This document shows, in pieces, positions 1-64,000 of a stretch of 64,000 nucleotides of DNA. The notes under the pieces were generated by a model. It was not told where the DNA came from. It did no database searches and worked only from the letters and a program-made list of their open reading frames with translations. The stretch's first letter is position 1, and each line of letters opens with the position of its first letter. The position numbers and the translations under genes were made by a program. This stretch comes from Pseudomonas fluorescens. GTDB lineage: Bacteria > Pseudomonadota > Gammaproteobacteria > Pseudomonadales > Pseudomonadaceae. The stretch covers positions 682,001 to 746,000 of the forward strand of contig NZ_CABVIR010000001.1 in NCBI RefSeq assembly GCF_902498065.1. Reading direction: 5' to 3'.

Positions 1-143
1 GTGGATGGAAAAAACCTGTGCCTTCTTCTCTTGCAAGACGGTGCCGCTGACGGAATCTGAATGAACACCGGGTGCGCCAAGACAACCTTTGGCCACCGCC
101 GATAAACTGCGGGCCGGAGCGGGATGAAGGAGAGGGCGGTTGT
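1..143. other. Left edge, no confident gene
   Basis: Two forward frames are open from the window edge (stops at 58-60 and 62-64), so this may be the 3' end of a gene that begins outside the window. Twenty codons are too few to identify it. The rest is the leader of the MerR gene, with a ribosome binding site (aagga) about 12 bases before its start. Confidence 0.3.
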
Positions 144-557
144 ATGTACATAGGTGAACTTGCCACGTTGTCGGGGTGCACTCCGAAAGCCATTCGTCTG
201 TATGAGCAACTGGGCCTGCTGACCCCCCAGCGCCGTGGCAGTTATCGGCTGTACACGGCTCATCACTTGACGCTGGTGCAGATGATCCGCAGCGCCCAAG
301 CGGTGGGGTTCAAACTGGGGGAGATGAGCGAGTTGCTCGCAGCCAAGAAACATCAGGCGCCATTTCCCCTGGCACTGGCCAATCAGGGCATCGAGCTCAA
401 GCGCCTGGAGTTGCAAGCGCAGATTCTCGCCTTGCAGAATCGGGAACAGCACCTGACGCAGTTGCAACAACAGATCAACCAGAAATTCGCCCCCACCTCG
501 TTGCCTGGCGTTGCGCCCGGTATCAGCGCGCCAACAGGTGCGCAAACGCCTGCTTGA
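144..557 (+). CDS. MerR family transcriptional regulator
   Basis: This is a 137-residue DNA-binding regulator. The N-terminus carries the MerR winged helix-turn-helix (YIGELATLSGC, then AIRLYEQLGLLTP and GSYRLY). A coiled-coil dimerisation helix follows at about residues 75-120, rich in Leu, Gln and Glu. The tail has no cysteine cluster of the metal-binding MerR type, so the inducer is not predictable. The ATG at 144 is preferred over an upstream start at 72 because it has an AAGGAG-like site and starts exactly at the domain. The 3' end overlaps the convergent SDR gene by 35 bases. The SDR is the obvious candidate target, but this is inference. Confidence 0.85.
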   Translation: MYIGELATLSGCTPKAIRLYEQLGLLTPQRRGSYRLYTAHHLTLVQMIRSAQAVGFKLGEMSELLAAKKHQAPFPLALANQGIELKRLELQAQILALQNREQHLTQLQQQINQKFAPTSLPGVAPGISAPTGAQTPA

Positions 558-1503
558 GGGCGTTCTGCGGCGAGCGCGGCTGGTAGCCCAGCTCGTTGAT
601 GGCCTTGTCGATGCAGTAAACCTGGCGCACTCCGTAAAACATCTGCACCTGGCTGAGCAGCAATTCGGCGGGCTGACCGGTGTACCGTGCCCGCTGTTCC
701 TGCAGCCAGGCGATCAGCAACAGCAAGGCTTTTGGTGCGCGGGGCGGCAGGCGAAAGCCGGGGCAAAGCGTGTTGAGCGCCTCGATCACCTCGGCCAGTG
801 ATGAAGCCTGCTGATTGGCTAATATGTAACGCTGGCCGGGGCGACCTTTTTCAGCCGCGCGGATCAGGCCATCGGCCACGTCGCGCACATCGACAAAGTT
901 AAAATAAAAGTTCGGGTCCAGCACCAGTTTGCGCGCCAGCACAGCCGCAAGAAATCCCATCGTGTCGGTAAGTCGCGTGGCATGAGGGCCAATGATTGCC
1001 GAGGGCAACACAGCGACCATTGGCAGGTCATAGGCCTGGGCGGTGTCCCAGGCGGCGCGTTCAGAGAGGATTTTTGAGAGGTAGTACGGGTTTTGCTGAT
1101 CGTTGTTCCAGCTGTTTTCATTTAGACGCTGACCGTTGTGGCCAACCGCTGCCACGGAGCTGACATAGACCACACGCTGGACTCCGGCCTCGGCGGCGGC
1201 ACGCAGTACATTACGCGTACCTTGCACGTTGACGTCGACGATCTCGGCGTGTGGATTCCTCGCCCAGTGTTTGAACACTGCCGCCACCTGGTACAGCACG
1301 TCCACCCCTTGCAGGGCCTGGCACAGTGAGTCAGGGTCTTGCAGTTCGGCGCGTACAATCTGGCAGTCGAGCCCGTTCAGGGCTGGGCTTCGGTTCGGGT
1401 CACGGACCCCGGCGCGCACTTGTTGCCCTCGGGCGAGTAGCGCCCGGACCAAGGTGTTGCCCAGATGCCCATTGGCTCCGGTGACCATCGATAGCGTATT
1501 CAT
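523..1503 (-). CDS. NAD-dependent epimerase/dehydratase-like extended SDR
   Basis: This 326-residue protein is an extended short-chain dehydrogenase/reductase. It opens with a Rossmann glycine motif (VTGANGHLGNTLVRALL, GxxGxxG type), and has the YVSSVAAVG strand and the catalytic YxxxK (YYLSKILSE, about residues 140-145). It resembles dihydroflavonol-4-reductase/epimerase-like oxidoreductases acting on a carbonyl or sugar substrate with NAD(P)H. The substrate cannot be read from sequence. Its 3' end overlaps the convergent MerR gene. A hydrophobic stretch near residue 260 (APKALLLLIAW) is common in this subfamily. Confidence 0.85.
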   Translation of the reverse strand: MNTLSMVTGANGHLGNTLVRALLARGQQVRAGVRDPNRSPALNGLDCQIVRAELQDPDSLCQALQGVDVLYQVAAVFKHWARNPHAEIVDVNVQGTRNVLRAAAEAGVQRVVYVSSVAAVGHNGQRLNENSWNNDQQNPYYLSKILSERAAWDTAQAYDLPMVAVLPSAIIGPHATRLTDTMGFLAAVLARKLVLDPNFYFNFVDVRDVADGLIRAAEKGRPGQRYILANQQASSLAEVIEALNTLCPGFRLPPRAPKALLLLIAWLQEQRARYTGQPAELLLSQVQMFYGVRQVYCIDKAINELGYQPRSPQNALKQAFAHLLAR

Positions 1504-1721
1504 GGATTGCCTTATTCGCCTGAGGGCGGAACCTGATTCAGATAAGGCAGGATGCGGGTTGCCCTAAGGGACAGAGTCAAGCGCTGGCCTCAGGCCCCAT
1601 CGTAGGTGACTGCACAGTGTCTTCACCGGCTCGCGGAACATTACAATTGAACAATAGGAAACAGGCGCCGAAACGCCTCATTGGCGACGCCGCTGACCTG
1701 CTTCCGTCCCTGGAGGGCTCA

Positions 1722-2315
1722 ATGCCGCCCATCACCACGCGCCTGGTGGCGCTGCTTGTTCTTTGCCTGACGCTTGAAGTGCCAGCCCAGGACGTCTGCC
1801 CGGCGGGTGAGAAACAGGTGTGCCTGGACGGCTGCATCTGCCTGCCAGATCTGGGACAGGTGTTCGGCCCCGTGCCTGATGACATCTACCAGATCGCGGC
1901 ACCTGCCCTGGCGCTATGGCTGACCCAGGCCCGCGCTCAAGCCGCCAGCGCCGGCATGCAACCCATTCCGTCGCACATCCGCGAGCAACTGCTGCGTTGG
2001 TACGACCCCGGCGTCCTTGATGCCGCGCACTACAAAGTCAGCGATAACGGCCAATTCACTGCAGCCACTGCCATGCTGCAAAACCCCGATGTCGGTGCCG
2101 TGACGCTGATCGACATCATCCTGTTTCGGGACGCTCAAACCGCCGAACAGAACATCGCGCTCTGGGCGCACGAGCTCAAGCATGTGCAGCAGTTTCAGGA
2201 GTGGGGGGTGGAAGGGTTTGCGCAGCGGTATACACAGGATTTCAATACGGTGGAGGCGCCGGCTTATGCCATACAGACTGAGGTCAGACGGTGGGTGCGA
2301 GAAGGGACTGACTGA
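1722..2315 (+). CDS. Exported DUF4157-like protein with HExxH motif
   Basis: This is a 197-residue protein with a signal peptide (MPPITTRLVALLVLCLTLEVPAQ). A Cys-rich segment follows (C26, C34, C38, C40). A late HELKH motif at residues 150-154 is followed by QQFQEWGVEGFAQRYTQDF. The arrangement resembles DUF4157 proteins, whose HExxH looks like a zinc-protease site, but peptidase activity is not established. The start at 1722 is chosen because it follows a TGGAGG site by five bases and begins at the signal peptide; a longer frame from 1617 adds 35 unconvincing residues. It is probably a periplasmic monocistronic gene. Confidence 0.65.
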   Translation: MPPITTRLVALLVLCLTLEVPAQDVCPAGEKQVCLDGCICLPDLGQVFGPVPDDIYQIAAPALALWLTQARAQAASAGMQPIPSHIREQLLRWYDPGVLDAAHYKVSDNGQFTAATAMLQNPDVGAVTLIDIILFRDAQTAEQNIALWAHELKHVQQFQEWGVEGFAQRYTQDFNTVEAPAYAIQTEVRRWVREGTD

Positions 2316-2429
2316 AGGGTCGTGTTCACGTGGCAAATGAAACTCAGCACGTCATCAATGACTTCCCCGCTGCACAAACGTAATCTCGGCAGTTCACTTC
2401 TCAAGATAAGAAAAAAACAGGAGTCATTG

Positions 2430-3356
2430 ATGCAACCGATCCGTCTCGGTCTGGTGGGCTACGGCAAGATTGCCCAGGATCAACACGTGCCAGCGATCAA
2501 CGCCAACCCCGCATTCCAGTTGGTCGCTGTCGCAACGCAAGGGCAGCCCTGCGTCGGGGTAGAGAACTTTGAGTCCCTGAGCGAGCTGCTTGAAAACGGC
2601 CCGCCTGTGGATGCGATTGCCTTTTGCACGCCGCCACAAGGACGATTCGCGCTGGTGCAACAGGCGCTGGCCGCCGGCAAACACGTGTTGGTGGAAAAGC
2701 CGCCGTGCGCCACCTTGGGTGAAGCAATGGCGTTGGTGGATCAGGTCGGCGAGCAAGGCGTCAGCGGCCTGTTCGCCTGGCATTCACGCTACGCGCCCGG
2801 CATCGAAGCCGCCCGTGACTGGCTGGCTACCCGTACCTTGCACAGCGTACAAATCGACTGGAAGGAAGACGTGCGCAAATGGCACCCCGGCCAGGCATGG
2901 ATCTGGCAACCCGGCGGCCTGGGCGTTTTCGATCCCGGCATCAATGCCTTGTCGATTGCCACCCATTTGCTGGCGCTGCCGCTGTTTGTCGAATCTGCCG
3001 AGCTGCGAGTCCCGAGCAATTGCCAGTCGCCTATCGCCGCGTCCATCAAAATGTCTGACGCGCGTCACCTCGACGTCCGCGCGGAGTTTGATTTTGACCA
3101 CGGCCATGACGAACTCTGGAGCATCGAGATTCGCTGCACCGAAGGCATCCTGCGACTGGACAACGGTGGCGCACTGTTGAGTATCGACGGCGTGCGCCAG
3201 GCCGTATCGGAGGAGGGCGAGTACGCCGCGGTCTATCGACATTTTCAACAGCTGATTGGCGACAAGGTCAGTGACCTGGATCTCCAGCCGCTGCGCCTTG
3301 TTGCCGACAGCTTTTTTGTCGGGAGTCGGACGTCGGTTGAGCCGTTCTACGATTAG
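2430..3356 (+). CDS. gal: D-galactose 1-dehydrogenase (Gfo/Idh/MocA family)
   Basis: This 308-residue oxidoreductase has an N-terminal Rossmann fold (IRLGLVGYGKIAQDQHVPAI) and the family motif HVLVEKPPCATL, whose EKP lysine is the Gfo/Idh/MocA catalytic or substrate residue. The protein closely resembles the galactose dehydrogenase described from P. fluorescens, which oxidises D-galactose to galactono-lactone with NAD(P) in the De Ley-Doudoroff pathway. Identity rests on recalled similarity. The ATG at 2430 has a CAGGAG site and starts exactly at the fold. No other galactose genes are next to it. The stop overlaps that of the convergent Lrp gene by four bases. Confidence 0.8.
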   Translation: MQPIRLGLVGYGKIAQDQHVPAINANPAFQLVAVATQGQPCVGVENFESLSELLENGPPVDAIAFCTPPQGRFALVQQALAAGKHVLVEKPPCATLGEAMALVDQVGEQGVSGLFAWHSRYAPGIEAARDWLATRTLHSVQIDWKEDVRKWHPGQAWIWQPGGLGVFDPGINALSIATHLLALPLFVESAELRVPSNCQSPIAASIKMSDARHLDVRAEFDFDHGHDELWSIEIRCTEGILRLDNGGALLSIDGVRQAVSEEGEYAAVYRHFQQLIGDKVSDLDLQPLRLVADSFFVGSRTSVEPFYD

Positions 3357-3844
3357 TGCCCTGGCACACTCGGTACATCCAGCCCGACTTTCACACGGTC
3401 CAGCGCCACGATGGTCTTGAACCAGGTCACGTTGGCATTCTCGGCAAACAATCGCCGCGCCAACGCCTGGTATTCCTGCATGCTGGCAACGGTTAGCACC
3501 AGGACAAAATCCACTTCGCCGGTGACGTAGTAGCACTGCTGAACTTCAGGCACCGCGAAGTGTGCCTTCATCGCCTCCAGTGCCTCGATGCTCGTGCGCT
3601 CGGCCATCACTTCCACAATGATCGTGATCGGCCGTCCTACGGCCGTGGGGTCGACGATGGCGACATTGCCCGTGATGACGCCCCTTTCTTCCATGCGCTT
3701 GATGCGGCGCTGCACGGCGGCCGTGGACAGATTGACCTGCTCGGCCATCAGGCGCAGCGGAGTGGTGTTGTCGCGCTGGACGAGGTCCAGGATGGCACGG
3801 TCGAATTTGTCCAGTGGTTCAGAGGCAGCGTCGTGTTTTGCCAT
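3353..3844 (-). CDS. Lrp/AsnC family transcriptional regulator
   Basis: This is a 163-residue regulator. Residues 10-70 form the AsnC-type helix-turn-helix (LDKFDRAILDLVQRD, AEQVNLSTAAVQRRIKRMEERGVI). The remainder is the alpha/beta RAM ligand-binding domain (YYVTGEVDFVLVLTVASMQEY). Family members bind amino acids or other small metabolites and form octamers. It is divergent from the lactate-permease-family transporter, which is the likely target. A 15-base palindrome lies 11 bases upstream of its start. Confidence 0.9.
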   Translation of the reverse strand: MAKHDAASEPLDKFDRAILDLVQRDNTTPLRLMAEQVNLSTAAVQRRIKRMEERGVITGNVAIVDPTAVGRPITIIVEVMAERTSIEALEAMKAHFAVPEVQQCYYVTGEVDFVLVLTVASMQEYQALARRLFAENANVTWFKTIVALDRVKVGLDVPSVPGH

Positions 3845-3854
3845 GTCAGGCTCG

Positions 3855-3869
3855 CGAGAAATTTTCTCG
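3855..3869. promoter_or_regulatory. Palindrome in the Lrp/permease intergenic region
   Basis: cgagaaattttctcg is a perfect 15-base palindrome with an AT-rich core, placed in the divergent promoter region between the Lrp-type regulator and the permease. Lrp/AsnC proteins favour such AT-centred palindromes, so this is a candidate operator. Function is inferred. Confidence 0.45.
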
Positions 3870-3974
3870 AAAACTACCAGAAAACTGCGGCCCTTTATCT
3901 AGCCGTGCGAAATATTATCTTGCCTGCAAACGGCTCTCGCCGCCTTGATCGGGAATTCACACAGGATAATTGGC

Positions 3975-5435
3975 ATGCTCGCACTGTTTCATCTTTCCCC
4001 TGTCCTGTTGGTCACCGCCATGCTCGTCGTGCTGCGCCGGCCGCCCGTTCACGCGGCCATCGCCGGGACTCTCCTCGTCGTGGTGCTCTGGCTCGCCGGC
4101 GCCGCCGATGCGTGGCAGCCGAGCAGTATGGTGGCCGCCGCTCAAGATACCGCCGTGCTGTTTGCCAGCACGGCTTTCGTGATTGTGCCGGGTCTGGCCT
4201 TCGTGATTTTTATCGAGCGCCTGGGTGTCAACCTGGCGCTTAGCCAATGGGTGCGTTCACTGGGTTTGCGCCGCGGCGATCAAGTGGCGTTCATCGTTCT
4301 CGGGCTAGCACCGTTGCTGGAAGCGATGACCGGTTTCGGCGTGTCATTGATCGCAACGGTGCCTCTGCTACTCAGCCTCTTCGAGCGCCGGGTCGCGCTG
4401 CGCATTGCGCTGGCCGGCATGGCGATCATGCCGTGGGGAACGCTGGGCCTGGCAACGGTCATTGGCGCCTCGCTGGCTCACCTGGACGCCGCCGCGCTGG
4501 CGTCGACCTCGGCACTCACCAGCGCACCGGTTTTTTTCGCCCTCAGTGCGATGGCGCTCTATCTGGCAGGCGTTCGTGAGCCCCGGGAGTGGAGGGCGCT
4601 GGGCGTTTTCTGGCTGCTGTTTGTGGGTGTGCTTTACAGTGCCAGTCGATGGTTGGGGCCGGAAGTGGCCGGCGTTGCCGCGGGCCTGGTGACGGCCGTT
4701 GCAGTGCTATCTGCCGGACTGTGGCGCCTGCGCCGCAGCGATGGCGTGCGCGGTGCGGTGCAATGGCCGCGTCAGGCCTGGCCGTATCTGTTGCTGATTG
4801 TCTACATCGTCGCGCTGAAGATGGCGTGGACGATCACCGCGTGGCAAGACGGCTGGGTCGTACAGGGTGCCCAAGTGTCCTGGAAGCCACTGGCCTCACC
4901 GGGCCTGGCATTGATTCTGGTGCTGATCGGACTCGGATTTCATACGCGCAACACACCACGTCAGACTGCGCCCGACATCAGCGTGCTCGCTGCGTTGGCG
5001 ACGCGCGCGAAGCGGCCATTGCTGACCATTTTCTTCTTCCTCGCGATGTCGCAGATGATGGTGAAAGCCGGTTTCCTGGCGGGTTTGATGCAACTGCTGG
5101 CGGGCCTGTCGCCCACCGCCGCCACCTCGATGGTGGCCCTGTTTGGTGCGTTGTCAGGCTACATGACGGGGTCGAATGTGGGCGGCAACGCGATCTTCAT
5201 GCCGGCTATCGCAATGTTGCCCGAACCCTCTCGACTATTGCTGGCGGCGGTACAGAACAGCGCGGCAGGGCATGCCGCACTGGGCTCGCTGTCGATCGTC
5301 ATGCTGATCCTGGGGCTCGCGAAAACCCAGGCCACGGAAGAGGGCGACCTGGTAAGGTTTGGCTTCGCGCTGGTCTGCCTCAATACGGCGTTGGTCGTGT
5401 TGGGTGCAGGGGTGCTGAGTGGATGGTTTGGATAG
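3975..5435 (+). CDS. L-lactate permease (LctP) family transporter
   Basis: This is a 486-residue very hydrophobic inner-membrane protein with roughly 12 membrane segments. The segment LAPLLEAMTGFGVSLIATVPLLL contains the EAxTGFG signature of the LctP family (TC 2.A.14), and a second similar re-entrant region is at GYMTGSNVGGNAIFMPAI. The family imports lactate or glycolate with protons; this protein is shorter than classical LctP (about 550 residues), so the substrate may be another organic acid. The ATG at 3975 follows an AGGAT site. The gene is divergent from an Lrp regulator. The exact substrate is unknown. Confidence 0.8.
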   Translation: MLALFHLSPVLLVTAMLVVLRRPPVHAAIAGTLLVVVLWLAGAADAWQPSSMVAAAQDTAVLFASTAFVIVPGLAFVIFIERLGVNLALSQWVRSLGLRRGDQVAFIVLGLAPLLEAMTGFGVSLIATVPLLLSLFERRVALRIALAGMAIMPWGTLGLATVIGASLAHLDAAALASTSALTSAPVFFALSAMALYLAGVREPREWRALGVFWLLFVGVLYSASRWLGPEVAGVAAGLVTAVAVLSAGLWRLRRSDGVRGAVQWPRQAWPYLLLIVYIVALKMAWTITAWQDGWVVQGAQVSWKPLASPGLALILVLIGLGFHTRNTPRQTAPDISVLAALATRAKRPLLTIFFFLAMSQMMVKAGFLAGLMQLLAGLSPTAATSMVALFGALSGYMTGSNVGGNAIFMPAIAMLPEPSRLLLAAVQNSAAGHAALGSLSIVMLILGLAKTQATEEGDLVRFGFALVCLNTALVVLGAGVLSGWFG

Positions 5436-5470
5436 CATTGCCTGGGTGCGCTAGCTGAGTTCGAAAGTGC

Positions 5471-5926
5471 TCAGGCAAATGCAGCTTCGACAAACTCTTC
5501 CAGCGCCTTGGCTTCCAGAATCTCGATAGAGAAGTGCCCGAAGCGCTTGGGTAGCCAGATGATGCGTGCTCCGGATGGGGATTGCAGGTTCGCGCGGGCC
5601 AAGGGCTTGCCGTTTTCGTCTTCCGGTTGAACACCCGCAGCCATCAATTCGTCATAGGCCGTCTCGATGTCCGGTGTCGAGTAGCAATGGCGATAAATCA
5701 TCCCCTCGCCCGAAGAGTCCAGCAGCGCCTTCAGATTCCCCGCCAACGGCTGGACCAACATGAAACGCTCTTGGCCGATCAGCGCAATCGCATAGCGCAC
5801 ATGCAGGCCACCGCGCTCCCAGACGAGTGTTTTGGAGATCCTGGCTTTCAGTATCTGTGCGTAGTAATCACAGGCTTCTTCGAGATTATTGACCAGTACA
5901 TCGACGTGACTGAACTTCAGATCCAT
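5471..5926 (-). CDS. VOC (glyoxalase/bleomycin resistance-like) family protein
   Basis: This 151-residue protein is made of two beta-alpha-beta-beta-beta VOC half-modules. The first runs from MDLKFSHVDVLVNNLEEACDYYAQIL and the second from HCYSTPDIETAYDELMAAGVQPED to SIEILE. Such proteins bind a metal using His and Glu (H8 and E145 are candidates) and act as isomerases, dioxygenases or antibiotic-binding proteins. The substrate is not predictable. The ATG at 5926 is preferred because an AAGGAGG site lies seven bases upstream; a longer frame adds Arg-rich residues without similarity. Confidence 0.8.
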   Translation of the reverse strand: MDLKFSHVDVLVNNLEEACDYYAQILKARISKTLVWERGGLHVRYAIALIGQERFMLVQPLAGNLKALLDSSGEGMIYRHCYSTPDIETAYDELMAAGVQPEDENGKPLARANLQSPSGARIIWLPKRFGHFSIEILEAKALEEFVEAAFA

Positions 5927-6120
5927 TGCATGCCTCCTTGCGAACTGACGCCCATGGTAACGACCGCGCCTTCGGAATTCGATGGTATTCATGAAAAGTC
6001 GCCCGAGAGATGCGCGACCAGTGACGACGAGCGTCTGCTTTTGCCAGTGGCTGCTTGTCGAAATGACTTAGGATAATCGAAGGCTGGAATGGAACCTCTC
6101 GACTAAAGGGTGCGACATTT

Positions 6121-6558
6121 ATGGAAAACCCGTTTGCTCAGATCAACGAGCGTTTGAACAAGCGCCGTTTTACGGTAGCGGACAACGCCCAAGGGCTATC
6201 CGGTGCAGGCACTGTATTTCTTTACCATGTCGAGGAGGATGCCATTTCGGGCACTTACCAAGGCGGCCGGATTCGCATCGGGCATCAAGTCGGGCGCATA
6301 ACGGGGCCCGATACTATAGAGCTTCTTTTTCAGTGCCTGACTACGCAAGGGGAGATGCTTGCAGGCTGGTCGCGTGGCAAGGTGGGCGTTGACCACGCGG
6401 GGCGTACCACCCTGGCGTTCGTATGGGGTTGGTTGTCGGGCGCGACGGGCGGAGGGGAGTCTAGTTACGTCGAGCTTGTCAGTGCGGCAGCTCCGCAGAT
6501 CCTGGAACCCGCCTCGTCATTAGTGTCTAAAGTACAAAGCGATATCCCGCCACTCTGA
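6121..6558 (+). CDS. Small conserved beta-rich protein, function unknown
   Basis: This is a 145-residue protein without signal peptide or membrane segment. The core (GTVFLYHVEEDAISGTYQGG, then GEMLAGWSRGKV and LAFVWGWLSG) has alternating short strands and glycine turns, like a small lipocalin-like barrel. The YQGG and GESxYVE features resemble a widespread small family sometimes mislabelled N-acetylglutamate synthase. I do not assign a function. The next gene begins 11 bases after the stop, so the two may be cotranscribed. Confidence 0.6.
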   Translation: MENPFAQINERLNKRRFTVADNAQGLSGAGTVFLYHVEEDAISGTYQGGRIRIGHQVGRITGPDTIELLFQCLTTQGEMLAGWSRGKVGVDHAGRTTLAFVWGWLSGATGGGESSYVELVSAAAPQILEPASSLVSKVQSDIPPL

Positions 6559-6569
6559 AGGAACGACTC

Positions 6570-7040
6570 ATGCACAGATTTCGCAGATTGATTGCCGCCG
6601 TTACATGTCTTGCGCTGGTCAGCGGCACAGCGACTGCATTAGCCGACCCCGGCAATGGAAAGGGCCAGGGAAACGGCAAGGGATATCCGCAGAACAGCCA
6701 GGTCCATGGCAATCAGGGAGGGCAGGGAGGCCAAGGCAAAAACGCCGGGGGCGGAGATTGGAGTCATGGCCCACGTATCGATCGGGGAGGCATTCTCGGG
6801 ATCGTTGGCGGCTACAGGGACTACTGGAGTCCTGGTCCTGCCTTGCCGCCCGGCATTCAGAAAAACCTCGCTCGAGGCAAACCTCTACCACCCGGCATTG
6901 CGAAAAAACTGGACGGTCGGTTGATCGGCCGGCTGCCGCATTATGACGGATACGAATGGCAGCAAGCGGGCACCGATTTGATACTGGTCGCGTTGGCAAC
7001 CGGGCTCATCTATGAAGTGCTCAACGGCGCCTTTGATTAA
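6570..7040 (+). CDS. CigR-like exported glycine-rich protein
   Basis: This is a 156-residue exported protein. A signal peptide (LIAAVTCLALVSGTATALA) precedes a low-complexity Gly/Asn/Gln region to about residue 75. A conserved C-terminal module follows, with the repeated motif LPPGIQKNLARGKPLPPGIAKKL and a final hydrophobic segment (DLILVALATGLIYEVLNG). That double LPPGIxK motif is typical of the CigR/RcnB-like family; CigR in Salmonella is an anti-virulence regulator, but the function here is unknown. The start follows a TGAAGGA site. It sits 11 bases after the preceding small gene. Confidence 0.7.
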   Translation: MHRFRRLIAAVTCLALVSGTATALADPGNGKGQGNGKGYPQNSQVHGNQGGQGGQGKNAGGGDWSHGPRIDRGGILGIVGGYRDYWSPGPALPPGIQKNLARGKPLPPGIAKKLDGRLIGRLPHYDGYEWQQAGTDLILVALATGLIYEVLNGAFD

Positions 7041-7168
7041 TGCCTGAACGGCGGATTGGGGTGATTTTTCCAGCGGCGCGCTGATTGCATTCCATCTGTC
7101 GCATGACTTGAACTGTCGGGGGGCAAATGCGTCTGAATGTACGCGATATCAATCCTACGGAAGCAATC

Positions 7169-7636
7169 ATGCTTTTTAAGAACAAGAGTCTCGTTGCTGT
7201 CATGTCATGCGCCATGATGCTTGCAGCCGCCCCCTTACTCCCAGCTGACCTCTCTATCATGAACGCCGCCTATGCGAAGGGTGGTGGTGGTGGTGGTGGT
7301 GGTGGTGGTGGTGGAAACGGCGGTGGCCATGGCGGCGGTACAGGTGGTGGTCACAGCGGTTCCGATCACGGCAGCGCTAACAGTAACGGCCGTGGTAATG
7401 GGCTGAGCAGCGATCATGCCGGCAAGTCTGTTCGTGACCGTGGCGAAAGCGGAAACCACTACGGCAATGATCGCAATGGTGAGCGCGGTCATGGGGTCAC
7501 GACTTCGGGCATCGCCAATTCCAAAGATACGCGCGGCGTGACCAAAGCCACTGCAATTTCGACCTCGACGCCAGGGGACCACAACACGAAAGGGTTGAGT
7601 AAAGCCGGAACGTCGGTTTCAAAGAAATCGCACTGA
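7169..7636 (+). CDS. Exported glycine-rich hypothetical protein
   Basis: This is a 155-residue protein with a long signal sequence (MLFKNKSLVAVMSCAMMLAAAPLLP, cleavage probably after AYA). A run of 12 glycines follows, then a Gly/His/Ser/Asn-rich region of low complexity and a Thr/Ser/Lys-rich tail. No domain is recognisable; it is probably disordered in the periplasm or outside the cell. The ATG at 7169 is preferred over 7127 because of the ACGGAAG site and the signal peptide. The glycine run is encoded by a nearly pure GGT microsatellite. Confidence 0.6.
   Translation: MLFKNKSLVAVMSCAMMLAAAPLLPADLSIMNAAYAKGGGGGGGGGGGGNGGGHGGGTGGGHSGSDHGSANSNGRGNGLSSDHAGKSVRDRGESGNHYGNDRNGERGHGVTTSGIANSKDTRGVTKATAISTSTPGDHNTKGLSKAGTSVSKKSH
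7280..7315 (+). repeat. GGT trinucleotide microsatellite (11 GGT + GGA)
   Basis: Twelve consecutive glycine codons, eleven of them GGT, lie inside the exported glycine-rich gene directly after the signal peptide. A pure triplet run of this kind is prone to slippage. Changes in unit number keep the frame and alter only linker length. Confidence 0.95.
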
Positions 7637-7667
7637 TCAGCGTTACTCCCAGCACGCAACCCTGAAC

Positions 7668-7697
7668 AAAACGGGCGCCCGACAAGGCGCCCGTTTT
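7668..7697. terminator. Bidirectional rho-independent terminator
   Basis: A 12-base stem (aaaacgggcgcc / ggcgcccgtttt) with a six-base loop is flanked by A and T runs on either side. It lies between the convergent glycine-rich gene and the GFA gene and can serve both. Confidence 0.9.
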
Positions 7698-7717
7698 CAT
7701 TGACACCGGTGTCAGCG

Positions 7718-8152
7718 CTATTCGTCCATGCGGATCCCCGATCCTCCCAGTTCGTTGGGGACATCCTTCAGCTTCGGCAAACCATCCTTGATACGCAGCA
7801 CGCTCTCCTGATAGTGCACGTGAAGGTCTGGCGAATATGCGAGATCCGGGATGATCGCGGCATACACATCGATCAGCCCCATCCCGGGGTGTTCGGTGAA
7901 GAGGTGCCCGCCGCACGTCTTGCACCACTTACGGTAACTCTGCGGTGTCTTGTTGTAGGTGCCGATGTTGTCAGCCCCCCGAGTCACTTGCACCGCCTCG
8001 GGTTTCCACAGCGTGAAGGCATTGACCGGTCCGGCTGACCAATGCCGGCACGACTCGCAATGGCAATAGCCCATCCCGACCGGCTCGCCGCTGACGGTGA
8101 GTTCGACCGCGCCGCAAAAACAACTGCCCTTGTAAGACCGTTCAATGTTCAT
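7718..8152 (-). CDS. GFA family (glutathione-dependent formaldehyde-activating-like) protein
   Basis: This 144-residue protein has the zinc-binding cysteine pattern of the GFA/CENP-V fold: GSCFCGAVEL, GYCHCESCRHWSAGP and KWCKTCGGHLF, i.e. CxC, CxxC and CxxC groups. GFA of Paracoccus accelerates formaldehyde addition to glutathione, but most homologues have unknown substrates. The ATG at 8152 follows an AAGGAG site. It is 29 bases downstream of the nitrilase and likely in one operon with it. Confidence 0.88.
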   Translation of the reverse strand: MNIERSYKGSCFCGAVELTVSGEPVGMGYCHCESCRHWSAGPVNAFTLWKPEAVQVTRGADNIGTYNKTPQSYRKWCKTCGGHLFTEHPGMGLIDVYAAIIPDLAYSPDLHVHYQESVLRIKDGLPKLKDVPNELGGSGIRMDE

Positions 8153-8181
8153 GGCGTTGCTCCTTGATCGCTGGTTAGCCT

Positions 8182-9123
8182 TCACTCGTCAATGTAGCGC
8201 ACCGCTGTCGCCGGCGTGCGCCGCACCTGCAATTCGAAAATGTCAGGGCGCGCGTAATGTCCAGTAACGTCGAGCGCCCGTCGCGCCGGCGCTACCAGTG
8301 TGATGTCGATGTCCGCATACAAAATGCCGGTCTCCCGGTGCAATGGACCGGCCACGATCCGGCCTTGCGGATTGACCACCACCGAGTCGCCGTCGTTGAT
8401 CCATTCATCCTGGTCGGGAAACAGTTGCGTACGCGCCGGGAAGTCGTCAGGGACGTCACTGCCGCGCAGCACGGTGCCGCTGCCGAGCACCCAACAGCGG
8501 CCTTCTAGCGCAATGTGACGCATCGTGCTGATCCAGCCATCGCCCGTGTCATACGTGGGCGCGACGTAGATTTCCACCCCTTGCGCGTACAGTGAATAGC
8601 GGGCCAGCGGCATGTAGTTTTCCCAGCAAATGAGCGTACCCACGCGGCCGACCGATGTATCGACTGTACGCAACCCGGAGGCATCACCGAAGCCATGCAC
8701 CATGCGCTCGGGGTTCGTGGGCATCAGCTTGCGGTGTCGGTTGAGGAGTGCGCCGTCCGTGCCGATAACGACTACGCTGTTATAGAGTGTGCCGCCACCC
8801 GTTTGCCGGTCGCATTCATTGATGCCACACACGATCGTTACGGCATGAACCCTGGCGGCCTCGCACAATTCGCTCAGGTCACCGTTCGCGATATCGACCG
8901 CATTGGCCAGCAGCCGGGTGTGCAACTGGCCCACTACAGCGCCGTCTTTTCCCGCCGCCAGCCGCCAGATCCACGACGGGTAACCTGGAACGAACGATTC
9001 GGGCAAAACGATCAGCGAGGCTCCCGCCACCGCAGCCTCGGCGACCGCTTGCACGGCCCGGACGATCGTCGCGCCGCGATCGAGCAACACGGGCGGGCGC
9101 TGAATAATGGCTACCTTGGTCAT
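8182..9123 (-). CDS. Nitrilase (carbon-nitrogen hydrolase superfamily)
   Basis: This 313-residue cytoplasmic enzyme has the full nitrilase triad: Glu42 in VLPESFVPGYPSW, Lys132 in NRHRKLMPT and the nucleophile Cys166 in GTLICWENYMPLARY. The CWEN motif and its length point to true nitrilases (nitrile to carboxylic acid plus ammonia) rather than amidases. The upstream gene on the opposite strand encodes an HxlR regulator, and a GFA gene follows. Substrate class (aliphatic or aromatic) is not clear. Confidence 0.9.
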   Translation of the reverse strand: MTKVAIIQRPPVLLDRGATIVRAVQAVAEAAVAGASLIVLPESFVPGYPSWIWRLAAGKDGAVVGQLHTRLLANAVDIANGDLSELCEAARVHAVTIVCGINECDRQTGGGTLYNSVVVIGTDGALLNRHRKLMPTNPERMVHGFGDASGLRTVDTSVGRVGTLICWENYMPLARYSLYAQGVEIYVAPTYDTGDGWISTMRHIALEGRCWVLGSGTVLRGSDVPDDFPARTQLFPDQDEWINDGDSVVVNPQGRIVAGPLHRETGILYADIDITLVAPARRALDVTGHYARPDIFELQVRRTPATAVRYIDE

Positions 9124-9226
9124 GGCGTTCTCCTTTGACGGATGGCTTTCGAGGTTTCAGCGTGCGCGGGGCGAAGTGGCGGGGCTAGTTCAAAATCTGA
9201 AGCGTTTCAATTGCGGAGCCCAGGCG

Positions 9227-9916
9227 ATGGATGAAAGCTACGGTCAGTTCTGTACAGTCGCACGCGGTGCCGAAGCCCTGTGCGAGCGCTGGACACCATT
9301 GGTCGTGCGCGAGCTGTTGTGCGGTAGTAAACGCTTCAACGAACTGCACCGGGGCGTCCCCCGAATGTCCACCAGCCTTTTGGCACAGCGGCTGCGCCAT
9401 CTGGAAGAAATGGGCGTCGTACGCCGCACGGCCACAGGCAAAGTCTGGGAGTACAGTCTGACCGCAGCGGGCGAGGAACTGCGCCCCATCATCATGGCAC
9501 TGGGTCATTGGGGGGCGCGCTGGATCGGCAGTCGTCTGCGCGATGACGAACTCGACGCAGGCCTTCTCATGTGGGATGTGCGTCGGTTCGTGCGCATCGA
9601 AACGTTCCCGCCCCGACCGGTGGTCATCCACTTCAAATTCCGCGACGCTCGCCCCGGCGAACAAGCGTGGTGGCTCGTGGTCGAGGAGGGTGTGGCAGAC
9701 CTGTGCCGCGACGACCCCGGACGCGAACTGACCCTGATCGTGGACTCCAGCGTGCGAGCATTGACCGAAGTGTGGGTGGGTGACCGCACACCGCGTGAGG
9801 TGCTTCAGTCTCGGGAGTTGTGTGTGTATGGCGCGGTGAAGGATGCGCAAAGCTTATGGCGCTGGCTTGGCACGAGTGCGTTTGCGGGCACTCGGAGTGC
9901 ATCGGTGACTCGGTAA
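9227..9916 (+). CDS. HxlR family transcriptional regulator with C-terminal SCP2-like domain
   Basis: This is a 229-residue protein. Residues 5-100 are an HxlR winged helix (CTVARGAEALCERWTPLVVRELLCGSKRFNELHRG, TSLLAQRLRHLEEMGVV). The C-terminal half (about 120-215) is a separate alpha/beta domain resembling the sterol-carrier-like extension found in some HxlR proteins. HxlR proteins sense aldehydes, thiols or quinones. The ATG at 9227 is at the domain start; upstream in-frame residues overlap the nitrilase promoter. It is divergent from the nitrilase/GFA pair and probably controls it. Confidence 0.82.
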   Translation: MDESYGQFCTVARGAEALCERWTPLVVRELLCGSKRFNELHRGVPRMSTSLLAQRLRHLEEMGVVRRTATGKVWEYSLTAAGEELRPIIMALGHWGARWIGSRLRDDELDAGLLMWDVRRFVRIETFPPRPVVIHFKFRDARPGEQAWWLVVEEGVADLCRDDPGRELTLIVDSSVRALTEVWVGDRTPREVLQSRELCVYGAVKDAQSLWRWLGTSAFAGTRSASVTR

Positions 9917-10224
9917 TCTCCCCGGGGCCCGAATCACGTTGACTGTTTGGAGTCACACGATGTTGAAGGTACTTTTCATGTAGCCAGAACCGACTGCAAA
10001 GCCCCACGGCTGACCAACATTTTGCTGCTTGGCCGGCTGTGGAAACTGCGTCGGCGGGGATCAGCAATGATGCGCATGTTCCAGTCAGCCTGGCGTTGTT
10101 GCAGTGGGCTGATCTGGAATTTGTCATGGCGCGGACTCATCGCAACAAACTGGTGGCTCGATTTGGTTCGGAGCTGGCGGACACGCTTGTTGTTTGTTCT
10201 TCCGCGCGTGGAGATCAATGCCAT
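9917..10224. other. Intergenic, no gene seen
   Basis: This stretch of 308 bases contains only open frames without ribosome binding sites or recognisable sequence (including 9976-10224 minus and 9947-10240 plus). I see no repeat or hairpin of note. Confidence 0.5.
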
Positions 10225-10542
10225 TCACTCAGACTGTTGAGCTGTCCAATGTCTCATTTCTTCGGCGATGAAGTGGGTTACCAGGTCGCGGAACATTTTT
10301 TCGATTGCATCCGGGCTCAAGCCTGCTTCCGTGGCCCAATCGCGACGTGTCACCAGCATGGAAGCGAATCGCTGCGAAGCCTGTACCGAGGCCGCAGAGG
10401 TCTTGAACTTCGAAGCCGCGAGTACGTATTGGAATCGTCTTCCTAACAACGTGATAACGGCCTGATCCAGGGCATCAATCTCGCGCCGGATGTCCTCCAT
10501 ACCTGCGCAATTTGCGGGCTGAATCTGATTTATGACGTCCAT
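10225..10542 (-). CDS. Isochorismate pyruvate lyase / chorismate mutase type II (PchB-like)
   Basis: This is a 105-residue all-helical AroQ-fold protein. The sequence MEDIRREIDALDQAVITLLG, then RRFQYVLAASKFK and HFIAEEMRHW closely follows PchB of P. aeruginosa, keeping the N-terminal Arg, the GRR arginine and the KFK lysine that line the active site. PchB converts isochorismate to salicylate plus pyruvate and has weak chorismate mutase activity. The ATG at 10542 follows an AAAGGAG site. No isochorismate synthase (pchA) or pyochelin gene is adjacent, so its pathway is not visible here. Confidence 0.82.
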   Translation of the reverse strand: MDVINQIQPANCAGMEDIRREIDALDQAVITLLGRRFQYVLAASKFKTSAASVQASQRFASMLVTRRDWATEAGLSPDAIEKMFRDLVTHFIAEEMRHWTAQQSE

Positions 10543-10670
10543 GTAGAAAGCTCCTTTTGCTAAGAAAATAATAAATAGTCCGAGTTCGACCCTTTGTCGC
10601 CTCCCCACTGATCACACCTTCAAGGGTGTTTACTTCTAGTAAGACCTTTGTCTTTACAGAGAAGAGCGCG

Positions 10671-11015
10671 ATGAGCAACGAACAGGTGGCCCCTGAAACG
10701 AAAGGGGTGGCGGTGAAGTTACTGGCAACGGTCGACCTCGGTCCTGAAATCGAGGGCATGACAGGGCGCCAACTTAGAATGCGTTTGGTGACGATCGATC
10801 CCGGAGGCGTCTTCGGGCCGATTCACAACCATAAAGACAGACCAGGCACCGTCTACATACTACAAGGAATAATCACCGACCACCGAGACGGCGTCGCCAC
10901 GGACTATGGGCCGGGAGTGGGCTGGCCCGAGGACAGGAACACCACGCACTGGCTTGAGAATAGAGGAACAATGGCGGCGGTGGAGATCTCGGTTGATATT
11001 GTCAGGCAAGGGTGA
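10671..11015 (+). CDS. Cupin domain-containing protein
   Basis: This 114-residue single-domain cupin has the first cupin motif at GPIHNHKDRPGTVYILQG (His-His-Glu-like metal site with the Glu replaced around PGT) and the second at NTTHWLENRG. Small cupins of this kind bind Fe, Mn or Ni, or sense small molecules. The ATG at 10671 is preceded by an AGAGAAG site, giving a start just before the structured part. It is divergent from the PchB-like gene. Substrate unknown. Confidence 0.75.
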   Translation: MSNEQVAPETKGVAVKLLATVDLGPEIEGMTGRQLRMRLVTIDPGGVFGPIHNHKDRPGTVYILQGIITDHRDGVATDYGPGVGWPEDRNTTHWLENRGTMAAVEISVDIVRQG

Positions 11016-11109
11016 GCTCGCTGGCTGCGTTTTGCTCCCGTATCCATTGCACCTTCCTGATAAGAAGTCAGAAGGTAAAAACCCTATTGAGGACGAGACA
11101 ATGAACACG

Positions 11110-11140
11110 AAAAAGCCCGGCTGATCAGGCCGGGCTTTTT
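11110..11140. terminator. Bidirectional rho-independent terminator
   Basis: aaaaagcccggc and gccgggcttttt form a 12-base stem around a short tgatca-type loop, with A and T tracts on both sides. It lies after the cupin gene and after the 3' end of the convergent repeat-protein gene. An almost identical terminator accompanies the second copy at 24546-24576. Confidence 0.92.
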
Positions 11141-11164
11141 GCGTGTTGCGGTGACGCGATTTGT

Positions 11165-11644
11165 TTATGCCGCGCGGCTTTCGATCAGGCGATCCGAGCC
11201 ACCTTCGGCAACGCGGTTTTCGATCAGGCGATCCGAGCCACCTTCGGCAACGCGGTTTTCGATCAGGCGATCCGAGCCACCTTCGGCAACGCGGTTTTCG
11301 ATCAGGCGGTCGGAGCCACCTTCTGCTACGCGGTTTTCGATCAGGCGATCCGAGCCGCCTTCAGCAACGCGGTTTTCGATCAGGCGGTCGGAGCCACCTT
11401 CAGCCACACGATTCTCGATCAGGCGATCCGAACCGCCTTCAGCCACACGATTCTCGATCAGGCGATCCGAACCGCCTTCAGCAACGCGGTTTTCGATCAG
11501 GCGATCCGAGCCACCTTCAGCCACACGACTTTCAATCAGACGATCCGAGCCGCCTTCAGCGACAACCGGGTGAGTCGAGGTAGCGGCGAAAGCGTTAACT
11601 GCAAAAACCGAGAAAGCGATGCTGAGAATGGTTTGGCGTTTCAT
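11165..11644 (-). CDS. Exported protein with ten 13-residue VAEGGSDRLIENR repeats
   Basis: This is a 159-residue protein. A signal peptide (MKRQTILSIAFSVFAVNAFA) and a seven-residue linker are followed by exactly ten copies of a 13-residue unit and a final Ala-Ala. The first and last units read VAEGGSDRLIESR, the eight inner ones VAEGGSDRLIENR; the protein repeat is otherwise perfect while the 39-base DNA units differ at synonymous sites. It is probably periplasmic or secreted. Each unit ends in Arg, so trypsin-like cleavage would release identical peptides; that is speculation. A GGAG site lies nine bases before the ATG. The paralogue at 24601-24963 has seven units. I do not recognise a function. 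Confidence 0.8.
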   Translation of the reverse strand: MKRQTILSIAFSVFAVNAFAATSTHPVVAEGGSDRLIESRVAEGGSDRLIENRVAEGGSDRLIENRVAEGGSDRLIENRVAEGGSDRLIENRVAEGGSDRLIENRVAEGGSDRLIENRVAEGGSDRLIENRVAEGGSDRLIENRVAEGGSDRLIESRAA

Positions 11645-11985
11645 GATCGTGTGCTCCGGGGTGTTTTGGGTTGGTATGGAGCAGATGTTACGCCGCGGAT
11701 TTTTTAAGAGAACTTCATTGGCGTGATGGTGACCATCGACGGCATTGATAGGGCGAGCGGCCTACCTCTGGTGAGCGTGATGAGGGTGGGGAGCACTGGC
11801 CACGGGAATGTGACAGGGCATTGATTACATTGCGTATCAACAGTAATGCGCGACAACGTCATTATCATTGCAGTCAGTGACAAATACAGTAAGCCGCATT
11901 CGACCCGCCTCGATTTCTCCAGCGGATTTACTCGCAGCGTAGGTGACGATATCAATTTTTTTACGGCGTAATTAAGGTGCCTTTC
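11645..11985. other. Divergent promoter region of repeat-protein gene and cupin gene
   Basis: The first 140 bases are shared with the upstream region of the second repeat-protein gene and should hold its promoter. The rest, up to the cupin gene, is AT-richer and contains no gene I can support. Confidence 0.5.
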
Positions 11986-12480
11986 ATGATCAAGAACATT
12001 ATGAAAACTGCTTGTCTGGCTGCACTTGTTGCCACCAGCGCAACAATGGCGTTCGCCCAGGCCCACCCATTGCCACTTGATAAGGTCGGCGCATTACATA
12101 ATGAAGACGTTGAGTGGCGCAGCTTTCCAGCCTTCCCCAAAGAAGTGAAGCTGGCTGTGGTGGCCGGCGACCCGAGTAAGCCAGCCCCCTATGTGGTAAG
12201 AGTCAAAGTGCCGAATGGCACAAAATTGATGCCCCATACACATCCTGAGGACCGCATCTACACCGTCATGTCCGGTGTTTTCTATATTGGCTTCGGCACT
12301 GTTTTCGATCCGGCCAAGCTGGTTGCTTACGGTCCAGGCAGCGTGGTGATACTTCCGGCTAATACGCCACACTTTCACTGGGCTAAATCAGGAGAGTACA
12401 TTTCACAGGTTTACGGAACGGGTCCGCTAGGCCTTGAGTATATTGATAGCCATGATGATCCACGTAATGCGTCGAAGTAA
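11986..12480 (+). CDS. Exported cupin domain-containing protein
   Basis: This 164-residue protein begins with a signal peptide (MIKNIMKTACLAALVATSATMAFAQ). The cupin core has motif 1 at LMPHTHPEDRIYTVMSGVFYIG and motif 2 at PANTPHFHWAKSG, giving a plausible two-His/Glu/His metal centre in the periplasm. The ATG at 11986 has an AAGG site eight bases upstream. The function is unknown. Confidence 0.78.
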   Translation: MIKNIMKTACLAALVATSATMAFAQAHPLPLDKVGALHNEDVEWRSFPAFPKEVKLAVVAGDPSKPAPYVVRVKVPNGTKLMPHTHPEDRIYTVMSGVFYIGFGTVFDPAKLVAYGPGSVVILPANTPHFHWAKSGEYISQVYGTGPLGLEYIDSHDDPRNASK

Positions 12481-12729
12481 GAAAGGGCTGTAGGTATCGC
12501 TCAGGATTTAATGGGTTTTAAAAGTTAGCTAGGCGGGTACCAAGACCGTTATGTACCTTCTGCGAACGACTGCAATTCGGCCAGAAGCGGTCATCGAGTG
12601 ACTACGAAATTAGGGGCGATTCAGTCTGTAGCTCGGGCGATGAAAGACTACACCGCTTTCTCTTGTACTGATCCAGGCCAGGCAGGCACGCGACCTCTAT
12701 TTATTCAGTTACCCAATTTAGCTCATGAC

Positions 12730-13284
12730 TTAGGCCCGCCACGGTGGAAGAGCCCCTTCGAAAAGTGAAAAGGCTCGACTCAGGAAACTGTTGAAGCGAG
12801 CGGCATCACGCCGCAGCCCTGCCTGTTGACCACCAATCAGGCACAGATGGGCCACCCGACCAATCACTTCAGCTTCGCCTGGCATAGGGACCAAGCGGCG
12901 GCACGTCCGTATCGCGAAGTCCAGTCGTCTTGTGTCAACACGCTGCTGAAACTCGCCTACCAACGGATCGTGCAGCGACCAGGCTCGGATGGAAACTTCC
13001 CGCCCAGGCTGTTTTTCAGCAGCAATACTCAAGTAGCGTTTCAAGATTTCGTCCGCGCTACGACCCTGCGCCGCATAAGCGAGCATGCGCTCCGTGTAGT
13101 CTTCTTCCCAAGCGGCCAGCAAGGTGCGGACAAAGTCTTCGCGATTACGGAAATGGTGATAGAACGATCCGCGGGTCACATTCAATCGACGCGATAGACT
13201 CTCGGCCGAAACACCAATATGTCCTATTTGGTCGAGGGCCTCAAAACCAGCCGCGATCCAATGGTTGCGAGTTAGTTTTCCCAC
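12730..13284 (-). CDS. TetR family transcriptional regulator
   Basis: This 184-residue repressor has a clear TetR helix-turn-helix at residues 5-50 (WIAAGFEALDQIGHIGVSAESLSRRLNVTRGSFYHHFRNREDF). The all-helical C-terminal domain is the ligand and dimer domain. It is divergent from the DJ-1/PfpI gene, and a dyad at 13310-13328 in between is a good candidate operator. The ligand is unknown. Confidence 0.9.
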   Translation of the reverse strand: MGKLTRNHWIAAGFEALDQIGHIGVSAESLSRRLNVTRGSFYHHFRNREDFVRTLLAAWEEDYTERMLAYAAQGRSADEILKRYLSIAAEKQPGREVSIRAWSLHDPLVGEFQQRVDTRRLDFAIRTCRRLVPMPGEAEVIGRVAHLCLIGGQQAGLRRDAARFNSFLSRAFSLFEGALPPWRA

Positions 13285-13309
13285 CCGTTATTTCGCTCCA
13301 TATTTAGCG

Positions 13310-13328
13310 CCATACAGACTGTGTATGG
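13310..13328. promoter_or_regulatory. Candidate TetR operator
   Basis: ccatacagactgtgtatgg is a 19-base dyad (ccatac / gtatgg around a seven-base centre) 26 bases upstream of the TetR start. Size and position fit autoregulation and control of the divergent gene. The binding is inferred. Confidence 0.5.
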
Positions 13329-13398
13329 TGCGCAACCGATTGATACGCTGCGAACACCAGCAAAGATGGCCGTTGCGTTTTGCACGCTAGCACTTTTC

Positions 13399-14052
13399 AT
13401 GGAGCTCGCCTTGAAGAAAATCGTTCTGGTTGCTTTCGACCAATTCACTGATATCGACCTATTCCTGATGTGGGACATTTTGGGTCGCAACACTGAGGAC
13501 TGGCACGTCCGGATATTGGGTTCTAGCGCTATCGTGCGATCGGCGCACGGCCTGCCTGTTTCGGTGCACGGTCCGCTTTCCGAGGCTAATAGTGCCGACG
13601 CGGTATTGTTCGTCAGCGGCAAGGAAGGGATACCCGCTGCACTTGCCGCGGCAGACTTCCTGCCGTCGTTTGAACTTGACTCCAGACGCCAGCGAATCGG
13701 CTCCATATGCGCCGGAGCTTTCATTCTCGAACGGCTCGGGCTGCTCGGCGGCCAAGCAACTACACACCCGGATGCACGATCGAGCTTGCAAGCGCCGGGA
13801 CTTGAGACCGTGGACCAGCCTCTTGTATGCCAAGGGAACGTTGCAACCGCTGGCGGATGTCTTTCGGCGCTCTATCTGGTGGGATGGTTGGTTGAATCCT
13901 GGTTCGATGTCGACAAGCGCCGTGCGACGTTGCTCCCTGTTCTGCCAGCTGGCCAGCAAGAGCTCTATGATGCCTTGATCGGGCTCAGTATCCGACAAGG
14001 AAACGTTGGCGCCTCGCTCACTGGGACCGCGTGCCGCGGCCCCTTAGCTTAA
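13399..14052 (+). CDS. DJ-1/PfpI family protein
   Basis: This protein of about 217 residues has the DJ-1/PfpI fold. It begins KKIVLVAFDQFTDIDLFLMWDIL and carries the nucleophile cysteine in RIGSICAGAFILERLGLLGG. The isonitrile hydratase-like and AraC-associated DJ-1 subgroups look similar. The start is uncertain: ATG 13399 has no good binding site, while TTG 13411 has GGAG six bases upstream. The last 17 codons run through a degenerate attC-like site, so the C-terminus may be a replacement produced by cassette recombination. TetR divergent upstream. Confidence 0.75.
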   Translation: MELALKKIVLVAFDQFTDIDLFLMWDILGRNTEDWHVRILGSSAIVRSAHGLPVSVHGPLSEANSADAVLFVSGKEGIPAALAAADFLPSFELDSRRQRIGSICAGAFILERLGLLGGQATTHPDARSSLQAPGLETVDQPLVCQGNVATAGGCLSALYLVGWLVESWFDVDKRRATLLPVLPAGQQELYDALIGLSIRQGNVGASLTGTACRGPLA

Positions 14053-14061
14053 TCGTTAAGC
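13998..14061 (+). repeat. Degenerate attC-like recombination site (A)
   Basis: The right end gttaagc fits the GTTRRRY core, and the centre (ctcgctcactgggaccgcgt) matches that of site D at 15634-15708. The left core (aggaaac) departs from RYYYAAC. It overlaps the end of the DJ-1 gene. It is read as a decayed integron cassette site. Confidence 0.5.
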
Positions 14062-14152
14062 GTCAAGGAGCCGTCCGATTATCCTGCAGCAGCCAGGTTC
14101 CTCGACGAAATGACAAACCAAGTGACTAACACGACGAGTCAAGGAGAGATTG

Positions 14153-14473
14153 ATGAGCGCATATCTGGTTGCCAACTTCGAACTCACGAAGCCGGATGGC
14201 TTTAAATCTTATGTCCCCGCCGTCTTTCCGACGCTTGAAGCGCACGGCGCAGAAATACTCGTAGCCGATTATGAATCGGAACCGTTAGAGGGTGAACCAG
14301 GCTCGATGACGGTCGTTATTCGATTCAAATCAAAGGAAGCGCTTAATAGTTAGTACCACTCACCCGAGTACCAAAAGATCATTCATCTGTGCACAGACAA
14401 CTCAAAAGGAATTGCTGTTACGGTGGAAGAATTGGACTTAGAGAAGAATCTCCGTCTGCTGGAAACGATGTGA
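14153..14473 (+). pseudogene. DUF1330 family protein interrupted by an in-frame TAG
   Basis: An ATG after an AAGGAGAG site starts a DUF1330-type ferredoxin-like domain (SAYLVANFELTKPDGFKSY, EPLEGEPGSMTVVIRFKSKEAL). It is cut by TAG at 14351-14353. The same frame continues for 40 codons (YHSPEYQKIIHL, GIAVTVEELDL) to a TGA at 14471. Family members have Trp-Tyr at this place (WYxSPEYQ), so the stop is best explained by one TGG to TAG change. It is a cassette gene between attC sites A and B. The 66-residue product is probably non-functional. Confidence 0.8.
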
Positions 14474-14478
14474 ATGAC

Positions 14479-14533
14479 GCCTAACCAGCCGTTGGAGCGG
14501 ACGCCTCCGGCGTCGCTCAACGGCGCGTTAGAC
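14479..14533 (+). repeat. attC-like integron recombination site (B)
   Basis: gcctaac and gttagac fit the RYYYAAC and GTTRRRY cores. Between them, gccgttggagcggacgc and gcgtcgctcaacggc form an imperfect hairpin with single unpaired G residues on one arm, the asymmetry typical of attC sites. Length 55 bases. It lies directly after the broken DUF1330 gene. Confidence 0.85.
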
Positions 14534-14561
14534 CTCAGAACCCAACCACTGGATCGCACAC

Positions 14562-15107
14562 ATGCCAACCCAACAGCATCGCGCAACGCCGGTATCGCTT
14601 CCTCCGGAGTCGGCAATTGCCAGAGCCTACGCATCGACGAATCTTGCTGATGCTTACTCAATCGAGCTTCCGCCCGGAGCGTCGACCAATCCCGAACTGT
14701 TGGCGAGGTTCATCTTCTCCCAGCAAGCACTGTGGGTCAGCAGCCTCATGGCAGTCCGAGATGCGGTGGTCGGCAGATTCGGCCTCAAAACTGCCAAGCA
14801 ACTTTCGTCACTTGGTGCGGAGAGCGAGACAGGCCGCGTCGGCATCTTCAGGATCTACGGCACAAGCCCGACCGAAGTTATCCTTGGAGAAGACGACAAG
14901 CACCTGGACTTCAGGCTCTCCGTCCTCTGTTCCAATCAGCCGTCGGCGGGAGGCAAACGTCACCTGACTCTGTCAACCGTGGTCCATTGCCACAACCGCC
15001 TGGGTCGTCTCTATATTCTTGTCATCGCCCCGTTCCACCGCTTGGTCGTTCAATCCAATCTCCGTCGTGCCGCACGAATCGGCTGGCCAATGGCCGCGGA
15101 GGCGTGA
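14562..15107 (+). CDS. DUF2867 domain-containing protein (cassette gene)
   Basis: This 181-residue soluble protein resembles DUF2867: an N-terminal NLADAYSIELPPGASTNPELLARFIF segment, VGIFRIYGTSPTEVILGEDDKHLDFRLSVL and STVVHCHNRLGRLYILVIAPFHRLVV near the end, where the family has its conserved PFHR motif. Its function is unknown. It begins 28 bases after attC B and ends 35 bases before attC C, the compact layout of an integron cassette. No good Shine-Dalgarno site precedes the ATG, also common in cassettes. Confidence 0.75.
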   Translation: MPTQQHRATPVSLPPESAIARAYASTNLADAYSIELPPGASTNPELLARFIFSQQALWVSSLMAVRDAVVGRFGLKTAKQLSSLGAESETGRVGIFRIYGTSPTEVILGEDDKHLDFRLSVLCSNQPSAGGKRHLTLSTVVHCHNRLGRLYILVIAPFHRLVVQSNLRRAARIGWPMAAEA

Positions 15108-15142
15108 GCGAAACTCCCAGTCGCCATGCGCAGCCCACTGAG

Positions 15143-15223
15143 GTCTAACCAGTCGTTCGAGCGGGATGCGCCTTTTGCGGGCTTCGCCCGCTTCATGCGC
15201 GCCCCTCAACCCGGTCGTTAGGC
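15143..15223 (+). repeat. attC-like integron recombination site (C)
   Basis: gtctaac and gttaggc fit the two attC cores. The interior (tcgttcgagcgggatgcgcc ... gcgcgcccctcaacccgg) can fold as an imperfect hairpin with a second small hairpin (gcgggcttcgcccgc) at its tip. Length 81 bases. It separates the DUF2867 gene from the next membrane-protein gene. Confidence 0.85.
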
Positions 15224-15260
15224 CCACTCATTCCACCTTACCGTTACGGAGCATAAGACA

Positions 15261-15623
15261 TTGTCAAACATCGTCGCATGGACCCTGTTCGCCTTGGGCG
15301 TCTTTCATATTCCATTCGGTATTATCAAGTTCAAAACAGCATTCGCCGAAGCCGTGAGCGCCGGCTTCGTCGACCAGTTCAGAGCGCATGAAGTTCGGCG
15401 TACTGCACTGTGGTTTACCATTTTGGGGCCGCTTTTGATGCTCGCCGGGCACGCAGCCATTCATGCCGTATCAGTTGGCGACCTCGCACTACTCAAAATC
15501 GTTGGCATCTACGTGCTCATCACCTCAATCATTTGCGTCATTGCCGTTCCAAAATCAGGGTTCTGGGCAACGCTCCTGGTCTCTCCGCTGCTCATCGCGG
15601 CGGGGTACGGTTTGCTTCCTTAA
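15261..15623 (+). CDS. Small four-helix membrane protein (cassette gene, DUF6463-like)
   Basis: This is a 120-residue inner-membrane protein with four hydrophobic helices: IVAWTLFALGVFHIPFGII, LWFTILGPLLMLAGHAAI, LKIVGIYVLITSIICVIAV and FWATLLVSPLLIAAGYGLL. It starts with TTG at 15261. It resembles the DUF6463 family. The function is unknown. It lies between attC C and attC D, all in the same direction, as expected of a cassette. Confidence 0.7.
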   Translation: MSNIVAWTLFALGVFHIPFGIIKFKTAFAEAVSAGFVDQFRAHEVRRTALWFTILGPLLMLAGHAAIHAVSVGDLALLKIVGIYVLITSIICVIAVPKSGFWATLLVSPLLIAAGYGLLP

Positions 15624-15633
15624 GCGCATCAAT

Positions 15634-15708
15634 GCCCAACAAACGGTTCAAATCGCTCGCTCCGCTCACTGGGACCGCGTACTGCGGGCCAGAACCTGAA
15701 CGTTAGAC
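15634..15708 (+). repeat. attC-like integron recombination site (D)
   Basis: gcccaac and gttagac fit the attC cores. The interior contains ggttcaaatcgctcgct, ctcactgggaccgcgt and gggccagaacctgaac; the outer parts pair as an imperfect stem. Length 75 bases. The centre matches degenerate site A. Confidence 0.85.
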
Positions 15709-15710
15709 GC

Positions 15711-15976
15711 TTGGCCCCCACATTCAAGGCCACCGTCGCTGATCACTACGAGACCCACCTCGCGCCTGTCTACCTGTGGATGGCCGGCGGCTTTGATGCC
15801 GCCGTATCTCGGGGCGAAGCCGAGATCGAAGCCGTTCTCCCAAATCGAGCCAGTGGAACCACCGCCGTTGATCTCGGCGCGGGCTTCGGCATGCACACCA
15901 TTCCATTGTGGCTCGCCGCGGCTGCTCAGTGGTCGCCGTGGACTATCCTGCTCACCATCTGCGGTTCGAGCCTTGA
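15711..15976 (+). pseudogene. Frameshifted, truncated SAM-dependent methyltransferase (cassette gene)
   Basis: A frame starting with TTG directly after attC D encodes the beginning of a class I methyltransferase (FKATVADHYETHLAPVYLW, then the SAM-binding motif I TAVDLGAGFGMHTIPL). Near 15909-15915 the meaningful reading jumps frame: the next frame continues ARRGCSVVAVDYPAHHLRFEP, the expected strand-2 region, before a TGA at 15974. Only about 90 of the usual 200-250 residues remain. No attC site follows, so the cassette is damaged at its 3' end as well. Confidence 0.7.
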
Positions 15977-16065
15977 GGATGCCTGATTCGTGCCGTCAGC
16001 TTGCCTGCCATTGAAGTCATTCTTTACCGCCTGGGGCTGTAGATGATCACTCGTCCGCCAATCTT

Positions 16066-16085
16066 GCATAGGTATAGGGGGTATG
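16066..16085. promoter_or_regulatory. Candidate RcnR/DmeR operator 1
   Basis: gcataggtatagggggtatg contains a G-tract flanked by inverted ata/tat repeats, the form of CsoR/RcnR-family operators. It lies 38-57 bases upstream of the regulator start and is one of two such sites. Confidence 0.6.
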
Positions 16086-16101
16086 CCTATCATGCGCGCA
16101 A

Positions 16102-16120
16102 CATAGGTAGGGGGGGTATG
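16102..16120. promoter_or_regulatory. Candidate RcnR/DmeR operator 2, overlapping the ribosome binding region
   Basis: cataggtagggggggtatg is a second copy with a seven-G tract, ending two bases before the ATG of the regulator. It therefore covers the only possible Shine-Dalgarno site (the G-tract itself). Confidence 0.6.
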
Positions 16121-16122
16121 TC

Positions 16123-16398
16123 ATGGGCCATATCGCAGCAAACAAAGACGATCTTCTCAAACGCGTAAAAAGAATCGCCGGACAAATCCAAGCCGTTGAA
16201 CGGGCATTGGAATCGGATCTCGATTGCGCCAAAACACTGCACCTTGTTGCCGCCACTCGCGGAGCCATCAACGGCTTGATGGAGGAAATCATCGAGGAGC
16301 ACGCGCGGGAGCATGTTGCGAACCCTGCTCTCAGCGAAGAAGAGCGTAACAAGGGCGTTGAAGAGCTTCTTGAAGCCATTCGCCGTTACTCCAAGTGA
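16123..16398 (+). CDS. dmeR: RcnR/CsoR family metal-responsive repressor (DmeR-like)
   Basis: This 91-residue all-helical protein retains His3, Cys35, His60 and His64, the Ni/Co ligand set of RcnR; FrmR-type formaldehyde sensors lack the last. The core DLLKRVKRIAGQIQAVERALE and RGAINGLMEEIIEEHAREHV is the CsoR/RcnR fold. Family repressors leave DNA when Ni(II) or Co(II) binds. It is followed after 20 bases by a DmeF-type CDF exporter, the dmeRF arrangement known from Rhizobium and others. Two G-tract operators precede it. Confidence 0.85.
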   Translation: MGHIAANKDDLLKRVKRIAGQIQAVERALESDLDCAKTLHLVAATRGAINGLMEEIIEEHAREHVANPALSEEERNKGVEELLEAIRRYSK

Positions 16399-16418
16399 AC
16401 GCATCCAGGTACACACTC

Positions 16419-17342
16419 ATGAGTAACCCCCACATCAACCACACACATGACCACGTGTTCCTTGGCTCAGCGCACGACGAAAATGCCAAGCGCACGCTTT
16501 GGGTGGTGGCACTGACCGTTGTGATGATGGTTGGCGAGATCACCGCCGGCTATATCACTGGCTCGATGGCGTTACTCGCCGATGGCTTTCACATGGCAAC
16601 CCATGCCGGCGCGTTGGGCATCTCGGCGGCCGCTTACGGATACGCAAAACGTCACGCCTCCAGCCAGCGCTACAGTTTCGGAACCGGAAAAGTAGGAGAC
16701 TTGGGCGGGTTCGCCTCGGCGCTGATTCTCGGTATGGTCGCCCTGGGAATTGGCGTTGAGTCTGTCATGCGCCTGCTGCAACCAACGGAAGTTCAGTTCG
16801 GCACCGCTACGCTCATCGCGATTGCCGGTTTGATTGTCAACATTGTCAGTGCGCTGTTGCTGGGCCACGGGCACAGTCATGAGCACGACCATGATGATCA
16901 TGCCCATGCCCATGCCCATCACGGGAACGACAACAACCTGAAATCGGCGTACGTCCACGTCATCGCGGACGCGCTCACTTCGGTTCTGGCCATTGCGGCA
17001 CTGCTCGCCGGGCGTTATCTCGGTTGGGTGTGGCTGGACCCGGTCATGGGCATCGTCGGCGCCATCGTTATCGCGCGTTGGGCCTGGACCTTGATGGGGG
17101 TCACCGCAGGTGTACTGCTGGATCAGACAGATGCGCACGTTGCCGAGGAAATCCGCGAACGGGTGGAAAAACCGGGGGATGTCACCATCACGGACTTGCA
17201 CGTCTGGCGGGTGGGGCCGCAAGCCCATGCGGCCATCGTCAGTGTCCTTGGTGATAGCACTGCGAACGCCGACAGCATTCGTGAACGTCTCAAGCCGGTT
17301 CACGAAGTCAGCCATCTGACGGTCGAATTTCGACTGGCCTGA
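16419..17342 (+). CDS. dmeF: Cation diffusion facilitator, DmeF-type (Co/Ni efflux)
   Basis: This is a 307-residue inner-membrane antiporter with six membrane helices. The first metal site is GFHMATHAG in TM2 (His-x3-His as in DmeF/Co-Ni CDFs), and the second is YVHVIADALTS in TM5. A histidine-rich cytoplasmic loop (about residues 155-178, HGHSHEHDHDDHAHAHAHH) separates TM4 and TM5. The C-terminal domain ends in a CDF-like ferredoxin fold (ITDLHVWRVGPQAHAAIVSV). It exports Co2+ and/or Ni2+ to the periplasm. The ATG at 16419 starts the His-rich N-terminus. Confidence 0.85.
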   Translation: MSNPHINHTHDHVFLGSAHDENAKRTLWVVALTVVMMVGEITAGYITGSMALLADGFHMATHAGALGISAAAYGYAKRHASSQRYSFGTGKVGDLGGFASALILGMVALGIGVESVMRLLQPTEVQFGTATLIAIAGLIVNIVSALLLGHGHSHEHDHDDHAHAHAHHGNDNNLKSAYVHVIADALTSVLAIAALLAGRYLGWVWLDPVMGIVGAIVIARWAWTLMGVTAGVLLDQTDAHVAEEIRERVEKPGDVTITDLHVWRVGPQAHAAIVSVLGDSTANADSIRERLKPVHEVSHLTVEFRLA

Positions 17343-17381
17343 TTCAGAGCCTGCCCTCCATTGTCTCCAAAGGAACCCGCA

Positions 17382-17753
17382 ATGCCTCCAGGGAAACGCG
17401 AACTGGCGCGGATCGAACGCCGGTTGATTACCACGCTCACCGAAGCGTGTGAAACAGCAAAAGGTGAAATCAAAGGCTTTACCTGGCTCACCCATACCGC
17501 TGACCTGAACTCGCTGGCTGAAACCCTGAAGGTCACCTGGGTATTCGAAACCCTGGCGGACAGAAAGCTCGCCCTGGTTGACGCGAAGGCGCGTGTCTTT
17601 GAGCTGACGGCTATCGCGTTGAAGGAGGCCGACATCGACCTGACCCCTTCAGACCACAGCGTCCGCTTCGACTCTGAGGAAGAGTGCCAACGCACTCATG
17701 GTGGCGACTGGAAAAAACGCCTGACTCAATCACGCGTTGCCAAAGGTGACTGA
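17382..17753 (+). CDS. Conserved hypothetical protein
   Basis: This is a 123-residue soluble protein, probably alpha/beta. Visible features are a basic N-terminal helix (GKRELARIERRLITTLTEACE), a segment with LKVTWVFETL, and a C-terminal VRFDSEEECQRTHGGDWKKRL. I recognise the type from other Pseudomonas genomes, where it often precedes a DUF1289 gene as here, but no function is known to me. The ATG at 17382 follows AAAGGAA. The next gene starts two bases after the stop. Confidence 0.65.
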   Translation: MPPGKRELARIERRLITTLTEACETAKGEIKGFTWLTHTADLNSLAETLKVTWVFETLADRKLALVDAKARVFELTAIALKEADIDLTPSDHSVRFDSEEECQRTHGGDWKKRLTQSRVAKGD

Positions 17754-17755
17754 CA

Positions 17756-17938
17756 ATGGCTAAAGAAATCGAAAGTCCGTGCATCTCAGTTTGCCAGCTC
17801 AGTGGTGATCTGTGTGTGAGTTGCGGGCGAAGCAAGGAAGACATCAGAAAGTGGAAACGCATGAAGCGGCCTGAAAAAATGGCCGCTGTGCAAAGAGCGA
17901 ATGTGCGCTTGAAAGGGCTGAAGAAAGCATCTGGATAG
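17756..17938 (+). CDS. DUF1289 domain-containing protein
   Basis: This is a 60-residue protein with the DUF1289 pattern: ESPCISVCQLSGDLCVSCGRSKEDIRKW, four cysteines arranged C-x3-C-x6-C-x2-C, which probably bind zinc or an Fe-S cluster, followed by a basic helix. It is tightly coupled to the preceding gene (two-base gap). Function unknown. Confidence 0.85.
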   Translation: MAKEIESPCISVCQLSGDLCVSCGRSKEDIRKWKRMKRPEKMAAVQRANVRLKGLKKASG

Positions 17939-18060
17939 TCACTTGCCCTGGGTGACCGCTTTTGGTTCGTCTTCTACCATTTGTGACCCTGCGTCCTCTG
18001 TATGAAAAATCGATCAGAAATTATTCGAAGCTCAAGATTGTTCTAATCTTTCGCATTGAC

Positions 18061-18080
18061 ATATCGATAAATCTCGATAT
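18061..18080. promoter_or_regulatory. ArsR operator 1, inside the arsR-type promoter
   Basis: atatcgataaatctcgatat is a 20-base dyad that differs at two positions from the perfect palindrome at 18407-18426. It begins on the last base of a TTGACA -35 hexamer (18056-18061) and runs to the -10 region, so a bound repressor would block the promoter. Confidence 0.7.
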
Positions 18081-18089
18081 CCTCGGGTT

Positions 18090-18392
18090 ATGGAATTGAT
18101 CGAAATATTCAAAGCCCTCTCAAACCCTACGCGTCTTGAAATTCTGAAAGGTTTGAAGGATCCCGCAAAGAACTTCCCTCCGCAGGACGAAGGTGACGTT
18201 CTCACGGTCGGCGTCTGCGTCAGCAGTATTCAAGAAGGTATCGGACTGTCGCAGTCAACGGTGTCCGGTTATCTGGCCACGTTGCAACGAGTGGGCCTGG
18301 TCGAAGTCAGGCGCATCGGTCAGTGGACCTACTACAAACGCAATGAAGCAACCATCAGTGCTCTTGCCGAGATCATCGGGAAAGATCTGTAA
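18090..18392 (+). CDS. ArsR family transcriptional regulator
   Basis: This 100-residue winged-helix repressor ([57 protein letters not shown]) carries an insert with a single Cys ([14 protein letters not shown]) before the recognition helix. There is no CxC metal site, so it is more likely a redox or ligand sensor than an arsenic sensor. It is the first gene of an operon with an oxidoreductase and an ABM-domain protein; the same operator lies upstream of itself and of the oxidoreductase. Confidence 0.88.
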
Positions 18393-18406
18393 TTTTTTAC
18401 CGCAAT

Positions 18407-18426
18407 ATATCGAGATATCTCGATAT
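18407..18426. promoter_or_regulatory. ArsR operator 2, perfect 20-base palindrome
   Basis: atatcgagatatctcgatat reads the same on both strands. It lies in the gap between the ArsR gene and the oxidoreductase gene and matches operator 1 at 18 of 20 positions, indicating a second repressible promoter directly before the oxidoreductase. Confidence 0.75.
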
Positions 18427-18453
18427 TCCTTTTTATCGATGCGAGGATTTACC

Positions 18454-19428
18454 ATGAAAGCGATGATACTTAAATCATTTGGCGGTCCTGAATCGTTCGA
18501 ACTCTGCGACGTGCCCAAGCCCGTGCCGCATACGGGACAGGTCCTGGTCCGGGTGCACGCAACCTCCATCAATCCATTGGACTACCAGGTTCGACGTGGC
18601 GATTATCCCGACCTGGTGTCACTGCCGGCCATTACCGGCCACGATGTATCTGGCGTTGTCGAAGCAGTTGGGCCTGGTGTGACGACCTTCGTTCCGGGAG
18701 ACGAAGTCTGGTACACCCCGCAAATATTTGAAGGGCCTGGCAGTTATGCCGAGTACCACGTCGCTGCCGAAAGCATCGTCGGGAAGAAGCCTCCCTCGCT
18801 GAGCCATCTTGAGGCGGCAAGCCTGACGCTGGTTGGCGGGACGGCGTGGGAAGCGCTGGTCGTGCGGGCGGCGCTCAGGGTAGGGGAGAGCATTCTTGTA
18901 CACGGCGGCGCGGGAGGCGTCGGTCATGTCGCGATCCAGCTGGCGAAAGCCATGGGAGCAAGGGTGTTCACAACCGTGCGAGAAGCAAACGTTGAGTTCG
19001 CACGCAGCATGGGGGCCGATGTGATCATCGACTACGAAAAGGAAGATTATGTTGACGCCGTCATTCGGGAGACGGGTGGCCGCGGCGTTGATGTTGTGTT
19101 CGACACCATCGGCGGCAACACATTGTCACGCAGCCCCGACGTACTCGCGCAACTTGGCCGCGTCGTCACGATCGTGGACATTGCACAGCCACAAAACGTC
19201 GTTCAGGCCTGGGGCAAGAACGCGAGTTATCACTTCGTTTTCACCCGGCAGAACCGCGGCAAGCTTGATGAGTTGAGCGCATTGATAGCGCGCGGTCAGT
19301 TGCGGCCCCACGTTGGCGCCGTCTATTCGCTTGCCGAGATTCCCCTCGCTCATGCCCGGCTGGAAAGTCTCAACAACGGTATTCAAGGAAAAATCGCGAT
19401 TGCAGTCGAGCCATCGCTCCTCTCGTAA
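18454..19428 (+). CDS. NADP-dependent MDR-family oxidoreductase (quinone oxidoreductase type)
   Basis: This is a 324-residue zinc-free medium-chain dehydrogenase. The N-terminal GroES-like domain (residues 1-115) includes [15 protein letters not shown]. The cofactor domain has the Rossmann motif [27 protein letters not shown]. Zinc-binding cysteines of alcohol dehydrogenases are absent, as in quinone oxidoreductases and enoyl reductases. It probably reduces quinones or reactive enals with NADPH. The ATG at 18454 follows a GCGAGGA site. Repressed, by inference, by the upstream ArsR protein. Confidence 0.88.
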
Positions 19429-19469
19429 GTGCGTACGTTTAATCGTTCAAGTCAGTTTAGAGGCACGCC

Positions 19470-19763
19470 ATGATTTATGAAATCGCTCTGCTCCCCGTTC
19501 GCAAAGAACGGATTGAACCGTTCCGACGTGCATTTGCCGAGGTCGCTCCTTTGCTCAGCCGCGCCAAAGGTTACGGCGGCCATCTGCTCGCGCAAGGCAT
19601 CGAAAGCCCGGAGATGTTCAACCTGATCGTGAGGTGGCAATCACTCGAAGATCACACGCCGGGCTTTGAGGCGAGTGAAGACCATCGGCTGTTCATGATG
19701 GGCTTGGAGGAATATTTTTCGGACGAACCGAAGGTCTTCCATATTGAGGGGGGCAACTTTTAG
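19470..19763 (+). CDS. Antibiotic biosynthesis monooxygenase (ABM) domain protein
   Basis: This 97-residue ferredoxin-like protein (MIYEIALLPVRKERIEPFRRAF, GYGGHLLAQGIESPEMFNLIVRWQSLEDH) has the dimeric alpha/beta-barrel form of ABM/YgiN-type quinol monooxygenases. It follows the quinone-type oxidoreductase by 41 bases and is probably in the same ArsR-controlled operon, suggesting joint handling of a quinone or reactive aromatic. Confidence 0.8.
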   Translation: MIYEIALLPVRKERIEPFRRAFAEVAPLLSRAKGYGGHLLAQGIESPEMFNLIVRWQSLEDHTPGFEASEDHRLFMMGLEEYFSDEPKVFHIEGGNF

Positions 19764-19789
19764 GACTGACGAACATGATGATCCCAACC

Positions 19790-21445
19790 CTAGAGCTGAA
19801 AGCGCGAGATGTTCTCTCGCAATGTCACGCTGGTGCGTGCCAGTCCTTCGCTTTCCTGCTGAGCGCTGCGGAAGGCTGCAGCGGATTGCTCGGCGCTTTC
19901 GCTGACGGTCACGATGCCCCGGCTGATCTGCTCGGCAACGGTACTCTGCTGCTCGGCGGCAGCGGCGATTTGGTGGTTCATGCCGTTGATCCGCTCGATC
20001 ATGGTTACGATCGTGCTTACCGCGTCACCGGCCTCGGAAACGCCGGACACCGACTGCGCACTGGAGCGCTTGCAGCGTTGCATATGCTGCGAGGTCTCGT
20101 CGGCAATTTTCTGCAGACTGGCGATCAGCCCCTCAATCTCTGAGGTGGCCTTCTGGGTACGCTGTGCCAGGCTGCGCACCTCGTCGGCTACCACCGCGAA
20201 GCCGCGTCCGGCCTCGCCAGCACGGGCAGCTTCGATGGCTGCATTGAGGGCCAGCAGGTTGGTCTGGTCGGCCACCGACTTGATCACTTCAAGCACGCCG
20301 CCGATATTGCCGGTTTCATTCTTCAGCCGGCCCATGGCCATGTTGGACTGTTCGATTGTCTCGGCCAGCTCGCCGATCATGTTGACGGCATCTTTGGCCT
20401 TCTGCTGGCTGTACAGGGCTGCGCTATCGGCCTCGCTGGCGGCACTGGCGGCGGATTCGGCATTGCGCGCGACATCCTGCACGGTGGCGGCCATTTGGTG
20501 AACGGCGGTGACGATCTGCTCGACCTCGCACTGTGCCATGGCCACGCTTTCGGCGTTTCTCAGGCTCGATTGGCTAAGCTCCTGGCTGGATTCGGCCACG
20601 GTCTGTGAGGACAGGTTTATGCCCTTGGTCATGTCCCGCAGGTTCTCCTGCATGCTCAGCAGGGCAGCCATTATGCTGGCTTGTGGTGGCTCAATCGTGC
20701 GCTCGCTAGCGCGCAAATCGCCCTGGGCAACCCGTTGGGCGAGCTGGTTGAGTTCGCTCGGTTCGGCACCCAGCGCGCGCAGCAGGTTGCGGCTGATGAC
20801 GTAGCCCAGTACCGCTGCTAGTAAGACGGCCAGCGCAGTAATGGCGAGCAGCAGGTTGCGTTGTGACAGATAGTTTGCGTCATTTTCGCTGACCTGCAGG
20901 TCTGCCTTCTGGTTGGTGTAGCGCAGGTATTCGCCAATTGCCTGGGTCAGCTCGGCCAGTAATGGTGTGCACTGCTCGCTGACCATGCGCAGGGCCTCGT
21001 CGTTTTCACCCTTGAACAGGTGTTCGGCAATGGTGTGCGCTACCGGTTTGTAGCGGCTCTCGACCTGCTCGATGGTTGAGAACAGTTCACGTGATTTGGG
21101 CGACACATCATCATGGTTATCAATTGCCTGGCGTAGCGCGGCGAGGCTGCTGGCCACCATTTGTTCGTTGACGGCAATCGCGCCCCGTTGCTGTCCTCTC
21201 GCGGTGACATTGCTGTTCAAGGCGATGTTACGCAGGGCAATCGCGCGCTGGGCGGCGGCGTCGTTCAGTGTGTTGGCCAGGCGGGTGCGTGCATCAACGC
21301 CATTAACGTAGAGAAAAAAGTCCTTATTGCTGTTAGCCAGGGCGTACAGCGAGATAGCGGCGATCAGCAACATAAGCGCGAGCAGGCTGGCATAGCCGGC
21401 ATAGAGACTGGTCCGTGTAGAGAGCCGGGGAGTGTGCGATGGCAT
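19790..21445 (-). CDS. Methyl-accepting chemotaxis protein
   Basis: This is a 551-residue transmembrane chemoreceptor. TM1 is near residues 13-36 ([22 protein letters not shown]). The periplasmic domain (about 37-190) is helical, of the four-helix-bundle type. TM2 is [21 protein letters not shown], followed by a HAMP-like segment. The C-terminal signalling helical hairpin contains the conserved tip [27 protein letters not shown]. There is no C-terminal CheR-binding pentapeptide. The ATG at 21445 is preferred over a start 34 codons upstream because of a CAGG site and position before TM1. The ligand is unknown. Confidence 0.92.
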
Positions 21446-22153
21446 GATGTACCTGCGTAATGGGAGGAGCAATTTAGGGGCACCTTCAAGGGTATGTATT
21501 CGCCCTTGGTACGCATCCTGCGCAGGTATTCTCTTGTTCGACGGCAACGAGTAGCGGCGTTATTTCCTGGCTAGTTAAAACTTATACAAGTGTTTTTACT
21601 CGTACAAGTCTTGTACAGCTATATTGGGATGATGTCGTCATGACATCATCCGATCCCGATGAACGGTCAGTAACCTCCGGTTTCTGGCCGGCCCGAGAAA
21701 TAGAGGTCTGGCCATCGGGCTGACTACTGTTTGGCGGCGATACAGCCCAAGGCCATCTTTGGGCCGATAGAATCCTGCGAGCGCTGTAAAAATGCGTAGC
21801 GCTATTTCTGTACAGGTATTTTGTATGGGGTGAGCTAGGGCGCGCTAATTGTGAGCATGCGCTGCGCTAGGGGCTGTTGCCGTTTCATCGCGAGCCGTGT
21901 TGCTGCGAGAAATGGCTCCCGGTTATGGGGGGGACTAGCTCTGCGGGTCGTCATTCCCACGTGCGCTGGTCCAGTCGGCAGCAAATGACTGGTCAGTTGT
22001 GATGCAGATGGGGGGCAAGTCCGTGCAACTCCAAACGCCCAGCCGCCCGCTGGGCTTTTTACTGCCCGCTCGTCTGCTCAGTCGCACGCTTTTCACCTGC
22101 CAAATTCAAACTGTTACGGCCCAGAAAAGCTGGACCTCAATGGTGAGGTGGGT
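21446..22153. other. Long intergenic region with a hairpin
   Basis: I see no gene in these 700 bases. The only clear structure is at 21627-21651, a ten-base perfect stem (ggatgatgtc / gacatcatcc) with a five-base loop, close to two copies of a tacaagt motif near 21585-21610. Open frames such as 21999-22238 plus lack supporting features. Confidence 0.5.
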
Positions 22154-22372
22154 ATGTCTACCGATTCGAGTTTTCAAAACCAAACACAAGGTTCTGTTCC
22201 ATCCAAGCCTGAGCCAAGTTCAGATGAGCCGACGCTAGATCCAGACGATCCGAACAAATACGATCCGTTGAAAAATCCAAGCGATGATCGTCCAGAAGAC
22301 TGGAAGGATCCTGGTGAGAGGACTACCCCAGAGGCGGATGAACAGACACCGCTTTCAGACGATAGGAGATAG
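22154..22372 (+). CDS. Small acidic, probably disordered protein
   Basis: This is a 72-residue protein dominated by Asp, Glu, Pro, Ser and Lys (PKPEPSSDEPTLDPDDPNKYD, EDWKDPGERTTPEADEQ) with no hydrophobic core, so it is probably disordered and cytoplasmic. The ATG follows a GAGGTGGG site and the gene ends at a clear terminator, which supports expression. I do not recognise it. Confidence 0.5.
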   Translation: MSTDSSFQNQTQGSVPSKPEPSSDEPTLDPDDPNKYDPLKNPSDDRPEDWKDPGERTTPEADEQTPLSDDRR

Positions 22373-22377
22373 GAGAG

Positions 22378-22405
22378 AAAGCCCGGCCGTTGAGCCGGGT
22401 TTTTC
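22378..22405 (+). terminator. Rho-independent terminator
   Basis: agcccggc-cgttga-gccgggttttt forms a GC-rich stem with a T run directly after the small acidic gene. Confidence 0.85.
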
Positions 22406-22497
22406 TTCTCCGTTCGTCCACTGCGCTGCACTTGTAACGCTTTGCCGTTTCTCATGATCAAGCACGGACATCCCGCGCATCAGTACGGAGGTTCAGC

Positions 22498-22806
22498 ATG
22501 GACATTGACGAGAACGCACCTGGCAACAAATCACAGCAGCCCGAAACGCGCACGACGGACAACGAAACCGGCCATGACCCCAAGAGGGACGAGCCCGAAG
22601 TTCCGCTGCCTCCAGACGACGAGGCTCCTGTCGACGAAGACATGACTGACGTGTATGCAAATAACTCGGTGTCGAGTGAGCATCCAGAAGCTGGACAGAG
22701 CGGTCGAGTCGATAATCCTGACGCCGACCCACAGATGGACGATCAAGACGAAAACGATAAGGAAGCTCGCGGTATGCCTGCGAGTGACCCTGAATCAGGT
22801 GCCTGA
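22498..22806 (+). CDS. Acidic low-complexity hypothetical protein
   Basis: This is a 102-residue strongly acidic protein (NETGHDPKRDEPEVPLPPDDE, PDADPQMDDQDENDKEARG). It has no signal peptide or membrane segment and is probably disordered throughout. The start has a good CGGAGG site seven bases upstream, and a terminator follows 22 bases after the stop. Its composition resembles that of the preceding small gene. No function is recognisable. Confidence 0.55.
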   Translation: MDIDENAPGNKSQQPETRTTDNETGHDPKRDEPEVPLPPDDEAPVDEDMTDVYANNSVSSEHPEAGQSGRVDNPDADPQMDDQDENDKEARGMPASDPESGA

Positions 22807-22828
22807 ATGAGTTCGGATGATTTCCGAT

Positions 22829-22851
22829 GCCCGCTCAGCGCGGGCTTTTTT
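22829..22851 (+). terminator. Rho-independent terminator
   Basis: gcccgc and gcgggc form a short GC stem followed by six T residues, after the acidic protein gene. Confidence 0.85.
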
Positions 22852-23481
22852 ACGCCTCAAGTTTACCTGTAGCCAGGGCAGCCCTTGGGGAGGCCTGGAC
22901 GTCGATGGCCGTATAGTGCGACGTACGGAATCAACACCGGCAGCCCCCACACCCTGACCTCAGATGCTTTTGGGGTGGTGCGAGACGGGATCAGCGAGAC
23001 CGATGCAATAGGGCGTCGGCGCCGTGAACGTCTTCGGCAGACCGCGGGATTTAGAGCAGTGAATAGCCGCTGGGTTCGTACACGCGTCTAATGCCTGCTT
23101 TTGGCCGATTCTGTTGAAAAAGCCGGCCATGGTTTACGCGTCAGAAAAGTACGCGTCCGAGATTGAAAACTTTACTTTTTGCAGGGGCTTCCGGACTCGG
23201 ATTTCACGTAGCAGCGTGCAAAAAAGGCGTTTTCTCCACTCAATGATCAGGCAGTTTGGGCAGACCGACTTTTTCAACAGAATCGGCCGACTGCAGTCCC
23301 TCGCGACACTCCGCCTCCCCACTAAACACCGCGAACGATGAAAGTATGCGCGGCAGCGAATGTGAGCTTTAATGTCCGTGCTCATAGGCAGCCACATAAG
23401 CTTCGACTCCGAACGAAGAGGGATGCGCCTGACGGCGGGTTCAGGTGGCCATGCACTTGTCTAATCAAGGAAGAATCGACA
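22852..23481. other. Intergenic region holding a MITE-like element
   Basis: No convincing gene is present. A 68-codon frame at 22885-23091 has no binding site and an Arg-rich random look. The element at 23103-23288 occupies the centre. Confidence 0.5.
23103..23288. mobile_element. MITE-like element with 26-base terminal inverted repeats
   Basis: The ends ggccgattctgttgaaaaag (left, continuing to 23128) and ctttttcaacagaatcggcc (right, from 23263) are inverted repeats matching at 24 of 26 positions. The 186-base element has no transposase. It probably derives from an insertion sequence whose ends it keeps. No target duplication is obvious. Confidence 0.7.
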
Positions 23482-24534
23482 TTGAAAATAGCTTTCTGCA
23501 CCCTGTTTTTGACCTGCCTGACAACTCTCGCATTCGCTGACGAGAACCCTGTCGGCTTCCAGTCTTCCACACTGCCGGACTCGCACAACGGCCGCGCACT
23601 GGAGATGGTCGTCTGGTACCCCAGTGCAACTACCGCCGCCACGCAATTGATCGGCGATGATGTGGTGTTCGTCGGAGCTTCTGCCGTTCGTGATGCGCCG
23701 CCCGCTGCTGGCAAGCATCCCTTGTTGGTGCTCTCCCATGGGTACAGGGGGAACTGGAGCAACCAGATCTGGCTTGCCAGTGCTCTGGCCCACAGGGGTT
23801 ACATCGTCGCCGCGATCAATCACCCTGGCACCACCACTCATGACCGTAGCCCTCAAGCAGCGGCGCAGTTGTGGCAGCGGCCCGTTGATGTGCGCCGGGC
23901 CATTGATAGCGTCACGGCTCAACCTGAAAAATTCGGCGTGGTCGCCACTGATCGAATTGCAGTAGCGGGCCATTCACTCGGCGGCATGACCGCCCTGGAG
24001 ATCGCCGGAGCTCGTTTCGATCCAGACCGCTTCGCGCAAAACTGCAAAGCCTACCCGCAGTTAGCCAGTTGCTCCGTCTATGAAAAGATAAACCCCGCAA
24101 GCACCGCAGAATCAAAGGCCGCGCTGGGCGCCGATTTGCGTGATAAACGCGTCACTGCTGTGGTGACATTGGACCTGGGTCTTTCACGGGGCATGACCGA
24201 TGAAAGCCTGGCCGCGTTGCCGGTACCCACGCTGGTGATCGCTGCTGGCGTACCGTCGCACGATCTTCCCGCTGAGTTGGAGTCTGCCAACCTGGCCAAA
24301 CGCCTGCCCTCAGCGACAAGCCGTTACGTCGAAATCAGCGATGCAAGCCATTTCAGCTTCTTGTCGATTTGCAAACCGGGTGCGGAGGTAATGCTCGAAG
24401 AAGATGTGCCCGGCGATGGCATCATTTGCCGGGATGGCGACAATGGGCGTCCGCGTGAGGTGATTCAACAGCAGATCACATCGCTGATAGCAGAGTTTCT
24501 TCAGTCACCTATCGACAAAGAAGGCAGTTTGTAA
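23482..24534 (+). CDS. Exported alpha/beta hydrolase (dienelactone hydrolase/PAF-acetylhydrolase-like)
   Basis: This is a 350-residue protein with a signal peptide (LKIAFCTLFLTCLTTLAFA). The hydrolase core has HPLLVLSHGYRGNWSNQIWLA (oxyanion-hole region), the nucleophile elbow RIAVAGHSLGGMTALE, and a late DASHFSF supplying the catalytic His. Four or more Cys between residues 190 and 320 could form disulphides. The family includes lipase-like and platelet-activating-factor acetylhydrolase-like enzymes; the substrate is unknown. The start is TTG with an AAGGAAG site; no ATG fits. It ends four bases before the second long repeat. Confidence 0.8.
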   Translation: MKIAFCTLFLTCLTTLAFADENPVGFQSSTLPDSHNGRALEMVVWYPSATTAATQLIGDDVVFVGASAVRDAPPAAGKHPLLVLSHGYRGNWSNQIWLASALAHRGYIVAAINHPGTTTHDRSPQAAAQLWQRPVDVRRAIDSVTAQPEKFGVVATDRIAVAGHSLGGMTALEIAGARFDPDRFAQNCKAYPQLASCSVYEKINPASTAESKAALGADLRDKRVTAVVTLDLGLSRGMTDESLAALPVPTLVIAAGVPSHDLPAELESANLAKRLPSATSRYVEISDASHFSFLSICKPGAEVMLEEDVPGDGIICRDGDNGRPREVIQQQITSLIAEFLQSPIDKEGSL

Positions 24535-24545
24535 ACGCGAACACG

Positions 24546-24576
24546 AAAAAGCCCGGCTGATCAGGCCGGGCTTTTT
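24546..24576. terminator. Bidirectional rho-independent terminator
   Basis: The same aaaaagcccggc / gccgggcttttt hairpin as at 11110-11140. It serves the alpha/beta hydrolase gene on the plus strand and the convergent repeat-protein gene. Confidence 0.92.
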
Positions 24577-24600
24577 GGGTATTGCGGTGACGCGATTTGT

Positions 24601-24963
24601 TTATGCAGCGCGGCTTTCGATCAAGCGATCCGAGCCACCTTCAGCAACGCGGTTTTCGATCAGACGGTCGGAACCACCTTCAGCCACACGATTCTCGATC
24701 AAACGATCCGAACCACCTTCAGCGACGCGGTTTTCCATCAGGCGATCCGAACCACCTTCAGCGACGCGGTTTTCGATCAGGCGATCCGAACCACCTTCAG
24801 CCACACGATTCTCGATCAAACGATCCGAACCACCTTCAGCGACACGACTTTCAATCAGACGATCCGAGCCGCCTTCAGCGACAACCGGGTGAGTCGAGGT
24901 AGCGGCGAAAGCGTTAACTGCAAAAACCGAGAAAGCGATGCTGAGAATGGTTTGGCGTTTCAT
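24601..24963 (-). CDS. Exported protein with seven 13-residue VAEGGSDRLIENR repeats
   Basis: This 120-residue paralogue of the gene at 11165-11644 has an identical signal peptide, the same linker, seven 13-residue units and the terminal Ala-Ala. One unit carries Met for Ile (RLMENR); first and last units again end ESR. The number of units is thus the main difference, which points to expansion and contraction by recombination between units. It has the same GGAG site nine bases before the ATG. Probably periplasmic or secreted. Function unknown. Confidence 0.8.
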   Translation of the reverse strand: MKRQTILSIAFSVFAVNAFAATSTHPVVAEGGSDRLIESRVAEGGSDRLIENRVAEGGSDRLIENRVAEGGSDRLMENRVAEGGSDRLIENRVAEGGSDRLIENRVAEGGSDRLIESRAA

Positions 24964-25107
24964 GATCGTGTGCTCCGGGGTGTTGTTGGTTGGTATGGAG
25001 CAGATGTTACGCCGCAGAATTTTTAAGAGAACTTCATTGGCGTGATGGTGACCATCGACGGCATTGATAGGGCGGGCGGCCTACCTCTGGTGCGCGTGAT
25101 GATGGGG

Positions 25108-25195
25108 TGCAGCCGTTCGGCGTTGTAACTCTGCGCGTTGTTCCAGGCGACACCTTTGCCCTCGGCAAACACCGTCCGGTTCCCCACCTCATCCG
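25108..25195 (-). pseudogene. Possible short gene remnant
   Basis: Read on the minus strand this stretch is open and protein-like (DEVGNRTVFAEGKGVAWNN), unlike its surroundings, but has no start and runs into the long repeat. It may be the broken end of a gene cut by the repeat. I cannot identify the family. Confidence 0.25.
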
Positions 25196-25215
25196 CCCCC
25201 AAACCAGATGAATGA

Positions 25216-26046
25216 CTAAGCCTGAAGTCTTAGCGCGCTGATGATGAAAGCATGAAGGCTATTGACCGCTTTAGACCCGCGAGAGGCTCGGCTACGTAAA
25301 ATCGAAACTTCCATAGGTTCAATGTTTCCTAAGTTGTGCTCGCTACTTAAGACGTGAAGCGATGCCTGCACGCTGCACTGAGTGATCGCGGCAATAGCGA
25401 GCCCACCCTCAACTGCTGCCACCTGACCAGCAAGGCTGGAGCTGTTGTATACCACCCTGAATTCGCGTCCCTGTTGGGTCAGTGAGTTCACTGCATAACG
25501 CCGGGCCAGGCTTTCACTTTCGTAGACTGCGATAGGCACCGGGTCTCGCCTCCACAGTTCGAACTGGGGTGAGCCAACCCAAACCATGGGTTCTTTGAAG
25601 AGAAATGTGCCGCTTTGAGGCGAGTCCCTGGACACCAGCGCAAGATCAAGATCGCCGCTTCGCACACGCGGGATAAGCGTGGTCGACTGTTCACAGGTCA
25701 GTTCTATTTCCACGCCTGCGTAGCGCGGCGAAAACCGCTTCAGAACCGGCGTGAGATACCTTGCCGCGTAGTCCTCCGCGACGCCAAGGCGGATTCGTCC
25801 GGTTAACTCTTCACCGTGAAAAGCCGCTTGGGTCTCAGCGTACAGTGCGAGCATGCGACGGGCGTAGCTCAACAGTGTCTGGCCGTCAGCGGTCAGTGGA
25901 AGGTGCCTCGGGCCACGACTCAACAACTGCCGTCCAAGCGCGGCCTCCAGTTTCTTCATCTGCATGCTGACAGCGGATTGCGATCTGTTTACCTCGTGGG
26001 CGGCGCCAGACAGCGAAGCGGGCTTGCGTTGGCTCCTCGCTTTCAT
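25216..26046 (-). CDS. LysR family regulator with shortened N-terminus
   Basis: This is a 276-residue LysR-type protein. The recognition helix (AAHEVNRSQSAVSMQMKKLEAALG) and the periplasmic-binding-like effector domain (ELTGRIRLGVAEDYAARYL onwards) are intact. The first 15-20 residues, which normally form helix 1 (xLxxFVAVxxxGS), are missing; the protein instead starts MKARSQRKPASL. The start ATG overlaps the stop of the upstream binding-protein gene (ATGA). This looks like a deletion that joined the two genes. DNA binding may be impaired. Confidence 0.8.
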   Translation of the reverse strand: MKARSQRKPASLSGAAHEVNRSQSAVSMQMKKLEAALGRQLLSRGPRHLPLTADGQTLLSYARRMLALYAETQAAFHGEELTGRIRLGVAEDYAARYLTPVLKRFSPRYAGVEIELTCEQSTTLIPRVRSGDLDLALVSRDSPQSGTFLFKEPMVWVGSPQFELWRRDPVPIAVYESESLARRYAVNSLTQQGREFRVVYNSSSLAGQVAAVEGGLAIAAITQCSVQASLHVLSSEHNLGNIEPMEVSILRSRASRGSKAVNSLHAFIISALRLQA

Positions 26047-26792
26047 TGCCCGATCGGTTGATTGTACCGATCCTGGATGCGCTTCAGCTCGCCAGAGTGG
26101 CGCAACTGCTCCAGGGCTCTGGCCCAGGCGTCTACCAGTTCGTCGTCACAGTCGCGGCTGAAGGCGATGTACAGCGATGAGCGATAGAGCTCGATGGGGA
26201 TCTGTCGCAGCGTGCCGGGGGGAATGTTCAATTGGCGGCTGTAATAAGTCACCCCCGCATCGGTGTCGCCTATGATGATGTCGGTGCGCCCGGCTAGCAG
26301 CATGCGATAGAGCTGCCGGCTCTCGGTTGCACTTTTTTCGAGGTTGTTGAAGCCCCGCGACTGCAGCATCTCGGGTATTAGGCCGGCATGTCGCGTGGTG
26401 ATCCGTGGGGCGTGCATTAGCTGCTCTAATGAATTCACCGGCGGCTGCGCATTGACTAACTGATAGGGGTGAATGGACTCTTCCACGATCGGTCCGACCC
26501 ACTTGTATAACGATTCGCGCTCCGCGGTGCGGAATAGGGAATACATTATGGTCTTGGGCCGGCTCTTCAATGCGTGGGTGCTTCGCATACTGGGCAGCAG
26601 CATCACCTTAAAGTCATCCCCGGTCAGCGCCATGATGCCCCGAACGATCTCCGTGGCCATGCCGGTGAGCTGATTGTTCTCCTGATAGTTGTACGGCGCC
26701 CACTCTTCAGTAACGACCTGATACTGCTCGGCCCTGACGGGAGTGCCAAGAAATAAACAGAGCAGCGCGGCAGTAAGTGTCGAAAGATTCAC
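26043..26792 (-). CDS. Periplasmic amino-acid-type solute-binding protein (SBP family 3)
   Basis: This 249-residue exported protein has a signal peptide (MNLSTLTAALLCLFLGTPVRA), then YQVVTEEWAPYNYQENNQLTGMATEIVRGIM, the typical family 3 ligand-site start, and ends SGELKRIQDRY. No permease or ATPase is adjacent, so it belongs to the orphan group common in Pseudomonas. It overlaps the truncated LysR gene by four bases. Confidence 0.85.
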   Translation of the reverse strand: MNLSTLTAALLCLFLGTPVRAEQYQVVTEEWAPYNYQENNQLTGMATEIVRGIMALTGDDFKVMLLPSMRSTHALKSRPKTIMYSLFRTAERESLYKWVGPIVEESIHPYQLVNAQPPVNSLEQLMHAPRITTRHAGLIPEMLQSRGFNNLEKSATESRQLYRMLLAGRTDIIIGDTDAGVTYYSRQLNIPPGTLRQIPIELYRSSLYIAFSRDCDDELVDAWARALEQLRHSGELKRIQDRYNQPIGQ

Positions 26793-27102
26793 GTGTTCTG
26801 CCTGGTGGGCTGTGAGGTGATCAGGGGGATCTGATTAACAGGGGTCTTCCATTATAGACCCAGGCACACGTCAAACGCCTGATGCAGTCCGGTAAACCTT
26901 CAACACGGCAATGAAGACACACGAACCGGCACGCGTGGTGCAGGACTTACAAGAGCGTTTAGCGGATTGCTTCTTATCGGTATTGGTTGGGGCAAGCCGT
27001 GATCGTTCAGCCGAAAGCAGACAAGAGTTATGCCGCAGAAAAAAGATGTCCGATCTTTTTATGTTCGAACAAAAAACGGGCGCCTTCAGCGCCCGTTTTC
27101 AT
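26793..27102. other. Intergenic region
   Basis: I see no supported gene. A 156-codon plus-strand frame (26911-27381) runs antisense through the next gene and is not credible. A terminator sits at its end. Confidence 0.5.
27073..27099. terminator. Rho-independent terminator
   Basis: aaaacgggcgc-cttca-gcgcccgtttt is an 11-base stem with flanking A and T tracts, just after the 3' end of the small minus-strand gene at 27103. Confidence 0.9.
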
Positions 27103-27375
27103 TCACTCCTTCGTCTGCGCCCGCAATGGTCGCCCAATCACATCCATCAAGTCACAACCATCGCGCAACGGAATGGCCAGCAGTTTGGAGAAGTCCGACA
27201 GCACCACCGTGTCGCAACCAATCTCTGCGCGAAAGGCGATGTTTTCCAGCACCTGAGTAACGGCGCGAATTCGGTAGTCAGCGGCGGCTTGCAGAACGTC
27301 GAGTGGAGCTTGAGTGTCGATGAGCAGGGAGGCCGGGATCAGGTCGATTCCGGTGAGGGGCATGTATCTTTCCAT
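27103..27375 (-). CDS. Small hypothetical protein (DUF3077-like)
   Basis: This is a 90-residue soluble protein (IPASLLIDTQAPLDVLQAAADY, AVTQVLENIAFR, DTVVLSDFSKLLAIPLRDGCDLMDVI). It resembles the small DUF3077-like proteins common in Pseudomonas (low certainty). The ATG at 27375 follows a GGAG site at ten bases. The gene has an unusual structured leader at 27439-27507 and a terminator at its end, so it is a monocistronic unit. Confidence 0.6.
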   Translation of the reverse strand: MERYMPLTGIDLIPASLLIDTQAPLDVLQAAADYRIRAVTQVLENIAFRAEIGCDTVVLSDFSKLLAIPLRDGCDLMDVIGRPLRAQTKE

Positions 27376-27820
27376 AGATGAAACTCCGATCAAGGCAAAG
27401 GTCGACTGCCCCTCAATCGTCGCCAAACGAATGGGTGACAGCTGTACGCAGGTTGGCGAACCGGGATCGGAATACCGGCAGACCCGAAGGTCTCCCGCGC
27501 ACAGCTGCCATAAAGACAACTTTGCGGGCATGCAAAAGCGACTGCATTAAAGCACAGTGCTTTTGCATCCGATCCGATCAGGTCGCCAAACCCGAATCGC
27601 CATTTTGGGCGACGGGTCGGACTATAAGCCTCATCAGAACAGCGGGGAAGGTGACGCATTCCGAGGTTTGTGTAGGAATTTTTATGCCGTCCTAGGACCG
27701 GTAACCAACGTTGCGGAATGGATCGAAAACATCGCCAAAACATTCATTCAACTTTGTTCATCACCGCTAACGCTATCCTCTAGAATCCCAACCTCTGCAG
27801 TCGAGACGGACCTCCACCCA
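27376..27820. other. Leader and promoter region with structured elements
   Basis: No gene is supported. On the minus strand it contains the structured leader at 27439-27507 and a strong hairpin at 27530-27568 (atgcaaaagc / gcttttgcat, with inner actg/cagt). The part next to the MATE gene is AT-richer and probably holds its promoter. Confidence 0.5.
27439..27507 (-). ncRNA. Structured 5' leader, possibly C4-type antisense RNA
   Basis: On the minus strand an outer stem pairs cagctgtgcgc with gcgtacagctg (ten of eleven pairs). Inside lies a UUCG-capped hairpin (gagacc-ttcg-ggtct) and a CCGGUUCGCC loop segment. It is 64 bases upstream of the small gene at 27375. I recall similar elements (C4-type RNAs) before small Pseudomonas and phage genes, but I could not check this. 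Confidence 0.4.
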
Positions 27821-29179
27821 ATGCAAACCCCCACCGCCCAACACCCCCTCTGGAAAACCTACCTCCTTTTCCTGGCCCCCATGGTCCTCTCCAATTTCCT
27901 CCAATCCATGTCGGGCACTATCAACAGCATCTACATCGGCCAAATGCTCGGCACCCAAGCCCTGGCCGCCGTCTCGGGCATGTTCCCCATCGTGTTCTTC
28001 TTCATCGCCCTGGTCATCGGCCTCGGCGCGGGGGCGGGCGTGCTCATCGGTCAAGCGTGGGGCGCGCGCGAACCGCATCTGGTGAAAACCATCGCAGGCA
28101 CAACGTTGCTGTTGGGCGCAATCATCGGCCTGACGGCGGCGGTGCTGGGCAGCGTGTTCGCACGACCCGCCTTGCAAGGCTTGGGTACCCCGGCCGACGT
28201 ACTCGACGACGCCGTCTCCTACGCCCACGTGATGATGTGGATCATGCCGTCGCTGCTGGTCTACGTCCTCTTCACCCAACTGCTGCGCGGGGTGAGCGAT
28301 ACGGTGTCGCCGCTGATTGCGTTGGTAGTTTCTACTTGCATCGGTTTGGCGCTGACGCCGGCGTTGATTCGCGGTTGGTTCGGGTTGCCGATGTTGGGGA
28401 TTCAGAGTGCGGCGTATGCGGGGTTGGTGGGTAACCTGTCGGCGATGGCGTGGCTGGCGTGGCGGTTGATCAGCAAGGGGCATCCGTTGGCGCCGGATCG
28501 CGAGATGTTTGCAGCGATGCGCCTGGATCGGGTGATTCTCGGCAAGGTGTTGCGCATCGGCTTGCCGACCGGGTTGCAGATGGTGGTGTTGTCGGTGTCG
28601 GAGCTGGTGATTCTGGCATTGGTGAATCAGCACGGTTCGCAGGCGACGGCGGCATATGGGGCGGTGACGCAGATCGTCAATTACGTGCAGTTTCCGGCGT
28701 TGTCGATTGCGATCACGGCGTCGATTCTTGGCGCTCAGGCGATCGGGGCAGGGCGCATCGAGCGCATCGGGCCGATTCTGCGCACCGGGTTGTTGATCAA
28801 TGTGTGCCTCACCGGTGGCTTGGTGCTGTTGGGCTATTTGTTGTCGCACTGGTTGCTGGGGTTGTTCCTCACCGAGGATGCCACGCAGGCGATGGCCGAG
28901 CACTTGCTGCACATCATGCTCTGGAGCCTGTTGGTGTTCGGCTTCCAGGCGATTATCGGCGGGATCATGCGCGCCAGCGGCACGGTGCTGGTGCCGATGG
29001 CGATTTCGATTGTGTGTGTGCTCGGGGTGCAGTTGCCGGTGGCGTATGTGCTGGACGGGCAGTTCGGGTTGCAGGGTGTGTGGATGGCGTTTCCGGTGGC
29101 GTATCTGGGGATGCTGGTGTTGCAGACGCTGTATTACAAATTGGTGTGGCAGCATCAGAAAATTGAGCGGTTGGTGTAG
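27821..29179 (+). CDS. MATE family efflux transporter
   Basis: This is a 452-residue inner-membrane protein with twelve hydrophobic helices in two related halves. The N-terminal half begins KTYLLFLAPMVLSNFLQSMSGTINSIYIGQMLG, the MATE signature region, and GLGAGAGVLIGQAWGAREP follows; the second half repeats the pattern (GLPTGLQMVVLSVSELVILALVNQHG). MATE proteins export cationic drugs or secondary metabolites using Na+ or H+ gradients. The ATG at 27821 starts the first cytoplasmic segment; no strong binding site is visible. Confidence 0.9.
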   Translation: MQTPTAQHPLWKTYLLFLAPMVLSNFLQSMSGTINSIYIGQMLGTQALAAVSGMFPIVFFFIALVIGLGAGAGVLIGQAWGAREPHLVKTIAGTTLLLGAIIGLTAAVLGSVFARPALQGLGTPADVLDDAVSYAHVMMWIMPSLLVYVLFTQLLRGVSDTVSPLIALVVSTCIGLALTPALIRGWFGLPMLGIQSAAYAGLVGNLSAMAWLAWRLISKGHPLAPDREMFAAMRLDRVILGKVLRIGLPTGLQMVVLSVSELVILALVNQHGSQATAAYGAVTQIVNYVQFPALSIAITASILGAQAIGAGRIERIGPILRTGLLINVCLTGGLVLLGYLLSHWLLGLFLTEDATQAMAEHLLHIMLWSLLVFGFQAIIGGIMRASGTVLVPMAISIVCVLGVQLPVAYVLDGQFGLQGVWMAFPVAYLGMLVLQTLYYKLVWQHQKIERLV

Positions 29180-29329
29180 CGCTTTTCCGTACGGCTGCGC
29201 ATGAAGAGGTATCGCTAAGTAAGATCGGCCGCGAGAGATACAGGCCATTACAAATCCGATACGTGGGGGATACATCGAGGTGGCAGTGTTTGCCCATACC
29301 TCCTGTCCACTCTTCAGTCGGAGCCCCCG

Positions 29330-30304
29330 ATGAATAAGTTGCTGTCCGCCCTGGCCCTGGGTTGCACGTTGGGCCTGTCGCTTGTCAACACTTCCCACGC
29401 CGCCGAACCGGTGGGTCATTCCTCAGATCAGTTGGCGGTGGCCTACCGCAGTGTCAAGGTTGATGGCCTGAGCATTTTCTATCGTGAAGCCGGTCGTGCG
29501 GATGCACCCACCTTGTTGCTGCTGCACGGTTTTCCCAGTTCTTCACGCATGTACGACCCGCTGCTGGCGCGGTTGGCACAGCACTATCATCTGGTGGCGC
29601 CGGACTACCCGGGGTTCGGCCATAGCGATGCGCCGGATGCCAAGGCATTTGCCTACACGTTCGATCATCTGGCCAGCGTGATGGAGCATTTCACCGAAGC
29701 CCTCGGCCTGAATCGTTACGCGCTGTATGTGCAGGATTACGGCGGCCCCGTCGGTATGCGAATGATGCTCGCCCACCCTGAACGCGTGCAGGCGCTGATT
29801 GTTCAGAATGCGGTGTCCCATGAAGCGGGCCTGGGGCCGCTGTGGCAAAAGCGTCGTGAATTCTGGGCCAACCGGGCCGCCAACGAGGCGGGGTTGAGAG
29901 CGAGCTTTTTCTCGTTGGCGACGACCCGGCAACGGCATGTCGGCGCCAACCCGCAGGTCGAGGTGTTCAACCCGGACCTGTGGACCGACGAATTCAATTT
30001 CCTCAATCAGCCAGGGCAGGCCGATATCCAGAGTGACCTGTTCTATGACTACCGCAACAACGTTGCCAGCTATCCGAAGTGGCAAGCGTGGCTGCGCGAG
30101 CATCAACCGCCGACGCTGGTGGTATGGGGCCAGTTCGATCCGTCATTCGAGGTTGCAGAAGCGGAGGCTTATCGCCGGGATTTGCCCAACGCCGAGATTC
30201 ATGTGCTGGAGGCGGGGCATTTTGCGCTGGATGAGAAGCCTGATGAAATTGCGCGTCTGGTGGGGGATTTCCTCGGCAAGCACGTGAAGACAACAGGCAT
30301 GTAG
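29330..30304 (+). CDS. Exported alpha/beta hydrolase (haloalkane dehalogenase/epoxide hydrolase-like)
   Basis: This 324-residue protein has a signal peptide (LLSALALGCTLGLSLVNTSHA). Core motifs are LLLLHGFPSSSRMYDPLLARL (HGxP oxyanion motif) and ALYVQDYGGPVGMRMML, where Asp is in the nucleophile position as in haloalkane dehalogenases and epoxide hydrolases. The late GHFALDEKPDEIA carries the catalytic His. Such exported enzymes are widespread in Pseudomonas with unknown substrate. A CGGAG site precedes the ATG. Confidence 0.85.
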   Translation: MNKLLSALALGCTLGLSLVNTSHAAEPVGHSSDQLAVAYRSVKVDGLSIFYREAGRADAPTLLLLHGFPSSSRMYDPLLARLAQHYHLVAPDYPGFGHSDAPDAKAFAYTFDHLASVMEHFTEALGLNRYALYVQDYGGPVGMRMMLAHPERVQALIVQNAVSHEAGLGPLWQKRREFWANRAANEAGLRASFFSLATTRQRHVGANPQVEVFNPDLWTDEFNFLNQPGQADIQSDLFYDYRNNVASYPKWQAWLREHQPPTLVVWGQFDPSFEVAEAEAYRRDLPNAEIHVLEAGHFALDEKPDEIARLVGDFLGKHVKTTGM

Positions 30305-30412
30305 AGCGAAGGTACTTGGATTTTTCCCTGCGGACCTCGCAGAGAGAGGCGAGCGATCCCGGGCAGCGCTCCGGTCATGAGTGACAACGTCAATACGCAT
30401 CACTTTGGGCAC

Positions 30413-31180
30413 TCACGCCTGGACCCAGCGCTGCCGACTCCAGCTGCTCAAGGTATCGACGGCGAACACCAGGATCAGCATCGCCAGAATCACCGTGCTG
30501 GCTTGTGCTTCCTGAAACAGGCTGAGGCTGACATAGAGCATTTGTCCCAGGCCGCCGGCCCCGACAAAGCCGAGCACACTGGCCATGCGGATGTTGTTTT
30601 CCCAACGGTACAGGATGTAGGCCAGCAGCTGTGGCAACAGGTTGGGCAGGGTGCCGTAACAGAATGCCCACACGGCGTTGCCGCCCTGCAAACGGATGGC
30701 GTCGGCCGGTTCGGACGGGGTGTTTTCCAGCGCTTCGGCGAACAGCCGGCCGAGCACGCCGGTGGTGTGCAGGGCCAGCGCCAGCGTGCCGGCATTGGGA
30801 CCTAGACCGGCGGCAAGCACCATCAGCGCGGCCCACACCAGTTCCGGCACCGCGCGCAAAGCGTTGAGTGCCAGCCGTGATGCACTCTGTAACGGCCAGC
30901 CGAAACGCCCGGCCGCAGGCAATGCCAAGAGCAAACCCAGCACCGCCGCGAGCAGGGTGCCAAGGGCGGACATGGCGATGGTTTCCAGGGCGCCATGGGC
31001 GATGGCTTGCAGATGATTGGGGCTCAAGTCCGGGCTGAGAAAGCGCTGCGCATAAGCGCCCATCTGGTTCAGGTTGCCGGTGCTGCCGAGTTCGCCGAGA
31101 TCGATGCCAAGGTAGATGAACGAGGCGATGACCGCGCCGCCAATGCCGAGCAGCAGGGCCAGGTTGAACAGGCGATTCAT
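30413..31180 (-). CDS. PhnE-type ABC transporter permease (second)
   Basis: This is a 255-residue inner-membrane permease with about six helices. The binding-protein-dependent transport loop is [21 protein letters not shown], preceded by YRWENNIRMASV, typical of PhnE. It overlaps the upstream permease by four bases. Together with three upstream genes it forms a PhnD-C-E-E importer. It is the last gene of the operon. Confidence 0.88.
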   Translation of the reverse strand: MNRLFNLALLLGIGGAVIASFIYLGIDLGELGSTGNLNQMGAYAQRFLSPDLSPNHLQAIAHGALETIAMSALGTLLAAVLGLLLALPAAGRFGWPLQSASRLALNALRAVPELVWAALMVLAAGLGPNAGTLALALHTTGVLGRLFAEALENTPSEPADAIRLQGGNAVWAFCYGTLPNLLPQLLAYILYRWENNIRMASVLGFVGAGGLGQMLYVSLSLFQEAQASTVILAMLILVFAVDTLSSWSRQRWVQA

Positions 31181-32004
31181 GCCAGCCTCCAGCGCAGCAG
31201 GCGGCTGAGTTGATCGGCGAGCAGCACCAGAACCAGGAACGTCAGCAGCAGACTGGCCACTTCACCGCCGGCGAACATGCGCAATGACAGGTCGATTTGC
31301 TGACCCAGGCCGCCAGCGCCGACGAAGCCCATCACCACCGAGGCGCGGATCGCACATTCCCAGCGATACACCGTGTACGACAGCAGTTCCGCCGAGACAT
31401 TGGGCAGGATCCCGTAGCAAAAGGCCGCCAGCCGACCACCGCCGGATTGCAGCAGCGCATGGGCGGGGCGTTGATCAACCGATTCGAAAATCTCCGCGTA
31501 GACCTTGCCCAGCATGCCGCTGTAGGTAATCGCGATCGCCAGCACCCCGGCGGTCGGACCAAGGCCGACGGCACGCACGAACAGCAACGCCCAGACGATT
31601 TCCGGCACGCTGCGCAGGAAAATCAGCAGCCCGCGCACCGGCCAGCGCAGCAGTTGGCCCCAATAGCTCGGGCGACCCGCACGCGACGCCGCCGACAACG
31701 ACAGTGCTCGGCTGGCCAACAGGCTGGCGGGAATCGCCAACAGCAACGCCAGGGCCATGCCCGCCGTGGCGATGGCCAGGGTTTGCAGGGTGGCTTGCAG
31801 CAACAGCTCGATGAACGGCTCATCATGAGCCGGTGGCCAGAACGCGGACACGAAACGGCCCATTTCGTTCTGGCTGTCACTCGCGATCAGCACACTGAGG
31901 TCCAGCTCGCTGTAGTGGATGCCCGGCCACAGCAGGGCGATGGCCAACAGGCTGAGCAACAGGCGCGGCAGGGCGGCCGGATCGCGGGTGGCGTATGTCA
32001 GCAT
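31177..32004 (-). CDS. PhnE-type ABC transporter permease (first)
   Basis: This 275-residue permease has the same architecture and motifs as the gene after it ([32 protein letters not shown]). The two presumably form a heterodimer. It overlaps the ATPase gene by seven bases, so translation of the operon is tightly coupled. Confidence 0.88.
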
Positions 32005-32795
32005 CGGGGAATCTGCACACTCAAGTGAGCGGGAGGCACCGGCGAGCGTTCCAACTGCTCGTTGGCGTAGAGCGAGTCGAGCCGCTCGCGGTCGACGGCG
32101 CTGGCCGGCAGGTCGAACATAATCTGCCCGTCACGCAGGCCGATGATCCGTGAAAAATGCGCCAGGGCCAGCTCCACCGCGTGCAAGCTGGCGACCAGCG
32201 TAACGCTGTGCTCTCGGGCATGGCTGCACAGCACCGACAGGGTGTGCTCGGCCAGCACCGGGTCCATGGCCGAGACCGGCTCATCGGCCAGCAACACCTC
32301 GGGCGCCTGGTACAACACCCGGGCAATGCCCACGCGCTGCAACTGTCCCCCGGACAACTGCTGGCATTGCGAAAACAGCTTGTCGCTCAGGTCCAGCCTG
32401 GCCAGGGCCGCGCGTGCCCCCGGAATATCCTGCGGATACAGCAAATTCAGCAGGCTCTTGCCCAATCCCCATTGACCCAGTTTGCCGGCCAGAACCGCCG
32501 TGACCACACGCTGGCGCGGTGGCAACGGCGGCGATTGATGGATCAAACCGATGCGTGCGCGCAGGCGTTGACGCTGACCGGCCGACAGCTGCCAGGCGCG
32601 TTCGCCGAGCACTTGCAGCTCGCCGTCGCCCGGTCGCAGGGCGGTGGCGAGCACGTTGAGCAGACTCGACTTGCCCGCCCCGGACGGGCCGATAATGGCG
32701 ACCTGTTCGCGGGCCTGGATGTGCAGGTCTACGCCACGCAGCGCCTGAACGCCGTTGGCGTGAGTAAGGCTGACCTGGGTCAGATGCAACGTCAT
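31998..32795 (-). CDS. PhnC-type ABC transporter ATPase
   Basis: This is a 265-residue nucleotide-binding subunit: Walker [14 protein letters not shown]-loop LIHQSPPL, signature [15 protein letters not shown], Walker [15 protein letters not shown], and an H-loop at LHAVELA. It powers import through the two PhnE-like permeases. It overlaps the binding-protein gene by four bases. Confidence 0.9.
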
Positions 32796-33643
32796 TTGAG
32801 CAGTTCGGCAGCGCGGGCGGCTTCCTCGATACCCTTGTAGTTGTCCGGGCTGGTTTCGATGAATCGGCTGGCGGCCTGCAAATCCAGAATCTCTTTGTCC
32901 TTGGGATTCGCCGGATCAAGTGCGAGGAACGCGGCTTTGATCTTGGCCGCCAGCGCCGGGTCGAGGGTCCCGCGCACGGTCCAGTTGTAGTCGAAGTAGG
33001 CGGGGGTGGTCGCAAACACTTTGACCTTGTTGGTATCGACCTTGCCGGCCGCGACCAGTTTTTCCCACACGCTGGCGTTCAGCACTCCGGCGTCCACCTT
33101 GCCGGCCTGGACCCAGGCGACCGTGGCGTCATGGGCGCCGGAGTAGCCGACGCGGCTGAAGTAGGCTTCCGGCTTGATGCCATCCTTCAGCATGAAGTAA
33201 CGCGGCATGAGACTGCCCGATGTCGAGGAGACCGAGCCGAAGGCAAAGGTCTTGCCCTTGAGGTCGGCGAGGGATTTGACGGCGGGGTCGGCGGTGATGA
33301 ATTTGCTGGTGAACTGGGCATCCTGTTCGCGCTGTACCAGCGGAATCGCGTTGCCGGTTTTCAGGCGCGCCTGCACGAACGTGAAGCCGCCCAGCCAGGC
33401 CATGTCGATCCGGTCGGTGGCCAGCGCCTCGACCACGGCCGGGTAATCGCTGACGGGTACGAACTCGACCTTCATGCCCAGTTGCTGTTCCAGATAGGCG
33501 CCCAGCGGCTTGAATTTGCGCAACAGTTCAGTGGGGGCTTCATCGGGAATCGCGCTGACCTTCAGGGTGTCGGCGGCTTGCGACAACAGGGTGCAAAAAG
33601 ACAGGGCCAAGCCGGCAGTCAATGCCAGGGTACGCTTGAGCAT
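32792..33643 (-). CDS. PhnD-like periplasmic binding protein (phosphonate/putative selenate type)
   Basis: This 283-residue exported protein (signal [23 protein letters not shown]) belongs to the PhnD-like family ([54 protein letters not shown]). The set of motifs matches the subgroup annotated as putative selenate ABC transporter binding protein rather than the classical PhnD of C-P lyase operons; this is from memory. No C-P lyase or phosphite dehydrogenase gene is nearby. The ATG at 33643 follows CCGGAGA. First gene of the four-gene operon. Confidence 0.82.
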
Positions 33644-33938
33644 GAAAATTCTCCGGTGCATTTACGGGACACTATAGAGCCGCCGGGCACACGCAGGTGA
33701 CGGCAAGGCGTTTTGTGAAGTTAGACGAAGCGTAGCGAGGCAGATTGTATTTGGCCTGGGTGCAAGTGTGACGTGGATGTCGGCGGGGGGGAAGCCGATG
33801 CAGCAAATACCGTTCGTCGACGAGGTGCGTTACCACCTATTGACACCCACGAGTGTCTGCGAGAATATTGATCCATCGCACACGACATAATCGAACGCGA
33901 CAAGAAATCAAACCCATTGCACCGCAGAGGATTCACCC

Positions 33939-34379
33939 ATGAGCAAGATCGAAAAAGTCCTGGCCACCGGCAAAACCCACACCACCGCCAGCGCTGCTGG
34001 CGGCCACAACGGCAACCTCGACATCACCCTGTCGACACCCGGCAGTGCCAAGCCTGCTCATGTGTTCGCCGCCACCCAGCCGCACCCGGCTGCCGAGCAA
34101 CTGTTCGCCGGTGCATGGTCGGCTTGCTACACCGCTGCTGTCGGTCTGGTGGCCAATGATCTGAACGTGGTGCTGCCAGCGGACTTTTCCGTCGACATCG
34201 AAGTCGACCTGGGGCAAACCGGTCCGGCCTACTTCCTTCAGGCGCGTTTGACTCTGCGCGTACCTGGCCTGCCGCACGACGTCGCCACCACGCTGGCGCA
34301 CACCGCTGATCAGATCTGCCCGTACTCGAAAGCAACTCGCGGCAATATTGATGTGGCACTGAACGTCATCACGGTTTAA
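33939..34379 (+). CDS. Ohr/OsmC family peroxiredoxin (copy 1)
   Basis: This 146-residue protein has the two reactive cysteines of Ohr/OsmC proteins: Cys63 in AGAWSACYTAAV and Cys127 in ADQICPYSKATRGN. Ohr reduces organic hydroperoxides with lipoyl-protein or thiol donors. The gene is followed by a close paralogue 68 bases downstream; the N-terminus (MSKIEKVLATGKTHTT) is identical in both. Confidence 0.9.
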   Translation: MSKIEKVLATGKTHTTASAAGGHNGNLDITLSTPGSAKPAHVFAATQPHPAAEQLFAGAWSACYTAAVGLVANDLNVVLPADFSVDIEVDLGQTGPAYFLQARLTLRVPGLPHDVATTLAHTADQICPYSKATRGNIDVALNVITV

Positions 34380-34393
34380 TTTTTGTATAAAAA

Positions 34394-34418
34394 TCGCGTG
34401 CGATAAAAGCGCACGCGA
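34394..34418. promoter_or_regulatory. Hairpin between the two ohr-type genes
   Basis: tcgcgtgcg and cgcacgcga form a perfect nine-base stem with a seven-base loop. There is no T run downstream on the plus strand, so it is not a standard terminator for copy 1. It may protect the upstream message or attenuate the downstream gene. Confidence 0.5.
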
Positions 34419-34447
34419 AAACAAATTCCCTATTGAGAGCTTTCATC

Positions 34448-34900
34448 ATGAGCAAGATCGAAAAAGTCCTGGCCACCGGCAAAACCCACACCACCCCCAG
34501 CGCAGCCGGTAACACGTCGCGTGGCCATAACGGCAACCTCGACATCGTGCTGTCCTCGCCCGGCAGCGCAAAACCAGCGCACCAGTTTTCGAACATTCTG
34601 CCGCACCCGACCGCCGAGCAATTGTTCGCCGGCGCCTGGTCAGCCTGCTATAGCGCCGCCGTCGGCCTGGTGGCCAAGGAGCTGGACGTGACACTGCCGG
34701 CCGACACGGCGGTGGACATCGAAGTTGATTTGGGCCAGACCGGTCAGGCGTACTTCATCCAGGGTCGGTTGACCCTGCGCGTACCGGGCCTGTCGAACGA
34801 GATCGCCACGAAACTGGCGCATGGCGCCCATGAGATCTGCCCATACTCCAAAGCCACCCGTGGCAACATCGACGTGGCGCTGAACGTCATCACCGAGTGA
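34448..34900 (+). CDS. Ohr/OsmC family peroxiredoxin (copy 2)
   Basis: This 150-residue tandem paralogue of the preceding gene keeps both reactive cysteines (AGAWSACYSAAV and HEICPYSKATRGN) and adds a short NTSR insertion near residue 22. High identity along the whole length indicates local duplication. The ATG at 34448 gives the same N-terminus as copy 1; the longer frame from 34433 has no counterpart. Confidence 0.9.
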   Translation: MSKIEKVLATGKTHTTPSAAGNTSRGHNGNLDIVLSSPGSAKPAHQFSNILPHPTAEQLFAGAWSACYSAAVGLVAKELDVTLPADTAVDIEVDLGQTGQAYFIQGRLTLRVPGLSNEIATKLAHGAHEICPYSKATRGNIDVALNVITE

Positions 34901-35169
34901 GGCCGCGCACGACCGGTTCGATTTCGCCCGGCGAGTCGAACCGGCCGCCGTCCCGGTCGATATCGATAAGCGTCAATAGGGCGACGACGTGCTCTTCAGC
35001 CACTGCTCAAAACGTGTCGCGCCCACGATCGGATTCGCGCCCGGCGTCAGGTGGTCGGCGCCGACAGTGCGGACATGGCATAAACGGCGATTTTTTGCTT
35101 TAGTCCACCTGTGGCTGGCCACCGTGTGCAGCACCCTCACTGCAATCGGGCGTCCCGCCGGAGCATCCC

Positions 35170-35739
35170 ATGACCCTTCGTTTTACGCGTTCTGCTGCCG
35201 TGTTTGTCGCGCTCTCGTTCGGCGTGTTGTCGTGCGCCGATGCCGTTGAATACAAGCAGGTGAATGCGTCCGCCAGCACGCTTTCTTTCACCTACAACCA
35301 GTTCAGTTCACGGGTTTACGGCACGTTCGGCAAGTTTGAAGGCACGCTGGATTTCGACACGGCGAACCCCTCGGCGGCCCGCGCCGGGCTCACCATTGAA
35401 CTCGACAGCATCGATGCCGGAAGCAACGACGCCAATGAAGAACTGAAAAAGCCCGCGTGGTTCGACTCGGCCACTTATCCGCAGGGGACCTTTGAGTCGA
35501 CCGGTGTGAAAGCCCTGGGGAACGACCGATATGCGATCACCGGCAATCTCACGCTCAAGACCATTACACGCGCTGTGGAAGTGCCGGTCCTGCTGAAGTC
35601 CGAGAGCGGCATCGGGATTTTCGATGGTCAATTGACGCTCAAACGCAGCGACTTCAAAATCGGTGCCGGCGAGTGGGCGGACACGGTGGTTTCCGACGAT
35701 ATCAACATCAGGTTCCGGATGGTTGCGCCTGCGCAATAG
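35170..35739 (+). CDS. YceI family periplasmic protein
   Basis: This is a 189-residue lipocalin-like protein with a signal peptide (SAAVFVALSFGVLSCADA). The YceI core includes STLSFTYNQFSSRVYGTFGKFEGTLDF, KPAWFDSATYPQGTFESTGV and LTLKTITRAVEVPV. Family members bind polyisoprenoid quinone-like lipids. A cytochrome b561-like partner, often adjacent, is absent here (one exists at 50005). A GGAG site is six bases before the ATG. Confidence 0.9.
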   Translation: MTLRFTRSAAVFVALSFGVLSCADAVEYKQVNASASTLSFTYNQFSSRVYGTFGKFEGTLDFDTANPSAARAGLTIELDSIDAGSNDANEELKKPAWFDSATYPQGTFESTGVKALGNDRYAITGNLTLKTITRAVEVPVLLKSESGIGIFDGQLTLKRSDFKIGAGEWADTVVSDDINIRFRMVAPAQ

Positions 35740-35859
35740 CCGTTTAGCGTGCTGTGCAGCGTTGTGCTTCACTGCGTCTTTTCGTCGCTTGCCCTGCCAT
35801 GGTTTTGCTGTCATCGTTTGCGCGACTGGTAATCTTTCTTATTTGAGAAATTTTTGCGT

Positions 35860-36405
35860 ATGCGCGATTTTTCCGTAGCGGATGACGACTTTTCCCGTCG
35901 TCAGCGGACATTCACCGACCTCTATAGCGATCACCATTCCTGGTTGCATGGCTGGCTACGGAAAAAACTCGGCTGCTCGCACCGTGCGGCCGATCTGGCC
36001 CATGACGCGTTCATTCGCGTGCTCACCCTCGCCGAGCCTCACACCATCAAAGAGCCGCGGGCGTTTCTGGCGACCATGGCCGGACGCTTGTTGATCGATG
36101 GCGCCCGACGCCGACGGATCGAGCAGGCGTACCTCGAGGCGCTGGCGATCCAGGCGCATGACGCCGGCATGCCCGACCCCGAAGCGGTCCATGTGGCGCT
36201 TGAGGCACTGGAAAAAATTGCCGTGATGCTCGCCGGGTTGCCGGAAAAGAACCGTGAGGCGTTCCTGCTCAGCCGGCTCGACGGCCTCACCTACAGCGAG
36301 ATCGCGATTGAGCTGAAGGTGTCGGCCAGCACGGTCAAGAATTACGTCGCCGGTGCGCTCGTCCATTGCTACAACACCTTGTACGGTGCGGAACAGCCGT
36401 CGTGA
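35860..36405 (+). CDS. FecI-like ECF sigma factor (module 1)
   Basis: This is a 181-residue ECF sigma factor. Region 2 spans about residues 15-85 (FTDLYSDHHSWLHGWLRKKLGCSHRAADLAHDAFIRVL) and region 4 about 120-170 (LPEKNREAFLLSRLDGLTYSEIAIELKVSASTVKNYV). It should direct RNA polymerase to the downstream TonB-receptor promoter. The start at 35860 (ATG) follows an AT-rich region. Its last bases overlap the GTG of the anti-sigma gene, so they are co-translated. Confidence 0.9.
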   Translation: MRDFSVADDDFSRRQRTFTDLYSDHHSWLHGWLRKKLGCSHRAADLAHDAFIRVLTLAEPHTIKEPRAFLATMAGRLLIDGARRRRIEQAYLEALAIQAHDAGMPDPEAVHVALEALEKIAVMLAGLPEKNREAFLLSRLDGLTYSEIAIELKVSASTVKNYVAGALVHCYNTLYGAEQPS

Positions 36406-37361
36406 CGAGCACTCATCCACCCTCAGAACAGATGATCCTCGAGGCGGCTTACTGGCTGACGTTGTTGCACGACGACCTGGCCACGGAAGCCGACCGCGCG
36501 GCTTTCGACACCTGGTGCAAAGCCGATCCGCGCCATGCGCTCGCGCTGGAGCGCATGCAGGCGTTGTGGGGCGGTTTTGACGAGCTGCCCGCCGCGCCTG
36601 CACGCGTTGCCCTCAAGCAGGCCTTTGCGCGGCCGGGCCCGAGAGTGTCGGGTCGTGGCGCCCAGGCGATTGCGCTGCTGGGTGTGTTGGTCTGTGGCTG
36701 GATCGGCCTGGACAATATGCCGATATGGCTCGCCGATCAGCGCACTGGCGTGGGCGAGCGGCGTGAGGTGGCGCTTTCGGACGGCAGCCATATTCAACTC
36801 AACAGTCATTCGGCGCTGGACGTGAAGTTCGACGGCAAGCAGCGCGTCATCGAGTTGTTGGAAGGGGAGATGTGGGTCGAGGTGGCCAAGGACGCCCGAC
36901 GTCCGTTTGTGGTGCGCACTGATCAGGGCACCGCGACGGCGCTCGGTACGCGCTATCTGGTGAAGCGCGCAGCCGATGGTTCGACCGTGGTCAGCGTGCT
37001 GGAGTCCGTCGTTGCCGCCAAAGCCAACGGCGCCGAGGCAGTTAACGTTGCGGCGGGCGAGCAAACCACCCTCAAAGAGGGCCGGGTGCAAGCACCGCAA
37101 CCCCTCGGCAACGCCCATCCGGATGCCTGGACTCGAGGCCTGCTCAAAGTCGATGACCGCCCGTTGAGCGAAGTGCTTCAGGCCCTTGCCGGTTATCGAC
37201 GCGGCTTGGTGCGATACGACGAGCAGGCGTTGCAAGGGCTGCGCGTCTCCGGCGTGTTCCGCCTCGACGACACCGATGCTGCGCTGGCGACATTGGCGGA
37301 CAACCTGCCGATTCAGGTCGAGCACTTCACCGATCTACTGGTGGTGATCAAACCCCTCTGA
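36402..37361 (+). CDS. FecR-like anti-sigma/signal transducer (module 1)
   Basis: This 319-residue inner-membrane regulator has a cytoplasmic N-terminal domain (EAAYWLTLLHDDLATEADRAAFDTWCKADPRHALALERM), one membrane helix (AIALLGVLVCGWIGLDNM) and a periplasmic FecR domain (GVGERREVALSDGSHIQLNSHSALDVKF). It binds the STN domain of the cognate receptor and controls the sigma factor. It starts with GTG at 36402, overlapping the sigma stop. Confidence 0.88.
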   Translation: MTSTHPPSEQMILEAAYWLTLLHDDLATEADRAAFDTWCKADPRHALALERMQALWGGFDELPAAPARVALKQAFARPGPRVSGRGAQAIALLGVLVCGWIGLDNMPIWLADQRTGVGERREVALSDGSHIQLNSHSALDVKFDGKQRVIELLEGEMWVEVAKDARRPFVVRTDQGTATALGTRYLVKRAADGSTVVSVLESVVAAKANGAEAVNVAAGEQTTLKEGRVQAPQPLGNAHPDAWTRGLLKVDDRPLSEVLQALAGYRRGLVRYDEQALQGLRVSGVFRLDDTDAALATLADNLPIQVEHFTDLLVVIKPL

Positions 37362-37373
37362 AACCCCAACCTG

Positions 37374-37450
37374 CAGGCGCCGGCTTGCCGGCGATCCAGG
37401 CGACGCGGTGTGTTTGACGCGCCGCCATCGCTGGCAAGCCGGCTGCTACA
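37374..37450. repeat. REP palindrome pair
   Basis: ggcgccggcttgccggcgat and atcgctggcaagccggctgc are inverted REP units about 75 bases apart end to end, between the FecR gene and the receptor gene. Typical Pseudomonas REP doublet. Confidence 0.85.
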
Positions 37451-37586
37451 AGGTGGTGCGTGAAGGCAGCAACATCGTTTCACCCCCACGCCCAAAAAAT
37501 ATTAATGCAAATCGATCGCATTCGTTGTCTGTTTTTCCGACATGGCCGTCATGGTTAGTAACGCCTTCCATTTCGCAGGATTTCCC

Positions 37587-40085
37587 ATGTCACGCTTTGC
37601 TCGTCCGTTGCACCCACTGGCGCTTTCAGTGGCGATGGCTTTTGTCGCGGCGCCGCTGTTGGCTGCCGAATCGTCGGTCTCTGGTGCACACGCCAGTAGT
37701 GCTGTGCGCAGTTTTTCAATTCCCGCCGGGGATTTGAGCCAGGCGCTGAACAGCCTGGCCGAGCAGGCGGGGCTGGTGTTGGCCTTCGATCCTGCGTTGA
37801 CGCGGGGCAAACGCAGCAACGGCCTGAACGGACCCTTCAGCACCGGCGATGCCATCACGCAATTACTTCAGGGCAGCGGCCTCAGCGCTATCGCGCTGTC
37901 GGCCACGCGCTATCGTATCGAGCCTGCGCCCGAGGCGGTCGAAGGTTCTCTGGAGTTGCAGGCCACCAACATCAACGGTGCCTATGCGAGCGAAAGTCCG
38001 ACCGGCCCGGTGGCGGGTTATGTCGCGACGCGTGCGCTGTCGGCGACCAAGACCGATACGGCGCTGAACGAAACGCCGCAGTCGATTTCCGTGGTCACCA
38101 AGGATCAAATGCGTGCCCAAGGCGCGGAAAACCTCAATCAGATTTTGCGCTACACCGCTGGCGTGATTCCCGAAACCCGTGGCTCTACGGCCTCGCGACT
38201 GGATCAGATGACCATCCGTGGATTTTCTCCGGCGGTGTATCTGGATGGCTTGCGCATGCCGGGCAGTCGCGATGCCTCGCCGCAAAAAGACTCGTTTGAC
38301 CTGGAACGCGTGGACGTTTTGCGCGGGCCGTCGTCGGTGCTGTACGGGCAGGCCAGCCCCAGCGGGGTGGTGAACATGGTCAGCAAGCGGCCGCTGGATA
38401 CGCCCTTCCATGAAATCGGCGTCGAGTACGGCACCTTCGACAAGAAACGCACGACCTTCGATTTGAGCGGCCCGCTCGACGATCAAGGCGTTTACTCCTA
38501 TCGCCTGGCCGGTCTGTACGACGAGGCCGATGGTCAACTCGAACACACCGAAACCCAGCGTCAGTCCATGTCATCCGCGTTCACCTGGCGCCCGAGCGAC
38601 GACACGTCGCTGACGCTGCTGGGGCATTTCCAGAAAGACCCGAAGGCGGCGTCGTACGGCTCGATACCGGCGTGGGGCTCGGTGTTGCACAGCCCGACCG
38701 GGCGTGACATCGATGTCGATTTCTATGACGGCGACAAGGATTTCGAGAAGAGTGACCGCGAATATTTCTCCCTCGGTTATCTGTTCGAACACCACATCAA
38801 CGATGTCTGGACCGTGCGTCAGAACGCGCGTTACCTGCGCAGCGAAGGCGTTTATCGCAGCCTCTACAACAGCAACCTGCGCGCCGATTACCGCACCGCC
38901 AACCGGTCGACCATTGCTACAGACGTCGACCTGGATTCTTACACCCTCGACAACCAGGCGCAGGCCAAATTCGACACCGGACCCGTGCAACACACCGTGC
39001 TGTTTGGTGGCGATTATCAGAACACCAGCACCGATACCAAATCCGGTTTCGGCACGGGGCCGACGCTGGATATCTTTGACCCGGTCTATGGCGTTCCGGT
39101 CGTCACGCCGGCGTTCACTAGTGACGCGACGCAGCGTAACCAGCAGAAAGGCCTGTACCTGCAAGACCAGATCAAATGGGACAAGTGGGTGTTGCTGATG
39201 GGCGGCCGCTACGACTGGGCGACCAACCACAACAGCTCGATGAACTTGCGCAACAACGTCAAGACCAAAACCTCTCTGGACAGCGAGGCGTTCACCGGCC
39301 GGGTGGGTCTGGTCTATCTGTTCGATAACGGCCTGTCTCCGTACATCAGCTACGCCGAATCCTTCGAACCGCAGTCGGGCACCGGCTACGGTGGCTCGGT
39401 GTTCAAACCGACCGAGGGCCAGCAATACGAGGTCGGGATCAAGTACCAGCCACCGGGCAGCAACAGCTTTATCACCGCGTCGGTCTTCGACCTGCGCCAA
39501 AGCAACGTGCCGACACTTGATCCGGACCCGACGCACCTGTGCGGTACCGGGCGTTGCCAGGAACAGAGCGGTGAAGTGCGCTCCCGTGGCTTCGAACTCG
39601 AAGGCAAGGCCAGCCTCAACGACAACCTGGACATCACCGCCGCGTACGCTTATCTGGACAACCGCATCACTAAATCCAACAGCACCGTCAACTACGCGCC
39701 GCTGACCGATATCGCCGTCGGCCCGGCCGTGTCCGCCAAAGGCACCACCAACTATGGCGTGCCGCGTCACACCGCCTCGGTCTGGGCGGATTACACCTTC
39801 CATGACGGCGTCGCCAAAGGCTTCGGCGTCGGCGGCGGGGCGCGTTACGTCGGCTCTTCCTGGGGTGACACCGCCAATACGTTGAAAGTCCCGGGCTACA
39901 CGTTGCTGGATGCGGCGGTGCACTACGACATCCCGCACATCAACAGCCTCAAGGACAACCTGCGCCTGGCGGTGAACGCCAGCAACCTGGCCAACAAAGA
40001 GTACGTCGCGTCCTGCTATTCCTACTCGTGGTGCTGGTATGGCGCACAGCGCACGGTGCAGGCGAGCGCGACGTACCAGTGGTGA
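37587..40085 (+). CDS. TonB-dependent siderophore receptor with STN signalling domain (module 1)
   Basis: This is an 832-residue outer-membrane receptor. Order: signal peptide (about 1-29), STN domain (about 40-115, VRSFSIPAGDLSQALNSLAEQ), TonB-box region with VAGYVATRALSATKTDTALNETPQSISVV, plug domain (IRGFSPAVYLDGLRMPGS, VLRGPSSVLYGQASPSGVVNMVSKRP), 22-strand barrel ending in a terminal aromatic Trp (SATYQW). It imports a ferric siderophore and signals to FecR. Similar to FpvA/FoxA-type receptors. A GCAGGA site precedes ATG 37587. Confidence 0.9.
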   Translation: MSRFARPLHPLALSVAMAFVAAPLLAAESSVSGAHASSAVRSFSIPAGDLSQALNSLAEQAGLVLAFDPALTRGKRSNGLNGPFSTGDAITQLLQGSGLSAIALSATRYRIEPAPEAVEGSLELQATNINGAYASESPTGPVAGYVATRALSATKTDTALNETPQSISVVTKDQMRAQGAENLNQILRYTAGVIPETRGSTASRLDQMTIRGFSPAVYLDGLRMPGSRDASPQKDSFDLERVDVLRGPSSVLYGQASPSGVVNMVSKRPLDTPFHEIGVEYGTFDKKRTTFDLSGPLDDQGVYSYRLAGLYDEADGQLEHTETQRQSMSSAFTWRPSDDTSLTLLGHFQKDPKAASYGSIPAWGSVLHSPTGRDIDVDFYDGDKDFEKSDREYFSLGYLFEHHINDVWTVRQNARYLRSEGVYRSLYNSNLRADYRTANRSTIATDVDLDSYTLDNQAQAKFDTGPVQHTVLFGGDYQNTSTDTKSGFGTGPTLDIFDPVYGVPVVTPAFTSDATQRNQQKGLYLQDQIKWDKWVLLMGGRYDWATNHNSSMNLRNNVKTKTSLDSEAFTGRVGLVYLFDNGLSPYISYAESFEPQSGTGYGGSVFKPTEGQQYEVGIKYQPPGSNSFITASVFDLRQSNVPTLDPDPTHLCGTGRCQEQSGEVRSRGFELEGKASLNDNLDITAAYAYLDNRITKSNSTVNYAPLTDIAVGPAVSAKGTTNYGVPRHTASVWADYTFHDGVAKGFGVGGGARYVGSSWGDTANTLKVPGYTLLDAAVHYDIPHINSLKDNLRLAVNASNLANKEYVASCYSYSWCWYGAQRTVQASATYQW

Positions 40086-40200
40086 AACGCTGACAGATCC
40101 CGCCGATCCATGCCCCGTCATCCATACGGATTCGGGGCGTACCGACGCCATCGCCGAAGGCGTTGCAGGATCGGTCTTGCAAACATGCAGTGCCCTGGAA

Positions 40201-40219
40201 GAAAATGAGATTCATTATC
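40201..40219 (+). promoter_or_regulatory. Fur box upstream of the second sigma gene
   Basis: gaaaatgagattcattatc matches the 19-base Fur consensus GATAATGATAATCATTATC at 16 positions. It lies 27 bases before the start of the second ECF sigma gene, so iron-dependent repression of this module is likely. Confidence 0.8.
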
Positions 40220-40245
40220 AAAAAATCCTCCTCCGGGCCTTTTCC

Positions 40246-40755
40246 ATGTCCTCCGTCGATCTCTCGCTGCAACACGCCGTGCATACGCTTTACGAGGACC
40301 ATCATTCATGGCTCTGCGGCTGGCTGCGCAAGCGGCTCGGTTGCGTCGACAACGCGGCGGACCTGGCGCAGGACACCTTCCTTCGCGTGCTGACCCAGCG
40401 CAAGGCACCGCAGTTGCGTGAGCCGCGTGCCTACCTGAGTACGGTGGCACGCAGCTTGATGATCGACATGTTCCGGCGTCGGGCGCTGGAGCAGGCCTAT
40501 CTGGAAACCCTCGCGCTCAGCCCGGAACCGGTGGAGATTTCCCCCGAAACCCGTTCGTTGATTATCGAAACCCTGATGGAAATCGACCGCTTGCTCGATG
40601 GCCTCGGCGGCCGGACCCGGGAAATTTTCCTCATGGCGCAGCTCGATGGTTTGAGTTACGTGGAGATTGGCCGGCGTCTGGGCGTCTCGGTGACCACGGT
40701 GAAGAAGCATGCCGTGCGGGCCCTGACGCATTGCCTGCTGCTGGTCGAGGACTGA
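40246..40755 (+). CDS. FecI-like ECF sigma factor (module 2)
   Basis: This 169-residue ECF sigma factor has region 2 at TLYEDHHSWLCGWLRKRLGCVDNAADLAQDTFLRVL and region 4 at LGGRTREIFLMAQLDGLSYVEIGRRLGVSVTTVKKHAVRAL. It is a paralogue of the module 1 sigma. The ATG at 40246 is used; the longer upstream frame runs through the promoter and Fur box and is not credible. The anti-sigma gene begins six bases after the stop. Confidence 0.9.
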   Translation: MSSVDLSLQHAVHTLYEDHHSWLCGWLRKRLGCVDNAADLAQDTFLRVLTQRKAPQLREPRAYLSTVARSLMIDMFRRRALEQAYLETLALSPEPVEISPETRSLIIETLMEIDRLLDGLGGRTREIFLMAQLDGLSYVEIGRRLGVSVTTVKKHAVRALTHCLLLVED

Positions 40756-40761
40756 AGCGCC

Positions 40762-41715
40762 ATGCGTGCCCAATCGCTGGATCATGCAACCCTCGAAGCT
40801 GCCGCGCGCTGGTACGTCGACTTGCGCGGTGAGGTGCCCGATGACGCCACCCGTGAAGCCCATCGGCGTTGGCTGGAGCGTGATCCGCGCCATGCGCAGG
40901 CGTGGGAACGTCTCGCACGCTTGCAGGACAAACTCGGGCAAGTCGCCCCAGGCATCGCCCGCCCGACGTTGACCAGCGCCCGTGCCAAACGGCGTGACGT
41001 GCTCAAGGTCCTGTCGATCCTGCTGGCGGCGGGCGGCGCGGGCACGCTGGCCTGGAACACCACGCCACTGCCGACGTTGATGGCCGACCAGCGCACCGGC
41101 ACGGGCGAGCGTCGCCGCCTGCGTCTGGATGACGGCAGTCAACTGCAACTCAACACCGCCACCGCGGTGGACATCCGCTACAGCGACACCTTGCGAGAAG
41201 TGCGTTTGCTCAACGGGGAAATTCTGATTGAAACGGCGCGTGACGATCTGGCGCGGCCCTTCATCGTGCACACGGCCGAAGGCAGCATCCGCGCGTTGGG
41301 CACACGGTTTATCGTGCGCTGCGAAGCGGGGCGCACGCAGGTCTGTGTGCAGGAGCATGCCGTCGAGGTGCGCACGGCCAGCCTGACTGGCCCGCCAGTG
41401 CGAGTGGACGCCGGCCAGCAAATGAGTTTTGCGCACGACAGCGTGGCCTCCGTGCAATCCGCCAACCCTCAGGCCGATGCCTGGACCCGCGACATGCTGG
41501 TGGTCAATGACTGGCGTCTGGGCGATTTCATCCTTGAGTTGCAGCGCTACCGTCCGGGCCACCTGGGGTGTGATCGCGCAGTGGCGGCGTTGCGTATTTC
41601 CGGTGCGTTCCACCTCGGCAGCACCGACACCATTCTGGACAACCTGACCTCGACATTGCCCGTGCGCATCCGTCGCTTCAGTCGCTATTGGGCGAGTGTG
41701 GAAGCGGTTGGATGA
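40762..41715 (+). CDS. FecR-like anti-sigma/signal transducer (module 2)
   Basis: This 317-residue protein has an N-terminal sigma-binding domain (ATLEAAARWYVDLRGEVPDDATREAHRRWLERDPRHAQAWERL), a membrane helix after RAKRRDVLKVLSILLAAGGAGTLAW, and a periplasmic FecR domain (GTGERRRLRLDDGSQLQLNTATAVDIRY). The Arg-Arg before the helix recalls the twin-arginine export of some FecR proteins. Confidence 0.88.
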   Translation: MRAQSLDHATLEAAARWYVDLRGEVPDDATREAHRRWLERDPRHAQAWERLARLQDKLGQVAPGIARPTLTSARAKRRDVLKVLSILLAAGGAGTLAWNTTPLPTLMADQRTGTGERRRLRLDDGSQLQLNTATAVDIRYSDTLREVRLLNGEILIETARDDLARPFIVHTAEGSIRALGTRFIVRCEAGRTQVCVQEHAVEVRTASLTGPPVRVDAGQQMSFAHDSVASVQSANPQADAWTRDMLVVNDWRLGDFILELQRYRPGHLGCDRAVAALRISGAFHLGSTDTILDNLTSTLPVRIRRFSRYWASVEAVG

Positions 41716-41829
41716 CGTATCCGAAAAGAATTTTCAATGAGGGGTTGTTGATTCTGATTCTCGTTCGACTTTGTAGGTAGAGGCGCAATAGTCGCCGCCA
41801 ATCACTGCCATCGGGCGAAAGGAAACTGC

Positions 41830-44316
41830 ATGACCCCTCGCAATCCCTCTATCCGTTTTTCTGCTTTGAAACTGTCCGCCAAACCCTTGAACCGCGCCGT
41901 ACATGCCGCATTGCTCGGCATGGCGCTGACGGTTCCTGTCGGTTTCGCGGTGGTGGCGCAACCCGCTTGGGCACAAGCCGACGTCGAAACGCAATTTGAC
42001 ATCCCGGCAGGTTCGCTGTCGTCAGCATTGACCCAATTCGCCTCCACGGCAGGCGTGACGGTTTCGTTCGAGCCAGCCTCTGCCGGTGGTCAGAAAACCG
42101 CAGGGCTGCGCGGTCGATACACGGTCGATGCCGGTTTGCGCCAACTGCTCGCCGGCAGCAAATTGCAGGCGGTGCGTCATGACAATGGCAGTTATTCACT
42201 GTTGCCGGTGGTGGAGGGCGCGGCGTTGCAACTGGGGGCGACGAGCATTTCTGCCCAGGTTGTCGAGTCGGCCTATGGCCCGGTAGAGGGTTACGTCGCC
42301 ACCCGCAGCGCCACCGGCACCAAGACCGACACACCGATCCTGGAAATTCCCCAGGCGATCAACGTGGTCACCGCCGCTCAGGTCGAAACCCAGGGCGCGC
42401 GCAACCTGACCCAGGCGCTGCGCTACACGCCGGGCCTGAACACCGGAGGCTTCACCGACCGCAACTCGATTGCCGACGAGATCACCAGCCGTGGCTTCGC
42501 ACCGACCCCGTTGTACCTCGACGGTGCGTACATTCCTTACGCCGGCAGCCTCGGCGGTGCACCGCAAATCGACCCATATACCCTGGAACGCATCGAAGTG
42601 CTCAAAGGCCCGTCCTCGGTGCTGTACGGGCAGAACCAGCCGGGCGGCCTGATCAACCTGGTCTCCAAGCGCCCGACCAGCGAACAGCGCAGCCAGGTCA
42701 AACTCGGCGCGGGCAGCTACAACCGGGTCAACGGCGCCTTTGATACCAGCGGCCCGATCGACGATCAAAAGGCATTCACCTATCGCCTCATCGGTGTCGC
42801 GAACAAAGGCAACGAACAGGTCGAGCACACTCACAGCGAACGCATGCTGCTGGCGCCGAGCCTGACCTGGACGCCGAACGACGACACGTCGCTGACCTTG
42901 CTGGCGCAGATCCAGCGCGATGACGGGCTCGAAGATTATCAGTCGCTGCCAAGGATCGGTTCGCTTGATCGCGGCCCTACCGGGCAGAAAATCGACCGGG
43001 ATTTTTTCTCCGGCGACACGCGTTTCAACGACTACAAACGTGATCAGTACGTCTTCGGCTACGACTTCAGCCACAACCTCACCGACGACCTGAAATACCG
43101 CTCGACCGCGCGTTACACCGACGTGCGCGACCGCTACAAGGGCCTGTACCTGCGCGCCTTCGCCACCGACGCGGCGGGTGACACCGATTACACCCGCGTC
43201 AGTCGCACCAAGGTCGACTGGCGCCAGCACAACATCGCCTACACCCTCGATAACAACCTGGAATATAAATTCAACACCGGCGCCCTCGAACACACCACGC
43301 TGGCGGGTGTGGACTACCGCCATTTCAACCGCAAGTACGACGGCCTCAACGCTTACAACGTGACGCCGGTCAACCTCTACGGCAAGAACAACTTCGACAC
43401 CAGCAGCGCGGTCCCGGTGCTGGATACGAAGTGGGACAACACCCTGCGCCAGACGGGCGTGTACGTGCAGGACCAGATCAAACTGGATCAGTGGATCCTG
43501 ACCATCGGTGGTCGTGAAGACTGGGCGGAAATCGATAACAAGGACATCCTCGCCCGCACGGTCGCTTCACAGCGCGACCATAAATTCACCGGGCGCGTGG
43601 GCCTGACCTACGTCACCGAGTTCGGGCTGGCGCCTTACATCAGCTATTCCGAATCCTTCCTGCCGACCATTGGTACCGAGGCACCGGAGCGCGGCGGCAA
43701 AGCTTTCGCGCCGACCGAGGGCGAGCAATACGAAGTGGGTGTGAAGTACCAGCCGTTCGACAAGACGCTGATCACCGCATCGGTCTTTCAGGTCAAACAG
43801 AAAAACGTACTGACCGGCGACGACGACTACCCACAGTATCAATCCCAGGACGGCGAAGTGCGTTCACGCGGCGTCGAACTGGAAGTCAAATCCAGCCTCG
43901 ACAACATCGACGTGCTGGCGGCGGCGACCTACATCGACTCGTTCTACACCAAGAGCACCTATGGCGATGAGGGCAACCGCAACGAAGCACAGGCGCCAGT
44001 ATCAGCCTCGTTGTGGGCGGATTATCACTTCACCCAAGCGGCACTCAACGGCCTGACCTTCGGCGCGGGTGCGCGGTACACGGGACGCAAGCCGGGTGAT
44101 TCGTCGCACTCGTTCGAGGTGCCGTCGTATGTCGTCTACGACACCACGATCCGTTACGACCTGGGCAAACTGGACCCGAGCCTGCGCGGTTTACAGACCC
44201 GCCTGAATGTACAAAACGTCTTCGACCGCGAGTACGTCTCGGACTGCAACTACTCGTTCGGTTGCTACTACGGCCAGGAGCGCGTGGCGTCGGTGGAAAT
44301 GTCTTACGACTGGTAA
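41830..44316 (+). CDS. TonB-dependent siderophore receptor with STN signalling domain (module 2)
   Basis: This is an 828-residue outer-membrane receptor. A long signal peptide ends near AWAQA; the STN domain is at about 52-125 (TQFDIPAGSLSSALTQFASTAGV). Then come VEGYVATRSATGTKTDTPILEIPQAINVV, the plug (SRGFAPTPLYLDGAYIP, EVLKGPSSVLYGQNQPGGLINLVSKRP) and the barrel ending EMSYDW. It resembles FhuA/FoxA/FpvA-type receptors; the siderophore is not predictable. An AAAGGAAA site precedes the ATG. Confidence 0.9.
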   Translation: MTPRNPSIRFSALKLSAKPLNRAVHAALLGMALTVPVGFAVVAQPAWAQADVETQFDIPAGSLSSALTQFASTAGVTVSFEPASAGGQKTAGLRGRYTVDAGLRQLLAGSKLQAVRHDNGSYSLLPVVEGAALQLGATSISAQVVESAYGPVEGYVATRSATGTKTDTPILEIPQAINVVTAAQVETQGARNLTQALRYTPGLNTGGFTDRNSIADEITSRGFAPTPLYLDGAYIPYAGSLGGAPQIDPYTLERIEVLKGPSSVLYGQNQPGGLINLVSKRPTSEQRSQVKLGAGSYNRVNGAFDTSGPIDDQKAFTYRLIGVANKGNEQVEHTHSERMLLAPSLTWTPNDDTSLTLLAQIQRDDGLEDYQSLPRIGSLDRGPTGQKIDRDFFSGDTRFNDYKRDQYVFGYDFSHNLTDDLKYRSTARYTDVRDRYKGLYLRAFATDAAGDTDYTRVSRTKVDWRQHNIAYTLDNNLEYKFNTGALEHTTLAGVDYRHFNRKYDGLNAYNVTPVNLYGKNNFDTSSAVPVLDTKWDNTLRQTGVYVQDQIKLDQWILTIGGREDWAEIDNKDILARTVASQRDHKFTGRVGLTYVTEFGLAPYISYSESFLPTIGTEAPERGGKAFAPTEGEQYEVGVKYQPFDKTLITASVFQVKQKNVLTGDDDYPQYQSQDGEVRSRGVELEVKSSLDNIDVLAAATYIDSFYTKSTYGDEGNRNEAQAPVSASLWADYHFTQAALNGLTFGAGARYTGRKPGDSSHSFEVPSYVVYDTTIRYDLGKLDPSLRGLQTRLNVQNVFDREYVSDCNYSFGCYYGQERVASVEMSYDW

Positions 44317-44325
44317 TCCCTCATT

Positions 44326-44411
44326 CTGTAGGAGCCAGCTTGCTGGCGATGGCGCGCTCAAATTTTGCACCCGTCTCCCGGCCGCCATCGCTGGCAGGCC
44401 AGCTCTTACAG
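44326..44411. repeat. REP palindrome pair
   Basis: ctgtaggagccagcttgctg and ctggcaggccagctcttaca are inverted REP units just after the receptor gene. A further single REP unit lies at 44440-44463. Confidence 0.8.
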
Positions 44412-44563
44412 TGGATCTCCATACGGCAAAGCTCCCTTGCAGTAGCCGGCTTGCTGGCGATAGGGCCGGAACATCCGGCGTGGCTGCCAACTGACACGCC
44501 ACCCCGGTCGCGTCGGCGCGTTATGATAGGCGCGTCCGCCGCCAGAGTCAGAGCAGAGCCACG

Positions 44564-45256
44564 ATGCCCCAGATCACCCACTTCAAAACCCCGTGCCCCG
44601 AGCACCTCACCAGCCAGATTTTGCAGATGGTGGTCGACAACCTGACCGACATCAGCATGGTCGCCATCCCGCCGAGCAACCTGTTGTACAACGTGTATCA
44701 GTACGCGATCGGCTATGAGGTTCACCTCTATCTGGAGGCGCTGAACGGGGCGAAAGGGGTGTCGGTGGAGTTGCTGGTCGCGACCGATGTGGACGATCCG
44801 GAGCAGGTCATCGGCTTCTTGCTGTACCTGCCGATCAAGGACGATCCCGAGGCGTGCGGCGTCGCGTACATGGCGGTGCAGTCCGGTCATCGGCGTCAGG
44901 GCGCGGCGCGGCGGATGCTGCGGGAAATGGTCGGCCGCTATCCGCATGCCGAGCTGACTTGCGCGGTGGCCAAGGTGCCTTGGTTCGAGTCGATGGGCTT
45001 TCAGGTGCTGGGTGCGCGCGGTACGCAGGTGTTGATGAACACCCGTGACCATCGCTCTGACGGCTTGATGGGGCTGCTCGACGTGGCGTCGATCTACAGC
45101 TCGCTGGAGGTGCGGCAGATTCATACGTACCTGCTGCAAAAACACGGCAAGCGGGCGATGCTCGATGCGGAAAAACAGCGTGACCGGCATCTGGATCAAT
45201 TGACGCACAAGGCCAGTGAGTTTGTTCGCGAGCGGTGGGGCGATGGGGCACGCTGA
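44564..45256 (+). CDS. GNAT family N-acetyltransferase
   Basis: This 230-residue cytoplasmic protein has a GNAT core: VIGFLLYLPIKDDPEACGVAYMAVQSGHRRQGAARRMLREMV, with the acetyl-CoA loop HRRQGAARRM (Q/RxxGxG/A type), then AKVPWFESMGFQVLG. A C-terminal helical extension of about 65 residues follows (VRQIHTYLLQKHGKRAMLDAEKQRD). The acceptor is unknown. Confidence 0.8.
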   Translation: MPQITHFKTPCPEHLTSQILQMVVDNLTDISMVAIPPSNLLYNVYQYAIGYEVHLYLEALNGAKGVSVELLVATDVDDPEQVIGFLLYLPIKDDPEACGVAYMAVQSGHRRQGAARRMLREMVGRYPHAELTCAVAKVPWFESMGFQVLGARGTQVLMNTRDHRSDGLMGLLDVASIYSSLEVRQIHTYLLQKHGKRAMLDAEKQRDRHLDQLTHKASEFVRERWGDGAR

Positions 45257-45483
45257 CCGCGCCACACCCGACCATTCAATCAACTGTGGGAGTGAGCTCG
45301 GTCAGCGTTCTCCTACAGTTTGAGGTGTTCGATGAATTCGGGAACACCGCAATCCAGTAGGAGTCGGCTTGCCGGCGATAGGGCCGTGAGCCATGCCTCA
45401 ATTAACTGATCAGGCGTAAAAATCCAGACAGACGTCTTTCACTGTCAGTCTGCGCGCGCCTTCCGGTGGACATCCTGATCCCG
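45257..45483. other. Intergenic region with REP units
   Basis: Contains an imperfect inverted pair near 45285-45318 and a REP unit (gtaggagtcggcttgccggc) near 45357-45380. No gene is seen. Confidence 0.6.
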
Positions 45484-46602
45484 TCAAGCCTGTTCGCCCG
45501 GCCAGCCCGCCCGCCGCAATGCGTTGAGCAATGTTTCAGCGTCCAGTCCCGGCACCGCATGGCCATTGCCTTCGGCGGTGTCGCTGGCCAGCAGCGCATT
45601 GATGATCGCTTCTTCAACGGCTTCGGTGGCGGCCAGGAACAACTCGCTGATGTGGTCGTTGTTGACCATGCGCAAGTGGTCGCAGGTCGGCGCCTTCTTG
45701 CTCTCATAGGCTGCGGGAGGCACATCATTGCCGGTCGCAAAGGCAATGAAGATATCGCCGCTGTGGTCTTCGTTACCGCCACCGGTCCGCGCCAGACCGA
45801 GGCTGGCGCGCTGGGCGAGGCGGGTACATTGATGCGGCAGCAACGGCGCATCGGTGGCCAGGCACACCACAATCGAGCCCATGCCCGGATGCGGCAGCGA
45901 TGCCTTGAGGAAGGGCGAGTCGGCCTTTTCCATGTAGCGCCCGACCGGGTAACCGTCGACGCGCAATTCGTTGCGGATGCCATGGTTGGCCTGGACGATG
46001 GCGCCGACCGTCCAGCCCCCCTGAGCTGAATTCAAACGTCGCGAAGCCGTGCCGATGCCCCCCTTGAATTCGTGACAGATCATGCCGCTGCCGCCACCCA
46101 CCGCACCTTCTTTCACCGGCCCGTTTGTCGCCGTGCGCAAGGCTTCGGCCACGTGTTCGAGTTTGACGTGAAAGCCGTTGATGTCGTTGAGCAAGCCATC
46201 GAAGGTTTCCAGCACCACCGGCATGTTCCAGTAAAGTCGCCCGTCATCCGGTTGCTGTTCGCGGTCCAGCACAATCAACGCATCACGCACCACGCCCAGG
46301 CTGTGGGTGTTGGTGAAGGCGATCGGGCTGGTGAGCAGGCCGGCCTCGCGGATCCATTCCAGACCTGTGGCGTCGCCATTGCCGTTGAGCACATGGACGC
46401 CGGCAAAACACGGTTGCTGGCTGGTGGAACCGACACGCGGTTCGATCACAGTGACGCCGGTCAGAATGTCGCGACCGTTGGCGGTGCGACCTCGCACATT
46501 GCTGTGGCCGACCCGGACGCCGGGCACATCGGTGATGGCATTGAGCGGGCCGGGCTGCAGTTGGCCGAACTGGAGGTTCAGGTCGCGGGCACGTGGTTTC
46601 AT
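45484..46602 (-). CDS. P1 family peptidase (DmpA-type aminopeptidase)
   Basis: This 372-residue protein belongs to the self-processing DmpA/OAT family. Landmarks are ITDVPGVRVGH, GVTVIEPR, GEAVGGGSGM-like (KEGAVGGGSGMICHEFKGGIGTASRRL), the region where autocleavage yields two subunits, and LAQRASLGLARTGG. DmpA enzymes release N-terminal amino acids, and some cleave beta-peptides or D-amino acid amides. The ATG at 46602 follows GAGAGAAA. A polyamine-type binding protein gene lies upstream on the same strand, and a LuxR gene is divergent from that. Confidence 0.88.
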   Translation of the reverse strand: MKPRARDLNLQFGQLQPGPLNAITDVPGVRVGHSNVRGRTANGRDILTGVTVIEPRVGSTSQQPCFAGVHVLNGNGDATGLEWIREAGLLTSPIAFTNTHSLGVVRDALIVLDREQQPDDGRLYWNMPVVLETFDGLLNDINGFHVKLEHVAEALRTATNGPVKEGAVGGGSGMICHEFKGGIGTASRRLNSAQGGWTVGAIVQANHGIRNELRVDGYPVGRYMEKADSPFLKASLPHPGMGSIVVCLATDAPLLPHQCTRLAQRASLGLARTGGGNEDHSGDIFIAFATGNDVPPAAYESKKAPTCDHLRMVNNDHISELFLAATEAVEEAIINALLASDTAEGNGHAVPGLDAETLLNALRRAGWPGEQA

Positions 46603-46657
46603 TGTTTCTCTCATCTTCAATTCGTGGCAGAAAAAAGTGGTTGGATCTGACGCGGAC

Positions 46658-46751
46658 CCTGTGGGAGCGGGCTTGCCCGCGATGAGGTCGTCACATCCAA
46701 CATTGATGTCATCTGACACACCGCCATCGCGGGCAAGCCCGCTCCCACAGG
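46658..46751. repeat. REPIN (inverted REP doublet)
   Basis: cctgtgggagcgggcttgcc and its inverse ggcaagcccgctcccacagg bound a 94-base palindromic element between the peptidase and the binding-protein genes. The ends are perfect inverted repeats. Confidence 0.95.
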
Positions 46752-46763
46752 TTTACGGCACAA

Positions 46764-47867
46764 TTACTGCCCGTTTTTGACTTTGCTCCAGATCCGCGTA
46801 CGCACGCGCTCGGTAGCCGGCGGCAGCGGCTGGAGGGTGAATAACGTGGCCAAGGCTTCGGCGGACGGGTACACCGCCGGGTTGTTGCGAGTCGCTTCGG
46901 CCACCAGCGGTGTGGCGCTGCGGTTGCCGTTGGGGTAGGACAAGTGATCACTGACCGGGGCAATCACTTCAGGGCGCATCAGGTAGTCGATGAAGGCCAG
47001 GCCCTGCTGCGGGTGCGGCGCGTCCTTGAGCAACACGAGGGTGTCGAACCACACCGGCGCGCCTTCTTTCGGCAGGCTGTAGGCGATCTTCACGCCGTTG
47101 TTGGCCTGCTCGGCGTTGGTCTTGGCTTCCAGCATCGCACCGGACCAACCCACCGCGACGCAGATGTTGCCGTTGGCCAGGTCGCTGATAAATTTCGAAG
47201 AGTTGAAGTAGGCAATGTGCGGACGCAGTTTGAGCAGCAGCGCTTCGGCCTTCTTGTAGTCCTCGGGGTTGGTGCTGTTGGGCGGCAGGCCGAGGTAGTG
47301 CAGGGCAACCGGCAGCATCTCGGACGGCGAGTCGAGCATGGCCACGCCGCACTGGCCGAGCTTGGCCAGGTTGGCTTCGTTGAACACCAGGTCCCAGGAG
47401 TCCACCGGCGCCTTGTCGCCCAGCGCGGCGCGCACTTTATCGACGTTGTACCCGATGCCGTTGGTGCCCCACAGGTATGGCACGGCGTACTGATTGCCCG
47501 GATCGTTGTTGGCCAGTTTTGCCAGCAGGTCCGCATCCATGTTTTTGAAGTCAGGCATCTGCGCGTGTGGCAGCGGCGCCAGGGCGCCGGCCTTGATCAG
47601 CGTCGGCAGGCTGAAGTTGCTGGCCACCATCACGTCGTAGCCGCTGCGACTGGTCAGCAGTTTGCCTTCCAGCACTTCGGCGCTGTCGAAGGTGTCGTAA
47701 ACCGGCTCGATCCCGGTGTCGCGCTTGAAGTCATGCAGGGTGTTGGGGCCGATGTAGTCGTACCAGTTGTAGACATGAACCGTCGGGCCCTCGGCCGCTA
47801 CCGCCGACAGCGAGACGCATAAACACGCGCTCAGCCCGAGATTGATCTGTTGATGGCGACGACTCAT
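46764..47867 (-). CDS. Polyamine-type periplasmic binding protein (PotF/SpuD-like)
   Basis: This 367-residue exported protein (signal up to SLSAVAAEG) begins VHVYNWYDYIGPNTLHDFKRDTGIEPVYDTFDSAEVLEGKLL, the PotD/PotF signature, and contains VPYLWGTNGIGYNVDKV and the ligand-site region VAVGWSGAMLEA. It binds putrescine, spermidine or a related amine. No permease or ATPase gene is adjacent. The ATG at 47867 follows a CAGGAG site. Divergent from a LuxR-type regulator. Confidence 0.88.
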   Translation of the reverse strand: MSRRHQQINLGLSACLCVSLSAVAAEGPTVHVYNWYDYIGPNTLHDFKRDTGIEPVYDTFDSAEVLEGKLLTSRSGYDVMVASNFSLPTLIKAGALAPLPHAQMPDFKNMDADLLAKLANNDPGNQYAVPYLWGTNGIGYNVDKVRAALGDKAPVDSWDLVFNEANLAKLGQCGVAMLDSPSEMLPVALHYLGLPPNSTNPEDYKKAEALLLKLRPHIAYFNSSKFISDLANGNICVAVGWSGAMLEAKTNAEQANNGVKIAYSLPKEGAPVWFDTLVLLKDAPHPQQGLAFIDYLMRPEVIAPVSDHLSYPNGNRSATPLVAEATRNNPAVYPSAEALATLFTLQPLPPATERVRTRIWSKVKNGQ

Positions 47868-47978
47868 GATGCGGCACTCCTGGCCTGCTGCAGGCCGGTG
47901 ATGAACAGGTGCTTGCAGCGTATCGGCAGGCCGGGGACTCACCCATTCCCATCATGGGTTACTCGAAAGGGGTAGAGC

Positions 47979-48752
47979 GTGGACGCGTTGCTGAAAGAGT
48001 TGCCGATGCACCAGGGCCTGGCGCGGGTGTTTGGCGCACTGGGCCAGGACGGTTTCTGGCGCGCGCTGGTCGACACGCTGCGGTTGCTGGTGCCGCTGGA
48101 CAACGCATTGGTCGCGGTGATGCGGCCGGGGCGCGTGCCGCGCCTGCTGATCGATTTCGACGCCAAGGGCAGCGCCGATGAGCGTGAAGAACTGGCCGGT
48201 TACAGCGCTGGCATGTACCTGCTCGATCCGTTTTATCAGGCTGCGTGTGCAGGCATTGCCGATGGTTTGCACAGCCTTGAATCGGTGGCGCCAGACCAGT
48301 TTCAGCAGAGCGAGTACTACCTGAGCTACTTCCGCTCGGTGGTGGGCGGTGACGAGTTGCAGTTCATGATCAACGCCGACGATGCCGTGCTCGGGTTGTC
48401 ACTCGGTCGTTCCACGCGTTTCAGTCTGCAAGAGCAGGGCCGTCTGCTCTGTGTGCGCGACTGGGTGTTGGCGGCGATGCGCCGTCACCTGCAATTGATG
48501 CCAGCGGAGGGCCCGGCGGTCGAGGCGCTGGCCGGGGATCTGGCGACCCTGCTGGATCGCTTTGACGCACGCCTGACGGTGCGCGAAATCGAGACGGCGC
48601 GTCTGATTCTTCAGGGCTTTTCAAGCAAGGCGATTGCCCAGCAATTGGGGATTTCGCCGGAAACGGTGAAGGTGCACCGGCGCAATGTCTATCACAAGCT
48701 CAATGTGAATGGGCATGGGGAGTTGTTTGCGTTGGTGTTGCAGCCGCGCTGA
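47979..48752 (+). CDS. LuxR family transcriptional regulator
   Basis: This 257-residue regulator has a C-terminal LuxR helix-turn-helix (LTVREIETARLILQGFSSKAIAQQLGISPETVKVHRRNVYHKLNV). The N-terminal 180 residues form an unassigned sensor domain without receiver Asp or acyl-homoserine-lactone motifs. The GTG start at 47979 follows AAAGGGG. It is divergent from the polyamine-binding-protein/peptidase genes and probably controls them. Confidence 0.85.
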   Translation: MDALLKELPMHQGLARVFGALGQDGFWRALVDTLRLLVPLDNALVAVMRPGRVPRLLIDFDAKGSADEREELAGYSAGMYLLDPFYQAACAGIADGLHSLESVAPDQFQQSEYYLSYFRSVVGGDELQFMINADDAVLGLSLGRSTRFSLQEQGRLLCVRDWVLAAMRRHLQLMPAEGPAVEALAGDLATLLDRFDARLTVREIETARLILQGFSSKAIAQQLGISPETVKVHRRNVYHKLNVNGHGELFALVLQPR

Positions 48753-48788
48753 ACCTTGGCGATTGGCGATTGTCAGTTCAGCGAAAAC

Positions 48789-48881
48789 CCTGTGGGAGCG
48801 GGCGTGCCCGCGATGCCGGCGTACCAGCCGACATGAAGGTTGAATGTGCAGACGCTATCGCGGGCAAGCCCGCTCCCACAG
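48789..48881. repeat. REPIN (inverted REP doublet)
   Basis: cctgtgggagcgggcgtgcc and ggcaagcccgctcccacag are the inverted ends of a 93-base element between the LuxR and methyltransferase genes, which converge here. Confidence 0.95.
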
Positions 48882-48896
48882 TAATCGCGCTCGGTA

Positions 48897-49832
48897 TTAC
48901 TGCCGGAACACCAACGCCTTCAACCCGCATTCGACATCCGCATCCGGAAACTCCGGCGGGTTCTCCAACCGTTGCTCGAACCGCAGGCTCGGCGCTTCGC
49001 GCATGACGCCATCAATCAGGAAATCCGCACCGAACGCCGGGTCGTTCATGCAGGCCAGCACCGTGCCCTGTGGCGTGAGCAATTCCGGTAACCGACGCAG
49101 CACGCGCTGGTAATCCTTGGTCAGCAGAAAACTGCCTTTCTGGAAGGACGGCGGATCGATGATCACCAGATCATAAGGCCCTTTACCGATCACCTTGCCC
49201 CAGGACTTGAACAGGTCGTGGCCGAGAAAACTCACCTTGCTCATGTCGTGGCCGTTGAGCCGGTGATTATCGCGGCCACGGTTCAGGGCCGGGCTGGACA
49301 TGTCCAGGTTGACCACGTGTTCGGCGCCGCCCTCGATGGCCGCCACGGAAAAACCGCAGGTGTAGGCAAACAGATTCAACACGCGCTTGCCCTCGGCATT
49401 GGCGCGCACCCAATCGCGGCCGTAGCGCATGTCGAGGAACAGCCCGGTGTTCTGCTTGCGGCCCAGGTCCACACGATAGCGCAGGCCGCCCTCGGTGATG
49501 GTCATGTCATCGATGACTTCCCCGACCAGCCATTCGGTGGTGCTTTGCAGCAGGTAACGATGTTGCAACGCCAGCGTGTGCGCGCCGGATGTCGCCCATG
49601 CGGGCGACCGGGAGATCTGCAGCAGCCGCTGTTTCAAATCTTCCAGCTGCGCCGATTCGGGCTCCTTGAACAGCGACACCAGCACCACGCCCTGCAGCCA
49701 GTCGACGGTCAATTGCTCCAGCCCCGGCCAGCAGCGACCTCGACCGTGAAACAGTCGGCGGGTTTCTGCGGGAGCCGCGGCGAGGGCGGTCAGCAGATGG
49801 TCGTGGAGGGTGGTGAGCGCTTCTGAATTCAT
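48897..49832 (-). CDS. SAM-dependent methyltransferase (RlmI-like, class I)
   Basis: This 311-residue enzyme has the SAM-binding motif VLNLFAYTCGFSVAAIEGGAEHVVNLDMS and motif IV DLVIIDPPSFQKG, as in the large-subunit rRNA cytosine/guanine methyltransferases of the RlmI/RlmK type. A middle segment (YRVDLGRKQNTGLFLDMRYGRDWV) is diagnostic of that family. A PUA domain is not evident. Likely RNA methylation; the exact target is unknown. Confidence 0.85.
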   Translation of the reverse strand: MNSEALTTLHDHLLTALAAAPAETRRLFHGRGRCWPGLEQLTVDWLQGVVLVSLFKEPESAQLEDLKQRLLQISRSPAWATSGAHTLALQHRYLLQSTTEWLVGEVIDDMTITEGGLRYRVDLGRKQNTGLFLDMRYGRDWVRANAEGKRVLNLFAYTCGFSVAAIEGGAEHVVNLDMSSPALNRGRDNHRLNGHDMSKVSFLGHDLFKSWGKVIGKGPYDLVIIDPPSFQKGSFLLTKDYQRVLRRLPELLTPQGTVLACMNDPAFGADFLIDGVMREAPSLRFEQRLENPPEFPDADVECGLKALVFRQ

Positions 49833-50004
49833 CGGGTGGTGTCGGTCATTGGAGGGGGCGGCATTTTAACCACAATTGCCACTCAAGGACCGCAGCCGGG
49901 CGTCGCGAGTTATCACGTTTTATTTAACTTTACGTGAGGATTTGGCGATCTGTCGGCTCCCATACTCGGCTCCAACGAATAACAACAACCGCCGGGAGCC
50001 GATC

Positions 50005-50613
50005 ATGTCGCCGATACCTGCTTCATCCCATCCGCGCTGGCTGCGCCTGACCCATTGGCTCAATGCCCTGGCGGTGCTGGTCATGGTCACCAGCGGTTGG
50101 CGCATCTACAACGCATCGCCGCTTTACGACTTCAGTTTTCCCAAGAGCATCACGCTGGGAGGCTGGCTCGGCGGGGCGCTGCAATGGCATTTCGCGGCGA
50201 TGTGGTTCCTTGCCATCAACGGCCTTGTCTACCTGATCATCAACCTCGCCAGCGGTCGTCTTTCACGCCGCTTTTTCCCGGTGTCGCCCAAAGGTGTTCT
50301 GCAGGACGTGTGGGCCGCATTGCGCGGACGGCTGGGGCATGCCGACCTGAGTCATTACAACCAGGTGCAACGGCTGGCGTACCTGTTTGTGATGCTTGAT
50401 ATCACGCTGCTGGTGGTCTCCGGGCTGGTGTTGTGGAAGTCCGTCCAGTTTCCGTTGTTGCGCGAGTTACTGGGGGGCTACGACGCGGCGCGTCATGTGC
50501 ATTTCATCGCGATGGCGCTGTTGGTGGCATTTGTTGCGGTGCATCTGGTGATGGTCGCGCTCGTTCCCAAAACGCTGCTGGCCATGATTATCGGTCGCAA
50601 GGAGCCCGTATGA
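50005..50613 (+). CDS. Cytochrome b561-type membrane subunit
   Basis: This 202-residue inner-membrane protein has four helices with histidines placed for two b-type hemes: RLTHWLNALAVLVMVTSGWRI, LQWHFAAMWFLAINGLVYLI, and ARHVHFIAMALLVAFVAVHLVMV. Such subunits pass electrons from quinol to a periplasmic oxidoreductase. The molybdopterin protein gene follows with an ATGA overlap, so it is the probable partner. The ATG at 50005 follows GGGAG. Confidence 0.88.
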   Translation: MSPIPASSHPRWLRLTHWLNALAVLVMVTSGWRIYNASPLYDFSFPKSITLGGWLGGALQWHFAAMWFLAINGLVYLIINLASGRLSRRFFPVSPKGVLQDVWAALRGRLGHADLSHYNQVQRLAYLFVMLDITLLVVSGLVLWKSVQFPLLRELLGGYDAARHVHFIAMALLVAFVAVHLVMVALVPKTLLAMIIGRKEPV

Positions 50614-51389
50614 AAAAGCCCATTGAAGGTCTGGACGAGTCATCCATCCTCAAAGACGCCCGGAACATCATTGCGCCGCAGATCGAAGACCGCTCGCGTC
50701 GCTCGTTCCTGATGCGTGGGCTGACCCTCGGTGGCGTGGCCATGTTGTCGGGCTGCAACATTACCGATAACGACAGCGTCGAGACCGCGTTGTCCTCCAT
50801 GTCGCGGTTCAACGATCGGGTACAGGGCTGGTTGTTCAATCCCAATGTGTTGGCGCCGACCTATCCGGCGTCGATGATCACCCGGCCGTTTCCGTTCAAT
50901 GCCTTCTACGGCATCGACGAGGCGCCGACCGTCGAGGAGCAAAGCTATCGACTGGAAGTCACCGGACTGGTCGCCGACAAGCGCAGCTGGCGTCTCGAAG
51001 AACTGCGCGCCATGGCGCAGAACGAACAGATCACCCGGCACATCTGCGTCGAAGGCTGGAGCGCGATCGGGCGTTGGGGGGGCGTGCGCTTCAGCGACTT
51101 TCTGAAACGAGTCGGCGCCGACACCGATGCCAAGTATGTCGGCTTCAAATGCGCCGACGATTATTACACCAGCATCGACATGGCCACCGCACTGCACTCG
51201 CAGACCTTGCTGGCGCTGACCTATGACGGCGCGGTGCTGCCGCGCGAATACGGCTTTCCGATGAAGCTGCGCATGCCCACCAAGCTCGGCTACAAGAACC
51301 CCAAACACATTCAGGCTATTTTCGTCAGCAACACCTACAGCGGCGGCTACTGGGAAGACCAGGGCTACAACTGGTTCGGTGGCAGCTGA
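50610..51389 (+). CDS. Tat-exported molybdopterin-dependent oxidoreductase (sulfite oxidase/MsrP-like)
   Basis: This 259-residue protein has a twin-arginine signal (RSRRSFLMRGLTLGGVAMLSGC) whose end LSGC is also a lipobox. The Moco domain includes YRLEVTGLVADKRSWRLEEL and the molybdenum-ligand cysteine in TRHICVEGWSAIGRWGGV. MsrP-like enzymes reduce oxidised methionine or other substrates in the periplasm. It overlaps the cytochrome b gene and is followed by the MXKDX gene. The substrate is unknown. Confidence 0.88.
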   Translation: MKKPIEGLDESSILKDARNIIAPQIEDRSRRSFLMRGLTLGGVAMLSGCNITDNDSVETALSSMSRFNDRVQGWLFNPNVLAPTYPASMITRPFPFNAFYGIDEAPTVEEQSYRLEVTGLVADKRSWRLEELRAMAQNEQITRHICVEGWSAIGRWGGVRFSDFLKRVGADTDAKYVGFKCADDYYTSIDMATALHSQTLLALTYDGAVLPREYGFPMKLRMPTKLGYKNPKHIQAIFVSNTYSGGYWEDQGYNWFGGS

Positions 51390-51452
51390 CGGCAACGTCA
51401 CCACGCAGCTCACGCTGCGTTCATTCGCACCTGTGCTTCAAGGAGTTTCATC

Positions 51453-51734
51453 ATGAAAAAGTTGACCACCGTCGTATTGTCCATGTGCCTCGCCGTAGGC
51501 GCCGTCAGCGTGTTTGCCGCCGATACCACAACCAGTGATGGCATGAGCAAGGACAGCATGAGCAAGGACTCGATGTCCAAAGACGCCATGAAAAAGGACA
51601 CGATGTCCAAGGATTCCATGAGCAAGGATTCAATGAAGAAAGACGCCATGTCGAAGGACTCCATGAGCAAAGACGCCATGAAAAAAGACGCGATGTCCAA
51701 GGACCCCATGAAAAAGGACAACATGGCGCAGTAA
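51453..51734 (+). CDS. Pentapeptide MXKDX repeat protein
   Basis: This 93-residue exported protein has a signal peptide (KKLTTVVLSMCLAVGAVSVFA) and then twelve tandem five-residue units of the form M-S/K-K-D-x, ending MAQ. About one residue in five after the signal is Met. The family is known by its repeat, not by function. It follows the molybdenum oxidoreductase by 63 bases; a Met-rich periplasmic protein beside an MsrP-like reductase is suggestive. An AAGGAG site precedes the ATG. Confidence 0.9.
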   Translation: MKKLTTVVLSMCLAVGAVSVFAADTTTSDGMSKDSMSKDSMSKDAMKKDTMSKDSMSKDSMKKDAMSKDSMSKDAMKKDAMSKDPMKKDNMAQ

Positions 51735-51889
51735 CTCGAACGCCGTCGCTCATGGAACATGGGTGAGTACCGCTGACTTCATCAATCTGGTTGTATCAAA
51801 AATGAATTTCCGCCGAGCCCGCTGCTCATACCTGTAAGCCGCGGAGTTGAGCCCGCGAAATCATTAGGCAATCAGGGAGTGGCAAACTC

Positions 51890-52297
51890 ATGTGTCCAGT
51901 ATCGACGGCGGGCGAGCACCTTCCTGGCGGGTTGATTCTTGTGGTTGAAGACGACCCACTGATCCTGGAGTTTCTTTGCGAGATCCTCCAGGAGGAAGGT
52001 TTCGTAGTCGAACCGCAGATTAGCGCGGACGCTGCAGCCGGTTATCTGGAGCTGCACGCGGACAACGTCGCGTTGCTGCTGACGGACATCACCATGCCCG
52101 GCAAACTTAACGGTGCCGATTTGGCCAATCAGTTCGGCGACCGCTGGCCGGACAAACCGATCATGATCATGTCCGGTTTCGAAACGCCGGAAACGTCCGG
52201 GGTGAGGCATGAGGTTTCGTTCATCAAGAAACCTTGGGCGCTGGGGCAGTTACTCGATTGCGTGGAAGGTGCATTGAAGTCAAAGAGGGTTGGCTGA
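51890..52297 (+). CDS. Stand-alone response regulator receiver protein
   Basis: This is a 135-residue CheY-like receiver: acidic pair in LILVVEDDPLILEF, phosphoacceptor Asp in VALLLTDITMPGKLNGADL, Ser in MIMSGFETPE, and Lys in SFIKKPW. There is no output domain. It probably acts in a phosphorelay with a hybrid kinase elsewhere. No kinase gene is adjacent. Confidence 0.9.
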   Translation: MCPVSTAGEHLPGGLILVVEDDPLILEFLCEILQEEGFVVEPQISADAAAGYLELHADNVALLLTDITMPGKLNGADLANQFGDRWPDKPIMIMSGFETPETSGVRHEVSFIKKPWALGQLLDCVEGALKSKRVG

Positions 52298-52386
52298 AAC
52301 GACACGCAACGCTTGGGCTTCGTTCACTCGCAAATGCTACATTGCTCGGCAAAACCCGCCCGGCTCTTGTAAAAGGACGCTCATCC

Positions 52387-53055
52387 TTGTCAGCTCAACC
52401 CTCGGTTTTCAACACGCCTTATCGCGCCTTCCTGTTTGATATGGACGGTACTGTCCTCAATTCCATCGCCGCCGCCGAGCGCATCTGGACTCGCTGGGCC
52501 TTGCGCCACGGCGTGGATGTCGAATCTTTTCTGCCGACCATTCACGGCGCCCGAGCCATCGACACCGTCAACCGCCAGGCATTGCCGGGTGTTGATGCAG
52601 AGGCTGAAGCCGCGTGGATTACCGAGGCGGAAATCGAGGACGTCGAGGGGATTGTCGAGGTGGCCAGTGCGGCGGCGTTCTTGAAATCGTTGCCTGCCAG
52701 TCAGTGGGCCATCGTGACTTCTGCGCCCAAGGCGCTGGCGCTGCGACGGATGGCGGCGGCGGGGATTCCCGAGCCTGCGGTGATGGTCACAGCGGAAGAC
52801 GTCAGCGCCGGCAAGCCGGATCCTGCGGGGTATCGATTGGCGGCCCTGCGGTTAGGTGCTGAAGTGACCGATTGCCTGATCTTCGAAGACGCCACCGTCG
52901 GCATTCTCGCCGCACAAGCCGCGGGCGCAGACCTTTTGATCATTACCTCGACTCACGATCATCCGATCGAAACGCCGCATGCGACGATGGCCGATTATGA
53001 CTCGGTCACCGTGCAGGTTGACCCCGACGGCCAGCTTCGCCTGCTTGCTTCGTAA
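52387..53055 (+). CDS. HAD superfamily hydrolase (phosphatase)
   Basis: This is a 222-residue HAD-IA protein. Motif I is AFLFDMDGTVLNS, motif II is WAIVTSAPKALALRRM, and motifs III/IV lie at SAGKPDPAGYRLAA and CLIFEDATVGILAA. It resembles sugar-phosphate phosphatases of the YfbT/Dog2 type. The start is TTG at 52387 with AAAGGA ten bases upstream; the frame upstream of it lacks similarity. Confidence 0.85.
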   Translation: MSAQPSVFNTPYRAFLFDMDGTVLNSIAAAERIWTRWALRHGVDVESFLPTIHGARAIDTVNRQALPGVDAEAEAAWITEAEIEDVEGIVEVASAAAFLKSLPASQWAIVTSAPKALALRRMAAAGIPEPAVMVTAEDVSAGKPDPAGYRLAALRLGAEVTDCLIFEDATVGILAAQAAGADLLIITSTHDHPIETPHATMADYDSVTVQVDPDGQLRLLAS

Positions 53056-53083
53056 CAACACCATCCACCAAGGAGCCGAGGCG

Positions 53084-53743
53084 TTAATAAACACCGGGAA
53101 TCAACCGCCAGCTACGGCTGCAATAGGCCTCATATTCACTGCCGAACTGCGCCCGCAACAGCGCTTCTTCAGCGTGGATGCGGGCGATCAGCGGGATCAC
53201 CGTCAGCGCTGCCAGCAACAGGCCAACGCCAGAACGAAACACCAGCGCCCAACCCACGGCAATGACCAACATCCCCAAATAGCTGGGGTTGCGCAAACGG
53301 CGATAAATCCCCTCCGTCACGAGGCTATGCCCCGGCTGGATCGCCACCAGTCCGCTGAAGCGCTTGCCCAGCACAAACACCGGCCACAGGCGCAACGCAC
53401 CGCCGACGATGAACACCCATGCCCCGAACCAACGCACGCCTTCGCCACCGAAGGTCCAGAAGTCGATCCGGTCGGTGTAGGCGGGTAGAAAACCGCTCAC
53501 TATCCCGATCACCCCGAAGGCCGGCAGCACCCAGCGATTGGCCCGGTCTTCACGTTCGCCGGAGCTGAGGTTGACCTCGGTGAACAGCGCGGCGACCGTC
53601 ATCAGCAGCGTCGCCAACACAACGACCACCAGCGCCCCATGAGAGAAAAACGCCGCCCACCCGCCTAACCCCCACACGGCGAGCCCGAGGTAGGCGAGGG
53701 TGCCGACAATGGCGAAAAACGCCAGTCTGGCCGAGATTTTCAT
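53084..53743 (-). CDS. Isoprenylcysteine carboxyl methyltransferase (ICMT)-like membrane protein
   Basis: This 219-residue integral membrane protein has about five helices. The C-terminal catalytic-type region reads GHSLVTEGIYRRLRNPSYLGMLVIAVGWALVF ... ARIHAEEALLRAQFGSEYEAYCSRSWRLIPGVY, matching the ICMT/PEMT-like family (RHPxYxG and EExxLxxxFGxxYxxY). It probably methylates a small or lipid substrate with SAM; bacteria lack prenylated proteins. Substrate unknown. Confidence 0.82.
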   Translation of the reverse strand: MKISARLAFFAIVGTLAYLGLAVWGLGGWAAFFSHGALVVVVLATLLMTVAALFTEVNLSSGEREDRANRWVLPAFGVIGIVSGFLPAYTDRIDFWTFGGEGVRWFGAWVFIVGGALRLWPVFVLGKRFSGLVAIQPGHSLVTEGIYRRLRNPSYLGMLVIAVGWALVFRSGVGLLLAALTVIPLIARIHAEEALLRAQFGSEYEAYCSRSWRLIPGVY

Positions 53744-53789
53744 AAACACCCCAGGTACTCAGTCCACATACACATCAGTGTAGGCGCTG

Positions 53790-53860
53790 CAATGCGTCGT
53801 TCCGACTTGCCGGCGATGGCGTGCGTGAGATCGCCTTCGCCAGCAAGCTGGCTCTTACAG
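53790..53860. repeat. REP palindrome pair (degenerate)
   Basis: gcgtcgttccgacttgccgg and ccagcaagctggctcttaca are imperfect inverted REP units between the ICMT-like gene and the AraC gene. Confidence 0.6.
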
Positions 53861-54799
53861 GATCTCGGCTCGGGCGCTGCGGCGAATTACCTGCGGCGGT
53901 TGGCCGAAGGCTCTGAGGAAGGCTTCACGCATGCGCCGGCGATCAGTGAAACCGGTCTCGGTGGCGATCTGATCGAGGGTCAGCCGTCCGCGTTCCAGCA
54001 TTTGCCGAGCCGCTTCCAGGCGCAGGTTTTCGATGGCTTTGGCTGGCGACTGCCCGGTTTCGGCGCGAAACGCGCGGCTGAACTGGCGTGGGCTGAGGCT
54101 CGCCACGTCCGCCAGCTGTTCCACCGACAACGCTTCGGCGAGGTGTTCACGGGCGTAGCCGAGCACGGTCTGGATACGGTCGGATTTCGGTTCCAGTTCC
54201 AGCAGCGCCGAATGCTGGGACTGTCCGCCCGCACGTCGGTGGTACATCACCAGTTTCTGCGCCACGGAGCGGGCAAGTTCGGCGCCGTGGTCCTTTTCAA
54301 CCATGGCCAATGCCAGGTCGATGCCGGCGGTCATTCCGGCGGACGTCCAGATCGATCCATCGACCACGTAAATGCGATCCTCTTCCACGTTGATCGACGG
54401 AAACCGCGCTTGCAGCTCCCGGGCGTACGCCCAATGCGTGGTAGCCCGCCGCCCTTCAAGCAAACCGGCCTGAGCCAACACGAAGGCGCCGGAACAGATC
54501 GACGCCGTACGCCGTGCGGTCTTGATGCTGGCGCGCAGGTAATTCAACACACCTTCGGGCGCCTGCTCGAGAATGGCATCGCCGCCGACCACGATCACCG
54601 TGTCGAACACCTGTTCACCGAACGCCTCGGTGCCCACGCTCAAGCCACCGGAGGCGCGCAAAGTGCGGCCGTCTTCGGACACCACGCTCACCTCATACAG
54701 CGTCTCGCCAGCGCTGAAGTTGGCGTACTCGAACACCGGCATCGCCGCCAGCGCCATGGACTGGAAGCCTTCAAACACCACAAACGCCACGGAAGTCAT
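53855..54799 (-). CDS. GlxA family AraC-type transcriptional regulator
   Basis: This is a 314-residue two-domain regulator. The N-terminal DJ-1/PfpI-like domain (VAFVVFEGFQSMALAAMPVFE, ASICSGAFVLAQAGLLEGRRATTHWAY) spans about 1-190, and the AraC double helix-turn-helix (ALSVEQLADVASLSPRQFSRAFRAETG, DQIATETGFTDRRRMREAFLRAFG) about 215-310. Family members (GbdR, CdhR, ArgR) sense amines or amino acids. It is divergent from the SDR gene, the likely target. Confidence 0.9.
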   Translation of the reverse strand: MTSVAFVVFEGFQSMALAAMPVFEYANFSAGETLYEVSVVSEDGRTLRASGGLSVGTEAFGEQVFDTVIVVGGDAILEQAPEGVLNYLRASIKTARRTASICSGAFVLAQAGLLEGRRATTHWAYARELQARFPSINVEEDRIYVVDGSIWTSAGMTAGIDLALAMVEKDHGAELARSVAQKLVMYHRRAGGQSQHSALLELEPKSDRIQTVLGYAREHLAEALSVEQLADVASLSPRQFSRAFRAETGQSPAKAIENLRLEAARQMLERGRLTLDQIATETGFTDRRRMREAFLRAFGQPPQVIRRSARAEIL

Positions 54800-54923
54800 T
54801 GCCAGACCCTCAAATGGAAATGTCCTGAAAACGTACTTTAAACGTCATTTGAGACAGGCGTCACTCAATTTATAACTGTTCACACCCGGCGAACACCTCG
54901 CCTCATTGTGAAGGAAACTGAAC

Positions 54924-55715
54924 ATGACTCTCTCGTCCAAAGGCACCGCCCTGATCACGGGCGCTTCTTCCGGTATCGGCGCGGTCTACGCCGACCGTCT
55001 CGCCCGTCAGGGGTATGACTTGATTCTGGTCGCCCGCAGCCAGGCCAAACTCAACGCGCTGGCCAATCACCTGAGCAACGAAACCGGCCGCGCCGTGGAA
55101 GTGGTCGCCGCCGACCTGAAAGACCAGGCCGATCTGCGCCGTGTTGAAGGCATTCTGCGTACTGACGCGAGCATTACATTGCTGGTCAACAACGCCGGGG
55201 TCGGCGCGGTCATGCCGCTGTTGGGCAGCCCGGTGGATGACATGGAAGACATGATCACCCTCAACATCACCGCGCTGATGCGCCTGGCCTACGCGGTAGC
55301 CCCCGGATTTGTCGCCCGTGGCACCGGAACCATGATCAACATTTCTTCGATCGTCGCGATTGCGCCGGAAATTCTCAACGGCGTGTACGGCGGGACCAAG
55401 GCATTTGTGTTGGGCCTGAGCCAATCGCTGCACCACGAATTGGCGGATAAAGGCATTCGTATTCAGGCCGTACTGCCCGGCGCCACTGCGACTGACTTCT
55501 GGAGCGAGGCGGGCAACCCGGTGGAAAACCTACCGCAGGAGATCGTGATGTCCGCTGAAGACATGGTCGATGCCGCACTGGTAGGGCTTGCGAGTGGTGA
55601 AGTGGTGACCATTCCGGGGCTGCACGATGGCGAGCAGTGGGATCGTTACGAAGCTCAGCGCAAAACCCTTTCTGGATTGTTCGGCAACTCCACGGCAGCA
55701 CCGCGCTATCGTTGA
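54924..55715 (+). CDS. Short-chain dehydrogenase/reductase (SDR)
   Basis: This 263-residue classical SDR has the cofactor motif ALITGASSGIGAVYADRLARQG, LLVNNAGVGAV, the catalytic Ser (INISSIVAI) and Tyr-x3-Lys (YGGTKAFV). It oxidises or reduces an alcohol/carbonyl with NAD(P)H; the substrate is unknown. It is divergent from the GlxA/AraC regulator. A GAAGGAA site precedes the ATG. Confidence 0.9.
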   Translation: MTLSSKGTALITGASSGIGAVYADRLARQGYDLILVARSQAKLNALANHLSNETGRAVEVVAADLKDQADLRRVEGILRTDASITLLVNNAGVGAVMPLLGSPVDDMEDMITLNITALMRLAYAVAPGFVARGTGTMINISSIVAIAPEILNGVYGGTKAFVLGLSQSLHHELADKGIRIQAVLPGATATDFWSEAGNPVENLPQEIVMSAEDMVDAALVGLASGEVVTIPGLHDGEQWDRYEAQRKTLSGLFGNSTAAPRYR

Positions 55716-55721
55716 GGCTGA

Positions 55722-55817
55722 AAAAAGATCGCCACCTCGCTGCGCTCGACCGCGCCTACAGGGATTTACGTCCAACTGTAGGAGCTGTCGAGCGCAGCGA
55801 GGTGGCGATTTTTGATC
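55722..55817. repeat. Long inverted repeat (palindromic element with terminator-like ends)
   Basis: tcgccacctcgctgcgctcg (left) and its inverse cgagcgcagcgaggtggcga (right), with A and T tracts outside, form a stem of about 24 pairs around 36 unpaired bases. It lies between the convergent SDR and DUF2388 genes and may end both transcripts. The unit differs from the REP family elsewhere in the window. Confidence 0.8.
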
Positions 55818-55855
55818 TTCCAGCCGCTACGCTTGTCGGCGTCAACCGGACGCTG

Positions 55856-56173
55856 TTATTGCCCGACCGAAAGGCCTTCCTGAACCAGAATGGCTCTGGC
55901 CAGGTCTTCGTCGCTGGCGTCTAACCCGGGATTGTCCTGGCGAATCTGCTTGATGACCGATTCCAGATACACGCCACGAATCGCACCGCCACTGGCCACG
56001 AAGCTGGAGGCGTCATCCCGGGCGGGGATCATGAGCTTGTCGTCCTTGAACGTCGAGTACAGCGAAGCGGAAACCCCGGCCGAGGTGGCCACATCGCCCG
56101 CATCCACTTTCGCGAAAGCCGAGCCGAAGGGTAAGCACAACACAAGGGAAGAGATGATGATCAGACGGCGCAT
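55856..56173 (-). CDS. DUF2388 domain-containing exported protein
   Basis: This 105-residue protein has a signal peptide (RRLIIISSLVLCLPFGSAFA). The DUF2388 core reads STFKDDKLMIPARDDASSFVASGGAIRGVYLESVIKQIRQDNPGLDASDEDLARAIL. This small periplasmic family is largely restricted to Pseudomonas and has no known function. The ATG at 56173 follows a CGGAGG site. Confidence 0.85.
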   Translation of the reverse strand: MRRLIIISSLVLCLPFGSAFAKVDAGDVATSAGVSASLYSTFKDDKLMIPARDDASSFVASGGAIRGVYLESVIKQIRQDNPGLDASDEDLARAILVQEGLSVGQ

Positions 56174-56239
56174 GACGGTGTCCTCCGAAAGCGTGAAGCG
56201 TAAAGGAAGTACCACATAATTTAGGATGCGCGGAGACCG

Positions 56240-56333
56240 TCAGGAGTTCCTTGCCGCACACACAATCACTTCAACCCGTAACCCCGGATCTGCCAGTTTC
56301 GCCTCACCGCACGTGCGGGCCGGTGCGTGGCCG
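56240..56333 (-). pseudogene. 3' remnant of a RidA/YjgF-type gene
   Basis: On the minus strand this encodes HAPARTCGEAKLADPGLRVEV plus a short tail to a stop, the characteristic C-terminus of RidA-like proteins (PARTCVxVxxLADPxxxVEI). The remaining 100 or so codons are absent; a hairpin follows upstream. It is a deletion remnant. Confidence 0.5.
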
Positions 56334-56382
56334 GCCTGCTGCCTGAAAACAGAGCGGCCGGGTTCCTCAGCCAGTTGGGCAG

Positions 56383-56414
56383 AAATGAGCGCTCGTGTTG
56401 AGCGCTCATTTTTT
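56383..56414. terminator. Rho-independent terminator-like hairpin
   Basis: aaatgagcgctc-gtgtt-gagcgctcattt forms a 12-base stem and is followed by T residues on the plus strand. No intact plus-strand gene precedes it, so it is probably left from a lost gene. Confidence 0.75.
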
Positions 56415-56591
56415 CCTGCGCGGTGCCTCGTTTGCAGGCGTGACAATCGGGCTCCCTGACAGGTCAAAATCTGCCGCTGGACGGCGGTCGTCACCCCGGT
56501 ACGCTTTGATCGACCGATGATCAGCGTCCGCGCTGCCTCGCGTCCTTGGGACTATGCTTTGCAGTGCGCCCATCGCAATGGGAGACCTCTG

Positions 56592-57191
56592 ATGATCAAC
56601 GTACGCACTGCCCGCATGCTCGCCGATTACAAACGCTGGGCCGATCAACGTCTCTTTGACAGCCTCGCTGATTTGCCGCCGGGTGAGGTCAACAAGGAAC
56701 GGATCTCAGTGTTCAAAAACATGATCGGCACGCTGAACCACATCTACGTGGTGGACTGCATCTGGAAGGCTCACCTCGAAGGCCGGGGGCACGGCTTCAA
56801 GACCTCGCATGACCTGCTGCATCCCGACCTCGATGACCTGCGCCTGGCGCAAAAGGACATCGATCACTGGTACTGCGCCTGGAGCGAACGGCAGACCGAG
56901 GCATCGCTGGATAAACCCGTCGAGTTCACGTTTGTCTCGGGCGAAAGCGGCACCATGAGCGCCGGCGCGATGTTGATGCACGTGGTCAATCACGCCAGTT
57001 ATCACCGTGGCTGGGTGATCCAGATGTATTTCGACATTCCGGCCATGCCGCCGATGACGGACCTGCCAATCTTCCTGCGCGAGACCGACCCGTCCTTCAA
57101 CGCGATCCAGGCACCGGCCCCGGCAGCGGCGCCGACATGTGTTGGGCAATTCGCGAGCGCAACCAACGTTCTGCCGGATCGTTATCGTTGA
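56592..57191 (+). CDS. DinB family protein
   Basis: This 199-residue four-helix-bundle protein has a probable metal triad at GTLNHIYVVDCIW (first His) and HVVNHASYHRGWV (two His). DinB-like enzymes are metal-dependent thiol transferases or hydrolases. The last 25 residues (Ala/Pro-rich, then PTCVGQFASATNV) look appended and run 95 bases into the convergent LysR gene, as if the original stop had been lost. The ATG at 56592 follows GGAG. Confidence 0.85.
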   Translation: MINVRTARMLADYKRWADQRLFDSLADLPPGEVNKERISVFKNMIGTLNHIYVVDCIWKAHLEGRGHGFKTSHDLLHPDLDDLRLAQKDIDHWYCAWSERQTEASLDKPVEFTFVSGESGTMSAGAMLMHVVNHASYHRGWVIQMYFDIPAMPPMTDLPIFLRETDPSFNAIQAPAPAAAPTCVGQFASATNVLPDRYR

Positions 57192-58032
57192 CCCCGTTCC
57201 AGACCATCGACAGTTCGGACAGGTTAATGTCAAACGGCGGGTCGTCGGCGCGCAACTGGCTGCTGCCTTCGATCAGCGCGCACGCGGCGTAATCCGGTAC
57301 CGTGGCGAGCATGTCCGTGCCGGCCAGCAACGCGCGCAGTCCGGCGAACTGCGGCACCGCCAGCACCACACGGCGTGAGCGGCCGATGCGCGCCAGGTCA
57401 TTGTCGATGGCCCCGGTCAGGTCTCCGGAAAACGACACCAGTGCGTGCGGCCGCTCGCAGTAATCATCCAGCGTCAGGGCGCCGGGCCGATTGTCGCCGC
57501 GCAGGATCTTCACGCTCAGGTCACGCAACTTTTTGCGCTTGGCGTTGGCCGGGAGTTCGGTGGTGTAGCTGATCCCGACGGAAATCTCACCGCTGGCGAG
57601 CATCGACGACATCAGCAGGAAATTCACCCGCCGCACGACCACCACCACGTTCTGCGCCTCTTCGCGGATCTGCTTGAGCAGCGGCGGAAACAGACCGAAC
57701 TCGGCGTCGTCGGACAGACCGATGCGAAACACGTCGCGGCTGGTGGCCGGGTCGAAATCCTTCGCTCGGCTGACCGCGCCGGAAATGGTGTCCATCGCTG
57801 GCTGCAATTCCTTGAGAATCTGCAATGCGCGTTGGGTCGGCTCCAGAACACGACCGTTACGCACCAGCAGCGGGTCATCGAACAGGTCACGCAGTTTTGC
57901 CAGCGAAGCACTGACCGCAGGCTGGCCGAGGAACAGTTTTTCCCCGGCCCGGGTCAGGTTCTTTTCGAACATCAGGGTTTCGAAAATCACCAACAGGTTC
58001 ATGTCCACGCGGCGCAGGTCGTTGCGGTTCAT
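57097..58032 (-). CDS. LysR family transcriptional regulator
   Basis: This 311-residue regulator has a helix-turn-helix at residues 8-65 (DMNLLVIFETLMFEKNLTRAGEKLFLGQPAVSASLAKLRDLFDDPLLVRNGR) and an effector domain of the NodD/SyrM-like type. Its C-terminus overlaps the convergent DinB gene. The effector and targets are unknown. Confidence 0.9.
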   Translation of the reverse strand: MNRNDLRRVDMNLLVIFETLMFEKNLTRAGEKLFLGQPAVSASLAKLRDLFDDPLLVRNGRVLEPTQRALQILKELQPAMDTISGAVSRAKDFDPATSRDVFRIGLSDDAEFGLFPPLLKQIREEAQNVVVVVRRVNFLLMSSMLASGEISVGISYTTELPANAKRKKLRDLSVKILRGDNRPGALTLDDYCERPHALVSFSGDLTGAIDNDLARIGRSRRVVLAVPQFAGLRALLAGTDMLATVPDYAACALIEGSSQLRADDPPFDINLSELSMVWNGVNDNDPAERWLRSRIAQHMSAPLPGPVPGSR

Positions 58033-58163
58033 GGTGGGGGTGCTCGAAAGTTTTCAGGGTCTTTTCATTAAAGCAGTAAACCTGTCCGGTGCATCGTATC
58101 CGGTCAGGCTCGATTTTCGAGGGCATGGAGTTTGAGTGTCGGCGAAGGTGTTGCGGTTGAGCA

Positions 58164-58179
58164 CTATCAGAACTGATAG
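58164..58179. repeat. Rhs-unit boundary palindrome 1
   Basis: ctatcagaactgatag is a perfect interrupted palindrome (ctatcag-aa-ctgatag). It lies just past the stop of the first Rhs gene. Near-copies at 59223-59238 and 60518-60533 lie 65 bases before each Rhs start. Confidence 0.8.
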
Positions 58180-58180
58180 G

Positions 58181-59158
58181 TTATGTACCTCTGCGAAGTC
58201 TGTCGACGTTCATTGCTTCTGTGCTGCCGTGGCTGGTTGTGGGAGCAGCTTGGACGGAGCGTTGAGTTGGACTTGGAGTGAGGTTTTGGAAAAAGTTTGG
58301 CACTTCGACGTTCACCGGTGACATTCGTCTATTTTGCAAGCGCTCTCTGAATGCCATATCGGTTGCCGCTGGGGCAAATTGGTCGTTACTTATCGTTTCA
58401 GTAATAACCACAGTGTTTTCCGATATTACGGGGGTAGTAGTGAAGCGCCTTGCGGGCACCCATCCATTGGTCCTGGGTTGAGTGGGAATTAGAGGAGTCT
58501 CAGTTCTTGCCGCGGGTTGTGGCGTTGGCGTGGGCTGATCCATTAATCCGTTCATAGCGTTTGGAAGGGGGCGTCGAGGATAGCGTGCACGTACAGTTTG
58601 TCGTTCAAGTCCCAATAACCAAATAGATCTATGTCCCGTCGGATCGTTTTGATTCACGGGATCACCTTGGCAATACGCATAGGTATTCAATCCCCCTTCA
58701 CCAAACGGGCTCACACTGTCCGGACCGTTAAACCGCATCAACACCGGATTAAACCCTCGATACCCATTTCCCAACAAATAATGCCCCGTCACCGGGTCGG
58801 GCCGTTCGCCATTGAACCCTAACAGGCTGAGTAACCCGTTTTCAGGGTGGCGGTGGCCATAGGGTGAATAGGCGATGGGCTGGCACTGATGGTTCGCTTT
58901 AAGCGTGTGCAACACGGAGCGTTGTTGATCGGTGGCCAGCAGCGTGGTGTCGAGTGCATCGCCCTCACTTCGCTGCTGCGCCAACAGCCAGTCGTCGTGT
59001 TGGACGATCGAATGCTGCAGCGCACCCTGTATCTCGGTGGCCAGGCGGCTTTTGCAGTAGAAACGCCGATGCTGTTGCGCGTCCTGCTGTGCATGGCCGA
59101 TCAACCGGTCGAGGGCGTCGTAGCGATAGTGGCAGAGGGGTTCGCGCAGTAATGGCAT
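58181..59158 (-). CDS. Short Rhs-core protein with C-terminal tip 1
   Basis: This is a 325-residue protein. Residues 1-150 are the end of an Rhs/YD-repeat shell (CHYRYDALDRLIGHAQQ, then the core motif PYGHRHPENGLLSLLGFNGERPDPVTGHYLLGNGYRGFNPVLMRFNGPD). The C-terminal 150 residues are a different, Pro/Thr/Asn-rich tip (PTPTPQPAARTETPLIPT) of no recognised family. Full Rhs toxins have over 1000 residues, so this is an orphan tip cassette or a small Rhs variant. ATG 59158 has CGGAG eight bases upstream. No immunity-like gene follows. Confidence 0.8.
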   Translation of the reverse strand: MPLLREPLCHYRYDALDRLIGHAQQDAQQHRRFYCKSRLATEIQGALQHSIVQHDDWLLAQQRSEGDALDTTLLATDQQRSVLHTLKANHQCQPIAYSPYGHRHPENGLLSLLGFNGERPDPVTGHYLLGNGYRGFNPVLMRFNGPDSVSPFGEGGLNTYAYCQGDPVNQNDPTGHRSIWLLGLERQTVRARYPRRPLPNAMNGLMDQPTPTPQPAARTETPLIPTQPRTNGWVPARRFTTTPVISENTVVITETISNDQFAPAATDMAFRERLQNRRMSPVNVEVPNFFQNLTPSPTQRSVQAAPTTSHGSTEAMNVDRLRRGT

Positions 59159-59240
59159 GGGGATGCTCCGAAGGTTCAACGTGCCTTCGATCAGTATTGG
59201 CGGTTTCGCAATGGGTGGGAACTAGCAGAACTGATAGTCC
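58716..59240. repeat. Rhs core direct repeat, copy 1
   Basis: This segment is repeated at 60011-60535, offset 1295 bases. The coding part is essentially identical; the 5' flank carries a one-base deletion and a few substitutions. Identity begins at the start of the ctgtccggaccgtt segment in the Rhs core and ends just past the boundary palindrome. Confidence 0.92.
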
Positions 59241-59346
59241 GGAACCTGTGGGCCCTGGAGTGATGGTGGCGAGGGCAGCTTGCTCCCTCGCCACAGGGGA
59301 TTGGTGAGGACATCACCAACTTCAGCTGTTGTGATTTTGTCTGATG
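59159..59346. other. Spacer between the two Rhs genes
   Basis: Contains the boundary palindrome (59223-59238) and a REP-like inverted unit (tggcgagggcagcttgctcc, with its inverse ccctcgccacagg) near 59268-59300. No open frame large enough for an immunity protein is seen. Confidence 0.6.
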
Positions 59347-60453
59347 TTAAACCTTAAACTGAACTATCGTACGGTCGCTAGTGCGTTGTTCCCACCAACG
59401 ATCACCGTCAAACCTGAAATGAGGATCTCTGATGAGTAACTTTGCTCTGCTTGGGCGCACTCCCTTAAGAAGCCCATTTTCCGCAGCGGTGTTTACCTGT
59501 CCGACGGTCATGGAATTACTGAACTCATCCCTGGCTTTCAATAAGTTACGATGATCAATTGATATAGGGACTTCTGGTAATTCTAATTGACTGTAAAACG
59601 ACTCTAATTCAAGTCCAAGTGTATCAGAGTAGCTGTTCTCGTCGGGTGTGAGCTTTCTCTGCATAAACGAAATCTTATTCCCTTTTTTAATCGAGACTTC
59701 GTCATAACCAAAGCCTATAACTGACTTAATCAGGGTGCTGTGTCCCTCGTTGGCTTTGATTCTATGAGTGACTTCATTAAAGCTATGAAGCGTGGTATCC
59801 AGGGTTGGGGTAAATGTAGTGACGTCCGTGTAGTTATTTTTGTTTTTAGTAACCGCACTAAATGTTAGTCCCGGGCCGCTTTTATAGACAGGCCGGCCTA
59901 ACATCCGGTTGAGGACGCCGGGGATTGTACCGTTCGGATCACTCAGATTGACGGGGTCCCCCAAACAATAAGCATATGCGTTCAATCCGCCCCTGCCAAA
60001 CGGACTAAGTCTGTCCGGACCGTTAAACCGCATCAACACCGGATTAAACCCTCGATACCCATTTCCCAACAAATAATGCCCCGTCACCGGGTCGGGCCGT
60101 TCGCCATTGAACCCTAACAGGCTGAGTAACCCGTTTTCAGGGTGGCGGTGGCCATAGGGTGAATAGGCGATGGGCTGGCACTGATGGTTCGCTTTAAGCG
60201 TGTGCAACACGGAGCGTTGTTGATCGGTGGCCAGCAGCGTGGTGTCGAGTGCATCGCCCTCACTTCGCTGCTGCGCCAACAGCCAGTCGTCGTGTTGGAC
60301 GATCGAATGCTGCAGCGCACCCTGTATCTCGGTGGCCAGGCGGCTTTTGCAGTAGAAACGCCGATGCTGTTGCGCGTCCTGCTGTGCATGGCCGATCAAC
60401 CGGTCGAGGGCGTCGTAGCGATAGTGGCAGAGGGGTTCGCGCAGTAATGGCAT
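59347..60453 (-). CDS. Short Rhs-core protein with C-terminal tip 2
   Basis: This 368-residue protein shares residues 1-147 with the neighbouring Rhs gene, then diverges after GGLNAYAYCLGDPVNLSDPNG. The 190-residue tip (GLTFSAVTKNKNNYTDV, GFGYDEVSIKKGNKISF, LLIRDPHFRFDGDRWWEQR) is richer in Asn, Lys, Ser and Thr and its DNA is AT-richer than the core, suggesting acquisition. No known toxin domain is recognised. The ATG at 60453 has CGGAG upstream; a TTG 18 codons earlier is open only in this copy. Confidence 0.8.
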   Translation of the reverse strand: MPLLREPLCHYRYDALDRLIGHAQQDAQQHRRFYCKSRLATEIQGALQHSIVQHDDWLLAQQRSEGDALDTTLLATDQQRSVLHTLKANHQCQPIAYSPYGHRHPENGLLSLLGFNGERPDPVTGHYLLGNGYRGFNPVLMRFNGPDRLSPFGRGGLNAYAYCLGDPVNLSDPNGTIPGVLNRMLGRPVYKSGPGLTFSAVTKNKNNYTDVTTFTPTLDTTLHSFNEVTHRIKANEGHSTLIKSVIGFGYDEVSIKKGNKISFMQRKLTPDENSYSDTLGLELESFYSQLELPEVPISIDHRNLLKARDEFSNSMTVGQVNTAAENGLLKGVRPSRAKLLIRDPHFRFDGDRWWEQRTSDRTIVQFKV

Positions 60454-60535
60454 GGGGATGCTCCGAAGGTTCAACGTGCCTTCGATCAGTATTGGCGATT
60501 TCGCCAATGGCTGGGAACTAGCAGAACTGATAGGT
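60011..60535. repeat. Rhs core direct repeat, copy 2
   Basis: Second copy of the segment at 58716-59240, including the 5' part of the Rhs gene, its leader and the boundary palindrome (60518-60533). Confidence 0.92.
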
Positions 60536-60584
60536 CGTTCCGGTTCTTACCGAAATCCATGGGCCAGTCGTTTCAGCGCCAACT

Positions 60585-61490
60585 TCAGCCGCTGTAAACA
60601 TCCGCCGGCTCGGTCAACACCTTCCTGAACGTCTCCACCAACGGTCGCAAATTAACCCGATGCCAGGCCGCCCACAGCGGCGTGGTAAAGGAAATCCACG
60701 GCACCTCGCGCAGCACCACACCCGGTGGCGCGTTTCGACTCAAACCTTTCTGAATCATCGCGATTCCCAGCCCCGACGCCACCAGCCCCAGCGCAGTGAA
60801 CGGTTCGGTCGCCTCCATGCGGATGTCCGGGGTAAAACCGGCGCGGATGCAGGCGCTGATGAAGTCGTCTCGGCTCGCACAGTTCTGGCGGTGTTGCACG
60901 CCAATCCATTCCTGATTGGCCAGGTCTGCCGGGCCCCATGTTGCTTGGCGGGCGAGGGGATGATGCTCGGGCAAGGCCAGCAGCATAGGGTCGTCCAGCA
61001 CCTGAAAACCCAGCAGGTCCGGATCGTCGGCGACGGGCGGTTCGCTAACCAGTGCGATATCGAGGCTACGCTGACGCAGGCCTTCGAGTTGTTCGGCGGA
61101 GCTGAGGTTGTATAGCGCGACGTGCACGTTCGGCCGGTCGACCCGCAGCACGCGCAAGGCATTCGGCAGGACGCCGGCATGCATGGCGTTCTCGATGTAG
61201 CCGATGCACAAACCGCCTTCTTCACCACGACCCAGGCGTTTGCCAAGGGATTCCAGGCGATTGGCGTGGGTCAGCAGGGCGCGGGTTTCGGCGAGGAACG
61301 TCTGACCGTCGCGGGTCAGCCGAATGCGTTGCTGGCTGCGTTCGAACAGGGTCAGGCCCAGGCGTTCCTCGAGCTGGGCGATCTGTCGGCTCAGGGGCGA
61401 TTGGGAAATGTGCAGGCGTTCGGCGGCGCGACCGACGTGTTCTTCTTCGGCGACGGCGACGAAGTAGCGCAATTGGCGGATGTCGATCAT
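60585..61490 (-). CDS. LysR family transcriptional regulator
   Basis: This 301-residue regulator has an N-terminal helix-turn-helix (MIDIRQLRYFVAVAEEEHVGRAAERLHISQSPLSRQIAQLEERLGLTLFER) and an effector domain related to CatR/BenM-type LysR proteins (PEHHPLARQATWGPADLANQEWI). The ATG at 61490 is at the domain start. It is divergent from the aldo-keto reductase/SDR/SRPBCC operon, its likely target. Confidence 0.9.
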   Translation of the reverse strand: MIDIRQLRYFVAVAEEEHVGRAAERLHISQSPLSRQIAQLEERLGLTLFERSQQRIRLTRDGQTFLAETRALLTHANRLESLGKRLGRGEEGGLCIGYIENAMHAGVLPNALRVLRVDRPNVHVALYNLSSAEQLEGLRQRSLDIALVSEPPVADDPDLLGFQVLDDPMLLALPEHHPLARQATWGPADLANQEWIGVQHRQNCASRDDFISACIRAGFTPDIRMEATEPFTALGLVASGLGIAMIQKGLSRNAPPGVVLREVPWISFTTPLWAAWHRVNLRPLVETFRKVLTEPADVYSG

Positions 61491-61607
61491 GTCAGACCTG
61501 TAGGGACTCAAGTGCTGCGCATTATGTCTTGGACGGTCCGAACGTCGCAATCTACGATCTGCTCAACGGTCATTCAACTGACCTCTGAAACTGACGAGGA
61601 TTGAATC

Positions 61608-62624
61608 ATGAGCTTGAAAGACAAACTGCCCGGCGCGCTGGGCTTCGGTACCGCGCCATTGGGCAACATGTTCCGCGCCATCCCTGAAGAAGAAGCGCTG
61701 GCCACTGTTCACGCGGCCTGGGATGCCGGCGTGCGTTACTTCGATACGGCACCGTTTTACGGTTCGGGCCTGTCGGAGATTCGTCTGGGCGCGGCGTTGG
61801 CCCAATACAACCGTGACGACTATGTGCTGAGCAGCAAAGTCGGGCGGGTGATTCTTGAAGAAGTCGAAGACGCGGCGGCCCGTGATCTGGGTGAGAAGAG
61901 CGGTGTGTTCGAACACGGCCGCCCGAACAAGATCGTCAACGACTACAGCGCCGACGCGACGATGCGTTCGATTGAAGACAGCCTCAAACGTCTGCAGACC
62001 GATCGCCTGGACATTGTCTGGGTGCACGACATCGCGCAGGATTTCTACGGTGATCAATGGCTGGAATACTTCAATCAGGCCCGTATCGGCGCTTTCAAAG
62101 TGCTGACCCGTTTGCGCGAAGAAGGCGTGATCAAGGGTTGGGGACTGGGGGTGAACAAAGTGGAACCGTGCGAATTGACCCTCGATCTGACCGAAGCCCA
62201 ACCAGACGGTTTTCTGCTGGCGGGGCGCTACACGCTGCTCGACCACGACCGTGCCTTGCAACGCCTGATGGACGCCGCGCTGGCGCAGAACGTCGAGATC
62301 GTCGTCGGCGGACCCTACAGCTCGGGCATCCTGGCCGGCGGCGCGCACTTCGAATACCAGAAGGCCAGCCCGGCGATCATCCATAAAGTCGAGCAGATCA
62401 AAGGTATCGCAGCGGCTCACGGGGTCGACATCAAGGCCGCCGCGTTGCAGTTCTCCCTGGCTAACCCGGCGGTTGCCGCGGTGATTCCAGGTTCCAGCCG
62501 TCCGCAGCGGATTGCCGAAGACGTGGCCGCGTTGTCGGCGGTGATTCCCGCTGCGTTCTGGCAAGCCATGCGCGAAGCGAAACTGGTGTCCGAACGCGCT
62601 CCATTACCCATCGCAGGAGTTTGA
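61608..62624 (+). CDS. Aldo/keto reductase (D-threo-aldose 1-dehydrogenase-like)
   Basis: This 338-residue TIM-barrel enzyme has GFGTAPLGNMFRAIPEEEALATVHAAWDAGVRYFDTAPFYGSGLSE, with the catalytic Asp and Tyr, then SSKVGR (Lys) and WVHDI (His). It resembles the L-fucose/D-threo-aldose dehydrogenase and pyridoxal dehydrogenase group. First gene of a three-gene operon; a GAGGATTG site precedes the ATG. The next gene starts two bases after the stop. Confidence 0.88.
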   Translation: MSLKDKLPGALGFGTAPLGNMFRAIPEEEALATVHAAWDAGVRYFDTAPFYGSGLSEIRLGAALAQYNRDDYVLSSKVGRVILEEVEDAAARDLGEKSGVFEHGRPNKIVNDYSADATMRSIEDSLKRLQTDRLDIVWVHDIAQDFYGDQWLEYFNQARIGAFKVLTRLREEGVIKGWGLGVNKVEPCELTLDLTEAQPDGFLLAGRYTLLDHDRALQRLMDAALAQNVEIVVGGPYSSGILAGGAHFEYQKASPAIIHKVEQIKGIAAAHGVDIKAAALQFSLANPAVAAVIPGSSRPQRIAEDVAALSAVIPAAFWQAMREAKLVSERAPLPIAGV

Positions 62625-62626
62625 GC

Positions 62627-63424
62627 ATGAAGATCGATCTGACGGGGAAACTCGCCATTGTCAGCGGCAGCACCGCCGGCATTGGCCTGGGTATCAGCAA
62701 GGCGCTGGCCGAGTCCGGTGCCACGGTGGTGGTGATCGGCCGCGAGACGACCAAGGTCGAGCAAGCGCTGGCAAGCATTCGCCAGAGCGTGCCGGGCGCG
62801 CAACTGCGTGGCCTGACGGCGGACCTCGGCACCGCCGAAGGGGCCGAGCAGTTGTTCGCCGCCGAGCCACGAGCAGACATTCTGGTGAACAACCTCGGAA
62901 TCTTTAACGAGGTGGATTTCTTCGACACGCCAGACAGCGAATGGACGCGGTTTTATGAGGTCAACGTGATCTCCGGTGTGCGTCTGTCGCGGCATTATGT
63001 GCCGGAGATGGTCAAGCAGGGCTGGGGCCGGGTGATTTTCCTGTCCTCGGAATCCGGGATCGCGATCCCGGCAGACATGCTCAACTACGGCGTGACCAAA
63101 AGCGCTAACCTCGCGGTGTCTCATGGTTTGGCCAAACGGCTGGCGGGTACTGGCGTGACGGTCAATGCGATCCTGCCGGGGCCGACCCTGACCGATGGCC
63201 TGGAGCAGATGCTCAAGGACGCCACGGCCGAATCGGGGCGCAGTGTGCGCGAAGAGGCCGATGCGTTTGTGCGCAAGGCCCGGCCGACGTCGATCATCCA
63301 GCGCGTGGCGGACGTCGAGGAAGTCGCGAACCTGGTGGCTTACATCGCTTCGCCGTTGTCCTCGGCTACTACGGGCGCGGCATTGCGTGTGGACGGTGGC
63401 GTGGTCGACAGCCTGGCGATCTGA
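62627..63424 (+). CDS. Short-chain dehydrogenase/reductase (SDR)
   Basis: This 265-residue SDR has the motifs LAIVSGSTAGIGLGISKALAESG, ILVNNLGIF, catalytic Ser (FLSSESGI) and Tyr-x3-Lys (YGVTKSANL), ending ATTGAALRVDGGVVDSL. NAD(P)-dependent oxidoreductase of unknown substrate. The ATG at 62627 follows CAGGAG, which lies inside the end of the preceding gene, so the two are coupled. Confidence 0.9.
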   Translation: MKIDLTGKLAIVSGSTAGIGLGISKALAESGATVVVIGRETTKVEQALASIRQSVPGAQLRGLTADLGTAEGAEQLFAAEPRADILVNNLGIFNEVDFFDTPDSEWTRFYEVNVISGVRLSRHYVPEMVKQGWGRVIFLSSESGIAIPADMLNYGVTKSANLAVSHGLAKRLAGTGVTVNAILPGPTLTDGLEQMLKDATAESGRSVREEADAFVRKARPTSIIQRVADVEEVANLVAYIASPLSSATTGAALRVDGGVVDSLAI

Positions 63425-63451
63425 ATTTTTTTGCTTGAGAGAGAGGACTAC

Positions 63452-63862
63452 ATGGCAACTGCATCAGCATTTATCGATATCCCGGCTTCGACCGACAGCG
63501 TTTGGCAATTGATTGGCGGCTTCAATTCGCTGCCGGACTGGCTGCCGTTCATTCCCAAAAGTGAACTGAGCGAAGGCGGGCGTGTGCGCAGTCTGCAAAC
63601 GGCCGATGGCGCAGTGGTGGTGGAACGGCTTGAGTCGTTTGATAACGCCGGGAAGACGTACAGCTACTCGATTGTGCAGGCACCGTTTCCGGCGACGGAT
63701 TATCTGGCGACGATCCGCGTCGAAGCACGAGGCGAGGGTGCCCGGGTGACGTGGTCGGGTCGGTTTGCGCCGGTGGGTGTGAGTGAGGAAGAAGTGGCGG
63801 CGCTGTTTGCCGGCATTTATCAGGGTGGTCTTGAGGCTTTACGGGCAAACTACCCCGCCTGA
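63452..63862 (+). CDS. SRPBCC family protein (polyketide cyclase/START-like)
   Basis: This 136-residue helix-grip protein (ATASAFIDIPASTDSVWQLIGGFNSLPDWLPFIPKSELSEGGRVR, GVSEEEVAALFAGIYQGGLEAL) resembles small SRPBCC/polyketide cyclase-2 proteins that hold hydrophobic ligands. It is the third gene of the operon with the aldo-keto reductase and SDR; GAGAGGA precedes the ATG. Confidence 0.88.
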   Translation: MATASAFIDIPASTDSVWQLIGGFNSLPDWLPFIPKSELSEGGRVRSLQTADGAVVVERLESFDNAGKTYSYSIVQAPFPATDYLATIRVEARGEGARVTWSGRFAPVGVSEEEVAALFAGIYQGGLEALRANYPA

Positions 63863-63876
63863 TTTCGCCATCAATC

Positions 63877-63969
63877 CCTGTGGGAGCGGGCTTGCCCGCG
63901 ATGGCGGAGTGTCGGGCAGTATAATTTTGTCTGTCCGGTCGCTATCCCGGGCAAGCCCGCTCCCACAGG
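63877..63969. repeat. REPIN (inverted REP doublet)
   Basis: cctgtgggagcgggcttgcc and ggcaagcccgctcccacagg are perfect inverted ends of a 93-base element after the SRPBCC gene, the same family as at 46658-46751 and 48789-48881. Confidence 0.95.
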
Positions 63970-64000
63970 TTTTGTATCAGTTCAGGAGATCCGGGTCAGG

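Follow-up and report, generated by a model that had tools for sequence, protein, structure and literature searches.

What does a small exported protein do when its whole mature length is one 13-residue unit repeated with hardly a change, and how is it controlled? The question is raised by a gene in a 64,000-nt stretch of Pseudomonas fluorescens DNA (assembly GCF_902498065.1, contig NZ_CABVIR010000001.1, positions 682,001 to 746,000; hereafter the window). Translation confirmed the original prediction of a signal peptide followed by ten 13-residue repeats, with a seven-repeat paralogue further along the window (Table 1). In the first product, of 159 aa, the signal peptide (judged by eye) is joined through a short linker to ten VAEGGSDRLIE[N/S]R units followed by a final AA; units 1 and 10 end in ESR and the eight inner units are identical. 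The second product, of 120 aa, has the same layout with seven units, one of them with Met for Ile, and Tandem Repeats Finder placed its 39-base array at 24609-24882 (7.0 copies). A degenerate 21-base unit core, allowing up to three mismatches, occurred at 17 sites in the window, all inside the two arrays, where 0.17 were expected. Since 39 is a multiple of 3, the plus-strand frame over the arrays stays stop-free, and the plus-strand ORFs found there were set aside as shadows.

The two genes had also been predicted to share a promoter and a terminator, and this held: about 140 nt of upstream sequence and the terminator are common to both. Across the species whose array promoters were compared, the nod-box and the upstream sequence on its gene side are conserved, and the two window copies have a unit of about 680 bases in common. 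Neither copy lies at the conserved genomic site, which is that of the copy at C1:134 kb and adjoins a glutathione S-transferase-like gene (named by eye).

Table 1. Array genes, their flanking elements and other exported arrays of the same genome. Positions without a contig are those of the window.
Feature	Position	Strand	Basis
Array gene 1: signal peptide and ten 13-residue units, stop included	11165..11644	(-)	translation
39-base tandem array, 9.9 copies	11173..11560	(-)	Tandem Repeats Finder
Array gene 2: signal peptide and seven units, stop included	24601..24963	(-)	translation
MexT-type nod-box, copy 1, exact ATCAN5GTCGATN4ACYAT; 81 nt to ATG	11726..11749	(-)	pattern match
MexT-type nod-box, copy 2, exact match	25045..25068	(-)	pattern match
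Upstream region common to copies 1 and 2, ~140 nt	11645..11785	(-)	sequence comparison
Terminator-like stem-loop (12 pairs) behind array gene 1	11110..11140	(-)	sequence
Terminator-like stem-loop behind array gene 2, stem shared with copy 1	24546..24576	(-)	sequence comparison
Window-type unit array, ten units	C1:134 kb		
Window-type unit array, five units	C1:664 kb		
Window-type unit array, ten units (window copy 1)	C1:693 kb		
Window-type unit array, seven units (window copy 2)	C1:707 kb		
Other exported 13-mer array, LAADGSDRTPQGQ type	C9:134 kb		
Other exported 13-mer array, 20 units, VAADGADHVGAGA type, AADGADHVGAG-type units	C1:561064-561903 (L183)		
Other exported 13-mer array, six units, AADGADHVGAG-type	C4:506769-507068 (L184)		
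Three-motif protein	C1:779 kb		
Array remnant, 1-2 units, lying ~2 kb from the five-unit array	C1:662380-662445 (L008)		

Small exported 13-mer-array proteins occur across most Pseudomonas species sampled. Matches were found in 233 of 298 same-genus genomes (E≤1e-20). A scan of named genomes gave 284 relatives, and the best 80 of the 284 were all titled Pseudomonas. In a draw over the whole family, 65/148 genomes in 8/19 genera matched at E≤1e-4; relatives in genus g30 mostly match P0001 only at ~1e-5 to 1e-11. Array-length variation, which the original prediction had supposed to matter, proved to be real when repeat number was compared across genomes, arrays having between about 4 and 21 units in the species compared. 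Unit spacing in the 116 parsed genes, which had been picked by protein similarity, was 13 residues, with multiples of 13 in ten genes because the regular expression missed variant units; the expression itself imposes Gly5, a small residue at position 6 and Asp7, and misses AADG units. One relative (L128) is broken at one ambiguous base. Two same-genus relatives have 14-residue units (L213 and, in part, L201), the unit changes to VAEGGADRTPGFR, IAEGGSDRTGANR and VAEGGSDRTKAFD beyond Pseudomonas, and one sister genus has longer and more degenerate units of about 17-18 residues. Mobile spread was considered and was not supported, despite the long unit common to the window copies: at E 1e-5 the plasmid matches amounted to one record, from Pseudomonas asturiensis, and phages gave none.

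The genome of the window contains at least seven exported 13-mer arrays, four of them built of the window-type unit, and the two copies originally predicted are therefore the correct number for the window and too few for the genome. No nod-box was found before the C1:561 kb array, the C4:507 kb array or the three-motif protein, and the two box-less arrays indicate that 13-mer proteins of this design are not confined to the group with a MexT-type box. At C1:777889 (L152, L182) a one-mismatch box lies 78 nt before a small exported protein ending in VADNRPEFGSKYQRY; this protein is encoded about 1 kb from an EGGSDR protein that has no box of its own, and the tails of the two are nearly alike. The window holds a further exported repeat protein, made of MSKDS/MKKDA pentapeptides (51453-51734, plus strand; the minus-strand ORF over it had no NCBIfam match), and an exported protein with a 12-glycine run (7127-7636, plus strand) over a GGT tract at 7280-7314.

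Approximately 100 upstream regions of array genes were compared, and one conserved block was found, beginning with ATCAN5GTCGATN4ACYAT, which we take to be the consensus for MexT. In 21 promoters (from 94 of 102) the block carried 1.47 bits per position versus 0.09 further upstream, a contrast inflated because the promoters were aligned on the motif, the far region being placed only by distance to the ATG. The 6.2-Mb genome holds the exact pattern four times; three of the matches precede an array ATG by 81 nt, and a nod-box upstream, as would be expected in the MexT regulon, is present in exact form before both window genes. The box of the five-unit array has two mismatches and that of the C9:134 kb array one; in all four window-type-unit arrays and one divergent array of this genome the box lies about 80 nt before the start codon. 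A sigma-70-like promoter was not found. The MexT nod-box consensus given in an excerpt of PMC11432991, ATYA(N7)YGAT, is fitted by the array box.

Among the named arrays, 25/82 fit the exact pattern, 39/82 its ATYA form and 77/82 the relaxed form ATN9YGATN4AYYAT. At 90-125 nt before the ATG, the relaxed box was found in 76/80 named-species arrays, which are not independent because same-genus promoters are homologous, in 10/11 other same-genus arrays and in 20/38 arrays of other genera, where signal peptides and units differ; control windows gave 0/670 and non-array ORFs in the named loci 1/1558, arrays with under 420 nt upstream having been omitted from the array counts. Nearly all ATYAN7YGATN4AYYAT sites in the named loci (39/40) lay 103-107 nt before an array ATG. 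The relaxed box is absent from 18/38 other-genera arrays, including a group with TGANR units; where arrays of the sister genus stand in tandem pairs, second genes are among those that lack it. The fourth exact box of the genome (C1:1790455-1790478; L151, L178, L270) precedes by 84 nt a hydrophobic ORF of 30 residues, MLIHLLTCLALTALTLTVFSWYVLTEERTS. The two occurred together in 7/9 other loci examined (L271-L279, with homologues at L271-L278), a pairing that suggests a MexT-controlled micropeptide.

In the genome, mexE follows a LysR gene and is itself followed by genes for an RND permease and an outer-membrane channel, MexE being called by NF045904 (754.6 bits, cut-off 714). The LysR gene, which by its position we take to be a putative mexT, was matched by no MexT model; BsrA, its best NCBIfam model, scored 176 against a cut-off of 480. 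Upstream of mexE, two ATYAN7YGAT sites fit the short consensus and lack the longer tail. In most species mexT sits apart from mexEF-oprN, according to an excerpt of PMC11432991. Since MexE is near-universal in the genus (294/298 genomes), its co-occurrence with arrays is uninformative. In six genomes of the sister genus, five of ten exact boxes lie before tandem-repeat proteins (one each in five genomes), four before ArsR-type genes and one before a small lipoprotein-like gene (the last two classes by eye). One-mismatch boxes there include five before GST-type genes (by eye), with others before or within mixed genes; these assignments cover 28 of the 31 sites (one had no locus).

A tandem-repeat protein attributed to MexT control is also known from P. 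aeruginosa. A passage in PMC3557286 presents PA4881 as an uncharacterised tandem-repeat protein under MexT control, citing Fargier 2012 and Tian 2009, and adds that PA2206 also binds the PA4881 promoter and that a PA4881 mutant is no more sensitive to H2O2. PA4881 heads the MexT table excerpted from PMC12607905 (-6.5 log2 in a mexT mutant), and a regulated-gene table in PMC3848899 groups a probable GST (PA2813), PA4354, mexEF-oprN and PA4881. MexT answers electrophilic and nitrosative stress, as stated in a portion of PMC7950407. The literature search returned no mention of VAEGGSDRLIENR or EGGSDR, and of the three texts it found that join 'tandem repeat protein' and MexT, PMC3557286 was the sole one on Pseudomonas. 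The remark that no function had been described for these arrays consequently needs amending, with a MexT-type nod-box and PA4881 in print, and stands insofar as PA4881 is itself uncharacterised. The window arrays combine a tandem-repeat protein with a nod-box, as the PA4881 kind would, PA4881 being compared by description only, and the tandem-repeat proteins of the sister genus have the same box at a similar distance. The 13-mers differ from the longer, more degenerate sister-genus repeats, and the window genome differs in having several paralogues.

Several other explanations of the repeat were weighed against the sequences. Homogenised units within arrays, the variable unit number and the small remnant of units at C1:662 kb could all be expected of a minisatellite maintained through slippage of the DNA and gene conversion, the peptide being under no selection. 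When units were compared within each array by Nei-Gojobori counts, however, the ten-unit window array had pS 0.445 and pN 0.012 and the seven-unit window array pS 0.502 and pN 0.026, with pN below pS in 111/111 arrays (mean pS 0.405, mean pN 0.051, mean pN/pS 0.127; 111 of 116 genes, L027, genes shorter than 80 aa and those with ambiguous residues being omitted). Homogenisation should lower pS and pN alike and therefore does not alone explain the ratio, and in the parsed genes, with the bias of their selection by protein similarity, spacing keeps to multiples of 13 residues; a minisatellite has hardly any chance of being the explanation. Selection acts on the 13-residue peptide, as originally predicted. 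Another alternative is a multi-copy precursor, cut by a protease after the unit-final Arg to free many 13-mers as a signal or host-active peptide, and the signal peptide and the Arg at position 13 in 1041/1051 parsed units suit such a precursor. Yet position 8 is Arg or Lys in 1041/1051 units as well, and a trypsin-like protease would therefore give two pieces per unit; in relatives that keep the core, moreover, position 13 can be Asp (TKAFD units) or Gly (LQERG units). Instead of the one conserved cleavage site per unit expected of a precursor, there are two basic positions, which makes the originally predicted trypsin-like release of a single 13-mer unlikely, and the precursor explanation as a whole appears very improbable. 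The composition of the mature chain, 16% Arg (15.9%), 15% Gly and 14% Glu, would suit an exported sacrificial sponge whose Arg residues react with dicarbonyls and aldehydes in the periplasm, and the box belongs to a regulator linked with electrophile stress. The absence of Cys in 115 arrays and His and Met contents of 0.1% each speak against a thiol or soft-metal sponge. Even an Arg-based sponge needs composition and not strict order, whereas 21 aligned relatives show no change of Gly, Asp and Ala in most units, residue 12 varying freely among the parsed units, and we regard it as unlikely. The strictness of the residue order, which goes beyond composition, favours a binding or folding unit that is repeated.

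Relationship to known families was weighed in the same way. Pfam gave no match to the array protein, and the whole array scored 89.5 bits against NCBIfam NF041599, the PtrA N-terminal domain (cut-off 31). Excerpts of PMC7763554 and PMC8872213 connect PtrA of P. aeruginosa with copper and CopRS control, and the array could accordingly be a relative whose EGGSDR core marks a periplasmic copper-tolerance protein under CopRS; PtrA (PA2808) and the arrays are both exported and have in common a short EGG[S/A][D/E]R motif near the signal peptide. The signal peptide with one unit scored only 20.3 bits, however, the cut-off being passed only because the repeats are summed, and the best stretch covered profile positions 7-30 of the full-length 1-46. 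A genome-wide family search found no NF041599 match in this genome, and the array chains have no Cys and hardly any His or Met. In the nine PtrA-like proteins displayed, of 30 loci scanned, the motif occurs once, right after the signal peptide at the apparent cleavage site, with other sequence behind it, and none of the nine has a nod-box before it; a copper-type PtrA relative is thus highly improbable. By eye, the motif stands at the apparent mature start of all nine (L012, L014, L018, L023, L027, L028, L030, L036, L037), as if it were a common handle of exported Pseudomonas proteins with differing sequence behind. AlphaFold2 gave a mean pLDDT of 46.3 and a repeating short-strand pattern with an alignment of 21 sequences, and 60.3 for one relative (L208) alone; Foldseek with the L208 model found nothing at E 0.001 or better, and in a profile search against PDB sequences no match was better than E 0.1. 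These predictions and searches carry no weight as fold evidence, and a pLDDT of 46 is too poor to choose between a solenoid and a disordered polymer. The RTX repeat is a GGxGxDxUx nonapeptide. RTX and other beta-solenoids resemble the arrays in having Gly-Gly and Asp in a short repeat and in the low-confidence beta pattern predicted here; the array unit VAEGGSDRLIENR differs from RTX in its 13 residues, in lacking the GGxGxDxUx order and in having no Pfam match.

From the signal peptide (by eye), the nod-box at a fixed place, the terminator-like stem, purifying selection, varied unit number and dispersed paralogues, we consider it rather probable that each array gene forms a unit of its own, encoding a small exported repeat protein, probably periplasmic, that is activated by MexT together with MexEF-OprN and acts as a multivalent chain in the envelope. 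The regulatory half of this reading, predicted from the MexT-type box, is well supported for the window-type group; the biochemical half we infer. Under electrophile, disulfide or nitrosative stress, the LysR-type regulator MexT would switch on the array genes together with MexEF-OprN, and the box and the P. aeruginosa data suggest that this activation may be direct. The mature protein would be an extended multivalent chain, each unit of which may offer its conserved core (A-E-G-G-[S/A]-D-R in this group) to a partner in the envelope under stress, and unit number together with gene number would set the capacity. We read the array genes as a genus-wide, multi-copy 13-mer branch of the PA4881 kind that would serve the MexT stress response.

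A bolder version of the multivalent-chain reading, tentative and rather doubtful, is that the arrays make up a class of stress proteins spanning the family, whose MexT-controlled EGGSDR chain fills the Pseudomonas envelope and protects a specific target there from electrophiles, with its dose set by 39-base unit number and gene number. If this were true, the EGGSDR chain, rather than efflux alone, would be a main output of the MexT response, and the box-less arrays would answer other stresses with the same device. MexT and MexEF-OprN have been studied for drug efflux, and the strongest members of the P. aeruginosa regulon include function-less genes such as PA4881. Most Pseudomonas species sampled carry one to several exported 13-mer arrays, mostly behind a MexT-type box, and in this way an orphan gene is turned into a large family under selection, for which there are a ready inducer, a candidate regulator and a dose that can be counted.
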